Assembly (NCBI GenBank): GCA_024743195.1
Contig: JANSXE010000004.1
Coordinates: 1 to 64,000 of the forward strand
DNA from: Alphaproteobacteria bacterium
GTDB taxonomy: Bacteria; Pseudomonadota; Alphaproteobacteria; UBA8366; Aestuariispiraceae
Direction: 5' to 3'
DNA: 64,000 bases
Positions 1 to 64,000 of this stretch are shown here, one piece after another. Under the pieces are notes generated by a model. It saw only the letters and a list, made by a program, of their open reading frames with translations, was not told the origin of the DNA and did not search any database. The first letter of the stretch is position 1, and each line of letters starts with the position of its first letter. The position numbers and the translations under genes are program-made.

Positions 1-222
1 ATGCAACTGTTCAGGATGACGATCTGACAGGCGGGCGGCTCCCGTGCCGGACACACGGGCTCGCAAGGCCCAGGGACCCATCGGGACGCCGTCCGCCGAT
101 CCGAGAAAACCACAAATCCGTCAGACAGGGACCCAGGAGCGCTAGGCGGCGACGGCGCGGTCTCCGCTGCCCCCCTGCTCTCCGCGCCGCGTCGGCCGGG
201 GTGACGGCGCAGCCGTTTCGCG
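1..222. other. Window edge, no gene recognised
   Basis: I see no gene with a recognisable product here. The open frames on either strand look like shadows of GC-rich sequence. The stretch lies downstream of the last gene of the bchG operon and may hold its transcription end, but I find no clear hairpin followed by a T-tract. Confidence 0.4.
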
Positions 223-498
223 CTACCGCCAGCGCGCGCGCAGATCGGCCAGGTGGCAGAGCCCGGCGGCGAGCAGCGCCGCCAGCACCCAGTAGCTCGC
301 CGCCCCGACGAGCGCCGCATAGGCGGCGAGCAGGAGACTCGTCCCCGCCAGCAGATTGGGGATCAGCTTGCCGGGCGGGACGCCGCGCCCGCGGCGGCGC
401 CACAGCCACGCGAGGGCCGCGGCCTCGGCGGCGGTCAGGAGCAGGATCAGGATGACGACCCGGGCCGGATCGAACAGGCCGCCGGCCGCCCCGCTCAT
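223..498 (-). CDS. Small membrane protein of the bchP operon, function unknown
   Basis: A 91-residue protein whose ATG overlaps the bchP stop codon (ATGA), so it is almost certainly translated with bchP. It has three hydrophobic stretches, at about residues 14-33, 45-65 and 68-86, separated by a short basic loop (WRRRGRG). This predicts a three-helix inner-membrane protein. I do not recognise a family and see no catalytic or metal-binding motif. Position at the end of the bchG-PucC-bchP operon suggests a role near the late bacteriochlorophyll steps or pigment-protein assembly. That is inference from context only. The start is fixed by the overlap; longer upstream frames read through bchP and are not real. 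Confidence 0.72.
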   Translation of the reverse strand: MSGAAGGLFDPARVVILILLLTAAEAAALAWLWRRRGRGVPPGKLIPNLLAGTSLLLAAYAALVGAASYWVLAALLAAGLCHLADLRARWR

Positions 499-1778
499 CG
501 GCGGGTCACGGCGCCCCAGCGTTCGGAGACCACGCCCGCCAGATGCGCCAGATCCTTGAAGAAGATCCGCACATGCGCGGCCGGCTTGGCGCGCACCAGG
601 CGCTTGTTCATGTAGGCCTCCCAGGTGAGGCGCTGCACGTCCGGGTCGGCGCACATGGAGACGAAGCGCTCGCGCCGCTTGTCGGTCGTGTACCAGAAGC
701 GCTGCATGATCCCCAGGATGAAGAAGACCCGTCCGTGCTCCTTCATGAAGATCTTGCGGGCGAGCTTCAGCGCGCGCGCGTCGCCGGTCTCCAGGCATTT
801 CGCGGCCGCCTGGGCGGACAGCCGCCCGCCCAGCATGGCGTAGTAGATTCCCTCGCCGGACGCCGGCGCTACGACGCCCGCCGCGTCGCCGGCCAGGATC
901 ACGTCGCGCCCGTTGTCCCAGCGCTTGAGCGGCTTCAGGGGGATCGGGGCGCCTTCGCAGCGCACCGTCTCGCAGCCGGAGAGGCCGGCCGCGTCGCGCA
1001 GCCGTCCGACGGAGCCGCGTAAGCTGAACCCCTTGTTCGCGCTGCCGGTGCCGATGCTGGCGTGCGGGCCGTGCGGGAAGACCCAGGCGTAGAAGTCGGG
1101 CGAGAGCCCACCCTGGTAATAGACGTCGCAGCGCTCCCCGTCATACTTGCCGCCGCGCGCGGCGATATCCTGCGGGACCTTGATGATCTCGTGATAGGCG
1201 AAGACGCAGGGCGTGCGCGAATTGTCGGTCACCGCCTGTTTGGCGACGGCGGAGTTGGCGCCGTCCGCCCCGATCACGATGCGCGCGCGCACGGCCAGCG
1301 GCTCGGCGTTCTTGTCCGCGCCTTTCGGCTGATAGCGCACCAGCGCCGTTCCGTCCGCGTCGCGCGCGATTTCCTGGAAGCGGCCGTCGACGCGGGTCGC
1401 GCCGGCCGCGCGGGCGCGTTCGCGCAGGAACTCGTCGAAATCCTCCCGATCCACCATGCCGACATAGCCGCCGTCGATCGGCATATCGACCTCGCGGTCG
1501 GTGGGGGAGACGATGCGCGCGGTGTGGATGCGCGCGACGATCAGGTCGGCCGGGATGTCGAAATCCCGGATCAGCCGGGGCGGAACGGCCCCGCCGCAGG
1601 GCTTGATGCGGCCCGCCTTGTCGAGCAGCAGCACCGACCAGCCGGCCCGCGCGAGATCCTCCGCCGCGGTCGCGCCGGACGGCCCGCCGCCGATGACGAC
1701 GGCGTCGTAGGTCGGCGCCCCGCGGGGCGCGGACGGCGAGCCGTCGGGACGCTCGGAACGCTCCATGCTATCGAACAT
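495..1778 (-). CDS. bchP: Geranylgeranyl diphosphate/geranylgeranyl-bacteriochlorophyll reductase BchP
   Basis: BchP reduces the geranylgeranyl tail of bacteriochlorophyll to phytyl, the last step of the pathway. It is an FAD enzyme of the geranylgeranyl reductase/PHBH-like family. The 427-residue protein has the N-terminal dinucleotide-binding motif VVIGGGPSGATAAEDLA (about residues 27-43), the family sequence KPCGGAVPPR, and the second FAD motif ILAGDAAGVVAPASGEGI. A disordered 20-residue N-terminus precedes the FAD domain, so the protein is slightly longer than usual. The ATG has a GGGAGAAG ribosome site in front. It lies 66 bp after the PucC-family gene and overlaps the next small gene by 4 bp. 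Identification is firm. Confidence 0.95.
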   Translation of the reverse strand: MFDSMERSERPDGSPSAPRGAPTYDAVVIGGGPSGATAAEDLARAGWSVLLLDKAGRIKPCGGAVPPRLIRDFDIPADLIVARIHTARIVSPTDREVDMPIDGGYVGMVDREDFDEFLRERARAAGATRVDGRFQEIARDADGTALVRYQPKGADKNAEPLAVRARIVIGADGANSAVAKQAVTDNSRTPCVFAYHEIIKVPQDIAARGGKYDGERCDVYYQGGLSPDFYAWVFPHGPHASIGTGSANKGFSLRGSVGRLRDAAGLSGCETVRCEGAPIPLKPLKRWDNGRDVILAGDAAGVVAPASGEGIYYAMLGGRLSAQAAAKCLETGDARALKLARKIFMKEHGRVFFILGIMQRFWYTTDKRRERFVSMCADPDVQRLTWEAYMNKRLVRAKPAAHVRIFFKDLAHLAGVVSERWGAVTRR

Positions 1779-1844
1779 GACGCTTCTCCCTGTAGCGCCG
1801 CGCCGGCCCGTCGCAACGGGGTCGGGCGCGGGGGTGGTCCCACA

Positions 1845-3257
1845 TCACATGGCGGGCGAGGCGCGCTCGCCGCCGGTCGAAGGTCTCGATGCGCTTGAAC
1901 TCGGGGCCGCGCGTTCAGCGAGCCGCCGGTCGTCCGCCGGGGTGCGCACCCGCGCGGCCAAGGCCGCCGAAACGACGAACAGCACCGCTTCCCCGCCGAA
2001 GGCGCTGGCGTAGGCCAGCGCGTCGGTCTCGACGAGGGCGCGCGCGGCGTCCACCGCCACGGTCCCCAGGAATCCGCCGAGCCCGAAGGCGATCGCCTGC
2101 GCCGCGCCCCAAAGGCCCATGCGCACGCCCTCCCGGCGCTTCTTGCCGGCGCCGGCGAGATGCATCATCGAGCCGATCGCGGCCACCGCGAAGGCGCCGT
2201 TGGCGAACCCCAAGAGGAACACGTTGATCCGGATCGGCCAGTCCGGCGCGGCGAAGCCGCCGAAGGCGACCCCGCCGAGCGCCGCCGCCGAGGCGAGACA
2301 CCCCCCGATCGTCCAGTCCCTGAGCGTCCCGAAGCGCCCGCGCGCCCAGCCGCTGCAGGCGACGCCGACCAACACCATGCCGAGGAAGACGCCGCCGTGC
2401 TGGACGCTGGCCATCTGCGTCGACTGCCCGGGCGTCATGGCGAAGACGTGCCCGGCGAAGGGCTCCAGGATCAGATCCTGCATCGAATAGGCCAGCATCG
2501 ACGCGAAGACGAAGACGGTGAAGCGCCGGGCGTCCTTCTCCGCCCAGATTTCCGCGATCACCTGGCGGAAAGGCGGCTTCTCGCCCGCCTCCTCGTCCGG
2601 CGGCGCCGGGCGCGCGGCGCGGCCCTCCAACCCCCAGGTGGTCAGGACGGTCAGCAGGAAGGCGAAGCCGACCACGCCCGCCGAGACGGCGACCAGCCGT
2701 TCCGGGCTGAACGGGTCGAGGAAGGCGCCGGCCACGCCGGCGGTCACCGCGATGCCCGCGATCATCATCAGCCAGCAGATCGTCGCGGCGGCCGCGCGCC
2801 GGCCCGGCGCGGTCTGCGCGGCCAGCAGCGCCAAGAGGTTGGTGCCGGACGCGCCGACCCCGGCGCCGATCAGGAAGAAGGCGAGGATAGCGAGCGCGAT
2901 CCCGCCCGTCGTGGTCGAGCCCATCAGGTAGGTTGCGAGCGCCGCCAGCAGCCCGCCGAAAGTCAGAACCCCCATGCCGCCGACGATCCACGGCGTGCGC
3001 CGCCCGCCCATGTCGGCGCCGTAGCCCCAGCGCGGCCGGCTGAGCTGCACCGCGTAGTGCAGCCCGACCAGCGCGCCCGGCAGCATCGCGGGCAGGGCCA
3101 GCTCCACCACCATCACCCGATTGAGGGTCGAGGTGGTCAGCACCACCACGGCGCCCAGCGCGACCTGCACCAGCCCGCAGCGCACGATGCCGATCCACCC
3201 CATGCCGGAGGCGTCCGCCGGCGCGACGCGGGCGTCCGAAGCGGTTGCGGCGCTCAT
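1845..3257 (-). CDS. PucC/LhaA-family MFS protein of the bchG-bchP operon (Bch2-like)
   Basis: A 470-residue, roughly twelve-helix membrane protein of the PucC subfamily of the major facilitator superfamily. Paralogues of this group (PucC, LhaA, and ORF428/Bch2 between bchG and bchP in Rhodobacter) act in light-harvesting complex assembly or pigment delivery. Diagnostic stretches are TSTLNRVMVVELALPAMLPG in the first helix region, YSMQDLILEPFAGHVFAMTPG in the middle (compare FSMQDILLEPYGGEILNLT in LhaA at 16144) and GLWGAAQAIAFGLGGFLG. The ATG overlaps the bchG stop codon as ATGA. Position between bchG and bchP matches the Rhodobacter arrangement. The precise substrate is not known for this orthologue. 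Confidence 0.88.
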   Translation of the reverse strand: MSAATASDARVAPADASGMGWIGIVRCGLVQVALGAVVVLTTSTLNRVMVVELALPAMLPGALVGLHYAVQLSRPRWGYGADMGGRRTPWIVGGMGVLTFGGLLAALATYLMGSTTTGGIALAILAFFLIGAGVGASGTNLLALLAAQTAPGRRAAAATICWLMMIAGIAVTAGVAGAFLDPFSPERLVAVSAGVVGFAFLLTVLTTWGLEGRAARPAPPDEEAGEKPPFRQVIAEIWAEKDARRFTVFVFASMLAYSMQDLILEPFAGHVFAMTPGQSTQMASVQHGGVFLGMVLVGVACSGWARGRFGTLRDWTIGGCLASAAALGGVAFGGFAAPDWPIRINVFLLGFANGAFAVAAIGSMMHLAGAGKKRREGVRMGLWGAAQAIAFGLGGFLGTVAVDAARALVETDALAYASAFGGEAVLFVVSAALAARVRTPADDRRLAERAAPSSSASRPSTGGERASPAM

Positions 3258-4177
3258 AGCCCGCCTCCGCCCGCCTGCAGCACCCCGCGCAGGGCGAAGG
3301 CGCTGACCAGCATGCCCAGCACATAGAGCGTGGTGCCGGTGGCGTTGTACCAGGCCGCCTGCTCCTTCGGGGCCTCCAGCAGGCGGGGCATCAGATAGAG
3401 CTGCATCGCGAACAGCATGCCCACGCCCGCGGCGTGCAGCGGCGCGCCCCAGGAGGCCAGAAGAACGAAGACCGCGACCTGCGGCAGGGCCATGACCCAG
3501 CAGGCGAGCTTCGCCGCCCGGTCGACGCCCAGCGTCACCGGCAGCGACTTGATCCCCATCGTCCGGTCGCCTTCGACCGCCTTGAAGTCGTTCAGCGTCA
3601 TGATGCCGTGCGCGCCGAGGCTGTAGAGCGCGGCCAGCGCGACGACGCGCCAATCGGGAAAGGCGCCCAGCATCACGGCCGCCCCGGTGAACCAGGGCAC
3701 ACCCTCATAGCCGACGGCGCAGGCCGATGCGCCCCACCAGCCGTTCATCTTGAGCCGCAGCGGCGGCGCGCTGTAAATCCAGGCGAGCACGAGCGCGACC
3801 GCCGCGGCGGCCGCGACCCAGGGGCCGAGCGCGAGCGCCAGCGCCGCCGACAGGACGCTCCAGAGAATCGCGATATAGAGGCCCCAGCGCCCGGGAATGC
3901 GGCCCGACGGAATCGGGCGGTCCGGCTCGTTGATGGCGTCGACATGACGGTCGTACCAGTCGTTCGCCGCCTGGCTCGCCGCGCAGACCAGCGGGCCCGC
4001 CAACACGATCCCGAGAAGCGCGTAGACCCAGCGATCGGCCAGCGGCACGCCCGAGGAGACGACGCCGCACATGAAGGCCCACATGGGCGCAAACCACGTG
4101 ATCGGCTTCAGCAACGTAAGGGTCGCCGAAAACTCGGGCAGCCGCGCGGGCGGCAACGGTTGGGCCGTGCTGTCCAT
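3254..4177 (-). CDS. bchG: Bacteriochlorophyll a synthase BchG (geranylgeranyl transferase)
   Basis: BchG esterifies bacteriochlorophyllide a with geranylgeranyl diphosphate. It is an integral membrane UbiA-type prenyltransferase. The 307-residue product has both aspartate-rich motifs, NDWYDRHVDAINEPDRPIP and NDFKAVEGDRTMGIKSLPV, and about eight to nine hydrophobic helices. A TTG 36 bp upstream is in frame, but the ATG at 4177 gives the normal family N-terminus (MDSTAQPLPPARLPEF). A good sigma-70 promoter places the transcript start at about the ATG, so the message may be leaderless or nearly so. It is the first gene of an operon with the PucC-like gene, bchP and a small membrane gene. Confidence 0.93.
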   Translation of the reverse strand: MDSTAQPLPPARLPEFSATLTLLKPITWFAPMWAFMCGVVSSGVPLADRWVYALLGIVLAGPLVCAASQAANDWYDRHVDAINEPDRPIPSGRIPGRWGLYIAILWSVLSAALALALGPWVAAAAAVALVLAWIYSAPPLRLKMNGWWGASACAVGYEGVPWFTGAAVMLGAFPDWRVVALAALYSLGAHGIMTLNDFKAVEGDRTMGIKSLPVTLGVDRAAKLACWVMALPQVAVFVLLASWGAPLHAAGVGMLFAMQLYLMPRLLEAPKEQAAWYNATGTTLYVLGMLVSAFALRGVLQAGGGGL

Positions 4178-4184
4178 GTCCGGA

Positions 4185-4213
4185 ATGGTACGGGCGGCGC
4201 GGACGACTGTCAA
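4185..4213 (-). promoter_or_regulatory. Promoter of the bchG operon
   Basis: Read on the minus strand: TTGACA (4213-4208), a 17-bp spacer and TACCAT (4190-4185). The expected transcript start lies within a few bases of the bchG ATG at 4177. The -35 box forms one edge of a perfect PpsR palindrome, which would let PpsR block RNA polymerase. Confidence 0.7.
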
Positions 4214-4225
4214 TTAAACGAGACA
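4208..4225. promoter_or_regulatory. PpsR/CrtJ-type operator 1
   Basis: Perfect match to the known PpsR consensus TGT-N12-ACA: TGTCAATTAAACGAGACA. It overlaps the -35 hexamer of the bchG promoter. The ppsR gene itself ends 75 bp away. Confidence 0.8.
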
Positions 4226-4241
4226 GCGAGCGAGCGCTTTA

Positions 4242-4259
4242 TGTCACTTTTTTCTGACA
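4242..4259. promoter_or_regulatory. PpsR/CrtJ-type operator 2
   Basis: A second perfect TGT-N12-ACA palindrome (TGTCACTTTTTTCTGACA), 34 bp centre to centre from the first. Paired sites fit cooperative binding by PpsR tetramers. A lone half-site (TTGACAG, 4271-4277) lies further upstream. Confidence 0.78.
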
Positions 4260-4299
4260 GTCGCAGGAAATTGACAGTCGCGCGGCTCGGGTCGACGGC

Positions 4300-5721
4300 T
4301 CAGTCCAGATTCCCGATGCCGTGGCGGCGCAGTTTGACGTAGAGACTTTGCCGGCTCAGCCCCAGCATCTCCGCGGCCGACGCGCGGTTGTCTCCGGTCA
4401 GGCGCAGGGCCGCCTCGATGCAGAGCCGCTCAATGATGTCGGTCGTCTCCTGCACCAGATCCTTGAGCGGTACGCGCCCCACAAGGTTGGTGAGCTGCTC
4501 GGCCGATTTCGGCAGCAGCGTTTCACCCGCCGGCTCCTTCGGCAGGCGGCCCTCGACGCCGCGGATCAGGAAGCCGAGGCACGGCGGATCCGCGTCCGGC
4601 GCGGCGGCGGCCGACATCTCCACTTCGCGGTCGGCGCCGAAATCGTCGCGCAGCGTCGTTGCGAACAGCCGGATCGACCCGTGCTCGCGCAGATTCGCCA
4701 TCAGCACGTTCATGTCGACGCCGGACCGGCCGAGCCAGCGCTCCAGCCGCTCGCCGAGCGCCTGTTCCTCACTGGCGACCTGCGCCATGTCGAGGAACGC
4801 GGGATTGGCCGACAGGATGCGCCCCGCATAGTCGGTGACCACGAAACCGTCCGGCGCGTGCGCGACGACGCTCGCCATCGCGCGCAGGTCGCGGCGGCCG
4901 TTCTCGCCTGCGGGCGCGCCCTGCGGCAGGATGCGGAGCAGGAACATCGACAGGCTTTCCTGCCGAAAGATCGTCGCCGAGAGCGTCATCGGCCGATCGA
5001 CGCCGCGCGCGGACAGAGTTTCCTCTCCGGCGCGGCCGGTCTCGCGCACCCGGGCAAGCAGCTGGTCCAGCGCCTGGGCGTTCTGGCCCTCGAAATTCTT
5101 GAAGAGATTGGCGCCGGTGAGCCGTTTCACCTCGACATTCAACAGCTTGGCGGCCGCGGGATTGGCCTCGACGATCTTATGGCTGGTCGCATCCACGACC
5201 AGCACCGCCTCCGCCGCGATCTGGAACAGCAGGCGATAGCGGGTCTCGGCCGTGCGCAGGCGGGCGTACTCCCGCTCGAGCGAAAGTTGGGTTTCGACCA
5301 GACGCTGTTGCAGCGCGGCGAGCGCCCGCATCTCGCGGCCCACTGCAAGCACGCGTCCGCCGCTCATCGGGACGGCGGTGTATTTGATCGGGAGGTCCGG
5401 GCCGTCCTCGATCGGATGGTTGAGCTGGCGCCAGCGGGTCGGGCCGGCGGCGGAATCGCGCAGCAGATCCTCGACTTTCGAGCGGCTCTCGGGGGTGACG
5501 ATCTCGCCGAAGCGTCGCCCGATCCAATCGGCGGACAGGGCGTGCGGAAGCTCCCCGCTTCCGAAGGCGGCGTCGAGCACGACGCCCTCGCCGTCGAGGA
5601 CGAGCGCGACGTCGGAGGCGGCGGCGATCAGGGCGCCGGCGCTGTCGGCGTCCAGGTCGCCCAGAGTCTGATCTGGGTTTCGGAACCGGGCGTCCGCCTC
5701 ACTCGAAACCACGCTTTGCAT
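4300..5721 (-). CDS. ppsR: PpsR/CrtJ, redox-responsive repressor of photosynthesis genes
   Basis: PpsR represses bch, crt and puc genes under aerobic conditions by binding TGT-N12-ACA palindromes. The 473-residue protein has the family order: N-terminal PAS-like region, a Q-rich helical linker (residues about 130-155), two further PAS domains, and a Fis-type helix-turn-helix at the C-terminus (AAEMLGLSRQSLYVKLRRHG). The HTH-associated cysteine known from CrtJ is present (Cys434, in ERLCIEAALRL). The only other cysteine is Cys381. I see none in the PAS region, where Rhodobacter proteins have their second redox cysteine. It lies 57 bp downstream of aerR with a GAGGAAGG ribosome site, probably in one operon. 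Identification is firm; the redox mechanism may differ. Confidence 0.94.
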   Translation of the reverse strand: MQSVVSSEADARFRNPDQTLGDLDADSAGALIAAASDVALVLDGEGVVLDAAFGSGELPHALSADWIGRRFGEIVTPESRSKVEDLLRDSAAGPTRWRQLNHPIEDGPDLPIKYTAVPMSGGRVLAVGREMRALAALQQRLVETQLSLEREYARLRTAETRYRLLFQIAAEAVLVVDATSHKIVEANPAAAKLLNVEVKRLTGANLFKNFEGQNAQALDQLLARVRETGRAGEETLSARGVDRPMTLSATIFRQESLSMFLLRILPQGAPAGENGRRDLRAMASVVAHAPDGFVVTDYAGRILSANPAFLDMAQVASEEQALGERLERWLGRSGVDMNVLMANLREHGSIRLFATTLRDDFGADREVEMSAAAAPDADPPCLGFLIRGVEGRLPKEPAGETLLPKSAEQLTNLVGRVPLKDLVQETTDIIERLCIEAALRLTGDNRASAAEMLGLSRQSLYVKLRRHGIGNLD

Positions 5722-5778
5722 CCCGCATTACCTTCCTCACGCGGCGGAACGTCGCCGGCGCCATGGGGCGCCCACGCA

Positions 5779-6732
5779 TCACGCAGGCGCGGCTGCAGCG
5801 ATAAGGGTCTCGGCTTGCGCCACCGAGTGGCGCGCGTCCAGAACGCACGCGTCGGCGCCGACCCGCTCGACCAATTCCGGACTGTCTGCGAAGACCCGAC
5901 CGCCAACCAAAATAGACACACCCGAGTTAAGGGATTGTTGACGGATACGGTCGATAAACGATGCGACCGCGTCGAGCAAGTCATTACGACTTAGAGACAG
6001 TCCAACCACGCTGATGCGCTGGGAGGCGATGACGTCGAGCAGTTCCTCCGCGGTGGCGCAGGCCAGACTGAACACTTCCCAGCCGGCCCGGCGGAAGAAC
6101 TCCTCGACCATGAAAAGCCCGAACGTGTGCTGTTCGCCGGGCGCGGAGGCTAGCAGAATGCGGCGCGGAGGCGAATCGACCGCCTCGCAGCCGCCCGTCC
6201 GGTCGCCCGTGCCGTCGACTGTGTCGTCGTCCGCAGCCTCACCGTCCGCGTCCGAGGAATCGGCGGCGAAGGCCGGGCTGAGGGCGCGCAGCATATGCTG
6301 CAGCCGCGACAGGCCCACGGTCACGTCCGCGAAACTGCGCCGATCGTCGCTCCATTGCTCGCCCAGCAGCCGCGCCGCCGGCGCCAACAAATCGACATAA
6401 AGTCGCTCCAGCGAGGCGCCGCGTCGCCTCAGCCGCCAGAGGGTCGACAGCGGCGCGTCGCCTTCGTCTGAAAGCAGCGTTTCGGCGAAGCGGGCGACAT
6501 CGTGCGCCCCGATCTCGAGCGCCGCCGTCTTCTCCGTGGCGTCCTGCGCCTCCTGAATCAGGCAGTTTCCGTCATGCGCCCGGATCAGACGGGGGATGAT
6601 CTCGGCCTCGATGGTCCGATTGAGGTAGTCGGCCTCTTCGCGCCGGTCGTCGGCGCGCGGGGGCGTGTCGTCGAATTCCGTCAGGTCCTCGTCGACGGCT
6701 TGCCGCATCGCGATTAACGAGGTCCCCACCAT
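5779..6732 (-). CDS. aerR: AerR/PpaA, cobalamin-binding antirepressor of PpsR
   Basis: AerR/PpaA binds cobalamin and modulates PpsR/CrtJ in response to light. The 317-residue protein has an N-terminal helical cap (about 75-152, with LLGEQWSDDRRSF carrying Trp127) and a C-terminal B12-binding Rossmann domain. In the latter, APGEQHTFGLFMVEEFF includes His202, the likely cobalt ligand, followed by VVGLSLSRNDLLD and ILVGGRVF. The two parts are joined by an acidic, disordered linker (about 158-186) that I would not expect from shorter homologues. The ATG has a GAGGTGAG ribosome site; an internal ATG 24 bp on is possible. It is divergent from bchF, the arrangement known in Rhodobacter. Confidence 0.9.
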   Translation of the reverse strand: MVGTSLIAMRQAVDEDLTEFDDTPPRADDRREEADYLNRTIEAEIIPRLIRAHDGNCLIQEAQDATEKTAALEIGAHDVARFAETLLSDEGDAPLSTLWRLRRRGASLERLYVDLLAPAARLLGEQWSDDRRSFADVTVGLSRLQHMLRALSPAFAADSSDADGEAADDDTVDGTGDRTGGCEAVDSPPRRILLASAPGEQHTFGLFMVEEFFRRAGWEVFSLACATAEELLDVIASQRISVVGLSLSRNDLLDAVASFIDRIRQQSLNSGVSILVGGRVFADSPELVERVGADACVLDARHSVAQAETLIAAAAPA

Positions 6733-7108
6733 GGCGTCTCACCTCTCTCGGACCCTGGTCCGCCCCAACGGGGCTGCTCGAAAGGGCGCCGTCCGTCGGC
6801 GCGCTCCGTGTGGCCGCCGGCGAAAGCCGGTCGGACGGGTCCACGCCCTGCGGCCTCCTTGGCGATCGTCGCTCATCGGACCCAAGGCGTCTCGGAGCCG
6901 GATCCCTAAAGCGTCGACTGGTGCGGCCCCGAACCCGCAAGCGGCCCCGAAACCGACCCTGAACGGGCGGCCGTCAGCCGGCCTCCCTTTCGCTGTTCCT
7001 CCCCAAGGCGCCCTCGTTTCGGACCGGTGGTCGGACCGCCGCAGCGCCGCGCGTTTCTTCTCAATGGGGCCGTCGCCCGACCCCCATCATACCCCATCCG
7101 GTCAAAAA

Positions 7109-7142
7109 TGTAAGCTTTCATATACGTCAACTTTTGTTGACA
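7109..7142. promoter_or_regulatory. Two abutting PpsR-like sites upstream of bchF
   Basis: TGTAAGCTTTCATATACG (7109-7126) and CGTCAACTTTTGTTGACA (7125-7142) each match TGT-N12-ACA with a single mismatch in one outer triplet. The second contains a perfect inverted repeat, GTCAAC-N4-GTTGAC. Its right edge is the -35 box of the bchF promoter, exactly as at bchG. Confidence 0.65.
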
Positions 7143-7166
7143 GGTGCGGGCGACCTTCCGTACACT
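7137..7166 (+). promoter_or_regulatory. Promoter of the bchF-to-idi superoperon
   Basis: TTGACA (7137-7142), an 18-bp spacer and TACACT (7161-7166). This predicts a transcript start near 7173 and a leader of about 45 nt before bchF. It overlaps the PpsR-like palindrome. Confidence 0.65.
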
Positions 7167-7216
7167 GCGTCTCGTTAAAGGCTCCAGGCAGACACGCAAC
7201 GATCGGGAGCGTTCGC

Positions 7217-9063
<1,847 letters not shown>

Positions 9064-9067
9064 CGGC

Positions 9068-10733
9068 ATGCAGCTCACGCTCTGGACATATGAGGGGCCG
9101 CCGCATGTCGGCGCCATGCGCGTCGCCACCGGCATGAAGAAGCTGCATTACGTGCTGCATGCGCCGCAAGGCGACACCTACGCCGACCTGCTCTTCACCA
9201 TGATCGAGCGGCGCGATCATCGCCCGCCCGTCACCTACACCACCTTCCAGGCGCGCGATCTCGGCTCCGACACGGCGGAAATCTTCAAGCACGCGCTCTC
9301 CGACGCCTATGAGCGCTTCCAGCCGGACGCCATGCTGGTCGGCGCCTCCTGCACGGCGGAGCTGATTCAGGACGATCCGGCGGGTTTGGCCAAGGCGCTC
9401 GCGCTGCCGGTTCCGGTGGTGCCGCTGGAGCTGCCCTCCTATCAGCGCAAGGAGAACTGGGGCGCCTCCGAGACCTTCTATCATCTGGTCCGCGCGCTGT
9501 GCGGCCCGCGGGCGCTGCAGCCCGGCGAAGAGCGTCCGGCCAGGGCCGAGGGCGCGCGGCCGAGCTGCAACCTGCTGGGCCCGACGGCGCTCGGCTTCCG
9601 TCACCGCGACGACGTGACGGAGGTGACCCGGCTGCTCGACGCGCTCGGCGTGGAGGTCAAGGTCGTCGCGCCGTTGGGCGCGACGCCGGCCGACGTCGCG
9701 CGGCTCGGCGAGGCGGACTTCAACGTCGTGCTCTATCCGGAGCTCGGCGAGACCGCGGCGAAGTGGCTCGAGCGCGCGTTCCGGCAACCCGTCGTGCGCA
9801 CGGTTCCGATCGGCGTCGGGGCCACGAAGCGCTTCGTCCAGGAGGTCGCGGAGATCGCCGGCGTCGATCCGGCGCCGCTGCTGGAGCGCGAGATCGCCCG
9901 GCTGCCTTGGTACTCCCGCTCGATCGATTCGACCTATCTGACCGGCAAGCGCGTCTTCGTGTTCGGGGACGCCACGCACGCGATCGCTGCGGCCGAGGTG
10001 GCGGCCGACGAATTCGGCTTCGAGGTGGTCGGCCTCGGGACCTACAGCCGCGAGCAGGCCCGCGAGGTGCGCGCCGCCGCCAAGCGCTACGGCGTCGAGG
10101 CGCTGATCAGCGACGATTATCTGGAGGTCGAGGACCGGATCGCGGAACTGCATCCGGAGCTGGTTCTGGGCACTCAGATGGAGCGCCACATCGCCAAGCG
10201 TTTCGGGGTCCCCTGCGCCGTCATCTCCGCGCCGGTGCATGTGCACGATTATCCCGCCCGCTATTCCCCGCAGATGGGATTCGAGGGCGCGAACGTCCTG
10301 TTCGACACCTGGGTCCACCCCCTGATGATGGGGCTGGAGGAGCATCTCTTGGGGATGTTCCGCGAGGATTTCGAGTTCAACGACCACACGCCCTCGCATC
10401 TCGGCCACAAGCCGGATCAGTCGGCGCCGCGCCCGGACGAAGAGCCGGCGCCCGCGAATTCGGTCGCAGACGACGGGCCGCCCGCCGCCGCCGAAGCCGG
10501 CGTCGCGACGCTGGAGCGGCCGCAGACCGACGCGGCCGCCGCCGCCCCCGAGATCGCCCCCGAGATCGCCGCCGAAGCGGCGCCCGAGGCGCCGGCCGGC
10601 GCGCCCGTCTGGGCTGTCGAGGCCGAGAAGGAGCTGAAGAAGATCCCCTTCTTCGTGCGGGGCAAGGCGCGCCGCAACACCGAGCGCTTCGCGACGGAGC
10701 GCGGACTGACGACCATCACGCTGGATACGCTCT

Positions 10734-10762
<29 letters not shown>
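9068..10762 (+). CDS. bchB: Light-independent protochlorophyllide reductase subunit B
   Basis: Second catalytic subunit of dark-operative protochlorophyllide reductase. Asp36 ([11 protein letters not shown]), the unusual aspartate ligand of the NB cluster, is at the same residue number as in Rhodobacter. The C-terminal PCP_red domain is present ([19 protein letters not shown]). At 564 residues the protein is about 40 longer than usual. The excess is a disordered Ala/Glu/Pro linker (about 455-515) between the catalytic domain and the C-terminal domain, with the repeats [17 protein letters not shown]. The 3' end overlaps bchH by 29 bp in another frame. Confidence 0.95.
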
Positions 10763-15403
<4,641 letters not shown>

Positions 15404-15424
15404 GAGCCGGGGGAAGGGCCGTCC

Positions 15425-16126
15425 ATGGACACCGCCAGCTACGTCGCCCGCCGGGGCCAGATCGCGCACTACTTCGACCGCACCGCGGCCGACGCCTGGG
15501 CGAAGCTGACCTCGGACGCGCCGGTCAGCAAGATCCGGGCGACCGTCCGGGCCGGTCGCGACAGGATGCGGGGGACGCTTCTGTCCTATCTGCCTGAGGA
15601 CCTGACCGGCAAGCGCCTGCTGGACGCCGGCTGCGGGACTGGGGCGCTGGCGGTCGAGGCGGCGCGCCGCGGCGCGCACGTCACCGCGATCGACCTGTCG
15701 CCGACCCTGATCGATCTGGCGCGCGAGCGCACGCCGGTCGACGGCCTCCAGGGCCGCATCGACTTCACCGCCGGCGACATGCTGGACCCGGCGCTGGGCG
15801 AGTTCGACCATGTCGTCGCGATGGATTCCCTGATCCATTACACGAGCCCGGACATGGTCCGCGCTCTGGCCGGGCTGGCGCGCCGCACCCGGACGTCCAT
15901 CGTCTACACCTTCGCGCCGAAGACGCCGGCCTTGGCCGCGATGCATGCGGTCGGCCGGCTGTTCCCGCGCGGCGACCGCGCGCCGGCGATCGAGCCGGTC
16001 AGCCGGCGGCGCATGCACGGCGCCATCGACCGGCACGCCGAGCTGAACGACTGGCGCGTCGGCCGGGGCGAGAAGATCACGAGCGGCTTCTACATGTCGC
16101 ACGCCCAGGAACTGACGAGAGAGTAG
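15425..16126 (+). CDS. bchM: Magnesium-protoporphyrin IX methyltransferase
   Basis: BchM transfers a methyl group from S-adenosylmethionine to Mg-protoporphyrin IX, making the substrate of the AcsF cyclase. The 233-residue protein has motif I LLDAGCGTGALAVEAARRG (about residues 65-83) and the post-motif region HVVAMDSLIHY, typical of the BchM class. The start follows a GGGGGAAGG-like ribosome site. It is placed between bchL and lhaA in the same transcription unit. Confidence 0.94.
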   Translation: MDTASYVARRGQIAHYFDRTAADAWAKLTSDAPVSKIRATVRAGRDRMRGTLLSYLPEDLTGKRLLDAGCGTGALAVEAARRGAHVTAIDLSPTLIDLARERTPVDGLQGRIDFTAGDMLDPALGEFDHVVAMDSLIHYTSPDMVRALAGLARRTRTSIVYTFAPKTPALAAMHAVGRLFPRGDRAPAIEPVSRRRMHGAIDRHAELNDWRVGRGEKITSGFYMSHAQELTRE

Positions 16127-16143
16127 GGGGAAGGCGCGCCGTC

Positions 16144-17580
16144 ATGCAGAAGCCCGTCACCGTCCTGATCGCCGAAGGGTGGAGCCGCGTCGGATCGCGG
16201 TTCCTGCCGTTCGCCGATGCGGCGACGCCGGACCTGCCGCTGGGGCGGCTGGTGCGGTTGTCGCTGTTCCAGGTCTCGGTCGGCATGGCGGTGGTGCTGC
16301 TGACGGGCACGCTGAACCGGGTGATGATCCTGGAACTCGGGGTCGCGACCTGGCTGGTCTCGCTGATGGTCTCGCTGCCGCTGGTCTTCGCGCCGCTGCG
16401 CGCGCTGATCGGCCATCGCTCGGACACCCACCGCTCGGTGCTGGGTTGGCGGCGCGTGCCCTACATCTGGTTCGGCACGCTGATGCAGTTCGGCGGGCTG
16501 GCGATTATGCCCTTCGCGCTCTTGGTGCTGTCCGGCGACGGGGTGGGCTCCGCGGCCTGGGGGCAGGCGGGCGCCGCGCTCGCCTTCCTGATGATCGGCG
16601 CCGGGCTGCATACGACGCAGACCGCCGGCCTGGCGCTCGCCACCGATCTGGCGGAGGAGGAGAGCCGCCCGCGGGTCATCGCGCTGATGTACGTCATGCT
16701 GCTGGTCGGCATGGTGGTCGCGGCGCTGGTCTTCGGTTGGCTGCTGGCGGACTACAGCCACACCAAGCTGATCCAGGTGATCCAGGGCGCGGCGGTGCTG
16801 ACCGCGGCGCTCAATCTCGTCGCCTTGTGGAAGCAGGAGGCGCGCGATCCCTCGAAGACCCGCGCCGACCGGCCGCGCCCGCTTTTCCGCGAGAGCTGGC
16901 GGCGCTTCGCCGCGGGCGGCCGGGCGAGTCGGCTGTTGGTCGTGGTCGGGCTGGGCGCTGCAGGCTTCAGCATGCAGGACATCCTGCTCGAGCCCTATGG
17001 CGGCGAGATCCTGAATCTGACGGTCGGCCAGACCACCGCGCTGACGGCGCTGCTGGCCGGCGGCACGCTGGCCGGCTTCGCGCTGGCGGCGCGGATGCTG
17101 ACCGCGGGCTTCGACGCCTACCGGCTGGCGGCCACGGGCGCCTTGGCCGGCGTCGTCGCCTTCTCCTGCGTCATCTTCGCCGCGCCGTTGGAATCCGCCG
17201 CCCTGTTCCGCGTCGGGACGGCGCTGATCGGTTTCGGCGGCGGGCTGTTCGCGGTCGGCACGCTCTCGGCGGCGATGGCGCTGGCGGACGCCGGCGGCAG
17301 CGGGCTGGCGCTCGGCGCCTGGGGCGCCGTGCAGGCGACCGCGACGGGCGTCGCGATCGCCGTCGGCGGCGGCTTGCGCGATTGGATCGGCGGGCTCGCG
17401 GAGGCGGGCGCGCTCGGGCCGGCGCTGGTGGACCCGGCGGTCGGCTACGGTTTCGTCTACCACCTGGAAATCCTGTTCCTGTTCGCCACGCTTGCCGCGA
17501 TCGGGCCGCTGGTGCGGTTCCGCGACGACGGCGCGACGAACGGCGGGAGCAAGTTCGGTCTGGCCGAGTTCCCCGGCTGA
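16144..17580 (+). CDS. lhaA: LhaA, PucC-family light-harvesting 1 assembly protein
   Basis: LhaA helps assemble the LH1 antenna, probably by bringing bacteriochlorophyll to the antenna polypeptides or placing them in the membrane. The 478-residue MFS-type protein has about twelve helices, the first-helix motif TGTLNRVMILELGVATWLV, HRSVLGWRRVPYIWFGTLMQ after the early helices, and FSMQDILLEPYGGEIL in the middle. Position directly upstream of puhA is the canonical place for lhaA and separates it from the paralogue at 1845. The ATG has a GGGGGAAGG ribosome site. Confidence 0.93.
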   Translation: MQKPVTVLIAEGWSRVGSRFLPFADAATPDLPLGRLVRLSLFQVSVGMAVVLLTGTLNRVMILELGVATWLVSLMVSLPLVFAPLRALIGHRSDTHRSVLGWRRVPYIWFGTLMQFGGLAIMPFALLVLSGDGVGSAAWGQAGAALAFLMIGAGLHTTQTAGLALATDLAEEESRPRVIALMYVMLLVGMVVAALVFGWLLADYSHTKLIQVIQGAAVLTAALNLVALWKQEARDPSKTRADRPRPLFRESWRRFAAGGRASRLLVVVGLGAAGFSMQDILLEPYGGEILNLTVGQTTALTALLAGGTLAGFALAARMLTAGFDAYRLAATGALAGVVAFSCVIFAAPLESAALFRVGTALIGFGGGLFAVGTLSAAMALADAGGSGLALGAWGAVQATATGVAIAVGGGLRDWIGGLAEAGALGPALVDPAVGYGFVYHLEILFLFATLAAIGPLVRFRDDGATNGGSKFGLAEFPG

Positions 17581-17604
17581 CCGAAGAACGAGGAGTATGG
17601 GATC

Positions 17605-18372
17605 ATGAACCTCATCGGCGACATCACGGGCTACATCGACGTGGCTCAGGTGGTGCTCTACGTGTTCTGGGTCTTCTTCGCCGGCCTGATCATCTATCTG
17701 GTGAAGGAGAACAAGCGCGAGGGCTATCCGCTCGACAGCGACCGGACCAACGCGCGCGTCAGCGTGATCGGCTGGCCGGAGCCGCCGGACCCCGTCACCT
17801 ACGTCACCGCGCAGGGCGAGCGCATCACCGCGCCGACCGGCAAGGGCGACGACCGGCCCATCGCGGCCGAGCCCGCGGCCCCCTGGCCCGGCGCGCCGCT
17901 GGTCCCGACCGGCAACCCGATGCTGGATTGCGTCGGTCCGGGCTCCTACGCCCAGCGCCAGGACAAGCCGGACCTGACCAACGAAGGCGCGCCCAAGCTG
18001 GTCCCGAACCGGATCGCCAGCGACTTCCATGTGGACGAGCGGGACCCGAATCCGGTCGGCATGGAGGTGGTCGGCCTCGACGGCAAGGTCGGCGGCACGG
18101 TCAGCGAGCTCTGGATCGACCGGGCGGAGCATCTGATCCGCTATCTGGAGGTCGACACCGGCGGCTCCGGGTCGGTGCTGCTGCCGATGACCATGGCGCG
18201 CGTCACCGGCGGGCAGGTGCGGGTCGCCTCGGTCAAGGGCGAGCATTTCGCCGACGTGCCCAAGCTCGCCAATCCGGATCAGGTCACGCGCTTGGAGGAG
18301 GAGAAGATCACCGCCTACTACGCGGCCGGCCATCTCTACGCCACGCCGCAGCGCCTGGAGCCGTTGCTGTGA
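17605..18372 (+). CDS. puhA: Photosynthetic reaction centre H subunit
   Basis: The H subunit caps the cytoplasmic face of the reaction centre and guides protons to QB. The 255-residue protein has one N-terminal membrane helix (about 12-32, VAQVVLYVFWVFFAGLIIYL), then the conserved NKREGYPLDSDR and a soluble beta-rich PRC-barrel domain (GGTVSELWIDRAEHLIRYLEV). It is normal in length. Its stop overlaps the GTG start of puhB. The L and M subunits (pufLM) are not in the window. Confidence 0.97.
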   Translation: MNLIGDITGYIDVAQVVLYVFWVFFAGLIIYLVKENKREGYPLDSDRTNARVSVIGWPEPPDPVTYVTAQGERITAPTGKGDDRPIAAEPAAPWPGAPLVPTGNPMLDCVGPGSYAQRQDKPDLTNEGAPKLVPNRIASDFHVDERDPNPVGMEVVGLDGKVGGTVSELWIDRAEHLIRYLEVDTGGSGSVLLPMTMARVTGGQVRVASVKGEHFADVPKLANPDQVTRLEEEKITAYYAAGHLYATPQRLEPLL

Positions 18373-19124
18373 GCGGCGGGCACGGCCACGACGATTTCGC
18401 CTTCGAGCCGATCCGGGGCCTGCCGGAGCGGCCGCCCGAGGGCGAGAAGATCCTGTGGCAGGGCGCGCCGACCTGGAAGGGGCTGGCGATCCGCAGCTTC
18501 CACGTCCGGAAGGTGGCGATCTATTTCGCGATCCTGATGGTCTGGCGTCTGATCGAAACGCTGCATGGCGGCGGAACCTTGGCGGCCGCCCTGGTGGACG
18601 CCTCCGGGATTCTTCCCGTCGCCGTCGTCGGGATCGGGTTGCTCGCCGGCTTCGCCTATCTCTATGCGCGCTCCAGCGTCTTCACCGTCACCAGCCGGCG
18701 GGTGGTGATGCGCTTCGGGCTGGCCCTGCCGATGGCGATCAACCTGCCCTTCGCGCGGATCGACGCGGCCGCCCACCGGCGCTTCGCCGACGGCTCGGGC
18801 GACATCCCGCTGACGCTGGCGAAGGGCGAGCGCATCGCCTTCCTGCATCTGTGGCCCTTCGCGCGGCCCTGGAAGGTCAGCCAGCCGCAGCCGACGCTGA
18901 AGGCGCTGGCCGAGTCGGAGAAGGCGGCGCAGATCCTGGGCGAGGCGCTCGAGGCCTTCCTCGCCGAGGGCGGCGACGAAGCGGCTGCGCCCAGCATTCC
19001 GGTCCGACTGGCCCGGCCGGGCGCGACGGGCGTACGCGCGGCGGCCCCGGCGCCGGGCCGGGCGAAACAGGGCGCGTCGGACGCCGGCCGGGCGCCGGCG
19101 GTGGCGAGCCCGAGTCGGGCCTGA
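18369..19124 (+). CDS. puhB: PuhB, reaction centre assembly protein
   Basis: PuhB is an integral membrane factor needed for reaction-centre assembly. The 251-residue product starts with GTG overlapping the puhA stop (GTGA). Family features are the N-terminal GLPERPPEGEKILWQGAPTW, two to three hydrophobic helices (about 53-100), and a PH-like region, SRRVVMRFGLALPMAINLPF. The last 50 or so residues are a Pro/Ala/Arg-rich tail that looks disordered and makes the protein longer than the typical 210-230 residues. The start is fixed by the overlap and by the family N-terminus. Confidence 0.9.
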   Translation: MSGGHGHDDFAFEPIRGLPERPPEGEKILWQGAPTWKGLAIRSFHVRKVAIYFAILMVWRLIETLHGGGTLAAALVDASGILPVAVVGIGLLAGFAYLYARSSVFTVTSRRVVMRFGLALPMAINLPFARIDAAAHRRFADGSGDIPLTLAKGERIAFLHLWPFARPWKVSQPQPTLKALAESEKAAQILGEALEAFLAEGGDEAAAPSIPVRLARPGATGVRAAAPAPGRAKQGASDAGRAPAVASPSRA

Positions 19125-19154
19125 CGGGCCGGCGGATAAGAGAGGAGCGAGGTC

Positions 19155-19634
19155 ATGGCGGACGCCGAGAGCAAGCATCGCCCCCATCCGGAGGATGCGA
19201 TCCCGCGCTTGGCGGTGATCGGCGCCGGGCTGATGGTCGCGGCGGCGATCCTCCTGTCCTACGGCGCGTCGAGCGGCTCGCTCGACCGTTTCACCACGCA
19301 GCCGGCCGCGCAGACCGTGGAGACGCGCACGGTGCGCTTCACCGACGCCCCCGACGGCCGGGTCCTGGTCGAGGACGCCGAGACCGGCGCGCTGATCCAC
19401 GAGATCGCGGTCGGCGAGGAGAACTTCATCCGCGGCGTCCTGCGCGGTCTGGCGCGGGAGCGGATGCTGAACGACGTCGGCCGGGCGCCGGCCTTCGAAT
19501 TGGTGCGCTGGAGCGACGGCCGCTTCACGCTGCGCGATACGGGCACCGACCGGCTGATCGATCTCGGCGGGTTCGGCGTCGACAACGCGGCCGCCTTCGC
19601 GCGGCTGATGACGAGCGCAGGAGACGGGCGATGA
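19155..19634 (+). CDS. puhC: PuhC, photosynthetic complex assembly protein
   Basis: PuhC is a membrane-anchored assembly factor for the reaction centre and LH1. The 159-residue protein has a short cytoplasmic N-terminus, one membrane helix (about 18-40, [19 protein letters not shown]) and a periplasmic domain with [17 protein letters not shown] and [16 protein letters not shown], characteristic of the family. A GAGGAG ribosome site precedes the ATG. The stop overlaps the next ATG (ATGA). Position puhA-puhB-puhC is canonical. Confidence 0.9.
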
Positions 19635-19936
19635 GAGCGGGCGACCTCTTCTACACCGACACGATCGATCTGCCCTGCCGGATCGAGATCGAGAACACGT
19701 TCGAGAGCTTGCACGCCCATGTGGTGCTGGACGGCGATCCGCCGATCCACCCGGGCGACAAGGTCACCGTGCACGGCGAGCCGATCGCCGTGCCCTACGG
19801 CGAAAGCCTGACCCTGGAGCGCACCGCGACGTTGCGCCGGGCGGGCGCATTGGGACGCTGGTGGGCGACCGTCACCGGCGATTTGGAAATCTTCGAGATG
19901 TTCGAGGTCAGCTTCACCTCCGGGAGGTCCCTATGA
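19631..19936 (+). CDS. Conserved small protein of the puh operon, function unknown
   Basis: A 101-residue soluble protein with start and stop both overlapping its neighbours (puhC and acsF) by 4 bp. It reads as beta-rich, with [36 protein letters not shown] and a C-terminal [17 protein letters not shown] see no signal peptide, membrane helix or catalytic motif. A gene of about this size sits between puhC and acsF in several purple-bacterial clusters to my knowledge, but I know no assigned function. The tight coupling to acsF suggests help with the cyclase or with assembly; this is inference. Confidence 0.75.
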
Positions 19937-21000
19937 CGATCGAAACCCTGTCGCTCACGCCCTCCGACAGCACGCGGAAGGCGATGGAAAGCACGGTCCT
20001 CAGCCCGCGCTTCTACACCACCGATTTCGACGAGTTGGATCGCATCGACGTGGAGCCCGTGCGCGCCGAATGGGACGTGCTGATCGCCGACCTGGAGGAA
20101 GACACCAACAAGCGCCATTTCCGCAAGGACGAGCGCTGGAACAAGATCGACCTCGACGCCATGCCCGACGGGCTGAAGCGCGAGTTTCTGGACTTCCTGG
20201 TCAGTTCGCTGACGGCGGAGTTCTCGGGCTGCGTGCTCTACGCCGAGATGAAGCGGCGCGGGACGAACCCGGACATCTGCAAGCTGTTCAAGCTGATGAG
20301 CCGGGACGAGGCGCGTCACGCCGGCTTCATTAACGACGCGCTGAAGGAGTTCGGCCTGGGCGTCGATCTCGGTTATCTGACGCGCAGCAAGAAATACACC
20401 TTCTTCAAGCCGAAGTTCATCTTCTACGCCACCTATCTGTCGGAGAAGATCGGCTACGCCCGCTACATCACGATCTACCGTCACCTGCAGAAGAACCCGG
20501 ACCGGATGATCCATCCGATCTTCCAGTGGTTCGAACAGTGGTGCAACGACGAGTTCCGCCACGGCGAGGCCTTCGCGCTGCTGATGCGCGCCAACCCGCA
20601 CCTGCTGCAAGGGCGCAACAAGCTCTGGGTCAAGTTCTTCCAGCTCGCGGTCTACGCCACCATGTATGTGCGCGACCACGCCCGGCCGGAGTTCCACAAG
20701 GCGCTCGACCTCGATCCGACGGAGTACGACTACAAGGTCTTCAACATCTGCGCGGAGATCTCCAAGCAGGTGTTCCCGGTGACGCCGGATCTCGACAACC
20801 CGGCCTTCCGGGCCGGGCTGGAGCGCCTGCGCCGGATCAGCCAGAAGATGGACGCCGCCCGCACGCAGGGCGGCCCGATCGGCGCGATCAAACGCGCAGG
20901 CTTGAGCGTGGCGGCGGCCGCCGCCTTCGGCCGCCTCTTCCTGGTGCCGGGCGTCCCGAACGAACTGCCGGAGACCAGCCGGCTGCAGCCGGCCTGGTGA
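19933..21000 (+). CDS. acsF: Aerobic Mg-protoporphyrin IX monomethyl ester cyclase AcsF
   Basis: AcsF is the oxygen-dependent diiron cyclase that forms ring E of bacteriochlorophyll. The 355-residue protein has diiron ligand stretches [30 protein letters not shown] and [12 protein letters not shown]. The ATG at 19933 overlaps the preceding stop, has a GGGAGG ribosome site and gives the usual N-terminus; an upstream in-frame start reads through the neighbour. The anaerobic radical cyclase bchE is not in the window. With only acsF seen here, aerobic or semi-aerobic pigment synthesis is supported, while bchNBL covers the dark reduction step. Confidence 0.95.
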
Positions 21001-21037
21001 GGTCGAAGACCCGACGGCGAGGAGCCTGGAGCACGCG

Positions 21038-21931
21038 ATGACCGCCTATCTTCTGCCCCTTTTGTGCGCCGTGTTCGTCTGGTGGTTCGGCACCGGGGCG
21101 GTCCTCTATGCGGACGGTCTGCCGGCCGCCGCGCGGCGGCGCATGCTGATCGGGGCGACGGGCCTGGCGCTCGGCGCGCTGACCGCGCTTGCGCTGGTCG
21201 CCGCGGAGACGACCGCGCTTGCGGCCTATCTCGGGTTCGTGGCCGGGATCGTGCTGTGGGGGTGGAACGAGCTCCTCTTCCTCAGCGGCCATGTGACCGG
21301 CCCCAACCGGTCCTTCCGGCCGCCCGAGGCGAGGGGATGGCGCCGCTTCACGCTGGCGGCGGGCACGCTGATCTATCATGAGATCGCGCTGGTCGCGACG
21401 GCGGGCGCGATGCTGGCGCTGACCTGGGGGGCGGCGAACCAGGTGGGTCTGTGGACCTTCGCGCTGCTCTTCGCCATGCGGCTGTCGACGAAGCTGAACA
21501 TCTTCTTCGGCGTCCCGAACATGAGCGAGGAGATGTTGCCGCCGAACGTGGCCTATCTGAAGAGCCACTTCGGTCCGCGCCGTCTGCACCCCTTCTTCGC
21601 GCTGTCGGTCTTCGCCGCGACGGCGCTCGTCGCCTGGTTGATCTGGCGGGCGTCGACGACCGGGGCCGCGGCGGGCGCCGCGCCCGGCGCTGGCTTCGAG
21701 CATGCGGCGCTGAGTCTCATGGCCGCGCTGGCCCTGTTGGGGCTCATTGAACATTGGCTTCTGGTCCTGCCGGTGAGGGATTCCGCCCTCTGGCGCTGGG
21801 CCATGCGGGCGTCGGACCAGGGTCCGGCGCAGTCCGGTCAGCCCGGGCGGACGCCGGTCGCGTCCCGGGCGGACTATCTGAACGGCGCTGGCGGGGCGGC
21901 GCCCTCGCCTGGCAACGGGAGGCTTTCATGA
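21038..21931 (+). CDS. puhE: PuhE, photosynthetic complex assembly protein (DUF3623)
   Basis: PuhE is a polytopic membrane protein that modulates photosystem assembly in Rhodobacter. The 297-residue product has about seven hydrophobic helices and the family stretches [30 protein letters not shown], and [18 protein letters not shown]. The C-terminal 45 residues are a disordered Gly/Pro/Arg tail. A GAGGAG/GGAG site precedes the ATG. The stop overlaps the hemA ATG (ATGA), so tetrapyrrole supply and assembly genes are translationally coupled. Confidence 0.92.
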
Positions 21932-23154
21932 ACTACGAGCAATTCTTCCGCGACGGTCTCGCCATGTTGCAGGCCGAGGGCAACTACCGGGTCTTCGCCG
22001 ACCTGGAGCGGCAGGCGGGAGCCTTCCCCAAGGCGCGACGCTATCGCGACCCGTCGGACGGCGGCGGGGAAGAGGACGTGACCGTCTGGTGCTCGAACGA
22101 CTATCTCGGCATGGGCCAGAACCCGGTCGTGATCGAGGCGATGCACGCCGCGATCGACAAGTGCGGCGCCGGCGCCGGCGGAACCCGCAACATCTCCGGC
22201 ACCAACCACTATCACGTGCTGCTGGAGCGCGAACTGGCCGACCTGCACGGCAAGGAGGCGGCGCTGCTCTTCACCTCCGGCTACGTGTCGAACTGGGCCA
22301 CCCTCTGCACGCTGGCCGCCAAGCTGCCGGACTGCGTGGTGCTGTCGGATTCGCTCAACCACGCCTCGATGATCGAAGGCATCCGTCACAGCCGGGCGGA
22401 AAAGCGGGTCTTCAAGCATAACGACCTCGCCGATCTGGAGCGCCATCTTCAGGAGATCGACCCGGCCCGGCCGAAGCTGATCGCCTTCGAGAGCGTCTAC
22501 TCCATGGACGGCGACATCGGCCCGATCGAGGGGATCTGCGACCTCGCCGACAAGTACGGGGCGATGACCTATCTCGACGAGGTGCACGCGGTCGGCATGT
22601 ACGGGCCCCGCGGCGGCGGCGTCGCCGAACGCGAGGGGCTGATGGACCGCATCACCGTGATCGAGGGCACGCTGGGCAAGGCCTTCGGCGTGGTCGGCGG
22701 CTACATCGCGGCCTCGGCGGCCTTGTGCGACTATGTGCGCAGTTTCGCCTCCGGCTTCATCTTCACCACCGCCCTGCCGCCGGCGATCGCGGCCGGCGCG
22801 TGGGCCAGCGTGAAGCATCTGAAGGGCAGTTCGGTCGAGCGCGACCTGCAGAAGAAGCGCGTCGCGACCCTGCGCCGCAAGCTGGACGCCGCGGGCATCC
22901 CGCATCTGCCGAATCCCAGCCACATCGTTCCGGTGATGGTCGGCGACCCCGTGCTCTGCAAGGAGATCAGCGACCGCCTGCTGGACGAGCACCGGATCTA
23001 CGTGCAGCCGATCAACTTCCCGACCGTGCCGAAGGGGACGGAGCGACTGCGCATCACCCCGGGCCCGCTGCATGACGAGCGCCAGATCGACGAACTGGTG
23101 GGCGCGCTGACCGAAATCTGGGCCGAACTGGGCCTCGAGCAGGTCGCGGCCTGA
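21928..23154 (+). CDS. hemA: 5-aminolevulinate synthase (C4 pathway)
   Basis: HemA condenses glycine and succinyl-CoA to 5-aminolevulinate with pyridoxal phosphate, the first step of tetrapyrrole synthesis in alphaproteobacteria. The 408-residue protein has the substrate region [16 protein letters not shown], the PLP stretch [12 protein letters not shown] and the Schiff-base lysine in [14 protein letters not shown]. The ATG has a GGGAGG ribosome site and overlaps puhE. A hemA copy inside a photosynthesis operon means ALA supply follows the PpsR-controlled promoter. A second ALA synthase elsewhere for housekeeping haem would not be surprising but cannot be seen here. Confidence 0.96.
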
Positions 23155-23174
23155 CGGCGTAAGAGGGAGCTCCC

Positions 23175-23711
23175 TTGACCCGCATCGCCCCCAAACCGCC
23201 CGTGATGATCCCGGCCATCGGGCCGGACGGCGGCCTTTACCCGGTCGAAAAGATGGAAGCGCACGAGAAGGCGCTGCGCCATCAGGCGATCTCCGTCTTC
23301 GTCTTTCGGGGCGGCGAGATGCTGATCCAGAAGCGGGCGGCGGAGAAGTACCACTGCGGAGGATTATGGGCGAACGCGGTCTGCTCCCACCCGCACTGGG
23401 GCGAGGATCACGCGGCCGCCGCCCTGCGCAGGATGGATGAGGAGCTGGGCGCCAGCCTGCCGCTCGCCCGCACCGCGACCGTGGACTACCGCGCCGACGT
23501 GGGCGAAGGGCTCGTCGAGTGCGAGGAGGTCGCGGTCTTCCGCGGCGAGGCGGCGGAGGGCTGGACGCCGGCGCCCGATCCGGCGGAGGTCGCCGCCGTG
23601 CGCTGGGCGCCGGTCGCGACGCTGCAGGCCGAGGCCGAGCGCGAGCCGACCCGTTTCGCGCCCTGGTTCCGCATCTACCTGAAACGCTGGAGCGACCTCG
23701 GGCTCGACTGA
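23175..23711 (+). CDS. idi: Isopentenyl-diphosphate delta-isomerase, type I
   Basis: Idi interconverts IPP and DMAPP, feeding the geranylgeranyl diphosphate used by BchG and for carotenoids. The 178-residue Nudix-fold protein has GGLWANAVCSHPHWGED with the active-site cysteine, and the acidic motif RRMDEELGASL. The apparent start is TTG with an AGAGGGAG ribosome site six bases upstream; an in-frame GTG/ATG pair lies about 30 bp later and would lose only poorly conserved residues. It is the last gene of the plus-strand unit. Its last 37 bp overlap the convergent MFS gene. Confidence 0.93.
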   Translation: MTRIAPKPPVMIPAIGPDGGLYPVEKMEAHEKALRHQAISVFVFRGGEMLIQKRAAEKYHCGGLWANAVCSHPHWGEDHAAAALRRMDEELGASLPLARTATVDYRADVGEGLVECEEVAVFRGEAAEGWTPAPDPAEVAAVRWAPVATLQAEAEREPTRFAPWFRIYLKRWSDLGLD

Positions 23712-24988
23712 CCCTGGCCCGAAGAAGCGCTGTCCCGTCGTCCGCGCTTGGGGGCCGGGTAGATCGTCCGGCTGCGACGGCCGGGCCGCCAGGGGCGGCT
23801 GGACGCGCGCTCGATCAAATCCTTGCGCATGCCGAGCGGGGTCGCCAGCGAGAGCGCGGCCGCCGCGAAGAAGACGCCCTCCAGACCGATCGCGCCTGCG
23901 GCCGAGCCCGCCAGCGCCGGTCCGATCACGCCGCCGGCGGCGACGGCAATCAGGACGGCGGTGAAGCTGACCGACGGAATGGTCGGGAAGAGGCGCGCGC
24001 TCCAGAATGAGAAGGCGGCGCTGATCATCATCACGACCGCCCCTTGCAACGCCGCCGAAAGCAGCACCGCCCAGGCCGCGCCGGGCGCGGCGGCCATGAG
24101 CGCGCAGGAGGCGGCGGAGGCTAGGAAGAGCCCGCGCGTCAGGGCGACCAGGCCGATGCGATCCTCGATCGCGCCGGTGAAGAGTCCGATCAGGCCGGCG
24201 ATCCCGAAGGCGACGAAGAGAAGCGGGGCGGCGCTCCCCATCGGACCGTAGGCCAGGGCGCCCGCCGTGGCGGCGCGATCGACCGCGAAGGACAGATAGA
24301 TCGAACTCGTCATTCCGAACGACCCGGCGGCCAACGCAAGCGGCGCGGTCTCCGGCCGTTTGATGCGCCGCCAAGCGACTGCGCCGGCCGGACGCCCCGG
24401 GTCGCCGGCGACGGGACGCAGCGCGGCCACATTGACGAGCGTCATCGCCAGCGCGACGAGAGCGAAGAGCCCCCACGCGGCCCGCCAGCCGAACCCGCCG
24501 AACGACGTCGCCAGCGCGAGCGCCCCCGCAAGCGCCACGCCGACCGTCGTGCCCGTGCTGATGATCGACAGCGTCTGCGCCCGCCGCGCGCGCGCGCCGA
24601 TCCGCTCGGCGGCGTTGTTATAGGGGGTCCACGCGAAGCCGGCGCTGGAGGCCGCGACGATCACGCCCGCCGCCAGCATCCAGGCGTTCTCCGCCAGGGC
24701 CGCCGCCGCCATCCCGAGCGTCGCCGCCGCGCCGCCCAGCAGCACCGGCGCGCGCGGCCCGCGGCGGTTCAAAAGCGCCGCCGCGGTCGGCAGCGCCGCC
24801 AGGAAGGCGGCGAAGGCTGCGGTGGCGATCAGGCCCGCGGCCTCGGTCGAGAGCTGAAAGCTCTCGCGGAAGTCGGGCAGAAAGAGCCCGAAGCCCATGC
24901 GAGCGGGGCCGAAGGCGACGGCGGTCGCCAGAAAGCCGGCCGCGGGCAGGACGGCGGGCGCATCGAAGCGGTGCGGCGCAGGGCGCAT
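23675..24988 (-). CDS. MFS transporter, substrate unknown
   Basis: A 437-residue, twelve-helix major facilitator protein. It begins LPAAGFLATAVAFGPARMGF, with a loop-2 motif ALLNRRGPRAP and TPYNNAAERIGARARRAQTL before the fourth helices, which resemble YbfB/YjiJ-like transporters. I cannot predict a substrate. The ATG at 24988 is preferred over a TTG 36 bp upstream. A C-terminal basic tail of about 45 residues (RPWRPGRRSRTIYPAPKRGR) extends past the last helix and overlaps the end of idi. A stop before the tail could be missing through mutation, or the tail may be real. Confidence 0.8.
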   Translation of the reverse strand: MRPAPHRFDAPAVLPAAGFLATAVAFGPARMGFGLFLPDFRESFQLSTEAAGLIATAAFAAFLAALPTAAALLNRRGPRAPVLLGGAAATLGMAAAALAENAWMLAAGVIVAASSAGFAWTPYNNAAERIGARARRAQTLSIISTGTTVGVALAGALALATSFGGFGWRAAWGLFALVALAMTLVNVAALRPVAGDPGRPAGAVAWRRIKRPETAPLALAAGSFGMTSSIYLSFAVDRAATAGALAYGPMGSAAPLLFVAFGIAGLIGLFTGAIEDRIGLVALTRGLFLASAASCALMAAAPGAAWAVLLSAALQGAVVMMISAAFSFWSARLFPTIPSVSFTAVLIAVAAGGVIGPALAGSAAGAIGLEGVFFAAAALSLATPLGMRKDLIERASSRPWRPGRRSRTIYPAPKRGRRDSASSGQGQSSPRSLQRFR

Positions 24989-25117
24989 GGCCCGCAGATG
25001 GGGCCGAGGGGCCGCCGGTGACAAGGGGGCTCTGCCGTCTCCGGGGCGCCCTTCTCCTTGGGTCGGCGGCCCCGTCGCGGGAACGGAAGAGCGTTCGAGC
25101 CGGCGCGCGGCCGCGCG

Positions 25118-27132
<2,015 letters not shown>

Positions 27133-27192
27133 TCAGAGTAGGCCGAGAAGAAGAAGCTCCGGAAGGAGCGCGTATCCGCCAATACCGTTCAT
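27133..27192 (-). CDS. leuL: Leucine-rich leader peptide of leuA
   Basis: A 19-codon frame upstream of leuA on the same strand. Eight of its residues are leucine, clustered in the C-terminal half (ALLPELLLLGLL, then TGA). That is the classic design of a ribosome-stalling leader peptide that senses leucyl-tRNA. The ATG is only about four bases from the predicted transcript start, so the peptide would be translated from a nearly leaderless message, as known for some rhizobial leader peptides. There is no recognisable ribosome site, in agreement. The sequence evidence is strong although the gene is too short for ordinary gene finding. Confidence 0.82.
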   Translation of the reverse strand: MNGIGGYALLPELLLLGLL

Positions 27193-27202
27193 TGTGATCG
27201 GG

Positions 27203-27231
27203 ACGATAGCCGCGCGGCGTCAGCCGGTCAA
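27203..27231 (-). promoter_or_regulatory. Promoter of the leuL-leuA unit
   Basis: On the minus strand TTGACC (27231-27226), a 17-bp spacer and TATCGT (27208-27203). Transcription should start near 27196, just before the leader-peptide ATG at 27192. Confidence 0.7.
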
Positions 27232-27233
27232 GC

Positions 27234-27257
27234 GGCCCCGCGTCCGGACGCGGGGCC
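27234..27257. terminator. 24-bp perfect palindrome, possible terminator
   Basis: Two 12-base arms with no spacer (GGCCCCGCGTCC and its complement). It is 9 bp past the stop of the 82-residue gene and just upstream of the leuA promoter. It could end the upstream transcript, but no T-tract follows, so an operator or other role is also possible. Confidence 0.4.
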
Positions 27258-27266
27258 GGCGGCGGA

Positions 27267-27515
27267 TCAGCGCCGCCGCACCGGCATCACCTCCACCGAG
27301 GCCTCGGCGTGGTCCCTGGTCAGTCGATAGACGTCGACCGGGTCGGTCACATAGGCGTCGCAGCCCGGATAGACCACGTGATAGACCAGCCGCGCGGCCC
27401 AATCGAGCGTGCGCGTCTTGATCGCGGCGGCGAGCCGCGCCGCCCCTTCGTGCCGCGCGAAGGTCACCTCGTCGGCATAGCCCCCGTGCGGGCCCATCCA
27501 CAGCGTTTCCGTCAT
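27267..27515 (-). CDS. Small protein of unknown function, divergent from HTH regulator
   Basis: An 82-residue soluble protein that I do not recognise (starts MTETLWMGPHGGYADEV; contains TRTLDWAARLVYHVVYPGCD). It has one cysteine, no signal peptide and no membrane segment. A strong AAAGGAGGG ribosome site lies just upstream of the ATG, which supports expression. The upstream region, shared with the divergent HTH gene, holds four copies of a 15-bp palindrome, so this gene is probably under control of that regulator. Function unknown. Confidence 0.62.
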   Translation of the reverse strand: MTETLWMGPHGGYADEVTFARHEGAARLAAAIKTRTLDWAARLVYHVVYPGCDAYVTDPVDVYRLTRDHAEASVEVMPVRRR

Positions 27516-27601
27516 TTGAACCGCCCTCCTTTCACCTTCTGGCGCGCCGGCGGCCCCCGCCTTTCAGACGCGGACGCCGCCGGGGCTGGCGGAGTGAGTG
27601 A

Positions 27602-27745
27602 GGCGCACCCTGTGCGCCAATGAGCACCAATGTAGCGCACCGTGTGCGCCTTTCAAGCTTTTTTGCGCACGTGGTGCGCTATAGAGTCTTAAAAATGTCA
27701 TAGGAATTGTCTATGGGGATGTTGAGAAAGCGCACGAAGTGCGCT
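27602..27745. repeat. Four phased copies of palindrome GCGCAC-N3-GTGCGC (operator array)
   Basis: Perfect inverted repeats GCGCAC-N3-GTGCGC lie at 27603-27617, 27635-27649, 27665-27679 and 27730-27744. Their centres are 32, 30 and 65 bp apart, close to 3, 3 and 6 turns of the helix, so all would face the same side of the DNA. The spacers differ (CCT, CGT, GTG, GAA), which shows that the arms, not the whole unit, are conserved. The array fills the control region between two divergent small genes. The flanks are AT-richer than the genome. Confidence 0.85.
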
Positions 27746-27767
27746 ATTGCGCCTATGGAGGCGCCGG

Positions 27768-28079
27768 GTGGCGCCGATGCGCCGCTTGGATGCGACGAAT
27801 AAGGGGATGCGTCCCGTGACGCCGGAGGATTTCAAGCGCTGGCGCAAGAGCCTCGGGCTCTCGCAGAAGGAGGCGGCCCACGCGCTCGGCCTGAAGCGCC
27901 GGGTGGTGCAGTACTACGAGAAGGGCCAGCGCGACGGGAAGGCGGTCGAAATCCCGCTCTATATCCGGTTGGCCTGCGCGGCGCTGACCGCCGGCTTCAA
28001 GGACTTCCACGGGCCGCCGAAGCCGGGGCGGGATCGCGAGTCCGGACCCGCAGGAAGCGTCGCCTCCGACGCGGCGTGA
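27768..28079 (+). CDS. Small HTH (XRE-type) transcriptional regulator
   Basis: About 103 residues with a central helix-turn-helix, WRKSLGLSQKEAAHALGLKR followed by RVVQYYEKGQRDGKAVEIP. This is an XRE/Cro-like fold often found as a single-domain repressor. The GTG at 27768 has a GGAGG site six bases upstream and is my choice; ATGs at 27777 and 27807 are alternatives without a well-spaced site. The C-terminus is short and polar, with no effector domain. The four palindromes directly upstream make autoregulation, and control of the divergent 82-residue gene, the simplest reading. Confidence 0.75.
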   Translation: MAPMRRLDATNKGMRPVTPEDFKRWRKSLGLSQKEAAHALGLKRRVVQYYEKGQRDGKAVEIPLYIRLACAALTAGFKDFHGPPKPGRDRESGPAGSVASDAA

Positions 28080-28081
28080 CG

Positions 28082-28200
28082 CCGAGCGCCCGCCGGCAAG
28101 CGTCGTCACGGTCGAAGCAGGTCCAGAAAGGCTCGCCCGCGCACTCCAGCGTCACGGCCCCGCTATAGCAGGAGCCCGTCTCCCGCCGCTCGCCAGCCAC
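28082..28200 (-). pseudogene. Remnant of a GFA/CENP-V-type zinc protein
   Basis: The frame reads ETGSCYSGAVTLECAGEPFW followed by CFDRDDACRRALG. This resembles the start of GFA-family proteins (glutathione-dependent formaldehyde-activating enzyme fold), where one expects GSC-x-CGAV, then HC-x-C and CRR. Here the second cysteine is a serine, the HC-x-C part is scrambled, and the frame runs into the end of the HTH gene. A decayed 5' fragment is the best reading. It could also be chance; confidence is limited. Confidence 0.42.
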
Positions 28201-28201
28201 G

Positions 28202-28885
28202 CTACTCCGCCGCCGGCTGATCCGCCGCCGGCCGATCCGTTGCTGGGATAGGGCAGGTGACGCCCGTGCCGCCCAGCCCGCAATAGCCGTTCGGGTTCTT
28301 CGCCAGATACTGCTGGTGATAGTCTTCCGCGTAGTAGAAAGGCCGGTCGGCCGCGATCTCGGTGGTGATCGGACCCTGACCGTGCGCCTTCAGCGCGCGC
28401 TCGTAGGCCGCCTTGGAGTCCGCCACAATCCGCGCCTGCTCCGCCGTCGTGGTGTAGACGGCGGAGCGGTATTGGGTCCCGACATCGTTGCCTTGGCGGT
28501 TCCCCTGGGTCGGGTCGTGGCTTTCCCAGAAGGCCTTCAGCAGCGTGGCGAAGGCGATCCGGCCGGGATCGTAGACCACCAGCACGGCCTCGGTATGACC
28601 GGTTTTGCCGCTGCAGGTCTCCTCATAGGTCGGGTTCGGCGTATGGCCGCCGGCGTAGCCCACGGCGGTGACATAGACGCCGGGCGTCTTCCAGAACACC
28701 CGCTCCGCGCCCCAGAAGCAGCCCAGGCCGAACAGCACCGTCTCCAGGCCCGACGGAAACGGCGGCTTGAGCGGCTTTCCCGTCACAAAATGATCCGACG
28801 CCGTCGGGATCGGCCGGTCGCGGCCGGGCAGCGCCTCGTCGGCCGTCGGCAGTTTCAGTTTCGCGGGATTGGTCAGGAACCACAT
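28202..28885 (-). CDS. msrA: Peptide methionine-(S)-S-oxide reductase MsrA
   Basis: MsrA repairs oxidised methionine. The 227-residue protein has the catalytic cysteine in [12 protein letters not shown] (Cys56), followed by [19 protein letters not shown] and the family end [18 protein letters not shown] with the resolving cysteines. The ATG at 28885 has a GAGGAGG ribosome site and gives the long-form N-terminus [20 protein letters not shown]; an earlier in-frame ATG is less likely. It is monocistronic as far as can be seen. Confidence 0.94.
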
Positions 28886-28964
28886 GGGACGGGCCTCCTC
28901 GCCGTAGCTGCGCCTGGGTTCGGCGCTCCTGAACATGTCGGCCGCGACGGGGCGCGGTCAAGGG

Positions 28965-29933
28965 TCAGGCGCCTGGTTGTCGACGCGGCGGCAGCGCATC
29001 GCCCGGGGTCGGCCGCCGGTCCGCGGCGATGCGGCGCGCGGCGATCACAAGTCCCTGAACCCAGCGTCCGGTCTCACGGCGCAGCGGCGCGCGCCGCACC
29101 TCAAGCGTCTCGAACAGCGCCGATTGCAGCCAGGCCCGCACCTCGGGCTCGCGGTGCGCGTAGCGGCAGCCGGCGTGCAGCGCGTAGCCGGGTCGCTCGC
29201 CCGCTTCCAGCGTGAAGAGGAAGAGAGCGCCGGGCGCCGTCGCCTCGGCCACCCCCGCGAAGACCCCGTCCAGCGCGCCCAGATAGTTGAGCGCGTCGCC
29301 CGCGACCACGAGATCGTACGGTGCGTCCGGCGCCGGCAGCGGGCGCGCGGCGATGTCGCCGGCGATCAGCGTGCGGTAAAGCCCGCTGGCGGCGGCGCGT
29401 TTCAGCATCCGCTCCGACAGGTCGATCCCGTCGATCGTCCCGGCGGCGAGACGCACCGCGCGCCCGACAAGACCGGTGCCGCAGCCGAGATCCAGCGCTT
29501 TCGCCCGGCCCGCCGCCGGCAGGCGGTCCAACCAATGCGTCAGCGCATCCGCGATCAGCTCCGGCGCGCGGTAGTCGAGATGGTCGCGCAGCGCGCTCTC
29601 GAAGCGCGGCGCGTAGTCGTCGAACAGGGCGGCGACATAGGCCGGCGGCAGGCGCTCCGGCGTCGGCGCGGCCTCCAGCAGCGCGAGCCGCGCCGCCGCC
29701 CCCATGCGATCGTCCGGCTCCAGCGCAAGATAGCGTCGGAAGGCGGCGACCGCCTCCGCTCCGCGTCCCAGCTTCTCCAGCGCCTCGGCGTGCGCGAAGC
29801 GGGCCGCCGCATAGTCGGGCGCGAGCGCGCAGGCGGCCTCGATCGCCTCGGCCGCCGCCGGCCAATCTCCCTCCTCGCCGAGCGCCAGCCCGAAATTGAG
29901 CCGCCGCGCCGCCAACAGGCGCGCCTCGTCCAT
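28965..29933 (-). CDS. TPR-repeat SAM-dependent methyltransferase
   Basis: A 322-residue fusion. The N-terminal third (about residues 10-90) has two tetratricopeptide-like helical repeats (EEGDWPAAAEAIEAACALAP and GRGAEAVAAFRRYLALEPDD). The rest is a class I methyltransferase with AKALDLGCGTGLVGRAVR as motif I and IDGIDLSERMLKRAAASGLY. This architecture occurs in alphaproteobacterial methyltransferases of unknown substrate. No partner gene is coupled to it. The methyl acceptor cannot be predicted. Confidence 0.85.
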   Translation of the reverse strand: MDEARLLAARRLNFGLALGEEGDWPAAAEAIEAACALAPDYAAARFAHAEALEKLGRGAEAVAAFRRYLALEPDDRMGAAARLALLEAAPTPERLPPAYVAALFDDYAPRFESALRDHLDYRAPELIADALTHWLDRLPAAGRAKALDLGCGTGLVGRAVRLAAGTIDGIDLSERMLKRAAASGLYRTLIAGDIAARPLPAPDAPYDLVVAGDALNYLGALDGVFAGVAEATAPGALFLFTLEAGERPGYALHAGCRYAHREPEVRAWLQSALFETLEVRRAPLRRETGRWVQGLVIAARRIAADRRPTPGDALPPRRQPGA

Positions 29934-30200
29934 CGCGTTCCTTCGCTTTGCGACGTCACGGGGCGGGACAGGGTCGGCCGATCCGCGCGGCGTCGTTGAA
30001 ACCGTCGCTATAGATCGGCTGACCCTCGCCCCCGGTCAAGGCGCGGGCAGGCGCATTGAGGCTGCGGACCGCCGGCGATTGCAGGAAAGATCACGTCCTG
30101 GAGCTCTCCACCATCCTCGCGGACGGTCCACTTCGGGGACAGTAGCTCGGGGACATAGTATGGTGTCGCTGCAAGCCGCTCGCGGGCCTTTGCGGCCCCG

Positions 30201-31715
30201 TCAGCGCCAGATCGCGCGGCCCGATCCCGGCAGGCCCAAATCCTTCCACATGGCGTCGACCTTCTCGATCACGGCGTCGTCCATGCGGATCTTTTCGCCC
30301 CATTCGCGTTTCGTCTCGGGCGGCCATTTGTTGGTCGCGTCGAGCCCGATCTTGGAGCCCAGGCCGCTTTCGGGGCTCGCGAAATCCAGATAGTCGATCG
30401 GCGTGTTCTCGATGACGGTGATGTCGCGCGCCGGGTCCATCCGAGTCGACAGCGCCCAGATCACGTCGTCCCAACTGCGCGCGTCGATGTCGTCGTCCAC
30501 GACGATCACCCATTTGGTGTACATGAATTGCCGCAGGAAGGACCAGGCGCCCATCATCACCCGCTTGGCGTGGCCGGGATAGGCCTTCTTCATCGAGATC
30601 ACGGCGACGCGGTAGCTGCAGCCTTCCGGCGGCAGCCAGAAATCGACGATCTCCGGGAACTGCTGCTGGAGCAGCGGAATGAAGACCTCGTTCAGCGCCT
30701 CGCCCAGGATCGAGGGCTCGTCCGGCGGCCGGCCGGTGAAGGTGGAGAGATAGATCGGCTTCCGGCGCATGGTGATCGCGCTGATCTTGAAGACCGGGAA
30801 GCTCTCCACCGAATTGTAATAGCCGGTGTGGTCGCCATAGGGGCCCTCGTCGCCGAACGCGTCCAGCATGACGTGGCCTTCCAGCACGATCTCCGCTTCC
30901 GCGGGGACCTTCAGCGGCACCGTCTTGCAGTCGACCAGCTCCACCTTTCGGCCGCGCAGCAGCCCGGCGAACTGGTACTCGGACAGCGTGTCCGGCACCG
31001 GCGTGACCGCGGCCAGGATGGTCCCCGGATCGGCGCCCAGCACGGCGGCGGCCGGCAGCGGCTCCGGCCGGCTTTCCTTCCAGCGGCGGTAATGCTGCGC
31101 GCCGCCGCGATGCTTCAACCAGCGCATCAGGGTGCGATCGCGTCCCAGCTTCTGCATCCGGTAGATGCCCAGATTGAAGGCGTCCGACTTGTCCCCCTTC
31201 GGATTCGGCCCCTGCGTCACGACCAGGGGCCAGGTGATCAGCGGCGCGGGCTCGCCAGGCCAGCAGGTCTGGATCGGCAGCCGGTCAAGGTCGATGTCCT
31301 CGCCTTTCAGCACCACCTCCTGCACCGGGGCGCGGCTGATCGACTTGGGTTTCATCGCCATCACGGTCTTCAGGAGCGGCAGCATGTCCCAGGCCTCCCG
31401 GAAGCCGCCCGGCGGCTCCGGCTGCCGCAGGAAGGCCAGCGTCTCGCCGACCTCGCGCAGCTGGTGCGGCTCGCGCTCCATGCCCCAGGCGACCCGCTCG
31501 ACCGAGCCGAAGAGGTTCACCAGAACCGGCATCTCGGCGGGCCCGCCCTCCGCGTCGACCGGGTTCTCGAACAGCACCGCCGGCCCGCGCTCGGCCAAAA
31601 GCCGGGTCTGGATCTCGGTCATTTCCAGATGGGTGGAGACCGGATGGCTGACGCGCACCAGGCGGCCCTCCCGCTCCAGCCGATCGATGAAGTCGCGCAA
31701 GCTCGTATAGGGCAT
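30201..31715 (-). CDS. ubiD: UbiD-family prenylated-FMN decarboxylase
   Basis: UbiD decarboxylates 3-polyprenyl-4-hydroxybenzoate in ubiquinone synthesis, using prenylated FMN made by UbiX. The 504-residue protein has the family start [20 protein letters not shown], the stretch [14 protein letters not shown] and [20 protein letters not shown] near the cofactor site. The length matches UbiD. The ubiX partner is not adjacent. Some UbiD homologues act on other aromatic acids, but with coq7 also in the window and no aromatic operon around, the ubiquinone role is most likely. Confidence 0.92.
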
Positions 31716-31864
31716 CGCTCTCGGTCAACCTTTCGCCAGTTGCACTCCGCCTAGCCCGATACGGCGCGGCCGGCAAGGCGGATCGGTTCGCAGCCGTCGG
31801 CTGCGGCGCTTGGCGGGCGTCCCATGAGGCGGTAGTAAGGACCCTGACGCCGGTGCGGCGCGCC

Positions 31865-31975
31865 CATCCTGCGAGACGGGCGCCGGCGCGCCCTCCTCAG
31901 GCTGAGAGGCGAACCGGTCGGGGGCGGCCGGCCCTCCCGCCAAGGAGCCGCCGGGAGGCGGCGTCTCGAAGCATC
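31865..31975. repeat. Dispersed palindromic intergenic repeat, copy A
   Basis: The left arm CTGCGAGACGGGCG...CCCTCCTCAGGCTGAG and the right arm ending GGCGTCTCGAAGCA are partial inverted repeats. The same arms occur in the 200-bp element at 59236-59435. It is a known type of alphaproteobacterial intergenic repeat with the CGAGACG and CCTCAGG(G/C)TGAG hallmarks. Confidence 0.7.
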
Positions 31976-32000
31976 CGGTCGGGCGTTCAAGGGGGTGAAG

Positions 32001-32372
32001 ATGGCGGAGAAATACTGGGTCGTCGGCGGCGTCTATACGGACACACGCTTTGCGGAGCTGGCGCCGGGCGCGAAGGAGACGCGGCTCGGCCCCTTCGCCA
32101 CCTATGACGAGGCCAAGGCCGTTTGGCGCGCCAAGGCGATGGAGACGGTGGACGAAGCCTATGCGCGCTTCCATATCGAGCGCGAGAAGCACGACCAGTT
32201 CTGGGTGGTCGGCGGCGAGTACACCGATACCGACTTCCAGGCGGTCAAGCCGGGCACCGAGGAGCGCCTCGGCCCCTTCGCCACCTATGACGAGGCCCAG
32301 CGCGTCTGGAAGCAGAAGAGCATGGCCGCAATCGACGACGCCTATGTCCGATACCGCATCGACCAGCAGTGA
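32001..32372 (+). CDS. Duplicated DUF4170 protein
   Basis: A 123-residue protein made of two copies of the DUF4170 unit. Copy 1 (about residues 3-60) and copy 2 (about 65-123) share YWVVGG/FWVVGG, YTDT, RLGPFATYDEA, a tryptophan-lysine segment and AYARF/AYVRY. Known members are usually a single unit of about 80 residues, so this is an internal tandem duplication and fusion. The ATG at 32001 has an AAGGGGG ribosome site; an in-frame GTG six bases upstream is less likely. Function unknown. Confidence 0.85.
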   Translation: MAEKYWVVGGVYTDTRFAELAPGAKETRLGPFATYDEAKAVWRAKAMETVDEAYARFHIEREKHDQFWVVGGEYTDTDFQAVKPGTEERLGPFATYDEAQRVWKQKSMAAIDDAYVRYRIDQQ

Positions 32373-33099
32373 CGGGCCGGCGGACGACGCCCGCGCGCAT
32401 CTGCTGCACCGGGCGCGCGCCTATCCCTACGCCGCGCCGGAGCATTCCTACCTCTACACCGCCGACGGCATCCGCGCCTTCGAGTCCCGGGCCTGCGCGG
32501 GCCGCACGCCGGTGCTCGCCATCGGCTCCAACCGCGCGCCGGAGCGCCTGCGCCAGAAGTTCGGTCATGCGCTGCATCACACCATTCCGGTGCAGCGGGC
32601 GCGCCTCAGGCATTTCGACGTGGTCTATTCCGCGCACATCACCAGCTACGGCGCGGCGCCGGCGATGCTGCAGGTCTCGCCCGGCACGGAGGTGGAGATC
32701 TGGGTCACCTGGCTGGACGCGGAGCAGCTGACCCTGATGCACGAGACCGAGCGCGGCGCGGCCAACTACCACTACGCCGAACTCGCCGACGTCCGCCTGA
32801 CGATGGAGGACGGGACGCATGCGCGCAGCGTCTTCGCCTATGTCTCGACCCGCGGCCACATGCTGCATCGGGGGCGCGCGCTCGCGCTCAAGGACGTGCC
32901 GGCGCGCGGCCGGCGCTATGCGCACGCGACGACGGCGGAAACGCTGGAGCATATCCGCCGGCGCGTCGGCGCCGAGGATCATCATCCGGACGAGTTCGTG
33001 GCCCGCCTGGTCCAGGACGCCCCCTACCGCGCGGAGGTCACCGAGCGTCTGGCGCAGGACGCCGTGCCGCTGCAGCATCCGCTGCGGATCATCGAGTAA
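32344..33099 (+). CDS. Conserved hypothetical protein, gamma-glutamylcyclotransferase-like N-terminal motif
   Basis: A 251-residue soluble protein with TPVLAIGSNRAPERLRQKFG near residue 55, which recalls the YGSN-type glycine loop of gamma-glutamylcyclotransferase-fold proteins. ARLRHFDVVYSAHITSYGAA and LTLMHETERGAANYHYAEL follow. I recognise it only as a conserved hypothetical and do not assign an activity. The ATG at 32344 overlaps the end of the DUF4170 gene by 29 bp, suggesting coupled translation. The C-terminus has a helical region (ETLEHIRRRVGAEDHHPDE). Confidence 0.7.
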   Translation: MSDTASTSSDGPADDARAHLLHRARAYPYAAPEHSYLYTADGIRAFESRACAGRTPVLAIGSNRAPERLRQKFGHALHHTIPVQRARLRHFDVVYSAHITSYGAAPAMLQVSPGTEVEIWVTWLDAEQLTLMHETERGAANYHYAELADVRLTMEDGTHARSVFAYVSTRGHMLHRGRALALKDVPARGRRYAHATTAETLEHIRRRVGAEDHHPDEFVARLVQDAPYRAEVTERLAQDAVPLQHPLRIIE

Positions 33100-33131
33100 A
33101 GGTCTAGAATCTGTCCTGCAGGGTCGCGCCC

Positions 33132-33231
33132 CGTCATTCCGGACGGCGCGTCAGCGGCGATCCGGAATCCAGAGCGGGTCGCGCAGACGGAGCCCGCCGC
33201 CCTGGGTCCCCGCTTGCGCGGGAACGACGGG
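33132..33231. repeat. Dispersed intergenic repeat of the second family, copy 1
   Basis: Begins CGTCATTCCGGACGGCGCG and ends CTGGGTCCCCGCTTGCGCGG followed by GAACGACG. The core CCCGCTTGCGCGGG is a perfect hairpin. The unit recurs at 36148-36251 with the same end. This looks like the widely seen alphaproteobacterial GATCCGGA...CGCGGGAACGAC repeat. It lies between two genes pointing toward each other. Confidence 0.7.
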
Positions 33232-33314
33232 GTCGCTTCCAGAGAAGCGTCGGTCGTCGGGGCGCTGTCCTCCTGCAGACGGTCGGTCCAGGCGCCGGCC
33301 TCTCTTTTGGCCGC

Positions 33315-33608
33315 TCAATCGCGATAGGGGCCTGGGCGCTTGCCGGGGCGGGTGGGGCCGCCGCCGCGCTTGGCGCGGCTCGTGCGCTCGGGAAAGCTGA
33401 GCACGTTCTGGGCGTCGAAGCCCTCCGCACGGGGCGGACGGTCGCGCTCGGCCGCTTCGCGGGCGGCGCGTTGGGCGGCGTGCTCGCGCGCGAGGCCGGC
33501 CTGCTCCTCCACCGTATGGCTGTTCATCGGGAAGGTGGCGTTGAAGCCGCCGTGCCGATAGCGCACCGAGCCCGCCGGCCGCCGCCCGAATATCCAGAGA
33601 TCCGCCAT
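33315..33608 (-). CDS. Small hypothetical protein
   Basis: A 97-residue protein (starts MADLWIFGRRPAGSVRYRHG) that I do not recognise. The middle is a charged Ala/Arg/Glu helix (residues 34-58) and the C-terminus is basic and probably disordered (TSRAKRGGGPTRPGKRPG). An AAGGA sequence lies 12 bases before the ATG. It has no membrane segment. The N-terminal part looks folded and gene-like, but the evidence is only the frame and start context. Convergent with the gene upstream. Confidence 0.5.
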   Translation of the reverse strand: MADLWIFGRRPAGSVRYRHGGFNATFPMNSHTVEEQAGLAREHAAQRAAREAAERDRPPRAEGFDAQNVLSFPERTSRAKRGGGPTRPGKRPGPYRD

Positions 33609-33782
33609 CGTCTTCGCCGTTCCTTCGTCCCGTCGACCCTCCCAAGTCGAGACCGGGCGACTGCGCGTCGCCTGGGCTTCCCCTGCCACGGTACGCCGAT
33701 CCGCGCAAGGGCGCCGCGTCGCCGGCCTTGCCAGAACCGGATGGCTGGGCGAGGGTTGTGGCTCCTGCCGCAGGGCTCGCCC

Positions 33783-34730
33783 ATGGACATTCTGCTGGAC
33801 ATCATGCTGCCGGTTTTCGGCGTCGTCGTCTTCGGCGCGACGGCCCGCGCGCTCGGCTGGGTGTCGGACCGGATGATCGACGCGGTCGCCGCTTTCGTCT
33901 TCAATTTCGCGGTGCCGGCGCTGCTCCTGCGCACGGTCGGGACGACGGACCTGCCGGCGACGCCGCCCTGGGGCTTGTTCGGCAGCTTCTATATCGGCGC
34001 GGTCCTGATGTACGGGGCGGGCATGCTGGTCGGCCGGCTGGCGTTCGGCCGTCCGCCCTTGGGCCGGACCCTGACGGGCATGGGCTTCGCCTTCGGCAAC
34101 ACGATCATGGTGGGGCTGCCGATCACGCTCGCCGCCTATGGGGAGGAGGGGGCGCTGCCCTTCTTCCTGATCCTGTCGGTGCATGGGCTCGCCTATTTCA
34201 CCATCACCACGCTGATCCTGGAGATCCAGCGCGGGGCGGAGGACCGGGCCGGACTGCGCGCCCTGCCGCGGCAGGTGGGGCGCGCGCTCGTCACCAACTC
34301 GATCCTGATCGGAATCGGGTTGGGGCTGGCGGCCAACCTCTCCGGGCTCGGCGTCCCCGACCCGATCGACCGCATCGCGGCGGTGATGCAGGGCGCGGTC
34401 GCGCCCTGCGCCCTGTTCGTGCTCGGCGCCTCGCTGGTGCGCCACGGCGTCAAGGGGCGCGTCGCGCAGGCCGCCGTCGTGACCGCCGCAAAGACCCTGG
34501 TCTTCCCGGCGATCACCTATGGGCTCGCCGCCTACGTCTTCCGGCTCGACCCGCTCTCGGTTCAGATCGCGACCATCACGGCGGGCCTGCCGGTCGGGCT
34601 GATGGTCTTCGTCTTCTCCTCCAAGTACCAGACCGGCCAGGCGATCTCCGCCACCTCGGTCTCGATGTCGACGGTCTTCAGCCTGTTCACCCTGTGGGGG
34701 ATGCTGGTGCTGTTCCAGGGGATGGGGTGA
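33783..34730 (+). CDS. AEC-family (auxin efflux carrier-like) transporter
   Basis: A 315-residue membrane protein with about ten helices. Hallmarks are ILLDIMLPVFGVVVFGATA at the start, FVFNFAVPALLLRTV, FGNTIMVGLPITLAAYG in the first half and CALFVLGASLVRHGV in the second half, with the end segment SSKYQTGQAISATSVSMSTV. These are typical of bacterial AEC permeases, which often carry small organic acids such as malonate or malate. The substrate is not predictable here. The ATG at 33783 begins the first helix. Confidence 0.88.
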   Translation: MDILLDIMLPVFGVVVFGATARALGWVSDRMIDAVAAFVFNFAVPALLLRTVGTTDLPATPPWGLFGSFYIGAVLMYGAGMLVGRLAFGRPPLGRTLTGMGFAFGNTIMVGLPITLAAYGEEGALPFFLILSVHGLAYFTITTLILEIQRGAEDRAGLRALPRQVGRALVTNSILIGIGLGLAANLSGLGVPDPIDRIAAVMQGAVAPCALFVLGASLVRHGVKGRVAQAAVVTAAKTLVFPAITYGLAAYVFRLDPLSVQIATITAGLPVGLMVFVFSSKYQTGQAISATSVSMSTVFSLFTLWGMLVLFQGMG

Positions 34731-34888
34731 GGGACCCTCTTGCCAGAACGTCCCGTTGGACGCTATGGAGTACGGCATGGTTGATCGCTTCGAGCGGATC
34801 GCGATTGCGCGCATTACGGACCCGGCCCCCGCGGGGCGCCGGGAGCTTCTGCGCGTTTATGCGATCCCTTCTGCTCGGAGCGAGTGCC

Positions 34889-35191
34889 ATGAGTCTGCGA
34901 CCCGGGGCTGATAGCCCCTCCCAAACCGCCTGTTTCACCGTCACCGCGGACGCCGATCCCGGCATGTTCGCCAAGCTCGTCGGCGCGCTTGCCAAGCGCG
35001 GCGTGACGCCCGCGCGGCTGCACGGCGCGCTCAGCGCCGACGGGGCGGAACTGACCCTCGACATGCAGGCCCAGGGCCTGGACGCGAAGACGGCGCAGAT
35101 CGTCGGCGCCGATCTGCGCGCCATGGTGGGCGTGACCGACGTGCTGGTCGGCGCCAAGGCGGAGGCGCGCCTGATCGGCGTCGCGGCGTAG
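34889..35191 (+). CDS. Small ACT-domain-like protein
   Basis: A 100-residue protein with the beta-alpha-beta pattern of ACT domains: QTACFTVTADADPGMFAKLV (strand, then DPG-loop and helix), RGVTPARLHG, and ELTLDMQAQGLDAKTAQIVG. ACT domains bind amino acids and often regulate biosynthesis. No enzyme domain is attached. The ATG is preceded by GGAG at ten bases. An isolated ACT-type regulator is a reasonable call but the target is unknown. Confidence 0.68.
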   Translation: MSLRPGADSPSQTACFTVTADADPGMFAKLVGALAKRGVTPARLHGALSADGAELTLDMQAQGLDAKTAQIVGADLRAMVGVTDVLVGAKAEARLIGVAA

Positions 35192-35273
35192 GGTCCGGCG
35201 CGAGACGCTTTGCCGGCCGGCGCGTCCCTGGGCTAAGAAGGCGCGGCCCCAAAAACATCCGGAGCGCCGGCCG

Positions 35274-36128
35274 ATGAGCTTCCTCGACCGAATCGCCGCC
35301 TGCAACAACGCCGACATGGCGGACTACCGCCCGCTGACCGGCTTCGGACGCCGGATCGGCTGGGTGCGGCGCGACCGGCTGGACCTGCTCGCGGCGCATG
35401 CGGGCGCCTTCCGCCGGGACGGCGAGGGGGTCGCGCTCGCCTCCGGCCTGGAGGAGTCCGAACGCGCGACCGCGGCGGTGGAGGCGGCGCTGCGCGATCT
35501 CGCCGCCGCCGGCCATATCGCGGGCTGGCGCGACGAGCGCTATCGCGTCGCCGATCGTTTCGGCGCGCCGCCCCTGATGGCGGTGGAGCGCGCGGCGGCC
35601 CCCTTCCTCGGAGTCCGAAGCTGGGGCGTCCATATGAACGGCTATGTGCGCCGGGCCGACGGCGGGCTCGATCTCTGGATCGCGGAGCGCGCGCACGACA
35701 AGCCGACCTATCCCGGCGAGCTCGACAACATGGTCGCCGGCGGCCAGCCGGAAGGGCTCGGCGTCTTCGACAACCTGGTCAAGGAATGCGCGGAGGAGGC
35801 GGCGATCCCCGAACTCCTGGCCCGAACGGCGCGGCCCGTGGGCGCGATCAGCTATCGCCACGCGCTGGAAAGCGGCCTGAAGCCGGACGAGATGTTCTGC
35901 TTCGACCTGGAGCTTCCGGACGCGTTCACCCCCCGCAATACGGACGGCGAGGTGCGCGCCTTCATGCGCCTGCCGGCGGAGGAGGCGCTGGCGATCGTCC
36001 GCGACAGCGCGCGCTTCAAGTTCAACTGCGCCCTGGTGCTGATCGACTTCTTCGTCCGCCACGGCCTGATCGGCCCGGACGACGACCCGGACTACGCGGA
36101 GATCTGCCGTGGGTTGCGTGCGACCTGA
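35274..36128 (+). CDS. DUF4743/Nudix-family hydrolase
   Basis: A 284-residue protein with an N-terminal DUF4743 region (LTGFGRRIGWVRRDRLDLLA) and a Nudix domain. The Nudix box is GGQPEGLGVFDNLVKECAEE, with the final AIP; it deviates from the canonical REUxEE by having KE at the start. This subgroup is related to the C-terminal half of fungal and plant thiamin pyrophosphokinase-like Nudix proteins, some of which act on damaged thiamin diphosphates. The family call is good; the substrate is inferred. Confidence 0.82.
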   Translation: MSFLDRIAACNNADMADYRPLTGFGRRIGWVRRDRLDLLAAHAGAFRRDGEGVALASGLEESERATAAVEAALRDLAAAGHIAGWRDERYRVADRFGAPPLMAVERAAAPFLGVRSWGVHMNGYVRRADGGLDLWIAERAHDKPTYPGELDNMVAGGQPEGLGVFDNLVKECAEEAAIPELLARTARPVGAISYRHALESGLKPDEMFCFDLELPDAFTPRNTDGEVRAFMRLPAEEALAIVRDSARFKFNCALVLIDFFVRHGLIGPDDDPDYAEICRGLRAT

Positions 36129-36147
36129 ACGGCGTTTCCTGCGCCCG

Positions 36148-36251
36148 CCATCCCGTCCCTTCGGACGGCGCGATCGCGTCGATCCGGACTCTGGAGCGGC
36201 CGGCGCCGACGTCGCGATAGGCCCTGGATTCCCGCTTTAGCGGGAACGACG
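36148..36251. repeat. Dispersed intergenic repeat of the second family, copy 2
   Basis: Contains TTCGGACGGCGCGATC, GATCCGGACTCTGGAG and the end CCTGGATTCCCGCTTTAGCG, then GGAACGACGA, with the same CCCGCTNNNGCGGG hairpin as the copy at 33132-33231. It lies between convergent genes, as does copy 1. Confidence 0.68.
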
Positions 36252-36298
36252 AATGCGTCCCCGTGCGGACATGTCGCGCCTCGTCGACGACAGCCCGC

Positions 36299-37180
36299 TC
36301 ACGAATGGGCGCTTCCCTCGCCCGCCAACGCGTCGATGCGGGCGATCACGTCGGCCGGCGTCCAGCCGGCCTCCCGCAGGGCCTGGAGGCTGAGGCTGTC
36401 GGACCGCTTGGCGAGGCGGTTTCCCGCGTCGTCGGTCAGCAGCGGGTGGTGCAGATACTGCGGCGCGGGCAGGCCGAGCAGCGTCTGCAGCACCCGGTGG
36501 ATGTGGGTCGCGTGCAGCAGATCCTCGCCCCGAGTCACCAGCGTCACCCCTTGCAGCGCGTCGTCGACCGTGACGGCGAGGTGATAGCTCGTCGGCGTAT
36601 CCTTACGGGCCAGCACCACGTCGCCGCAGCTTGCCGGATCGACGGCGATCTCGCCGAAGCGCCGGTCCGTGAAGCGGAGCGGCCCCGCCATCCGCGCCGC
36701 CTTGTCCATGTGCAGGCGCATCGCGTAGGCGGCCCCGGCGGAGATGCGCGCCTCCGCCTCGGCCCGCGGAAGATGTTTGCAGGTCCCGGGATAGAGCGGC
36801 CCGTCGGGCCCGTGCGGGGCGCGGCCGGCGGCCTCGATCTCCGCCTGGATGTCCTTGCGGGTGCAGAAGCAGGGGTAGGCGAGGCCGCCCTCCTCCAACA
36901 CATGCAGGAAGTCGCGATAGAGCTCGAAATGCTCCGACTGTCGGCGCACCGGCTCCGGCCAGTCGAGGCCGAGCCAGCGCAGATCCTCGACGATCCCCGC
37001 CTCGAAAGCGGGCCGGGCGCGGCCCTGGTCGATGTCCTCGATCCTCAGCAGGAAGGTTCCGTCCTCCGCCGCCGCCGCGCGCGCCGCGACCAGCGCCGAA
37101 TAGGCGTGCCCCAGATGCAGCCGCCCGGTCGGGCTGGGCGCGAAGCGGGTGACGGTCGGGCGGTTGGCGGGGTCGCTCAT
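36299..37180 (-). CDS. gluQ: Glutamyl-Q tRNA(Asp) synthetase
   Basis: GluQ attaches glutamate to queuosine in the anticodon of tRNA-Asp. The 293-residue protein is a GluRS catalytic core without an anticodon-binding domain. It has the class I HIGH motif as RFAPSPTGRLHLGHAYSAL, zinc-type cysteines in YPCFCTRKDI and YPGTCKH, and the KMSKS equivalent RLAKRSDSLSLQ. The start is the ATG at 37180 at the family N-terminus; the open frame continues upstream without meaning. It is divergent from the DNA glycosylase gene, with 78 bp between. Confidence 0.93.
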   Translation of the reverse strand: MSDPANRPTVTRFAPSPTGRLHLGHAYSALVAARAAAAEDGTFLLRIEDIDQGRARPAFEAGIVEDLRWLGLDWPEPVRRQSEHFELYRDFLHVLEEGGLAYPCFCTRKDIQAEIEAAGRAPHGPDGPLYPGTCKHLPRAEAEARISAGAAYAMRLHMDKAARMAGPLRFTDRRFGEIAVDPASCGDVVLARKDTPTSYHLAVTVDDALQGVTLVTRGEDLLHATHIHRVLQTLLGLPAPQYLHHPLLTDDAGNRLAKRSDSLSLQALREAGWTPADVIARIDALAGEGSAHS

Positions 37181-37258
37181 GGCAGAAGCTTTAAGCGCAA
37201 AGTCCGGCGGTGCGCAAACGGCTGGCGCGCGGCGCGTTGTCGGGTGTAAGCAGACGCC

Positions 37259-37876
37259 ATGCACGATCAGGCAAGCCTCAACGCCGCGCTCGACGCGCTC
37301 GCCGCGCGGGACGCGGATGTGGCGGCCGGCCTCGCCCAGGTCGGATATCCGGCGCCGCGGGTGAAGGATCACGGCTTCCAGCCGCTGATCGAGGCCGTGG
37401 TCTCGCAGCAGATCTCCAAGGAGGCGGCGGCGGCGATCAACGCGCGCGTGCTGGCCCTGATGGACGGCGCGGCGACGCCGGAGGCGCTCCTGGCCCTCGA
37501 TCCGGAGGCTTTGCGCGCCGCCGGCTTGTCGCGCCCCAAGGTCGGCTATTGCCGGGGCGTGGCGGAGGCGGTGCTGGACGGGCGCCTGCGGCTCGACGCC
37601 TTGCCGGGCCTGCCCGACGAAGAGGTGATCGCCGCGATCTCCGCCCTCAAGGGCTTCGGGCGCTGGTCGGCGGAGGTCTATGCGATGTTCGCGCTGCGCC
37701 GGCCGGACGTCTTCCCGGCCGACGATCTGGCGCTGCAGGAGGCGCTGCGGCGCTTGAAGCGCCTGGACGCGCGGCCCACGGGCAAGGCGGCGCGCGCGCT
37801 GGTCGAAGCCTGGAGCCCCTATCGCAGCGCCGGCTCGGTCTTCCTCTGGCGCTATTACCGCGGCGCGCCGCAATAG
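37259..37876 (+). CDS. DNA-3-methyladenine glycosylase (AlkA-type, HhH-GPD)
   Basis: A 205-residue base-excision repair glycosylase. It has LIEAVVSQQISKEAAAAINA at the start of the HhH-GPD core, the helix-hairpin-helix AISALKGFGRWSAEVYAMFA, and the catalytic aspartate in DVFPADDLALQEAL. It lacks the N-terminal domain of E. coli AlkA, like many short bacterial homologues. No ribosome site is obvious. It removes alkylated bases such as 3-methyladenine by family knowledge. Confidence 0.9.
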   Translation: MHDQASLNAALDALAARDADVAAGLAQVGYPAPRVKDHGFQPLIEAVVSQQISKEAAAAINARVLALMDGAATPEALLALDPEALRAAGLSRPKVGYCRGVAEAVLDGRLRLDALPGLPDEEVIAAISALKGFGRWSAEVYAMFALRRPDVFPADDLALQEALRRLKRLDARPTGKAARALVEAWSPYRSAGSVFLWRYYRGAPQ

Positions 37877-37988
37877 TGCGGCCCGGCGTCACAGCGGCGT
37901 AACCTGAGGCGGATAGGACAGGGCGCGTCAGGCGGGCGCCGCGGTCTATTGCTGGGGTCTATTACAAGGTCATGATAACTGCCCCGGG

Positions 37989-38012
37989 CGCGCCACAAAA
38001 TGTTGTGGCGCG
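37989..38012. repeat. 10-bp inverted repeat upstream of the HNH gene
   Basis: CGCGCCACAA, a 4-base loop AATG and TTGTGGCGCG, perfect over both arms. It lies in the 243-bp gap between the glycosylase stop and the HNH start. No T-tract follows, so it may be an operator or mRNA hairpin rather than a terminator. Confidence 0.6.
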
Positions 38013-38119
38013 AATCGCATCGGGATAGACTTACGGCAATCCCGCCCTCATCTTGAGGCGGCCGGCCCGGGTCTGGGCCGCCGACCCCGAGGGTCGAGCG
38101 AGGAGAGCGCTGAACCGCT

Positions 38120-38686
38120 ATGCAGAGGCTCGCGAGTCTGGCGGAGCATCCCGCCCTGGTGCTGAACGCGGATTTCCGGCCGCTGAGCTATTATCCGCTC
38201 TCGGTCTGGTCCTGGCAGGAGGCGATCAAGGCCGTCGTCTCCGACCGGGTCAACGTGATCAGCGAGTATGAGCGCGCCGTGCGCAGCCCCTCCTTCGAGA
38301 TCCGGCTGCCCAGCGTGATCTCGCTGAAGGAGTACATCCAGCCCGCCAAGCGGCCGGCCTTCACCCGCTTCAACGTCTTCCTGCGCGACCGGTTGCTCTG
38401 CCAATACTGCGGCGACGACTTCTCCGCGCACGACCTGACCTTCGACCATGTCGTCCCGCGCAGCCAGGGCGGGGTGACGAGCTGGGCGAACGTTGTCTCC
38501 GCCTGCGGGCCCTGCAATCTGCGCAAAGGGGGGCGCACGCCGCGCCAGGCCGGCATGCCGCTGATGCGCCGGCCGCGCGAACCGACGACCTTCGAACTGC
38601 AGGAAAACGGCCGCGCCTTCCCGCCCAACTTCCTGCATGAAAGCTGGCGCGACTACCTCTATTGGGACACCGAGCTGGAGGAGTAG
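38120..38686 (+). CDS. HNH endonuclease family protein
   Basis: A 188-residue protein with a C-terminal HNH domain: LLCQYCGDDF, then LTFDHVVPRSQGGVTSWANV and ACGPCNLRKGGRTPRQAGM. The two CxxC pairs form a zinc site and His/Asn the nuclease site. The N-terminal part (ALVLNADFRPLSYYPLSVWS) is typical of a widespread, stand-alone chromosomal HNH family of unknown biological role. An AGGAGAG sequence lies 12 bases before the ATG. It is not next to any restriction or phage genes. Confidence 0.9.
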   Translation: MQRLASLAEHPALVLNADFRPLSYYPLSVWSWQEAIKAVVSDRVNVISEYERAVRSPSFEIRLPSVISLKEYIQPAKRPAFTRFNVFLRDRLLCQYCGDDFSAHDLTFDHVVPRSQGGVTSWANVVSACGPCNLRKGGRTPRQAGMPLMRRPREPTTFELQENGRAFPPNFLHESWRDYLYWDTELEE

Positions 38687-38971
38687 CGGCCCCAGCCCGC
38701 GCTTTGCGCGCGCCGGAGGTCCCGCGTCGATGCCTACTTCTCTTGCCGGCGGCTTCCAGGCCTTCGGACGTGACGCCGCGTGGTCGTCTTGTCTTGGGCG
38801 CGCACCACACGGCATGTGTTGAATTTATTTCTCACGAGTGAGTCAGTTTAGTATTTATTTTTCATGAGATATGAAGATTTTTGCGCGAAATTCGTTGCCT
38901 GTGATCCGTTTTCACGAGATGCTGTCCGTCTGACAAGACTCCCGAGCCTCTAGGCATTTTTCAGAAAAGTC
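38687..38971. promoter_or_regulatory. AT-rich control region upstream of the Fic gene
   Basis: From about 38817 the base composition falls sharply below the genome norm up to the Fic start. Three related motifs are visible: TTTATTTCTCACGAG (38824-38838), TTTATTTTTCATGAG (38854-38868) and TCCGTTTTCACGAG (ending at 38918). The first contains CTCAC-GA-GTGAG and the second TTCAT-N5-ATGAA, both inverted repeats. The spacings of 30 and 50 bp are near whole helical turns. This looks like an operator region brought in with the Fic gene. Confidence 0.6.
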
Positions 38972-40504
38972 ATGACAGGTAAGCGTTTTTCAAAGCGAGT
39001 AAGCGTTTTTCAGGAGAGCCGGCTTCCGGAGGCCGCCCTGCCCGTCGGCTACGCCGCACTGATCGACGCCTACGACTTAGACGTCCCGCGCCCTCGCACC
39101 TTCTGTGCGATCGGAGTGCGGCACAAGGTCTATGAGAAAGACGGGTGGAGGCTATACACGCCAAGGCACGAACCGGCCGCCAGTCTCGAAGGGCACTTGG
39201 TGTTCGCGCTTAAGTATGAAGGGCTGGATCTCTGCATCCTGAAGCGCCTCTTCGAGGCAATCGACCCGTCCGAGTTGGCCGCGCTCGTCCGGGCCAAGCC
39301 CGCCAGCGCCTATATGCGGCGCCTTTGGTTCCTTTATGAATGGCTGCTCAAGGAGAGGCTTGATGCGCCAGACGCCGCGACAGGCAACTACGCCGAAATC
39401 GTCGATCGCAAGTTGCAATGGGCCGTCGAGGGAAGCACGTCCACCCGTCATCGGGTGCGGAACAACCTCCCAGGGACCCCGGCCTTCTGCCCGATGGTCT
39501 TCCGCACGGACACGCTGAAGCGCTTCGTCGAGGCGAGGCTCGACGCGCGCGCGCACGCCGTTGTCGGCCGAATATCAGCGGGGATCCTGGCGCGCACGGC
39601 GGCGTTCCTGCTTCTGAAGGACTCGAAGTCGAGCTATGCGATCGAGGGCGAAGCGCCGCCACAGGATCGGGTTCAACGCTGGGGCAAGGCGATCGGAGAA
39701 GCCGGTCAACACCCCCTCGATCGCGATGAATTCCTGCGTCTCCAACGCATCGTGATCGGCGACGAGCGTTTTGTACGACTTGGCTTCCGCACCGAAGGCG
39801 GCTTTGTCGGCGGGCATGACCGCGACACGCGCATGCCGCTTCCTGACCACATCAGCGCGCGCCCTGAAGATCTCCCGAGCCTTGTACAGGGGCTCATCGA
39901 CTTCGACCGCGATTTCGCCGGCGGAGTCGATCCGGTGATTGCGGCGTCGATCCTCTCCTTCGGCTTCGTCTACATCCATCCGTTCGAGGACGGCAATGGA
40001 CGCATTCACCGCTATCTCATCCATCACGTCTTGAGCGCTCGCGGGTTCAATCCGCCCGGCATGGTCTTTCCAGTTTCCGCCGCCATCCTGGAGCGCATCG
40101 ACGACTACCGCCGCGTCCTTGAGAGCTATTCCCAACGGCTCCTTCCCCACATTCGATGGGAGCCCACAGAGAGGATGAACGTCCGCGCTCTGAACGACAC
40201 CGCCGACTTCTATCGGTACTTCGATGCGACGCCGCACGCGGAGTACTTGTTTGGCTGCGTTCAAAAAACCATCGAAAGCGATCTGCCCGAAGAAGCCGCC
40301 TTTCTGGAGCGCTACGACCAATTCAAAGCGCGGGTCGAAGCCATCGTCGAGATGCCGGCGTCCCTGGTTGACCTCTTATTCAATTTCCTGAGGCAAAATG
40401 GGGGTGTTTTGTCGAAACGGGCGAGAGAGCGGGAGTTCGCCGAACTGACGGAGCGGGAAGCCGCGCAGATCGAGGAACACTATCAGGACATATTCCCGAA
40501 CTGA
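38972..40504 (+). CDS. Fic-domain protein (class II AMPylase-type)
   Basis: A 510-residue Fic protein. The catalytic motif HPFEDGNGRIHR is at residues 336-347, and an inhibitory-helix-like motif SSYAIEGE at 220-227 precedes it (class II arrangement). Fic enzymes usually transfer AMP to target proteins. The N-terminal 200 residues are helical and may bind a target or antitoxin; the C-terminus reads as a winged-helix-like tail (VDLLFNFLRQNGGVLSKRA). The first 13 codons are built from a direct repeat, GTAAGCGTTTTTCA (38979-38992 and 38999-39012), so the true start is uncertain. Its codon use and AT-rich upstream region suggest acquisition. Confidence 0.88.
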   Translation: MTGKRFSKRVSVFQESRLPEAALPVGYAALIDAYDLDVPRPRTFCAIGVRHKVYEKDGWRLYTPRHEPAASLEGHLVFALKYEGLDLCILKRLFEAIDPSELAALVRAKPASAYMRRLWFLYEWLLKERLDAPDAATGNYAEIVDRKLQWAVEGSTSTRHRVRNNLPGTPAFCPMVFRTDTLKRFVEARLDARAHAVVGRISAGILARTAAFLLLKDSKSSYAIEGEAPPQDRVQRWGKAIGEAGQHPLDRDEFLRLQRIVIGDERFVRLGFRTEGGFVGGHDRDTRMPLPDHISARPEDLPSLVQGLIDFDRDFAGGVDPVIAASILSFGFVYIHPFEDGNGRIHRYLIHHVLSARGFNPPGMVFPVSAAILERIDDYRRVLESYSQRLLPHIRWEPTERMNVRALNDTADFYRYFDATPHAEYLFGCVQKTIESDLPEEAAFLERYDQFKARVEAIVEMPASLVDLLFNFLRQNGGVLSKRAREREFAELTEREAAQIEEHYQDIFPN

Positions 40505-40576
40505 TCGCGCCGCGCCGTCTCGTCCCTGGCGCTTCGAAGATTCGGCTGCGCGAAACGCAAAGGCTTCCGCTGTTTC

Positions 40577-40586
40577 GGGGGGGGGG
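40577..40586. repeat. G10 homopolymer
   Basis: Ten consecutive G bases between the Fic gene and the IF2B-like gene. It is the only long homopolymer in the region and a likely site of length variation or of a sequencing error. Confidence 0.8.
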
Positions 40587-40596
40587 CGGCGACCGG

Positions 40597-41448
40597 CTAG
40601 ACGCTCTCCTCCGTCACGATCTCCGTGATCAGGGCGGCGGGGACGGTTTCGAAATAGACGTTGCGCTGGCGCACGGCGGCGTCGAGCCGGTGGCCGAGCT
40701 CCGCCGGGTCCATTTCCTCGAACACCGGGGCGGGGGCGTCTGCGGGCCAGCGCTTGAAGCTCTCCGCGACGACGAAGAAGGGCTTGGCCGCCGCCGCGGC
40801 GGCGAGCGCCAGCAGATGCGAGCCCACCTTGTTCACCGTATCGCCCCGCAGCGTTAGCGCGTCGGCGCCGATCAGGGCGGCGTCCGCCTCAGTCATGGCG
40901 AGCGCCAACTGCGCGTCGGTCACCAGCGCGACCTCGATCCCCTCGCCGGCGAGGTGGGAGGCGAGCGCCGCCCCCTCGCAGAGCGGGCGCGCCTCGCCGA
41001 CGATCACCCGGACGTCCGGCGCCAGATGCGCCAGCGCCCGGCGCACGGTCGAGCTGTCGGAGAGGGTCGCGACCGTGCGGCCCGGCCCGATCCGGCGTGC
41101 GGCCGCGGCCGCCGCCTCCCCCGCGGCGCCGCGCGAGCGCTCGATCAGGCTCTCAGCGATCTCGGCCGCCCGGGCGCGCAGTTGCGCGAGATCGCGCGCC
41201 TCCTCCGCGCCCAACGCCTGCAGGAAGCGGCGCGGCAGCGTCGCCATCGGCGCCATGCTGGGCCGGCTGTCGGCGAGGCGATAGGCGCGCCGCTCCAGCA
41301 GCGCGCGCAGGCCGCCGACGTCGTCCGCCGGGGCCGCGCGCGCGCTCTCCGCCAACGCCGCCAGCGCCCGGCGCGCCAGATCGGCCGCGCCGGTCGCGCG
41401 GTCGGCGGCGATCGCGGCGGCTTCCGTCTCGAAAGCGTCGGGGCTCAT
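40597..41448 (-). CDS. eIF-2B alpha/beta/delta-like protein (ribose-1,5-bisphosphate isomerase/MtnA fold)
   Basis: A 283-residue protein with a helical N-terminus and the IF-2B fold: TVATLSDSSTVRRALAHL, VIVGEARPLCEGAALA, DAALIGADALTLRGDTVNKV and KPFFVVAESFKRW. Bacterial and archaeal relatives include MtnA and ribose-1,5-bisphosphate isomerase. The cysteine used as catalytic acid in those enzymes appears to be replaced (SDSS where a Cys-containing loop is expected), so an isomerase activity is doubtful. The ATG overlaps the stop of the upstream Nudix gene. Nudix and IF-2B domains are known to occur fused, which supports a joint function. Confidence 0.82.
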   Translation of the reverse strand: MSPDAFETEAAAIAADRATGAADLARRALAALAESARAAPADDVGGLRALLERRAYRLADSRPSMAPMATLPRRFLQALGAEEARDLAQLRARAAEIAESLIERSRGAAGEAAAAAARRIGPGRTVATLSDSSTVRRALAHLAPDVRVIVGEARPLCEGAALASHLAGEGIEVALVTDAQLALAMTEADAALIGADALTLRGDTVNKVGSHLLALAAAAAAKPFFVVAESFKRWPADAPAPVFEEMDPAELGHRLDAAVRQRNVYFETVPAALITEIVTEESV

Positions 41449-41927
41449 GCGTCGTCCTCCTTGTCGCGCCGCGCCCGCTCGTCGGCGGCGCAGGCGGCGT
41501 ATGCTTCGGCCAGCATCGGCACGGTCGCCCGCGCGGCGATGTGCGACGGCTCGACCCAGTCCATCTCCAAATTCTCCCAATCCAGGCGCGGGATCGCGCC
41601 TGCGGCCAGATCGAACAGGACCGGATGCACCAGCCACCGGGTCCCGTATTCCGGGGCGTCGATCGCGAGCGGCGGGGCCTCGGCGCGCAAGGTCAGAGCC
41701 TCCGCGCCGATCCCGGTCTCCTCAAGGATCTCGCGGCGCGCCTGCTGCAGCGCGGTCGGGTCTTCCAGATGGCCGCTGATCGCCGACCAGCGCCCCTGAT
41801 AGCTGCCGACGCGCGCGCTGCGCCGGACCAGCAGGATTCTGCCGTCCGGCCGGCGCAGGAAGGCGGTGACGACCGGCTTGGTCTCGAGCGGTCCGGCGGA
41901 GGCCGCTGCGTCCGGCGCGTCCGTCAA
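41445..41927 (-). CDS. Nudix hydrolase coupled to the IF2B-like gene
   Basis: A 160-residue Nudix protein: VVTAFLRRPDGRILLVRRSA at the start of the fold, and the Nudix box GHLEDPTALQQARREILEE followed by TGI. The start is TTG at 41927, overlapping the coq7 stop as TTGA; no ATG gives a complete domain. A pyrophosphate bond in a nucleoside-linked compound is the expected substrate. The three-gene chain coq7-Nudix-IF2B is joined by 4-bp overlaps. Confidence 0.85.
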   Translation of the reverse strand: MTDAPDAAASAGPLETKPVVTAFLRRPDGRILLVRRSARVGSYQGRWSAISGHLEDPTALQQARREILEETGIGAEALTLRAEAPPLAIDAPEYGTRWLVHPVLFDLAAGAIPRLDWENLEMDWVEPSHIAARATVPMLAEAYAACAADERARRDKEDDA

Positions 41928-42556
41928 ATCCGCTCCGACAGCCAGATGGCGAGCTTCGAGGCGCGCTTGATCGCGCCATAGAGCACGGGATAGGCCGGCG
42001 CGCCCTCCGCGCCATGCTCCAGGCCGATGTCGCGATGCTCCAGCTCCTCCTGACGGAAGCGCTCGATCATGGCCTTGAGCTCGGCCTCCTCCTCGGGCAG
42101 CGCGTCGTGCTGGCTTCTATAGTGCTCGTCGATCGTCTCCTCGACGGCGACGGTGCAGGCCATCGCGGCCTTCTCGCCCATCAGGGCCGTCCCCGCGCCC
42201 AGCAGATAACCCGCCGCATGCCAGATCGGATGCAGCGCGGTGGGCCGCACGCGGCGCTCGGTCATCACCTTGTTGAAAGCGTCGAGATGCGCCTGCTCCT
42301 GCTCCTGCATATGGCGCAGCACGGCGCCGTGCCGGCCCTCGCCGAGGATGCGGAGCTGGCCTTCATAGATCCGCTGCGCGCCGTACTCCCCGGCCTGATC
42401 GACGCGGATCATAGCGTCGATCTCTTGCGTGCGGGTCCCGCGGAATCCCGGATCGCCGGGCAGGTATTTCGGGCCCGGCGGGGCGTTGGCGCGATCCGCG
42501 CCCGCACGGGCCGCCTGGCGCGTCTTGCGGAGGCGATGTTTGGCGGCGGCGCTCAT
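41924..42556 (-). CDS. coq7: Demethoxyubiquinone hydroxylase Coq7
   Basis: Coq7 is a membrane-associated diiron monooxygenase of ubiquinone synthesis (C6 hydroxylation). The 210-residue product has the ferritin-like ligand sets in IDAMIRVDQAGEYGAQRIY, MQEQEQAHLDAF, AVEETIDEHY and RQEELEHRDIGLEHG. The ATG at 42556 has an AGAAGGA ribosome site nine bases before it. An in-frame ATG at 42577 would add seven residues and has a weaker site. A basic N-terminal extension (KHRLRKTRQAARAG) precedes the domain. Confidence 0.92.
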   Translation of the reverse strand: MSAAAKHRLRKTRQAARAGADRANAPPGPKYLPGDPGFRGTRTQEIDAMIRVDQAGEYGAQRIYEGQLRILGEGRHGAVLRHMQEQEQAHLDAFNKVMTERRVRPTALHPIWHAAGYLLGAGTALMGEKAAMACTVAVEETIDEHYRSQHDALPEEEAELKAMIERFRQEELEHRDIGLEHGAEGAPAYPVLYGAIKRASKLAIWLSERI

Positions 42557-42593
42557 CTCTTGATTCCTTCTGGCCATCCTGCTGTCTGCCGGG

Positions 42594-43115
42594 TCAAACG
42601 CGGCGCAGCGCGGCCCGATCGCCGGCGCGCCGCATCGCCCAGGCGACGGCGAGCGCGCCGCCGAGCGACAGCAGCATATTGTAGGCCGGCATCGACAGGC
42701 CGAACAGGGTCCAGGACGCTTCGTCGCAGCGCGGCGCGGGCGGGCCCGCGAGCGCCTGGTTCAGCGCGCCGAGGCTCTGCGGCAGCGCGTCGGCGCTGCA
42801 GCCGGCGGGCCCGGCCCACCAGCCCTGCTCGACGCCGACATGATAGCCGGCGAGCCCGGCGTTGCCCAAAAGCGCCAGCGCTGCGAGCCCGAGCGCCGTC
42901 GTCGCCAGAACCGGCATGCGCCGTCCGAGGATCGCCAGCGAGCCGAGGCCGAGCACGATCCACCAGGGAATCCGCTGATAGAGGCAGAGCGTGCAGGGGG
43001 CGAGCCCCACCACATGCTCGAAATAGTAGGCGGCCGCCAGCGCCGCGGCGGCGAGGCCGGCCGCGCCCGCGCCGAGCCAGCCCGGCCGCTCCGTCAGATC
43101 GAGAAGTGCATTCAT
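42594..43115 (-). CDS. dsbB: Disulfide bond formation protein DsbB
   Basis: DsbB reoxidises DsbA with quinone in the inner membrane. The 173-residue protein has four hydrophobic helices, the first redox pair in APCTLCLYQRIPWW (Cys41, Cys44) and a second periplasmic pair (GCSADALPQ and PRCDEAS). The YQR motif is typical. It is the gene upstream of coq7, 37 bp away, and follows the YqaA-like gene by 28 bp, so the three may share transcription. Confidence 0.92.
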   Translation of the reverse strand: MNALLDLTERPGWLGAGAAGLAAAALAAAYYFEHVVGLAPCTLCLYQRIPWWIVLGLGSLAILGRRMPVLATTALGLAALALLGNAGLAGYHVGVEQGWWAGPAGCSADALPQSLGALNQALAGPPAPRCDEASWTLFGLSMPAYNMLLSLGGALAVAWAMRRAGDRAALRRV

Positions 43116-43143
43116 GGCCGGCGGTCCATCGCGCGCCTCTTCG

Positions 43144-43743
43144 TCACACGAGATACTTAAGGGCCGCGAAGCCGCCGACCAAGAGCGTGAAGAAGATCAG
43201 CGTCATCAGCCCGAAGCGCTCCTCGATCAGCCGGCGGATCGGCGGCCCGAACTTCCACAGAAGCAGCGCGACCGCGAAGAAGCGCAGGCCGCGGCCGACG
43301 ACCGAGGCGCCGGCGAAGGCGAGCGGGTCCAGCGTCAGCGCGCCGGACGCGATGGTGATGATCTTGTAGGGGACTGGCGTCAGCCCGCCGCCGAAGACGA
43401 TCCACCAGCCGTACTCGGCGTATTGCGCGCGCACCGCCTCCAAGGCTTCGGCGGCGGCGTAGAAGTCGACGATCGGCTGACCGATCTGGTCGAACAGGAA
43501 GAAGCCGATGGCGTAGCCGGCGAGCCCGCCCGCGACGGAGGCCGCGGTGCAGACCGCCGCATAGAGCAGCGCGCGATCCGGCCGCGCGATCACCATCGGG
43601 ATCAGCATCACGTCCGGCGGGATCGGGAAGAAGGAGCTCTCCGCGAAGGAGACGACGGCCAGCCACCAGACCGCATGCTCGTGCGCGGCCTTGTCCATCA
43701 TCCAGTCGTAGAGGCGGCGCAGCGGGGCGACGGCGGCGTTCAT
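43144..43743 (-). CDS. YqaA/DedA-like membrane protein
   Basis: A 199-residue membrane protein of the SNARE-associated (DedA/VTT) superfamily, YqaA branch. It has FAESSFFPIPPDVMLIPMVI in the re-entrant region and YGWWIVFGGGLTPVPYKIIT, the F-x-G-x-x-P-x-P-hallmark. Members of the wider family act in lipid or undecaprenyl phosphate handling and envelope homeostasis. The ATG at 43743 is the family start. It lies at the head of a possible yqaA-dsbB-coq7-Nudix-IF2B run. Confidence 0.86.
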   Translation of the reverse strand: MNAAVAPLRRLYDWMMDKAAHEHAVWWLAVVSFAESSFFPIPPDVMLIPMVIARPDRALLYAAVCTAASVAGGLAGYAIGFFLFDQIGQPIVDFYAAAEALEAVRAQYAEYGWWIVFGGGLTPVPYKIITIASGALTLDPLAFAGASVVGRGLRFFAVALLLWKFGPPIRRLIEERFGLMTLIFFTLLVGGFAALKYLV

Positions 43744-43864
43744 GGGAAGCGGCTCTCCAGCGGGCGAATGCGGCGCGCCGTTATAGCGAGCGGACGCTGG
43801 CGGCGAAAGCGCGGAGCGGCGCGGCGCGCCGACCCGCCTTGCCCTGTCCCGCGTTCTGGCGTAG

Positions 43865-45103
<1,239 letters not shown>

Positions 45104-45312
45104 TCGGCGTCATGGGCCGCCTCGGAACTCCCGCGGTGCGGGGCGGCTAGCCGGTTGAACCGCGGGGGTGGACTGCTAAAGTGCCCGCTGGAGGGCGCTG
45201 GACGCACGGGGTCCGACGGACGGCTTGGCGGACGATGCGGCGGACGGATCGAGGGACGGGTCTTTGGGCCGACCCGGCGGTCCGTGCGCAGGTCGAGGCC
45301 GAGGCGGGCGAT

Positions 45313-45331
45313 CCCCCGGGCGATCCGGGGG
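45313..45331 (+). repeat. Hairpin in the sucC leader
   Basis: CCCCCGG, 5-base loop, CCGGGGG, about 45 bases before sucC. It lies in a low-complexity stretch rich in GGCGATC and GGACGG units (45190-45365). No T-tract follows; a structured 5' leader is possible but unproven. Confidence 0.4.
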
Positions 45332-45376
45332 CGATCCGGTCGGGCGATCAGGGACAGCCAGGGACATACGGAACCC

Positions 45377-46572
45377 ATGAATATCCATGAGTATCAGGCG
45401 AAGGAGCTCCTTCGCCGATTCGGCGTGGCCGTGCCGGACGGCAAGGTCGCCTACACGGCGGAGGAGGCGGTCCAGGCCGCGAACGATCTGGGCGGCCCGA
45501 TCTGGGTGGTGAAGTCCCAGATCCACGCCGGCGGCCGCGGCGCCGGGCGCTTTCAGGACGACCCCGACGGCAAGGGCGGCGTGCGCGTCTCCCAGTCGAT
45601 CGAGGAGGTCCGCGAGAACGCCAAGGCCATGCTGGGCCATGTGCTGGTCACCAAGCAGACCGGCGCCGAGGGCAAGGAGGTCAAGCGCCTCTATATCGAG
45701 GAAGGCTGCGACATCCAGCGCGAGCTCTACCTCTCCATGCTGATCGACCGGGCGACCAGTCAGGTGACGATCATGGCCTCCAGCGAGGGCGGCATGGAGA
45801 TCGAGGAGGTCGCCGAGGAAAGCCCGGAGAAGATCTGCAAGGTTTCGATCGATCCGGCGACCGGCATCTCCGGCTTCCACTGCCGCCGCATCGCCTTTTT
45901 CCTCGGTCTCGAGGGGCCGCAGATCAAGAGCTGCTCCAAGTTCCTGACCGCCATGTACAAGGCGTTTCTGGAGCTCGACGTCAGCATGCTGGAGATCAAC
46001 CCGCTTGTGGTCACCGGCAAGGGCGACGTCATCGCGCTCGACGCCAAGATGAATTTCGACGACAACGCGCTGTTCCGTCATTCCGACGTAGCCGACATGC
46101 GCGACGTCGACGAGGAGGACCCCTCCGAGATCGAGGCCTCCAAGCACGAACTCAACTACATCAAGCTCGACGGCTCGATCGGCTGCATGGTGAACGGCGC
46201 CGGCCTCGCCATGGCGACCATGGACATCATCAAGCTGAAGGGCGGCAGCCCGGCCAACTTCCTCGACGTCGGCGGCGGCGCGACGAAGGAGCGCGTCACC
46301 GCGGCCTTCAAGATCATCCTGTCGGACGAGAACGTCGAGGGCATCCTGGTCAACATCTTCGGCGGCATCATGCGCTGCGACGTGATCGCCGAGGGCGTCG
46401 TCGCGGCCAGCCGCGAGGTCAATCTGGACGTGCCGCTGGTCGTGCGTCTGGAAGGCACCAACGTCGAGCAGGGCAAGAAGATCATGGCCGAGAGCGGTCT
46501 GCCGATCATTCCGGCGGACAATCTGGCCGACGCGGCGGAAAAGGTCGTCGCCGCGGTGAAGGAGGCGAAGTA

Positions 46573-46573
<1 letters not shown>
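45377..46573 (+). CDS. sucC: Succinyl-CoA synthetase beta subunit
   Basis: SucC and SucD convert succinyl-CoA to succinate with substrate-level phosphorylation. The 398-residue protein has the ATP-grasp start [31 protein letters not shown] and the C-terminal [17 protein letters not shown] with [16 protein letters not shown]. The stop codon shares one base with the sucD start (TAATG). Length is normal and there is no lysine tail. Longer upstream frames have no family match. Confidence 0.97.
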
Positions 46574-47448
<875 letters not shown>

Positions 47449-47460
47449 CGGCGGTCCGGT

Positions 47461-47503
47461 CGGCGCGGCGGCCGAGGCCGCGCGCCGATCGTCCGCTTTT
47501 TTT
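47461..47503 (+). terminator. Possible intrinsic terminator between sucD and sucA
   Basis: A GC-rich imperfect hairpin (arms CGGCGCGGC and GCCGCGCGCCG, 47461-47487) is followed nine bases later by seven T (47497-47503). The distance is a little long for a classic terminator, so partial read-through into sucAB is likely. It could set the ratio of sucCD to sucAB expression. Confidence 0.42.
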
Positions 47504-47568
47504 GGGACGCAGCCGCATCCCGTGGGGCCGGGGGCGGCGGCGTCCGATAGCGAGGAGCGCTGAGGGCG

Positions 47569-50500
47569 ATGGCGTATATCGGCGAGACGACGCCGCTTTA
47601 CGGGGCGAACGAGACCTATATCGCGGAGCTGCTGGAGAAGTGGCGCCAGGATCCCGACGCGGTGGAGCCGGGCTGGGCCGCCTTCTTCGAAACGCTGGGC
47701 GAAGACGCCGACGAGGCGCTGGGCGGCCATCGCGGACCAAGCTGGGCGCCGCGCAAGACGCGCGTGGTCGGCCGCAACGGCGGGGGTGAGCGGGAGCTGA
47801 CCCTCTCGGACGCCTTGAGCGATCCGGTGCGCGGCGGCACCCCCTTCCAGCAGTTGCTGGACTATCTCAAGGCCGGCGGCGGCGTCGCCACCGACGCCGA
47901 CCGGATTCGCCAGGCGACCTTGGATTCGATCCGCGCGCTGATGCTGATCCGCGCCTATCGCATGCGCGGGCACATGGCGGCCAATCTCGACCCGCTCGGA
48001 TTGGAGCGACGCGGCGACTTCGCGGAGCTGAATCCCGAGACCCACGGCTTCGGCGAGGGCGATTGGGATCGGCCGATTTTCATCAATTACTATCTGGGCC
48101 TCGAATCCGCGACCCTGCGCGAGATCGTGAAGGTCTGCCGCGAAACCTATTGCGGCAGCATCGGCGTCGAGTTCCTGCACATCCAGGACGGCGAGGAGAA
48201 GAGCTGGATCCAGGAGCGCATCGAATCCAGCCGCAACCGCAAGGACTTCACCAATCTCGGCCGGCGCACGATTCTCGAGCGCCTGACCCAGGCCGACGTG
48301 TTCGAGACCTATCTGGACAAGAAGTACCGCGGCACGAAGCGCTTCGGCCTGGACGGCGGCGAGTCGCTCGTGCCGATGGTCGAACAGATCTTCAAGCGCG
48401 GCGCGCAGCTCGGCCTCGAGGAGGTCGTGCTCGGCATGGCGCATCGCGGCCGGCTCAATATCCTCGCCAACGTGATGCAGAAGCCCTATCAGCAGATCTT
48501 CGCTGAGTTTGAGGGGCTGCCCTCCTCGCCGGACTCGGTGCAGGGCTCCGGCGACGTGAAGTACCATCTGGGCACCTCGGCGGATCGCGAGTTCGAGGGC
48601 AAGACCGTCCACCTGTCCCTGACCGCCAATCCTAGCCACCTGGAATGCGTAAACACCGTCGTCGTCGGCAAGGTCCGCGCCAAGCAGCGCCAGCGCGGCG
48701 ACAGGGAGCGCGAGAAGGTCATGGGCCTCTTGCTGCACGGCGACGCGGCCTTCATCGGTCAGGGCGTGGTGGCGGAGACCTTCCTGCTCTCGCAGCTCGA
48801 CGGCTACCGCACCGGCGGGACGATCCACGTCGTCATCAACAATCAGATCGGCTTCACGACGGCGCCGTCCAAATCGCGCTCCTCGCCCTATTGCTCCGAC
48901 ATGGCGAAGACGATCGACGCGCCCGTGTTCCACGTCAACGGCGATGACCCGGAAGCCTGCGTCCACGTCGCCAAGCTGGCGATCGAGTATCGCCAGAAGT
49001 TCAAGAAGGACATCGTCATCGACATGTGGTGCTACCGGCGCCACGGCCACAATGAGGGCGACGAGCCGATGTTCACCCAGCCCTTGATGTACAAGAAGAT
49101 CAAGGACCATCCCCGCACCCGCCAGCTCTACGCCGGGCGGCTCGAGGAAGAGGGGGTGGTCGAGGCCGGCGGCGGCGATCGGCTGGTCCGGGAGTTCGAG
49201 AAGACCCTGGACGAGGAGTTCCAGGTCGCGAAGGGCTTCAAGCCCAACCGCGCAGACTGGCTGGAAGGCAAGTGGACCGGCCTGTCGATCGCGGAGTCGG
49301 GGGCGCGGCGCGGCGACACGGCGGTCGACATGGAGCTCCTGAAAGAGGTCGGTCACGCCATCAGCCAGGTGCCTCAGAACTTCACCGCCAATCCGAAGAT
49401 ACTCCGTCAGCTCGAAGCCAAGCGGAAGATGATCGAGACCGGCGAAGGGATCGACTGGGGCACGGCGGAGGCGCTGGCCTTCGGCACGCTTCTGTGCGAG
49501 AGCACGACGATCCGCCTTTCCGGCGAGGACAGCGAGCGCGGCACCTTCTCCCAGCGCCATTCGGTGCTGATCGATCAGGAGACCGAGAGCCGCTATGTGC
49601 CGCTCAACCATATCCGGATGGGCCAGGCGCCCTTCGAGGTGATCGACAGCCCGCTGAGCGAGTTCGGCTTGCTCGGCTTCGAATACGGCTATGCGTCGGC
49701 GGAGCCGCACGCCCTGGTGCTCTGGGAGGCTCAGTTCGGCGACTTCGCGAACGGCGCGCAGGTGATCATCGACCAGTTCGTCTCCTCCGGCGAGGCCAAG
49801 TGGCTGCGCATGTGCGGCCTCGTGATGCTGCTGCCGCATGGCTATGAGGGACAGGGGCCGGAGCACTCCTCGGCGCGGCTCGAGCGCTATCTGCAGAACT
49901 CGGCGGAGGACAATTGGCAGGTCTGCAACGTCACGCAGCCGGCGAACTATTTCCATGTGTTGCGCCGGCAGGTGCGGCGCAATTTTCGCAAGCCCTTGAT
50001 CCTGATGACGCCGAAATCGCTGCTGCGCCACAAGGAATGCGTCTCGAAGCTGAGCGAGTTCGGACCCGGCACGACCTTCCACCGGGTGCTGTGGGACAAC
50101 GCCCAACTCGACGGGACGCTGGCGCCGGACGAGAAGATCAAGCGCGTCGTCCTGTGCTCCGGCAAGATCTATTTCGACCTGGAGGCGGAACGCGACGCGC
50201 GCGGGATCAAGGACGTCTACATCCTGCGGCTCGAGCAGCTCTATCCCTTCCCCTTCTACGCCTTGGGGCAGGAGCTGGTGCGCTTCCCGAACGCCGATAT
50301 CGTCTGGTGCCAGGAGGAGCCCGAGAACATGGGCGCCTGGCAGTTCCTCGACCGGCGCATCGAGCGCGTGCTGGACGAAATCGCCCACGGCCCCTGCCGG
50401 CGCCCGAACTATGTCGGGCGCGATGCGGCGGCCGCGCCGGCGACCGGGCTCGCCAAGCGCCACGCGATGCAGCAGGAGCACATCGTCGATCAGGCCCTGT

Positions 50501-50808
50501 CCCTGACGCCCAAGCCGGTGGCGGTCGGCGGGGTCAAGGTCGGCGGCGTGCCCGCCCTGCGCACGGACGCCGAGCTCGAGTCGGACGACGTCCCGCGCCG
50601 CAGCGGCGCCGACGGCCGATCGGCCCCCGCCAAGAGTACGGCGGGTAAGAAGACGGCTGCGAAGAAGACGGATGCGAAGAAGACGGCGGCCAAGAAGGCC
50701 GGGGCCAAGAAGGCGGCGAGCAAGAAGGCGGCGGCGAAGAAATCCGGCGCCAAGAAGGCCTCCGCCAAGAAGGCGCCGGGCAAGAAGGCGCCGGCGAAGA
50801 AGGGGTGA
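47569..50808 (+). CDS. sucA: 2-oxoglutarate dehydrogenase E1 with a histone-H1-like C-terminal tail
   Basis: SucA is the thiamin-diphosphate E1 of the 2-oxoglutarate dehydrogenase complex. The N-terminal [20 protein letters not shown], the catalytic core [39 protein letters not shown] and the transketolase-like half with [20 protein letters not shown] are typical. The protein is 1079 residues; relatives are about 950-990. A linker (about 985-1020) leads into a 59-residue lysine/alanine tail (from about residue 1021: [20 protein letters not shown] onward to [11 protein letters not shown]). Repeats are AAKK pentads as in Mdh upstream. A GAGG ribosome site precedes the ATG. Confidence 0.96.
50629..50805 (+). 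repeat. AAKK-encoding tandem repeat in sucA
   Basis: Repeats of 12-15 bases built on GCCAAGAAGGC encode the lysine/alanine tail of SucA. They are related to the mdh repeat 5.6 kb upstream in the same orientation. Recombination between them would delete sucCD and most of sucA. Confidence 0.8.
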
Positions 50809-50926
50809 GATCGGCCGAGAGCGGTCGGTCGACGATGGATGCAGACGCTGCGGCGCGGGGTGAGGGACGGGCGCGCCCCGTCGCCGGCCGCGCCGCGGAC
50901 GCGAAACTGAGGACGGGACAAGGTCA

Positions 50927-52225
50927 ATGGCCACGGATGTGACGGTGCCGACGCTGGGTGAATCGGTCAGCGAAGCGACGATCATCACTTGGTTCAAGGC
51001 GGTCGGCGATGCGGTCGCCCAGGACGAGGCGCTGTGCGAGTTGGAGACCGACAAGGTTTCCGTCGAGGTGCCTTCGCCCGTGGCCGGCGCGCTCACGGAG
51101 ATCGTCGCCGAGGAAGGCGCGGACGTCGAGGTCGGCGCTTTGCTCTGCCGAGTCGAGGAAGGCGCCGAGGGCGCCGCCGGCGGCGGCGCGCCCGCGGCGG
51201 AGGAGACCCCGAAGCCCGAGCCCGAGCCGACCACCGACGAGAAGGCGCCGGAAACCGCGCCGGCGAAGGCCGCGACGCACGAGACGCTGTCGCCCGCGGT
51301 CGCCAAGCTGGTGGCGGAGAACGACCTGGATGCGGCAAAGATTCCGGCGACCGGGCCGAAGGGCAACCTCACCAAGGAGGACGTGCAGAATTATCTCGCC
51401 GGCGGCGGCGCCAAGGCGGCGCCCGCGGCGAAGGCCGCGGCGGCTCCGGCGGCGACCCCCGGCGCGCAGTCCAAGCCCGCCGCGCCCAGCTTCGAGCCCG
51501 CCGGCGACCGCCCCCTCGACCCGCGCGGCGAGGAGCGGGTCAAGATGTCCAAGCTTCGCCGGGTGATCGCGACCCGCCTCAAGGAGGCGCAGAACACGGC
51601 GGCCATGCTGACGACCTTCAACGAGGTCGACATGGGCCCGATGATGGCCCTGCGCAGCGAGTACAAGGACCGCTTCGAGAAGAAGCACGGCGTGAAGCTC
51701 GGCTTCATGAGCTTCTTCGTGAAGGCGGCCGTCGTGGCGCTGAAGGAGCTGCCGGCCGTCAACGCCGAGATCTACGGCGACGAAATCGTCTACAAGAACT
51801 ACTACGACATCGGCATTGCGGTGGGCACGCCGCAGGGGCTGGTCGTGCCCGTCCTGCGCGACGCCGACAAGAAGAGCTTCGCTGAAATCGAAGGCTCGAT
51901 CGCCGATTTCGGCAAGCGCGCCCGCGAGGGCAAGCTGACCATGGCCGAGATGCAGGGCGGCACCTTCACCATCACCAATGGCGGCGTCTTCGGCTCGCTG
52001 CTCTCCACCCCGATCCTCAACCCGCCGCAGTCGGGCATCCTGGGCATGCACAAGATCCAGAAGCGCCCGATCGTCAACGCGGAGGGCGAGATCGTGGTCG
52101 GCGACATGATGTATGTCGCGCACTCCTACGACCACCGCATCATCGACGGCCGCGAGGCGGTGACCTTCCTCGTCCGCCTCAAGGAGGTGCTGGAGGACCC
52201 GGCCCGACTGCTGATCGACGTGTGA
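50927..52225 (+). CDS. sucB: 2-oxoglutarate dehydrogenase E2 (dihydrolipoyl succinyltransferase)
   Basis: SucB forms the core of the 2-oxoglutarate dehydrogenase complex. The 432-residue protein has an N-terminal lipoyl domain ([18 protein letters not shown] with the lipoyl lysine), an Ala/Pro/Glu linker, a peripheral-subunit-binding domain ([20 protein letters not shown]) and the catalytic domain ending in [17 protein letters not shown] with the active-site His and Asp. A second Ala/Pro linker (about 158-190) is ordinary for E2 proteins and is not of the AAKK type. It follows sucA by 118 bp. Confidence 0.96.
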
Positions 52226-52261
52226 GGAACGCCGGCTGGCCTCGCCGGCGCGGCGCGCACC

Positions 52262-53251
52262 GTGAGCGATCCGCCCGATCATCCCGTCCGCGCGCACTTC
52301 CGCGCCTTCGCGCGGGAGCAGGCGCGCGGCAAGTCCGATCTTTACGAAGGCCTGGCTGAGGCGGCGGCCGCGTCCGATGCGGTCATGGCCTTCGTCGCCG
52401 GCCAGCCGCCGGGCAAGCGGCAGGCCAATCTCTTCCTGGCGGCCTTGCGCTTCGTCAGCGGCCTTCCCGACGGCGCCGCGGGACTCGAGCGCGCGGTCGC
52501 GCGGGACGGCGATCGGATCGCGCAGGTCATGCGTACGCGAAGCACCCAGACGAACGAGCCCGGTCGCTGCGCCTACCTCGCCGCGCAGTTGGCGGCGCTG
52601 CCGGGGCCAGTCGGGCTGATCGAGGTCGGCGCGTCGGCGGGCCTGTGCCTTTACCCGGACCTCTATTCCTACGCCTTTTCCAGCCCCGGGGAGGCCGCCG
52701 ATCCCGGCGCCGCGGACGTGGTTTGCACCCTCACCGGCCGAACGCGGCCCGGACCCGTTCCCGAAATCGCGCACCGGGTCGGGGTGGACCTGAACCCGCT
52801 GGACGCCCGCACCCCGGCCGATAGGGCCTGGCTGGAGACCTTGATCTGGCCGGAGCAGACCCATCGCCTGGCGCGGCTTCGCCGCTGCATCGAGCGCGTC
52901 GCCGACCAGCCGCCGGCCGTGATCCGGGGCGATGCGGCGTATCTGACGGCGGCGCTGATCCGGGAGGCGCCCAAGGGTCTGCCGCTCGTCGTCGCCAATG
53001 CGGCCGCGCTCGTCTACATGCCCGATGCGGCGCGCCGCGCCGTGGCGACCGCCATTCGGGAGTCCGGTGCGCTTTGGTTGTCGCAGGAAGCCCCGGGCGT
53101 CGCGGCGTCGGCGCCGCCCGACGCGCCGGCGCCGGCCGACGGCCTGTTCTTCGTGGCCGCGCAGAACGGCGTCGCGAAGGCCTGGGCGAACCCGCACGGG
53201 GACTCGCTGCACTGGCTGCCCGCGCGCCCGGACGCGGGGGCGGCGCGATGA
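52262..53251 (+). CDS. DUF2332 family protein
   Basis: A 329-residue protein of the DUF2332 family. Hallmarks are an N-terminal SDLYEGLAEAAAASDAVMAF, the glycine-rich LIEVGASAGLCLYPDLYSY and GVDLNPLDARTPADRAWLET, then LIWPEQTHRLARLRRCIE. The GASAG loop resembles the SAM-binding loop of methyltransferases, but the function is unknown. The start is GTG. The stop overlaps the azlC ATG (ATGA). This and the next five genes separate sucAB from lpdA. Confidence 0.82.
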   Translation: MSDPPDHPVRAHFRAFAREQARGKSDLYEGLAEAAAASDAVMAFVAGQPPGKRQANLFLAALRFVSGLPDGAAGLERAVARDGDRIAQVMRTRSTQTNEPGRCAYLAAQLAALPGPVGLIEVGASAGLCLYPDLYSYAFSSPGEAADPGAADVVCTLTGRTRPGPVPEIAHRVGVDLNPLDARTPADRAWLETLIWPEQTHRLARLRRCIERVADQPPAVIRGDAAYLTAALIREAPKGLPLVVANAAALVYMPDAARRAVATAIRESGALWLSQEAPGVAASAPPDAPAPADGLFFVAAQNGVAKAWANPHGDSLHWLPARPDAGAAR

Positions 53252-54006
53252 CGGCGGCGCCGGGAGACGCCGCACCGTCTGCGCGGGCGGCGGCGCGTCG
53301 CGGCGCCCGGCGCTGCGTCGGGGTTCCGGCGTTGGGGATTTTCCTCTCCATGGTCGGCTTCGGGGCGCTGGCGCGCGATCTCGGCTTCTCCGGCGTCCAG
53401 ACCTTCGTTGCGACGGCCCTGATCTGGGGGCTGCCGGGCCAGATCGCCTATGTCGAACTCGCGGCGGCGGGCGCGCCGCTCACCGTGCTGGTCGCCGCCG
53501 TCGCCTTCGCCAACATGCGGATGCTGCCGATGACGGTGACCGGCCTGCCGCTCATCCTGGGCGGGCGCCCAGCCGGCTTCCTGGCGCGGACCTTCTACGT
53601 CCAATTCATGGCGGTGACCGCCTGGACCCAGATGAACGCCGACGCGCCCGATCTGCCGAAGGCGCAGCGTCTGCCCTTCTATCTGGGGTTCGTGGCGGTG
53701 CTCTATGCGGCGGGCTTGACCGGAACGCTGATCGGTTACGGCGTGGGCGCGGTGCTGCCGGACCCGGCGATGCGCATCGCGGTCTTCATGACGCCGCTCT
53801 ATCTCCTGTTGCTGGTCGCGGCGGCGCGGCACGGGAGCAACCGGCTGGCCGTCGCGCTGGGCGCCGCGCTCGGCGTCGGCCTCTATCCGGCGATCGGCGA
53901 CGCCTCCGTTCTGGCGGCCGGGTTGATCGGCGGCACGCTGGCGATCGCGGTCGGACGACGCCGTGCGGCCGCGCGGGCCGATCGGGAGGAGGGGACGGAT
54001 GGCTGA
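53248..54006 (+). CDS. azlC: AzlC-family branched-chain amino acid exporter subunit
   Basis: AzlC and AzlD together export branched-chain amino acids or related compounds. The 252-residue protein has about seven to eight helices, with VGVPALGIFLSMVGFGALAR at the start, ATALIWGLPGQIAYVEL and AFANMRMLPMTVTGLPLIL, the family hallmark. Tight overlap with both neighbours. The ATG at 53248 is fixed by the overlap with the DUF2332 stop. Confidence 0.88.
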   Translation: MTAAPGDAAPSARAAARRGARRCVGVPALGIFLSMVGFGALARDLGFSGVQTFVATALIWGLPGQIAYVELAAAGAPLTVLVAAVAFANMRMLPMTVTGLPLILGGRPAGFLARTFYVQFMAVTAWTQMNADAPDLPKAQRLPFYLGFVAVLYAAGLTGTLIGYGVGAVLPDPAMRIAVFMTPLYLLLLVAAARHGSNRLAVALGAALGVGLYPAIGDASVLAAGLIGGTLAIAVGRRRAAARADREEGTDG

Positions 54007-54331
54007 GCCGCTGGCCGCCTGGATGCTGCTCGCGCTGGCGGTCGCGGCGACCTTCGTCTGGCGGCTGGCCGGCGTCGCGCTTTCAGGGCGGGTGGCGGAG
54101 GAAGGGGCCCTCTTCGCCTGGATCGCCGCCGTCGCCTACGCCATGGTGGCGGGCTTGATGGCGCGGGTGATCCTGGCGCCCGGCGGCGACATGGCGTTGC
54201 AGACGATGGGTCCGCGCGCGCTGGCGTTGGCTGCGGCCTTCGCGGTCTGGAAATTGCGCGGCCGCTCCCTTACCTGGGGGCTTGCGGCGGGCGTCGGGTC
54301 CTACGCCGTCTTGGTCGCCGCCGGATTCTAG
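53999..54331 (+). CDS. azlD: AzlD-family small exporter subunit
   Basis: A 110-residue membrane protein with three to four helices (WMLLALAVAATFVWRLAGVA; FAWIAAVAYAMVAGLMARVI), the usual small partner of AzlC. It overlaps azlC by 8 bp and has a GGGAGGAGGGG ribosome site. An upstream in-frame ATG would add only basic residues and lies inside azlC. Confidence 0.85.
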   Translation: MAEPLAAWMLLALAVAATFVWRLAGVALSGRVAEEGALFAWIAAVAYAMVAGLMARVILAPGGDMALQTMGPRALALAAAFAVWKLRGRSLTWGLAAGVGSYAVLVAAGF

Positions 54332-54345
54332 GGGGATCGCCGCCG

Positions 54346-54789
54346 ATGCACGCCTTCACCGTAAGCCGCCTGATCCGCGCGCCCCTGGACGTCGTCTGGG
54401 CCGTCGCCGGCGATCCGACGCGCTTCCCCCACTGGATGAACGGCCTGGGCGAGGTGGGCTGGCCTGAGGACGACGAGCCGATGGAGGCCGGGGCCAACCT
54501 GCCCGTCACCGTGCTCGACCGCGGGGAGCGACGCACCAGCGCGCTCCGTCTTGCGGAGTGGGATCCGCCGAACGGGTTCGCGCTCGCCGCCGGCGGGCCG
54601 ACCGCGGGCACGCGCTACCGCTATCGCTTCGAGGCCGCGCGCGACGGCGCGGCGACCCGCGCGACCTTGACGGCCGAAGTGCGCGTCACCGGAAAATGGC
54701 GCCTCGTCGCCTGGTTCCTGAAGCGCGGCATGAAGCGCGCCGACGGCGGCCAATTGACGGCGCTGGCTCGGCTGGTCGAGGGCGGCTGA
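54346..54789 (+). CDS. SRPBCC (START-like) family protein
   Basis: A 147-residue polyketide-cyclase/dehydrase-type helix-grip protein. It has the start FTVSRLIRAPLDVVWAVAGD, FPHWMNGLGEVGW and a C-terminal amphipathic helix (WFLKRGMKRADGGQLTALAR). These proteins bind hydrophobic ligands in a deep cavity; no ligand can be named. It follows azlD by 14 bp. Confidence 0.82.
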   Translation: MHAFTVSRLIRAPLDVVWAVAGDPTRFPHWMNGLGEVGWPEDDEPMEAGANLPVTVLDRGERRTSALRLAEWDPPNGFALAAGGPTAGTRYRYRFEAARDGAATRATLTAEVRVTGKWRLVAWFLKRGMKRADGGQLTALARLVEGG

Positions 54790-54790
54790 C

Positions 54791-54854
54791 GGCGGGCCTG
54801 CGGAAGGGCGGGCCTGCCGGAGGGCGGACCTGCGGGAAGGCGGATTTGCGGGAC
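54791..54854. repeat. Short degenerate tandem repeat
   Basis: Four units of 15-17 bases with core GGCGG(G/A)CCTGCGG follow one another directly after the SRPBCC stop. They end just before the convergent small secreted gene. Confidence 0.7.
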
Positions 54855-54861
54855 GGCGCCC

Positions 54862-55161
54862 TCAGATCGCTTTGCCGTCGTCCAGCGCGTCGATCCGGTC
54901 GTCGTTGTCGCCCCGCGGCGCCGGCTCCTCCGGGGTAAGCGGGTTCTTGCGGCGGATGATGATGTCGCCGTTCGGCAGGATCTCCGGCGCCTCGTAGGTC
55001 GGGATCGTCAGCAGCAGCATCTCCAGCGCCGCGACGATCTTGCCGATCCCCTCCCGCGCCAGCTCGTCCACCGATTTGTCGTCGCTTTGCGCCGCGGCCG
55101 GGCCGCCGGACAGCGCGAGCGCCCCGGTCAGGGCGAGCGCAAAAAGAGGGCGTCGCACCAT
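54862..55161 (-). CDS. Small exported protein, function unknown
   Basis: A 99-residue protein with a clear signal peptide (MVRRPLFALALTGALALSGG, cleavage likely after AAA in GPAAAQ). The mature part has LEMLLLTIPTYEAPEILPNG followed by DIIIRRKNP, which I recall from other alphaproteobacterial small periplasmic proteins without assigned function. An AAAGGAGC ribosome site precedes the ATG at 55161; an upstream ATG would spoil the signal peptide. It lies 44 bp from the gene at 55206, same strand. Confidence 0.75.
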   Translation of the reverse strand: MVRRPLFALALTGALALSGGPAAAQSDDKSVDELAREGIGKIVAALEMLLLTIPTYEAPEILPNGDIIIRRKNPLTPEEPAPRGDNDDRIDALDDGKAI

Positions 55162-55205
55162 CAGAAATAGCTCCTTTGACTCACGCGCCGGCGTCTCCCG
55201 CCGGC

Positions 55206-55922
55206 CTACCAACCGAGATTGTAACGCATCATGAGCTCGGACTTGAGCCGCGATTCGTCGCCCGGCGCGGCGGACTGACCGAACGCCGCGCCGGATGCGG
55301 GCAGTTGCGCGCCGCCCTCGACGGACAGGCCGTCCGTCACCGACAGCCCGGTGCGCAGATCCAATAGGGGCGCCGTCGGCGCGGCGTCCGGCGCGCCCGC
55401 GGAGAAGGGGCGCTCCAGGCGCCAGAGCGCCCCGGCGTCGACCTGCAGCGCCTGCGCCCCGCCGAAATCGTGGTCGAGCCGCGCGCCGAACCGCGCCTCG
55501 GGCGCGTCCGGGCCGGCGCTTCCGTCCAGACGCGGCGCCGCGAGTTCGGCGGTCGACTTCAGCGGCCCGGGGCCGAGGGTCGCATAGGCCCCGGCCCGGT
55601 CGCCGCCCTGCACCCCGGCTTCCACGCCGCGCCGTTGCAGCAGCGGACCGTCGAGCGGGCCATCAAGTGGGACGGCGGGGTCGAAGGCGGAGGCGGGCGC
55701 GTCGGCGCTCTGCGACGGCCTGTTCGCCGCCGTCTCCTCCGGCGCTACGCTTTGCGGATCGAAAGTAAGGTCGAGCGCCGGGGCGCCCGTCGGCGCCGGC
55801 GCGGCCGGCTCCCCCGCTTCGGGCGCGGCGGCCGGCGCGAGGGCGAGCCAAAGCGCGGCCAACCCGGCTGCGAGAGGCCTGCGGGGGTCGTCCTTCCATC
55901 CTGTCCGCACGCGCTTGCGCAT
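55206..55922 (-). CDS. Exported protein, possible outer-membrane beta-barrel
   Basis: A 238-residue protein with a signal sequence (about 18-37, LAAGLAALWLALAPAAAPEA). A Pro/Ala-rich segment (about 38-85) is followed by alternating polar/hydrophobic strands (ARFGARLDHDFGGAQALQVD, PLLDLRTGLSVTDGLSVEGG) and a C-terminal ELMMRYNLGW with a terminal aromatic residue. That pattern suggests a beta-barrel or beta-rich envelope protein. I do not recognise the family. The start at 55922 has GGAG eleven bases upstream and leads straight into the signal peptide. Confidence 0.68.
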   Translation of the reverse strand: MRKRVRTGWKDDPRRPLAAGLAALWLALAPAAAPEAGEPAAPAPTGAPALDLTFDPQSVAPEETAANRPSQSADAPASAFDPAVPLDGPLDGPLLQRRGVEAGVQGGDRAGAYATLGPGPLKSTAELAAPRLDGSAGPDAPEARFGARLDHDFGGAQALQVDAGALWRLERPFSAGAPDAAPTAPLLDLRTGLSVTDGLSVEGGAQLPASGAAFGQSAAPGDESRLKSELMMRYNLGW

Positions 55923-56164
55923 CGTCCTGCTCCGTCGGTCCGGGCGCAAGAGATGGGGCGTCCCGGCCCCGCTTGAAAGGGATCGTCGCCAGGATCGCGC
56001 GGGAATGCGGCCGGCCGATGGCCGCCCCGCGCCGGCTTTCGGGCGGCCCGTTTCGCCAGGGCGATCCGGCTCGGCGCGGGCCGGCGAGCCTTGCCGTCGG
56101 CGGGGCGTTCGGGCATGGTGCCCCGGCTTTTCGACCGTCTGATTCAAGAGGGGAAGTTGCGACG

Positions 56165-57577
56165 ATGAGCGACGCCAAGGACGCCTATGACGTGGTGGTG
56201 ATCGGCGCCGGGCCGGGCGGCTATGTGGCGGCGATCCGGGCCGCTCAGCTCGGTATGAAGACCGCCTGCGTCGAATCGCGCGAGACGTTGGGCGGCACCT
56301 GCCTGAACATCGGCTGCATCCCCTCGAAGGCGATGCTGCACGCCTCCCACATGTATGCGGAGGCCGGCGGCGAGCTCGCCCATCTCGGCGTGAAGGTTTC
56401 GCCGAAGCTCGACCTAAAGCAGATGATGGCCCACAAGTCCGAGACCGTGGAGTCCAACGTCAAGGGCATCGAGTTCCTGTTCAAGAAGAACAAGATCGAC
56501 TGGATCCGCGGCAAGGGCCAACTGGCCGGCGGCGGCGCGGTCGCGATCACCGAGGGCAAGGACAAGGGCAGGAGCCTCACGGCCAAGCACATCATCATCG
56601 CCACCGGCTCGGACTCCGCGCCGATCCCGAATGTCGAGATCGACGAGAAGCAGATCGTCACCTCCACCGGCGCGCTGGAGCTCGCCAAGGTCCCGAAGCA
56701 TCTGGTGGTGATCGGCGGCGGCGTGATCGGGCTGGAGATGGGCTCCGTCTGGGGCCGGCTCGGCGCGAAGGTGACGGTCGTCGAGTTCCTCGACCGCATC
56801 CTGCCCACCATGGACGGCGAGGTCTCCAAGCAGTTCCTGCGAATCCTGAAAAAGCAGGGCATGGACTTCAAACTGAAGTCCAAGGTGACCGGCGCGAAGA
56901 AGACCAAGTCCGGCGTGACGTTGTCGGTCGAGCCCGCCGCCGGCGGCGAGGCCGAGACGATCGAGGCCGATGTGGTGCTGGTCGCCGTGGGGCGGCGTCC
57001 CTTCACGGACGGGCTGGGGCTCGAGGCGGCGGGCGTCGAGACCGACAAGCGCGGCGTCATCCGGGTCGACGCGCAATACCGCACGAGCGCCGAGGGGGTC
57101 TACGCCATCGGCGACTGCGCGCCGGGCCCGATGCTGGCCCACAAGGCCGAGGACGAGGGCGCGCTCTGTGTCGAGATGATCGCCGGCCAGAAGCCGCACC
57201 TGAACTACGACGCCATCCCGAACATCGTCTACACCGAGCCGGAGGTCGCCTCCATCGGCAAGACCGAGGAGGAGTTGAAGGAGGCGGGCGTCGAGTATGT
57301 CGCGGGCAAGTTCCCCTTCTCCGCCAACGGCCGCGCGCGGGCGATGCTGGCGACCGAGGGCTTCGTGAAGATCCTGGCCGACAAGAAGACCGACCGGGTG
57401 CTGGGCGCCCACATCATCGGCCGCGAGGCCGGCGGCATGATCCACGAGATCGCGCTGGCGATCGAGTTCGGCGCCTCGGCCGAGGACGTGGCCCGCACCT
57501 GCCACGGCCACCCGACGCTGAACGAGGCGGTGCGCGAAGCGGCGTTGGCGGTCGACGGCCGGCCGATCCACATCTAG
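56165..57577 (+). CDS. lpdA: Dihydrolipoyl dehydrogenase (E3)
   Basis: E3 reoxidises dihydrolipoamide for 2-oxoglutarate and related dehydrogenase complexes. The 470-residue flavoprotein has [20 protein letters not shown], the redox pair in [20 protein letters not shown] domain [20 protein letters not shown] and the C-terminal catalytic [16 protein letters not shown] with the His-Glu pair. The ATG has a GGGGAAG ribosome site. It belongs with sucAB but is separated from them by six unrelated genes, two of them on the other strand. There is no lysine tail. Confidence 0.96.
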
Positions 57578-57589
57578 CCGGCGGCCCCG

Positions 57590-58528
57590 ATGGCGCCGTC
57601 GCCCCCTCCCGGTCCCGGACCGGCCGCGCAGGCGGCAGGCGTCGACCGGTTGGCGGTGCTGACGCTTCTGATCGGCGCGGTCGGCTTCCTGATGCTTCCC
57701 GTCGGGGACAGCTTCGGCAAGATCATGGGCGAGGACGGGATGGCCCCGATTCAGGTCGCCTGGGGCCGCTGGACGGCGCAGACCGTGATCCTGACGCCGA
57801 TCGTGCTGTGGATGTACGGCCGGGCGGCCTGGCGGCCCGCGCGCATCGATCTGCAGATTCTCCGCGCGATGCTGATCGGCCTCGCCACCGTCTGCTATTT
57901 CACGGCGATCACCCTCATCCCGCTGGCCGACGCGGCGGCGGTCCTGTTCGTCGCGCCGCTGCTCGTCATCGCGCTTTCCGCCCTGCTGCTGAAGGAGAGG
58001 GTGGGGCTGCGGCGCTGGGCGGCGGTGCTGATCGGCTTCGCCGGCATGCTGCTGATCGTCAAGCCCGGGGCGGGGACAGTGCAGTGGGGCGCGCTCTGGG
58101 CGCTGGCGGCGGCGATGTTGTTCGCGGGCTTCCTGATCCTGACCCGGCGCATGGCGGGCATGAACAAGCCGCTGGTGACGCTCTGGTGGGCGGGGGCGGT
58201 CAGCACCGTCTTCATGGGGGCGCTGGTGATTCCGGTCTGGCGGCCGCCGACGATGGCGGAGGTCGCCATGCTCTGCGCCATGGGGGCGATCATGGCGCTG
58301 GGCCATCTCTTGATCATCTGGGCGGCGGACCGGGCGGAGGCCTCGGCCATGGCGCCCTTGCCCTATCTGGAGATGGTGACCGCCACCGTGCTCGGGTATT
58401 TCGTCTTCGGCGACTTCCCCGACCTCTACACGTGGATTGGCTGCGCGGTGGTCATCGGCGCCGGCCTCTTCGTCGCGCTGCGCGAGGCGCGCAACGCGCC
58501 GCGGCCGCCCGTCCTGCCGGACCATTGA
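57590..58528 (+). CDS. EamA/DMT-family transporter
   Basis: A 312-residue membrane protein with ten helices in two EamA repeats. Repeat 1 ends LPLADAAAVLF-like (TLIPLADAAAVLFVAPLLVI) and LLLKERVGLRRWAAVLIGFA; repeat 2 has EASAMAPLPYLEMVTATVLG with YFVFGDFPDLYTWIG. Such drug/metabolite transporters export small molecules. The substrate is unknown. It starts 12 bp after lpdA and may be read through from it. Confidence 0.88.
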   Translation: MAPSPPPGPGPAAQAAGVDRLAVLTLLIGAVGFLMLPVGDSFGKIMGEDGMAPIQVAWGRWTAQTVILTPIVLWMYGRAAWRPARIDLQILRAMLIGLATVCYFTAITLIPLADAAAVLFVAPLLVIALSALLLKERVGLRRWAAVLIGFAGMLLIVKPGAGTVQWGALWALAAAMLFAGFLILTRRMAGMNKPLVTLWWAGAVSTVFMGALVIPVWRPPTMAEVAMLCAMGAIMALGHLLIIWAADRAEASAMAPLPYLEMVTATVLGYFVFGDFPDLYTWIGCAVVIGAGLFVALREARNAPRPPVLPDH

Positions 58529-58635
58529 TCGCGAGGGTCGATCGGCGATATCGAGAGCTTTCGCGCGCACGGCGCTTGACCGCGGGGGCGCCGGCGCCCT
58601 GAACTGCGCGAAACAGCGAGTGGGAGAGCGAAGAG

Positions 58636-59229
58636 ATGACCGAGCGGCACTACGTATCCTGGACCCGGATGGAGGACGGCGCGGCGGAGGATTGGGCGCT
58701 TCTCTGCGAGAAGGAGGAGGCCTTCAACGCCGACCATGTCGACCGGGTTCTGGCGCAGCTCAAGACGCTTGACGTCGATTGGGGCGGCTATCGGGTGACC
58801 CGCTTCGAGCATTCGCTGCAATCGGCGACGCGGGCGCATCGCGACGGCGCGGACGAGGAGATGGTGGTCGCCGCGCTGCTGCACGACATCGGCGACATCC
58901 TCTCCCCCTATAATCATTCGGAGGCGGCGGCGGCGCTCCTGAAGCCTTACGTCAGCGAGCGCGTCCACTGGATCGTCAAGCATCACGGGCTCTTCCAGGG
59001 CTATTACTACAACCACTTCCTGGGCGGCGACCGCAACGCGCGCGACCGCTTCAAGGATCATCCCTGGTACGACGACTGCGTCTATTTCTGCGCCAACTAC
59101 GACCAGAACGCCTTCGATCCGGAGTACGACACGCTGCCGCTGGCGGTCTTCGAGCCGATGGTGCGGCGCGTGCTGGCGCATCCCAAGTTCGGGCACCTGG
59201 AGTTGAGCGAACCGGCGGCGGCCGAGTAG
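58636..59229 (+). CDS. HD-domain protein, PhnZ/TmpB-like oxygenase type
   Basis: A 197-residue HD-domain protein. Metal-site residues are in RFEHSLQSATRAHRDGADEE, VVAALLHDIGDILSPYNHSE and HWIVKHHGLFQGYYYNHFLG, with a late DDCVYFCANYDQNAFDPEYD. This order resembles the mixed-valent diiron HD oxygenases (PhnZ, TmpB) that cleave or oxidise organophosphonates, more than phosphohydrolases. That is a family-level call; the substrate is not known and no phosphonate genes are near. A GAGAG site precedes the ATG. Confidence 0.78.
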   Translation: MTERHYVSWTRMEDGAAEDWALLCEKEEAFNADHVDRVLAQLKTLDVDWGGYRVTRFEHSLQSATRAHRDGADEEMVVAALLHDIGDILSPYNHSEAAAALLKPYVSERVHWIVKHHGLFQGYYYNHFLGGDRNARDRFKDHPWYDDCVYFCANYDQNAFDPEYDTLPLAVFEPMVRRVLAHPKFGHLELSEPAAAE

Positions 59230-59235
59230 GCCTCG

Positions 59236-59435
59236 CCCTTCGAGACGGGCGCTGACGCGCCCTCCTCAGGGTGAGGCCTCCCGCCTGGGTTCGAGCGAAG
59301 CGCTCCGGCTCGGGGTGAGGGCCGCCGCCCCAGACAGAAACAAGGGGACCCCTCCTGAGGGTGAGACGTCCCGCCTCGGTTCGAAGCAAAGCGTCCTCAC
59401 CCTGAGGAGCGGCCGACAGGCCGCGTCTCGAAGGG
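59236..59435. repeat. 200-bp palindromic intergenic repeat, copy B
   Basis: Left arm (59236-59275) starts CCCTTCGAGACG and ends CTCCTCAGGGTGAG. The right arm (59396-59435) is its inverted counterpart, starting CTCACCCTGAGGAG and ending CGTCTCGAAGGG. Only the inner 14-16 bases differ between the arms. Two more partial copies of CCT(C/G)AGGGTGAG lie in the middle (near 59352). A related element is at 31865-31975. It lies between the convergent HD and dddP genes. Confidence 0.82.
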
Positions 59436-59452
59436 CCGGCGCGGTCGCGCCT

Positions 59453-60805
59453 TCACCCGCCCAGCAGGCGCGCGTCGAAGGGGTAGCGCGTCAAATTCTC
59501 GAAGCCCGTCTCGGTGACGACGCCCTGATCCTCCAGCTTCACGCCGCAGGGACCGCCGACTTCGCCGAAATAGACCTCGACGCACAGGCACATGCCGGGC
59601 TCCAGCACGCCGTCATAGCCGGCCGCATCCCAATCCTCCGGATAGCGCAGCGCGGGGTATTCGTCGCACAGACCCACCCCGTGATACATCACGCCGTAGC
59701 GTTGGGCGCGATAGCGTTCCGGCAGCTTCTGGCCCTGCTCCACAAGCTCCCGGAAGCTGCGGCCGGGGCCGAGCAGCGCCATATTCTCCTGGATATGATC
59801 GAAGGCCGCCTTGTAGAGGTCCTTCTCGTAATCCGTCGGCGCGCTTTCGCCGAGCTTCCAGGTGCGCGACAGATCGGCGCAATAGCCGTAGGGGCCGACC
59901 AGATCGGTGTCGAAGGCCAGGATGTCGCCCTCGCGCATCACGCGGGGGCCGCATTCCTGGAACCAGGGATTGGTGCGCGGACCGGAGGAGAGGATGCGGG
60001 TCTCGATCCATTCCCCGCCGCGGATGTGGTTGCCGCGCTGCAGGGCGGCCCAGGCGTCGACTTCCGTCAGGCCCGGCTGGGCGGCCGCCTCCATCTCCGC
60101 CATGGCGGCCTCGCAGGAGGCGATGGCGCAGCGCATGGCGTCCAGTTCGGTCGCGTCCTTGATCTTGCGGGCGTGCTCGGTGACCGCCTGGCCTTCGTGG
60201 ATCTCGAAGCCTTGCGCCTCCAGCGCGCGCAGGCCGGCGATCTCGATCTTGTCGACGGCCAGGCGCCGGGCGTCGCGCCCGCAGCGGGCGCGCACGATCT
60301 CGGCCACGTCGGCGGCGAAGCGGGCGGCGTGTTCGGGGCCGCGCTCAGCGCTTTCGAAATAGAAGAAGCTGGCGCCGTGGCGCACCTCCTTCACCAGCGG
60401 CAGATGGGCGGAGAGATGTTCGCCCGCATGGAAGTCCCACAGGACCATGTGGCCGTCCGCCGTGACCAGACAGGCCCGGCAGGGATTGTGCGTCACCCAG
60501 AGCTGCATGTTGGTGCTGTCGGTCGCGTAGCGGATGTTCAGGGGATCGAACATCAGGACGGCGTCGACGTCGCGCCGCCCCAACTCGCCGACCAGACGAC
60601 CGAGGCGGTAGGCGCGCAGCCGCTCGAGATTGGGCGGGGTCAGGCCGCGCGCCGCCCATTCCTCGAAGGCCAGATCGGTCGGGCCGATCTCGACCCGGTC
60701 GGCGTCGTTCGGGCTGCCGTCCGGCAGGGTGTCGCCGTTGGCGATGCGCCGCCGATAGGGATCGATCTTGCGCGCCGCGCCCAGCACCAGGGGATCCGCC
60801 CGCAT
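59453..60805 (-). CDS. dddP: DMSP lyase DddP
   Basis: DddP cleaves dimethylsulfoniopropionate to dimethyl sulfide and acrylate. It has an M24 (creatinase/aminopeptidase P) fold but is not a peptidase. The 450-residue protein reads like marine DddP throughout: VEIGPTDLAFEEWAARGL, MFDPLNIRYATDSTNMQLW, GGEWIETRILSSGPRTNPWF. The metal ligands Asp299, Asp301, Asp311, His375, Glu410 and Glu425 and the catalytic Asp381 match the residues reported for the Ruegeria enzyme at a constant offset of four, as far as I recall them. Start: ATG 60805 with GGGAGG seven bases upstream. No acrylate or DMSP-uptake genes are adjacent. Confidence 0.9.
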   Translation of the reverse strand: MRADPLVLGAARKIDPYRRRIANGDTLPDGSPNDADRVEIGPTDLAFEEWAARGLTPPNLERLRAYRLGRLVGELGRRDVDAVLMFDPLNIRYATDSTNMQLWVTHNPCRACLVTADGHMVLWDFHAGEHLSAHLPLVKEVRHGASFFYFESAERGPEHAARFAADVAEIVRARCGRDARRLAVDKIEIAGLRALEAQGFEIHEGQAVTEHARKIKDATELDAMRCAIASCEAAMAEMEAAAQPGLTEVDAWAALQRGNHIRGGEWIETRILSSGPRTNPWFQECGPRVMREGDILAFDTDLVGPYGYCADLSRTWKLGESAPTDYEKDLYKAAFDHIQENMALLGPGRSFRELVEQGQKLPERYRAQRYGVMYHGVGLCDEYPALRYPEDWDAAGYDGVLEPGMCLCVEVYFGEVGGPCGVKLEDQGVVTETGFENLTRYPFDARLLGG

Positions 60806-60945
60806 GCGCCGCCCTCCCGCGAATGGCCTGTTGATTTCCGACGAGTGGACGGCGCAATCGCGCGCCGCGCAAGGCTTCAGGCGACATCCGCTGTCGAAAA
60901 TTTTCCAACTCCCGGATCGAAGGAGCCGATCCAAGCGATCTTCGG

Positions 60946-62400
60946 TCAGCGCGCCTCGATGCGCCGCACGAACTCGGCGAGGATCGCCCGCCAGAGCGCG
61001 TCCTTCAGAACCTTGTCCTCGACGCCGGCGTCGAGGCTCGGATTGTCGTTGACCTCCACCACCATCGGCCCGCGCGCGGTCTGTTTCACATCGACGCCGT
61101 AGAGGCCGTTTCCGATCGGCCGGGCGGCAAGCAGCGCCGCGTCGACGATGTCGGCCGGCGCGTCCTCGATCGGCACGGTTTCGAACAGCCCCTCGTCATG
61201 GCCGCCGTCGGCCTCGTGCTTGACGATCTGCCAGTGGCCGGCCGCCATGAAATACTTCGAGGCGTAGAGCGGCGCGCCGTTCAGAATGCCGATGCGCCAG
61301 TCGTACTCGGTCTCGACATACTCCTGGGCCAAGATCAGATCGGATTCCTTCAGCATCGCGCGGCCGATGTCTTCCAACTCGTCCGGCGTGCGCGCCTTCT
61401 TCACCCCGCGCGAGAAGCTGGAGTCGGGGATCTTCAGAACCAGCGGGAAACCGATCTCCGCCGCGGCGCGCGACAGCGTCGCCCGGTCCAGCACCAGCGT
61501 CCTAGGCGCCGGAACCCCGTTGGTGCGAAACAGTTCCGCCAGATAGACCTTGTTGCAGCAGCGCAGGATCGACGTTGCGTCGTCGATGCAGGGCATGCCT
61601 TCGGCTTCGGCGCGCTTGGCGAAGCGATAGGTGTGGTGGTCGAGATTTGTGGTCTCGCGGATGAAGAGGGCGTCATATTCCGCCAGCCGCGGCAGGTCCT
61701 TGCGCGTGATCAGCTCCACCTTCACGCTGAGCGCTTGGCCGGCCTTGGCGAGCCGCTCCAGCGCGCGCTTGTTGGAGGGCGGCATCGCTTCCTTCGGGTC
61801 GTGCAGCACCGCCAGCGCGTAGCGCGGCGGGCTCGCGAGTTGCGGCGTGGGCCGGGCGCGGCGCGTGTAGCGGTCGAGCGCGCGGGCGAACAAGGCGCGC
61901 CCGGTCTCGTCGAGTTTCTTCAGTTTGGGCGCGTCGACGTCGAGGACGCGCCCGCCTGCCTCCGTCGTGAAGCGCACGGAGAGGATCGGGCAGCGGAAGG
62001 CGTCGAACGCCGCGCGGGCCAGCGCGGCGAGCGACGGGTCGTCGCACGCCCCGAAGCAGATCAGCAGCGGGCTCGCCGGCGGCTCGCCTTTGGCGCGCTT
62101 GAGCGCCTTGCGCAAGGCGGCGTCGAGATCGCCGAGCGCGCGCGCGTAGATTCGCTTCCAGCCGACCCAGAGCATCGCGTCGGCGGAGGGCAGCATGCGC
62201 TCGCCCCGCGCCTCGGCCATCAGGGAGCAATAGTAGCCGAGCCCTAGATACTGCGCGTCCGCGCACAGATTGATCAGCCGCGCCCGCTTGGGCAGCCGCT
62301 TGGTGCGGGCGATGTAGTCGCGCGCCGAGAGCACGCGCCGGCCCGGCCCCGGAAAGTCGAAGCGGGCGGGATCGTCGACGATGATGATATGGTCGGCCAT
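60946..62400 (-). CDS. RimK-like ATP-grasp ligase with RLAN N-terminal domain
   Basis: A 484-residue protein. The N-terminal RimK-like ATPgrasp N-terminal (RLAN) region has VLSARDYIARTKRLPKRARL and LINLCADAQYLGLGYYCSLM. The C-terminal ATP-grasp domain has FIRETTNLDHHTYRFAKRAE, GFPLVLKIPDSSFSRGVKKA and MVVEVNDNPSLDAGVED with metal ligands. Such ligases join amino acids to a peptide or small acid. The target is unknown. It starts 2 bp after the stop of the GNAT-peptidase C39 gene, a pairing I have seen in other proteobacteria, which implies a joint pathway. Confidence 0.86.
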   Translation of the reverse strand: MADHIIIVDDPARFDFPGPGRRVLSARDYIARTKRLPKRARLINLCADAQYLGLGYYCSLMAEARGERMLPSADAMLWVGWKRIYARALGDLDAALRKALKRAKGEPPASPLLICFGACDDPSLAALARAAFDAFRCPILSVRFTTEAGGRVLDVDAPKLKKLDETGRALFARALDRYTRRARPTPQLASPPRYALAVLHDPKEAMPPSNKRALERLAKAGQALSVKVELITRKDLPRLAEYDALFIRETTNLDHHTYRFAKRAEAEGMPCIDDATSILRCCNKVYLAELFRTNGVPAPRTLVLDRATLSRAAAEIGFPLVLKIPDSSFSRGVKKARTPDELEDIGRAMLKESDLILAQEYVETEYDWRIGILNGAPLYASKYFMAAGHWQIVKHEADGGHDEGLFETVPIEDAPADIVDAALLAARPIGNGLYGVDVKQTARGPMVVEVNDNPSLDAGVEDKVLKDALWRAILAEFVRRIEAR

Positions 62401-62402
62401 GG

Positions 62403-63557
62403 CTATGCTCCCTCGGCCGACTGCGTCGGGCGGCGCAGCAGCAGGGCGGCGCGCTGCTTGGCGCGGCCATAGCGGCTCATCCGTTCGAAGTCCGCGCGCG
62501 GGATCGGCAGCAGCATGCGGTCGGTCTGGGTCTGCATCTCGTCAACGTCGACGAAAGGGTCGTGGACGAACACGAAACGCGCGTCCATGTCGGCGACCAC
62601 GACCCAATGCGGCGTGCGCTCTCGGTCGAGGGCGTAGGTGCTGATCAAGACGATGGGCGCGGCCCCCTCGGCCAGAGACCGCTCGATCTCGGCGAGCGTC
62701 AGCGCGGTCTCCCGGACCGGAATCCCGACCTCGGCGCATTGCGCCAGATAATCCTCCTGCACCAGGCGCACGACGTCCTTCTTGATCGGCGTGCGCACGC
62801 TGTGGACGAACATCACGTCCGGATCGCGAACATGCACGCTGACCGGAAAGCCGCGGGCGTGCGCCGCCAGCGCTAGACCGTAAGGGCTCGTCCCGCCGAC
62901 GCCGCGGGTCATGAAGATGGTCGTGCTTTCCCGCCAGAGGCGCAGCTCTTCCGTTCGGTCCGCGCGCGCCGAGCCGTCCAGCGCCCGCATCGCCATCATC
63001 AGGCAGGCGGGCCCGCAGGTGAAGCCGAGGGACTGTGCGATGTAGGGGAAGCGCGTCGGATCGATCGGCGGATGCGGACCCAGCCGCTTTTCCATCCGCA
63101 GCGCGTCGGCGGCGTCGTCGTAATAGGCCGGATAGGCGCCGAAGGGCCGATAGCCGGCCGCTTCGTAGAAGCGAATGGCGCGCGCGTTGTCGGTTCGCAC
63201 TTCCAGGCGCAACGCGATCACGCCTTCGGCTTCCGCGGCCGCTTCGGCGGCGGCCAAAAGGGCCCGCGCGACGCCGCGCCCGCGCGCCGCCGGCGCCACG
63301 GCGAAGGAATAGAGGCGCGCCAGCGAGGTTCCCCGATGCAACAACACCATCGCGTAGCCGTCGATCCCGCCGGCGGGGTTCTCCGCGACCAGGGTGATCT
63401 GGCGGCCGCGGCCCAGAAGATGACGGAAGTTGCGGCGGGTCAGCCGATCCCTATCGAAGGCGGCGTTTTCGACTGCGAGCAGGGCGTCGATGTCGGCGCG
63501 GTGCGCCGTGCGGATGTGCGTCGTCTCGATTGGATCGGCTGGCTTGGCGGCGCGCAT
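62403..63557 (-). CDS. GNAT acetyltransferase / peptidase C39-like fusion
   Basis: A 384-residue two-domain protein. Residues 10-158 are a GNAT acetyltransferase (HIRTAHRADIDALLAVENAA, acetyl-CoA loop ARGRGVARALL at about 91-101, NARAIRFYEAAGY). Residues 165-384 are a C39-like papain-fold domain with Cys181 in LGFTCGPACLMMAM and a histidine in TPHWVVVADMD. C39 peptidases process double-glycine peptides, but here there is no transporter part. The start at 63557 is at the family N-terminus. With the downstream RimK-like gene it forms a tight two-gene unit: ligase plus acetyltransferase/peptidase. Confidence 0.85.
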   Translation of the reverse strand: MRAAKPADPIETTHIRTAHRADIDALLAVENAAFDRDRLTRRNFRHLLGRGRQITLVAENPAGGIDGYAMVLLHRGTSLARLYSFAVAPAARGRGVARALLAAAEAAAEAEGVIALRLEVRTDNARAIRFYEAAGYRPFGAYPAYYDDAADALRMEKRLGPHPPIDPTRFPYIAQSLGFTCGPACLMMAMRALDGSARADRTEELRLWRESTTIFMTRGVGGTSPYGLALAAHARGFPVSVHVRDPDVMFVHSVRTPIKKDVVRLVQEDYLAQCAEVGIPVRETALTLAEIERSLAEGAAPIVLISTYALDRERTPHWVVVADMDARFVFVHDPFVDVDEMQTQTDRMLLPIPRADFERMSRYGRAKQRAALLLRRPTQSAEGA

Positions 63558-63752
63558 CTCGGCGGGTCCCTGTCTGGCGGGCGGCCGGCGTCTCGCGCTG
63601 GGCCAGGCGGCCCGGACAGGGGAACGGTCGGTCGTCGTCTTTTCCGCTTGCGATATGCGCCCGACTGCGATGCTTGTAAAGAGGAGCGCCCGGGCAGGCG
63701 GGACGCGCGAGCCCACGGCCCTCAAAGCCGGAGAAACTGCGGAAGGCGGCGG

Positions 63753-64000
63753 ATGGCGGACGAAACCCTGGGCGGCGGAATGTGGCGCACGCAGGCGGCG
63801 GGCTCGGTCGGCGGCCTGTCCGAACTGGCCGCGCTCGTGCATGCGGAGGAGGCGGGCCGGCTGGTCGCCGTTTACGGCGAGTTGATGGAGCGCGCCGGCG
63901 GCGCGCCACCCCGGAAGGCGGACTTCGATCCGACGGCCCTGCGCGGGGCGATCTCCAGCGCGGTTCTCTACGACGTATCCGATCCGCAGCATGTGATCTT
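63753..64000 (+). CDS. PAS-domain protein, N-terminus only (cut by the window edge)
   Basis: The frame is open from the ATG at 63753 to the window end (82 codons). RKADFDPTALRGAISSAVLY followed by DVSDPQHVI resembles the beginning of the PAS_5-type domain (DUF1488-like single-PAS proteins of alphaproteobacteria). A GGAAGG ribosome site lies six bases before the ATG. It is divergent from the GNAT-C39 gene with about 195 bp between. The rest of the gene is outside the window. Confidence 0.6.
   Translation, partial: MADETLGGGMWRTQAAGSVGGLSELAALVHAEEAGRLVAVYGELMERAGGAPPRKADFDPTALRGAISSAVLYDVSDPQHVI

Follow-up and report, generated by a model that had tools for sequence, protein, structure and literature searches.

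The GNAT-DUF3335 and RLAN/ATP-grasp genes found together in the window (the whole 64,000-nucleotide stretch of DNA that was analysed) belong to a recurring enzyme pair that we read as a two-step peptide builder, in which the ligase and the acetyltransferase act on one peptidic substrate and most likely yield a small N-acetyl-peptide; we give this reading a probability of about 0.5. The constant pair is the ligase plus the GNAT, and the C39 peptidase domain carried by the window protein is an optional fusion. GNAT-DUF3335/RLAN pairs are a known but uncharacterised type, and the window locus is a typical example of it. Its features are as follows.

62403..63557, minus strand: GNAT-DUF3335 fusion gene, 384 aa, ATG at 63557
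63078..63521, minus strand: RimI/Ard1-like N-acetyltransferase domain, residues 13-160 (PF00583, structure matches, E119 invariant)
62436..63050, minus strand: papain-like DUF3335/C39-like cysteine peptidase domain, residues 170-374 (PF11814, conserved residues)
60946..62400, minus strand: RLAN/RimK-like ATP-grasp ligase gene, 484 aa
61846..62400, minus strand: N-terminal RLAN domain, residues 1-185 (PF14401; the model resembles a shortened RimK/LysX/ArgX ATP-grasp protein)
60949..61818, minus strand: catalytic ATP-grasp half, residues 195-484 (residue conservation; closest solved relatives LysX and RimK)

Both genes lie on the minus strand, with 2 bp between the end of the GNAT-DUF3335 gene and the start of the ligase gene. 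In the 384-aa protein, Pfam placed a GNAT domain at residues 44-136 (PF00583, 57.1 bits, 2.6e-15, cut-off 20.7) and a DUF3335 'Peptidase_C39 like' domain at residues 170-374 (PF11814, 271.4 bits, 5.4e-81, cut-off 25); in the 484-aa protein it placed RLAN at residues 26-173 (PF14401, 122.3 bits, 1.7e-35, cut-off 25) and a RimK ATP-grasp domain at residues 287-457 (PF08443, 33.6 bits, 3.9e-8, cut-off 21). Coordinates and Pfam matches thus bear out the layout described in an earlier note on this DNA, a GNAT-C39 fusion followed 2 bp later by an RLAN/RimK-like ligase. The C39 part is a member of PF11814 and not of PF03412, the bacteriocin-processing C39 family borne on ABC transporters, which scored 16.9 bits on the window protein, below its cut-off of 22. 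Pfam found no transporter domain in the GNAT-DUF3335 protein, which supports as probable the earlier suggestion that the substrate is cytoplasmic. The nearest NCBIfam family for the GNAT half was rimI (TIGR01575, 67.8 bits, below the cut-off of 86.4), and for the ligase the RimK-family/LysX models, well below their curated cut-offs (TIGR00768, 73.7 bits vs 143.4). The closest named relative that we found is Marivibrio halodurans, an alphaproteobacterium of the Rhodospirillales, with 72% identity in GNAT-C39. The next gene downstream, 140 bp past the ligase stop (59453-60805, minus strand), encodes the M24-family DMSP lyase DddP (NF043017, 604.1 bits vs a cut-off of 600); it fits a marine bacterium, and the relatives gave no sign that it is part of the pair.

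The AlphaFold2 model of the GNAT-C39 protein had a mean pLDDT of 91.6 and a pTM of 0.87. Its GNAT half matched Ard1 (4pv6, Z 23.3), E. coli RimI (5isv, Z 23.0) and RimI (2cnm, Z 22.8), the first two at 1.2-3.5 A over 146-152 residues. The whole-protein fold lists were filled by the GNAT half and a sequence search with the C39 domain by itself found no related solved structure, so the C39 fold assignment rests on Pfam and on conserved residues. Modelled alone (pLDDT 85.3), the RLAN domain aligned with whole LysX, ArgX and RimK proteins, spanning these from close to their first residue to close to their last (LysX/ArgX 5k2m: Z 11.7, 4.4 A, 167 aligned of 270, VIA-align), and all 50 of the matches listed were ATP-grasp-fold proteins. 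This near end-to-end match suggests that RLAN, as modelled, is a shortened ATP-grasp copy ahead of the active one. We do not claim an internal duplication, since a profile comparison of RLAN with the catalytic half was not significant (probability 0.4%) despite the clear structural match. RLAN may have a non-catalytic role, for example in substrate or carrier binding.

Alignments gave no indication that the pair has decayed. Residues Q175, C181 and H317 of the C39 domain were present in 45/45 GNAT-C39 sequences, with D or E at D333; E119 of the GNAT domain was invariant in the same number; and K284, K323, E449, N451 and N453 of the ATP-grasp half were found in 61/61 RLAN ligases. With catalytic assignments taken from known families, and with positions checked in the alignments, the catalytic residues are intact in all three enzyme domains of the window pair, so that, judged by sequence, nothing points to a dead enzyme at this locus.

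We surveyed two samples, one of 190 genomes at class level and one of 398 Pseudomonadota genomes at phylum level. The class sample held RLAN in 23 genomes and DUF3335 in 17, and wherever a full-length GNAT-DUF3335 fusion occurred (12 genomes) RLAN was adjacent (12/12). RLAN was patchy in the phylum sample, being found in 72/398 genomes (about 18%); DUF3335 was found in 58 and both in 57 (Fisher p=1e-53, on raw genome counts uncorrected for kinship). At 55 RLAN places a DUF3335 domain lay within 6 kb, in 29 cases as GNAT-C39 then ligase, in 18 divergent, in five as ligase then GNAT-C39 and in three convergent. The occurrence of all four orders argues against inherited synteny alone and, together with the many families involved, is a better argument for the pairing than the genome counts are. 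Co-directional pairs frequently overlap by 1-8 bp, suggesting that they are probably co-translated. A scan of named genomes returned 43 relatives of the GNAT-DUF3335 protein, some of them in records that bear the labels Acidobacteria, Verrucomicrobia, Gemmatimonadetes, Desulfobulbaceae and Mariprofundus. Two records, with the titles Klebsiella pneumoniae MAG (L084) and Mesoflavibacter MAG (L072), have layouts near-identical to those of uncultured gammaproteobacteria and Rhodospirillales, respectively, and are probably mislabelled.

The co-occurrence, the linkage in four orders and the frequent overlaps uphold the earlier proposal that the two genes form one system. Two observations that the earlier note had named as arguments against it were not made: 57 of the 58 DUF3335 genomes also carry RLAN, far beyond chance, and the catalytic residues are conserved in the alignments of 45 and 61 sequences. 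The idea of the C39 protease as a constant part of the system was not borne out, as many RLAN loci have a GNAT only. All 23 class-sample RLAN loci adjoin a GNAT, with or without C39; in 11/11 of that sample's RLAN genomes with no DUF3335 next to RLAN, the neighbour is a separate GNAT (about 145-275 aa) that matches the window protein in its GNAT half only. In the phylum sample, 17 of the 18 places examined without linked DUF3335 have a RimI-like GNAT within 1.5 kb (the exception is in genome G366; two further places are left out of this count). Four genomes (G194, G515, G243 and G321) contain both the fused and the stand-alone kind. In a tree of the GNAT domain, fused and unfused rows interleave, with 8 changes (7-9 in bootstraps), of which the strongly supported branches by themselves force only one. 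The stand-alone GNATs at C39-less loci and the interleaved tree indicate that ligase and GNAT form the primary unit, with C39 probably lost or gained on several occasions. At one locus (L050, G180:C9:175000-194900) a single long open frame (8728-10725) has two tandem DUF3335 matches. Other genomes, and Methanoregula records too, contain DUF3335 proteins that stand alone.

A third conserved partner had been suggested as something to look for. No constant one emerged: the first Pfam neighbour tally showed none, with MFS, TPR, CorA and others at background level. Two families did accompany the pair in subsets of lineages, neither of them beside the window pair. DUF155 (the RMND1 family), first spotted adjoining the pair in four loci, was present in 21/72 RLAN+ vs 1/120 RLAN- genomes (p=2e-9), the latter being hand-chosen, partly from families shared with the RLAN+ genomes, and some of them incomplete. 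Within a single family (f166) the figures were 13/14 vs 0/23 (p=4e-9). In 13 of the 21 genomes DUF155 lay within 6 kb of RLAN, and the proteins have a hydrophobic helix at the C-terminus, which we read as a membrane anchor; DUF155 is absent from the window genome. DUF2817, which we take to be an M14-like hydrolase, adjoins GNAT-C39 or RLAN in Methylophaga, Methylomonas, two Mariprofundaceae records and G194, in differing orientations. Its proteins show HxxE, DxH and LEFG motifs and a weak PDB match to the Francisella protein REP34; the DUF2817 genes of the window genome are on other contigs than the pair. A YcaD-like MFS transporter gene adjoins the pair in four alphaproteobacterial loci (L053:178-1350, L058:8035-9393, L062:6483-7763 and L075:8404-9786), with PRK03633 as its best NCBIfam match, below cut-off; it is possibly an exporter, or a coincidence. 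In a genome from the window's own family, a HipA-like kinase gene (L052:10719-12008) lies directly upstream of the pair.

In the reading that we prefer, the RimK-like ligase would spend ATP on an amide bond between an amino acid and the carboxyl terminus of a small acceptor, itself an amino acid or a peptide, and the RimI-like GNAT would acetylate an amino group of that molecule. The outcome would most likely be a short non-ribosomal N-acetyl-peptide, much as Ngg and AsnO make N-acetylglutaminylglutamine amide (NAGGN). Where present, the papain-like C39 domain may serve as an optional hydrolase for trimming or recycling this peptide, a job that DUF2817 could do in some lineages, and membrane-anchored DUF155 would be an accessory protein. 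We infer the order of the ligation and acetylation steps. It is quite probable that ligase and GNAT share one substrate; that this substrate is small and non-ribosomal has about an even chance. Ligation and acetyl capping of one substrate would explain why the ligase and the GNAT, and not C39, are constant, and solved relatives of the ligase (RimK and LysX/ArgX) add amino acids to acceptors. Our preference for a small N-acetyl-peptide, itself about evenly balanced, comes from analogy with the operon logic of NAGGN. Against such a builder, the GNAT half resembles the protein N-terminal acetyltransferases RimI, Ard1 and Naa10 above amino-acid ones, and RimK and LysX have protein substrates. In eukaryotes, the DUF155 protein RMND1 is linked to translation in mitochondria (PMC7564844), which points to ribosomes.

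These last observations lead to the main rival, which we consider possible but doubtful. The ligase would add amino acids at the C-terminal end of some cellular protein, possibly ribosomal, the GNAT would acetylate an N-terminus, and C39 or DUF2817 would remove the added residues, in a cycle like that of RimK and RimB on RpsF. DUF155 would recruit the enzymes to ribosomes or to the membrane. The rival is serious because of the RimK/RimB precedent of a ligase with a protease (PMC11957791), the RimI-like fold of the GNAT (nearest to RimI, Ard1 and Naa10, Z 21-23) and the link of DUF155 to translation, RMND1 being proposed to tether mitochondrial ribosomes (PMC7564844). The nearness of the ligase to LysX and RimK, the excess of DUF155 in RLAN+ genomes with its C-terminal hydrophobic helix, and the motifs and weak REP34 match of DUF2817 also agree with it. 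It fits poorly with the patchiness of RLAN even within family f166, where 14 sampled genomes have it and at least 23 do not, with the lack of DUF155 in most RLAN+ genomes, including the window's, and with the position of GNAT-C39 beside a NAGGN operon in G194. The more specific proposal that the pair and DUF155 form a membrane-located bacterial system that modifies ribosomes or nascent proteins is, in our view, rather unlikely; if it were true, bacterial DUF155 genetics could reveal the molecular job of RMND1.

We regard as improbable a graspetide-like RiPP pathway, in which the ATP-grasp enzyme cross-links or extends a precursor that is N-acetylated and freed of its leader by C39. A C39 protease combined with an ATP-grasp ligase is known in RiPPs (PMC8939145), but no conserved short frame lay within 1.5 kb of the pair when dozens of loci were compared. 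Those short frames that did appear near the pair were gene ends, DUF2817 antisense frames and tRNA shadows. This search near orthologues, proposed in the earlier note, agrees with its statement that no precursor peptide is visible. The window ligase is also closer by sequence to RimK/LysX than to graspetide ligases, C39 is frequently missing, and an ABC transporter is not beside the pair as a rule. It is highly improbable that GNAT and ligase have separate functions and adjoin each other merely through chance or co-regulation: GNAT genes are common (19 rimI-profile matches in the window genome), but the co-occurrence (p=1e-53), the four gene orders across many families, the GNAT partner at 17 of the 18 C39-less places examined and the coupled reading frames all speak against it.

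The builder that we prefer has a functional parallel in the known NAGGN operon, which consists of an acetyltransferase, a ligase and a peptidase (PMC8070244). The pair shares with it an acetyltransferase, an ATP-grasp ligase and a peptidase, and in G194 the fused GNAT-C39 gene lies next to such an operon: on a single strand, AsnO (TIGR03104, 939 bits), Ngg (TIGR03103, 944) and the M42 peptidase (TIGR03106, 614) are followed directly downstream by GNAT-C39, DUF2817 and DUF155 (L188, G194:C1:237000-255000), the RLAN gene of that genome with its own GNAT lying elsewhere. It differs in having separate GNAT and ligase genes, a RimK-like ligase and no amidotransferase. The ligase half of the NAGGN enzyme resembles cyanophycin synthetase and not RimK, so the likeness is functional only. 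At the window locus the Ngg fusion model TIGR03103 scored 19.9 bits on the GNAT half (cut-off 569), and AsnO was not found beside the pair, DddP being downstream and the first part of the upstream neighbour seen in translation. An asnO-like gene was not a consistent RLAN companion in relatives; the one asparagine-synthase neighbour identified (L064) was a weak match, and such neighbours were inconsistent. RLAN occurred in 10/37 Ngg+ genomes (398-genome sample, counted by hand), with no clear association. A NAGGN synthetase (Ngg) of the window genome itself lies on another contig (G000:C14:9552-11189, 677.9 bits), so a different product is to be expected from the pair. We conclude that the pair does not constitute the NAGGN pathway and, given a NAGGN neighbourhood seen in one genome, may handle related N-acetyl-peptides.

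With RimK/RimB, which run the polyglutamylation cycle of RpsF, and RimI, which acetylates S18, the pair shares a RimK-like ligase, a RimI-like acetyltransferase and a protease that might undo the ligation; it differs in its papain-like vs retropepsin protease, its extra RLAN domain and its scores under the RimI and RimK cut-offs. LysX/ArgX, the ligases of the amino-group carrier protein LysW, are among the nearest proteins of solved structure to the catalytic half and the best structural matches of RLAN, but the surroundings of the pair (within 1.5 kb) hold no conserved gene for a short carrier protein. RLAN and DUF3335 are already named in Pfam; Iyer et al. (2009) reportedly named RLAN and predicted peptide-ligase roles. 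In agreement with the earlier statement that the pair has no defined pathway, the literature searched yielded no product or target, nor RLAN and GNAT together. DUF3335 is described as often fused to GNAT (PMC10318531, citing Iyer et al. 2009). As far as can be checked, the DUF155 and DUF2817 partners, the optional nature of C39 and the RLAN fold are additions to prior knowledge, and the DUF155 link, which can be probed in ordinary laboratory bacteria, is a new lead for a family known otherwise through RMND1, a human disease gene. About 18% of the sampled Pseudomonadota genomes carry the pair, as do members of other phyla; it has a ligase and GNAT core that two gene families (DUF155 and DUF2817) track, and its function is now testable via these genomic partners. 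Its nearest known counterpart is the GNAT-DUF3335/RLAN-ATP-grasp pair itself, with which the window locus shares the same domains and the same fusion.
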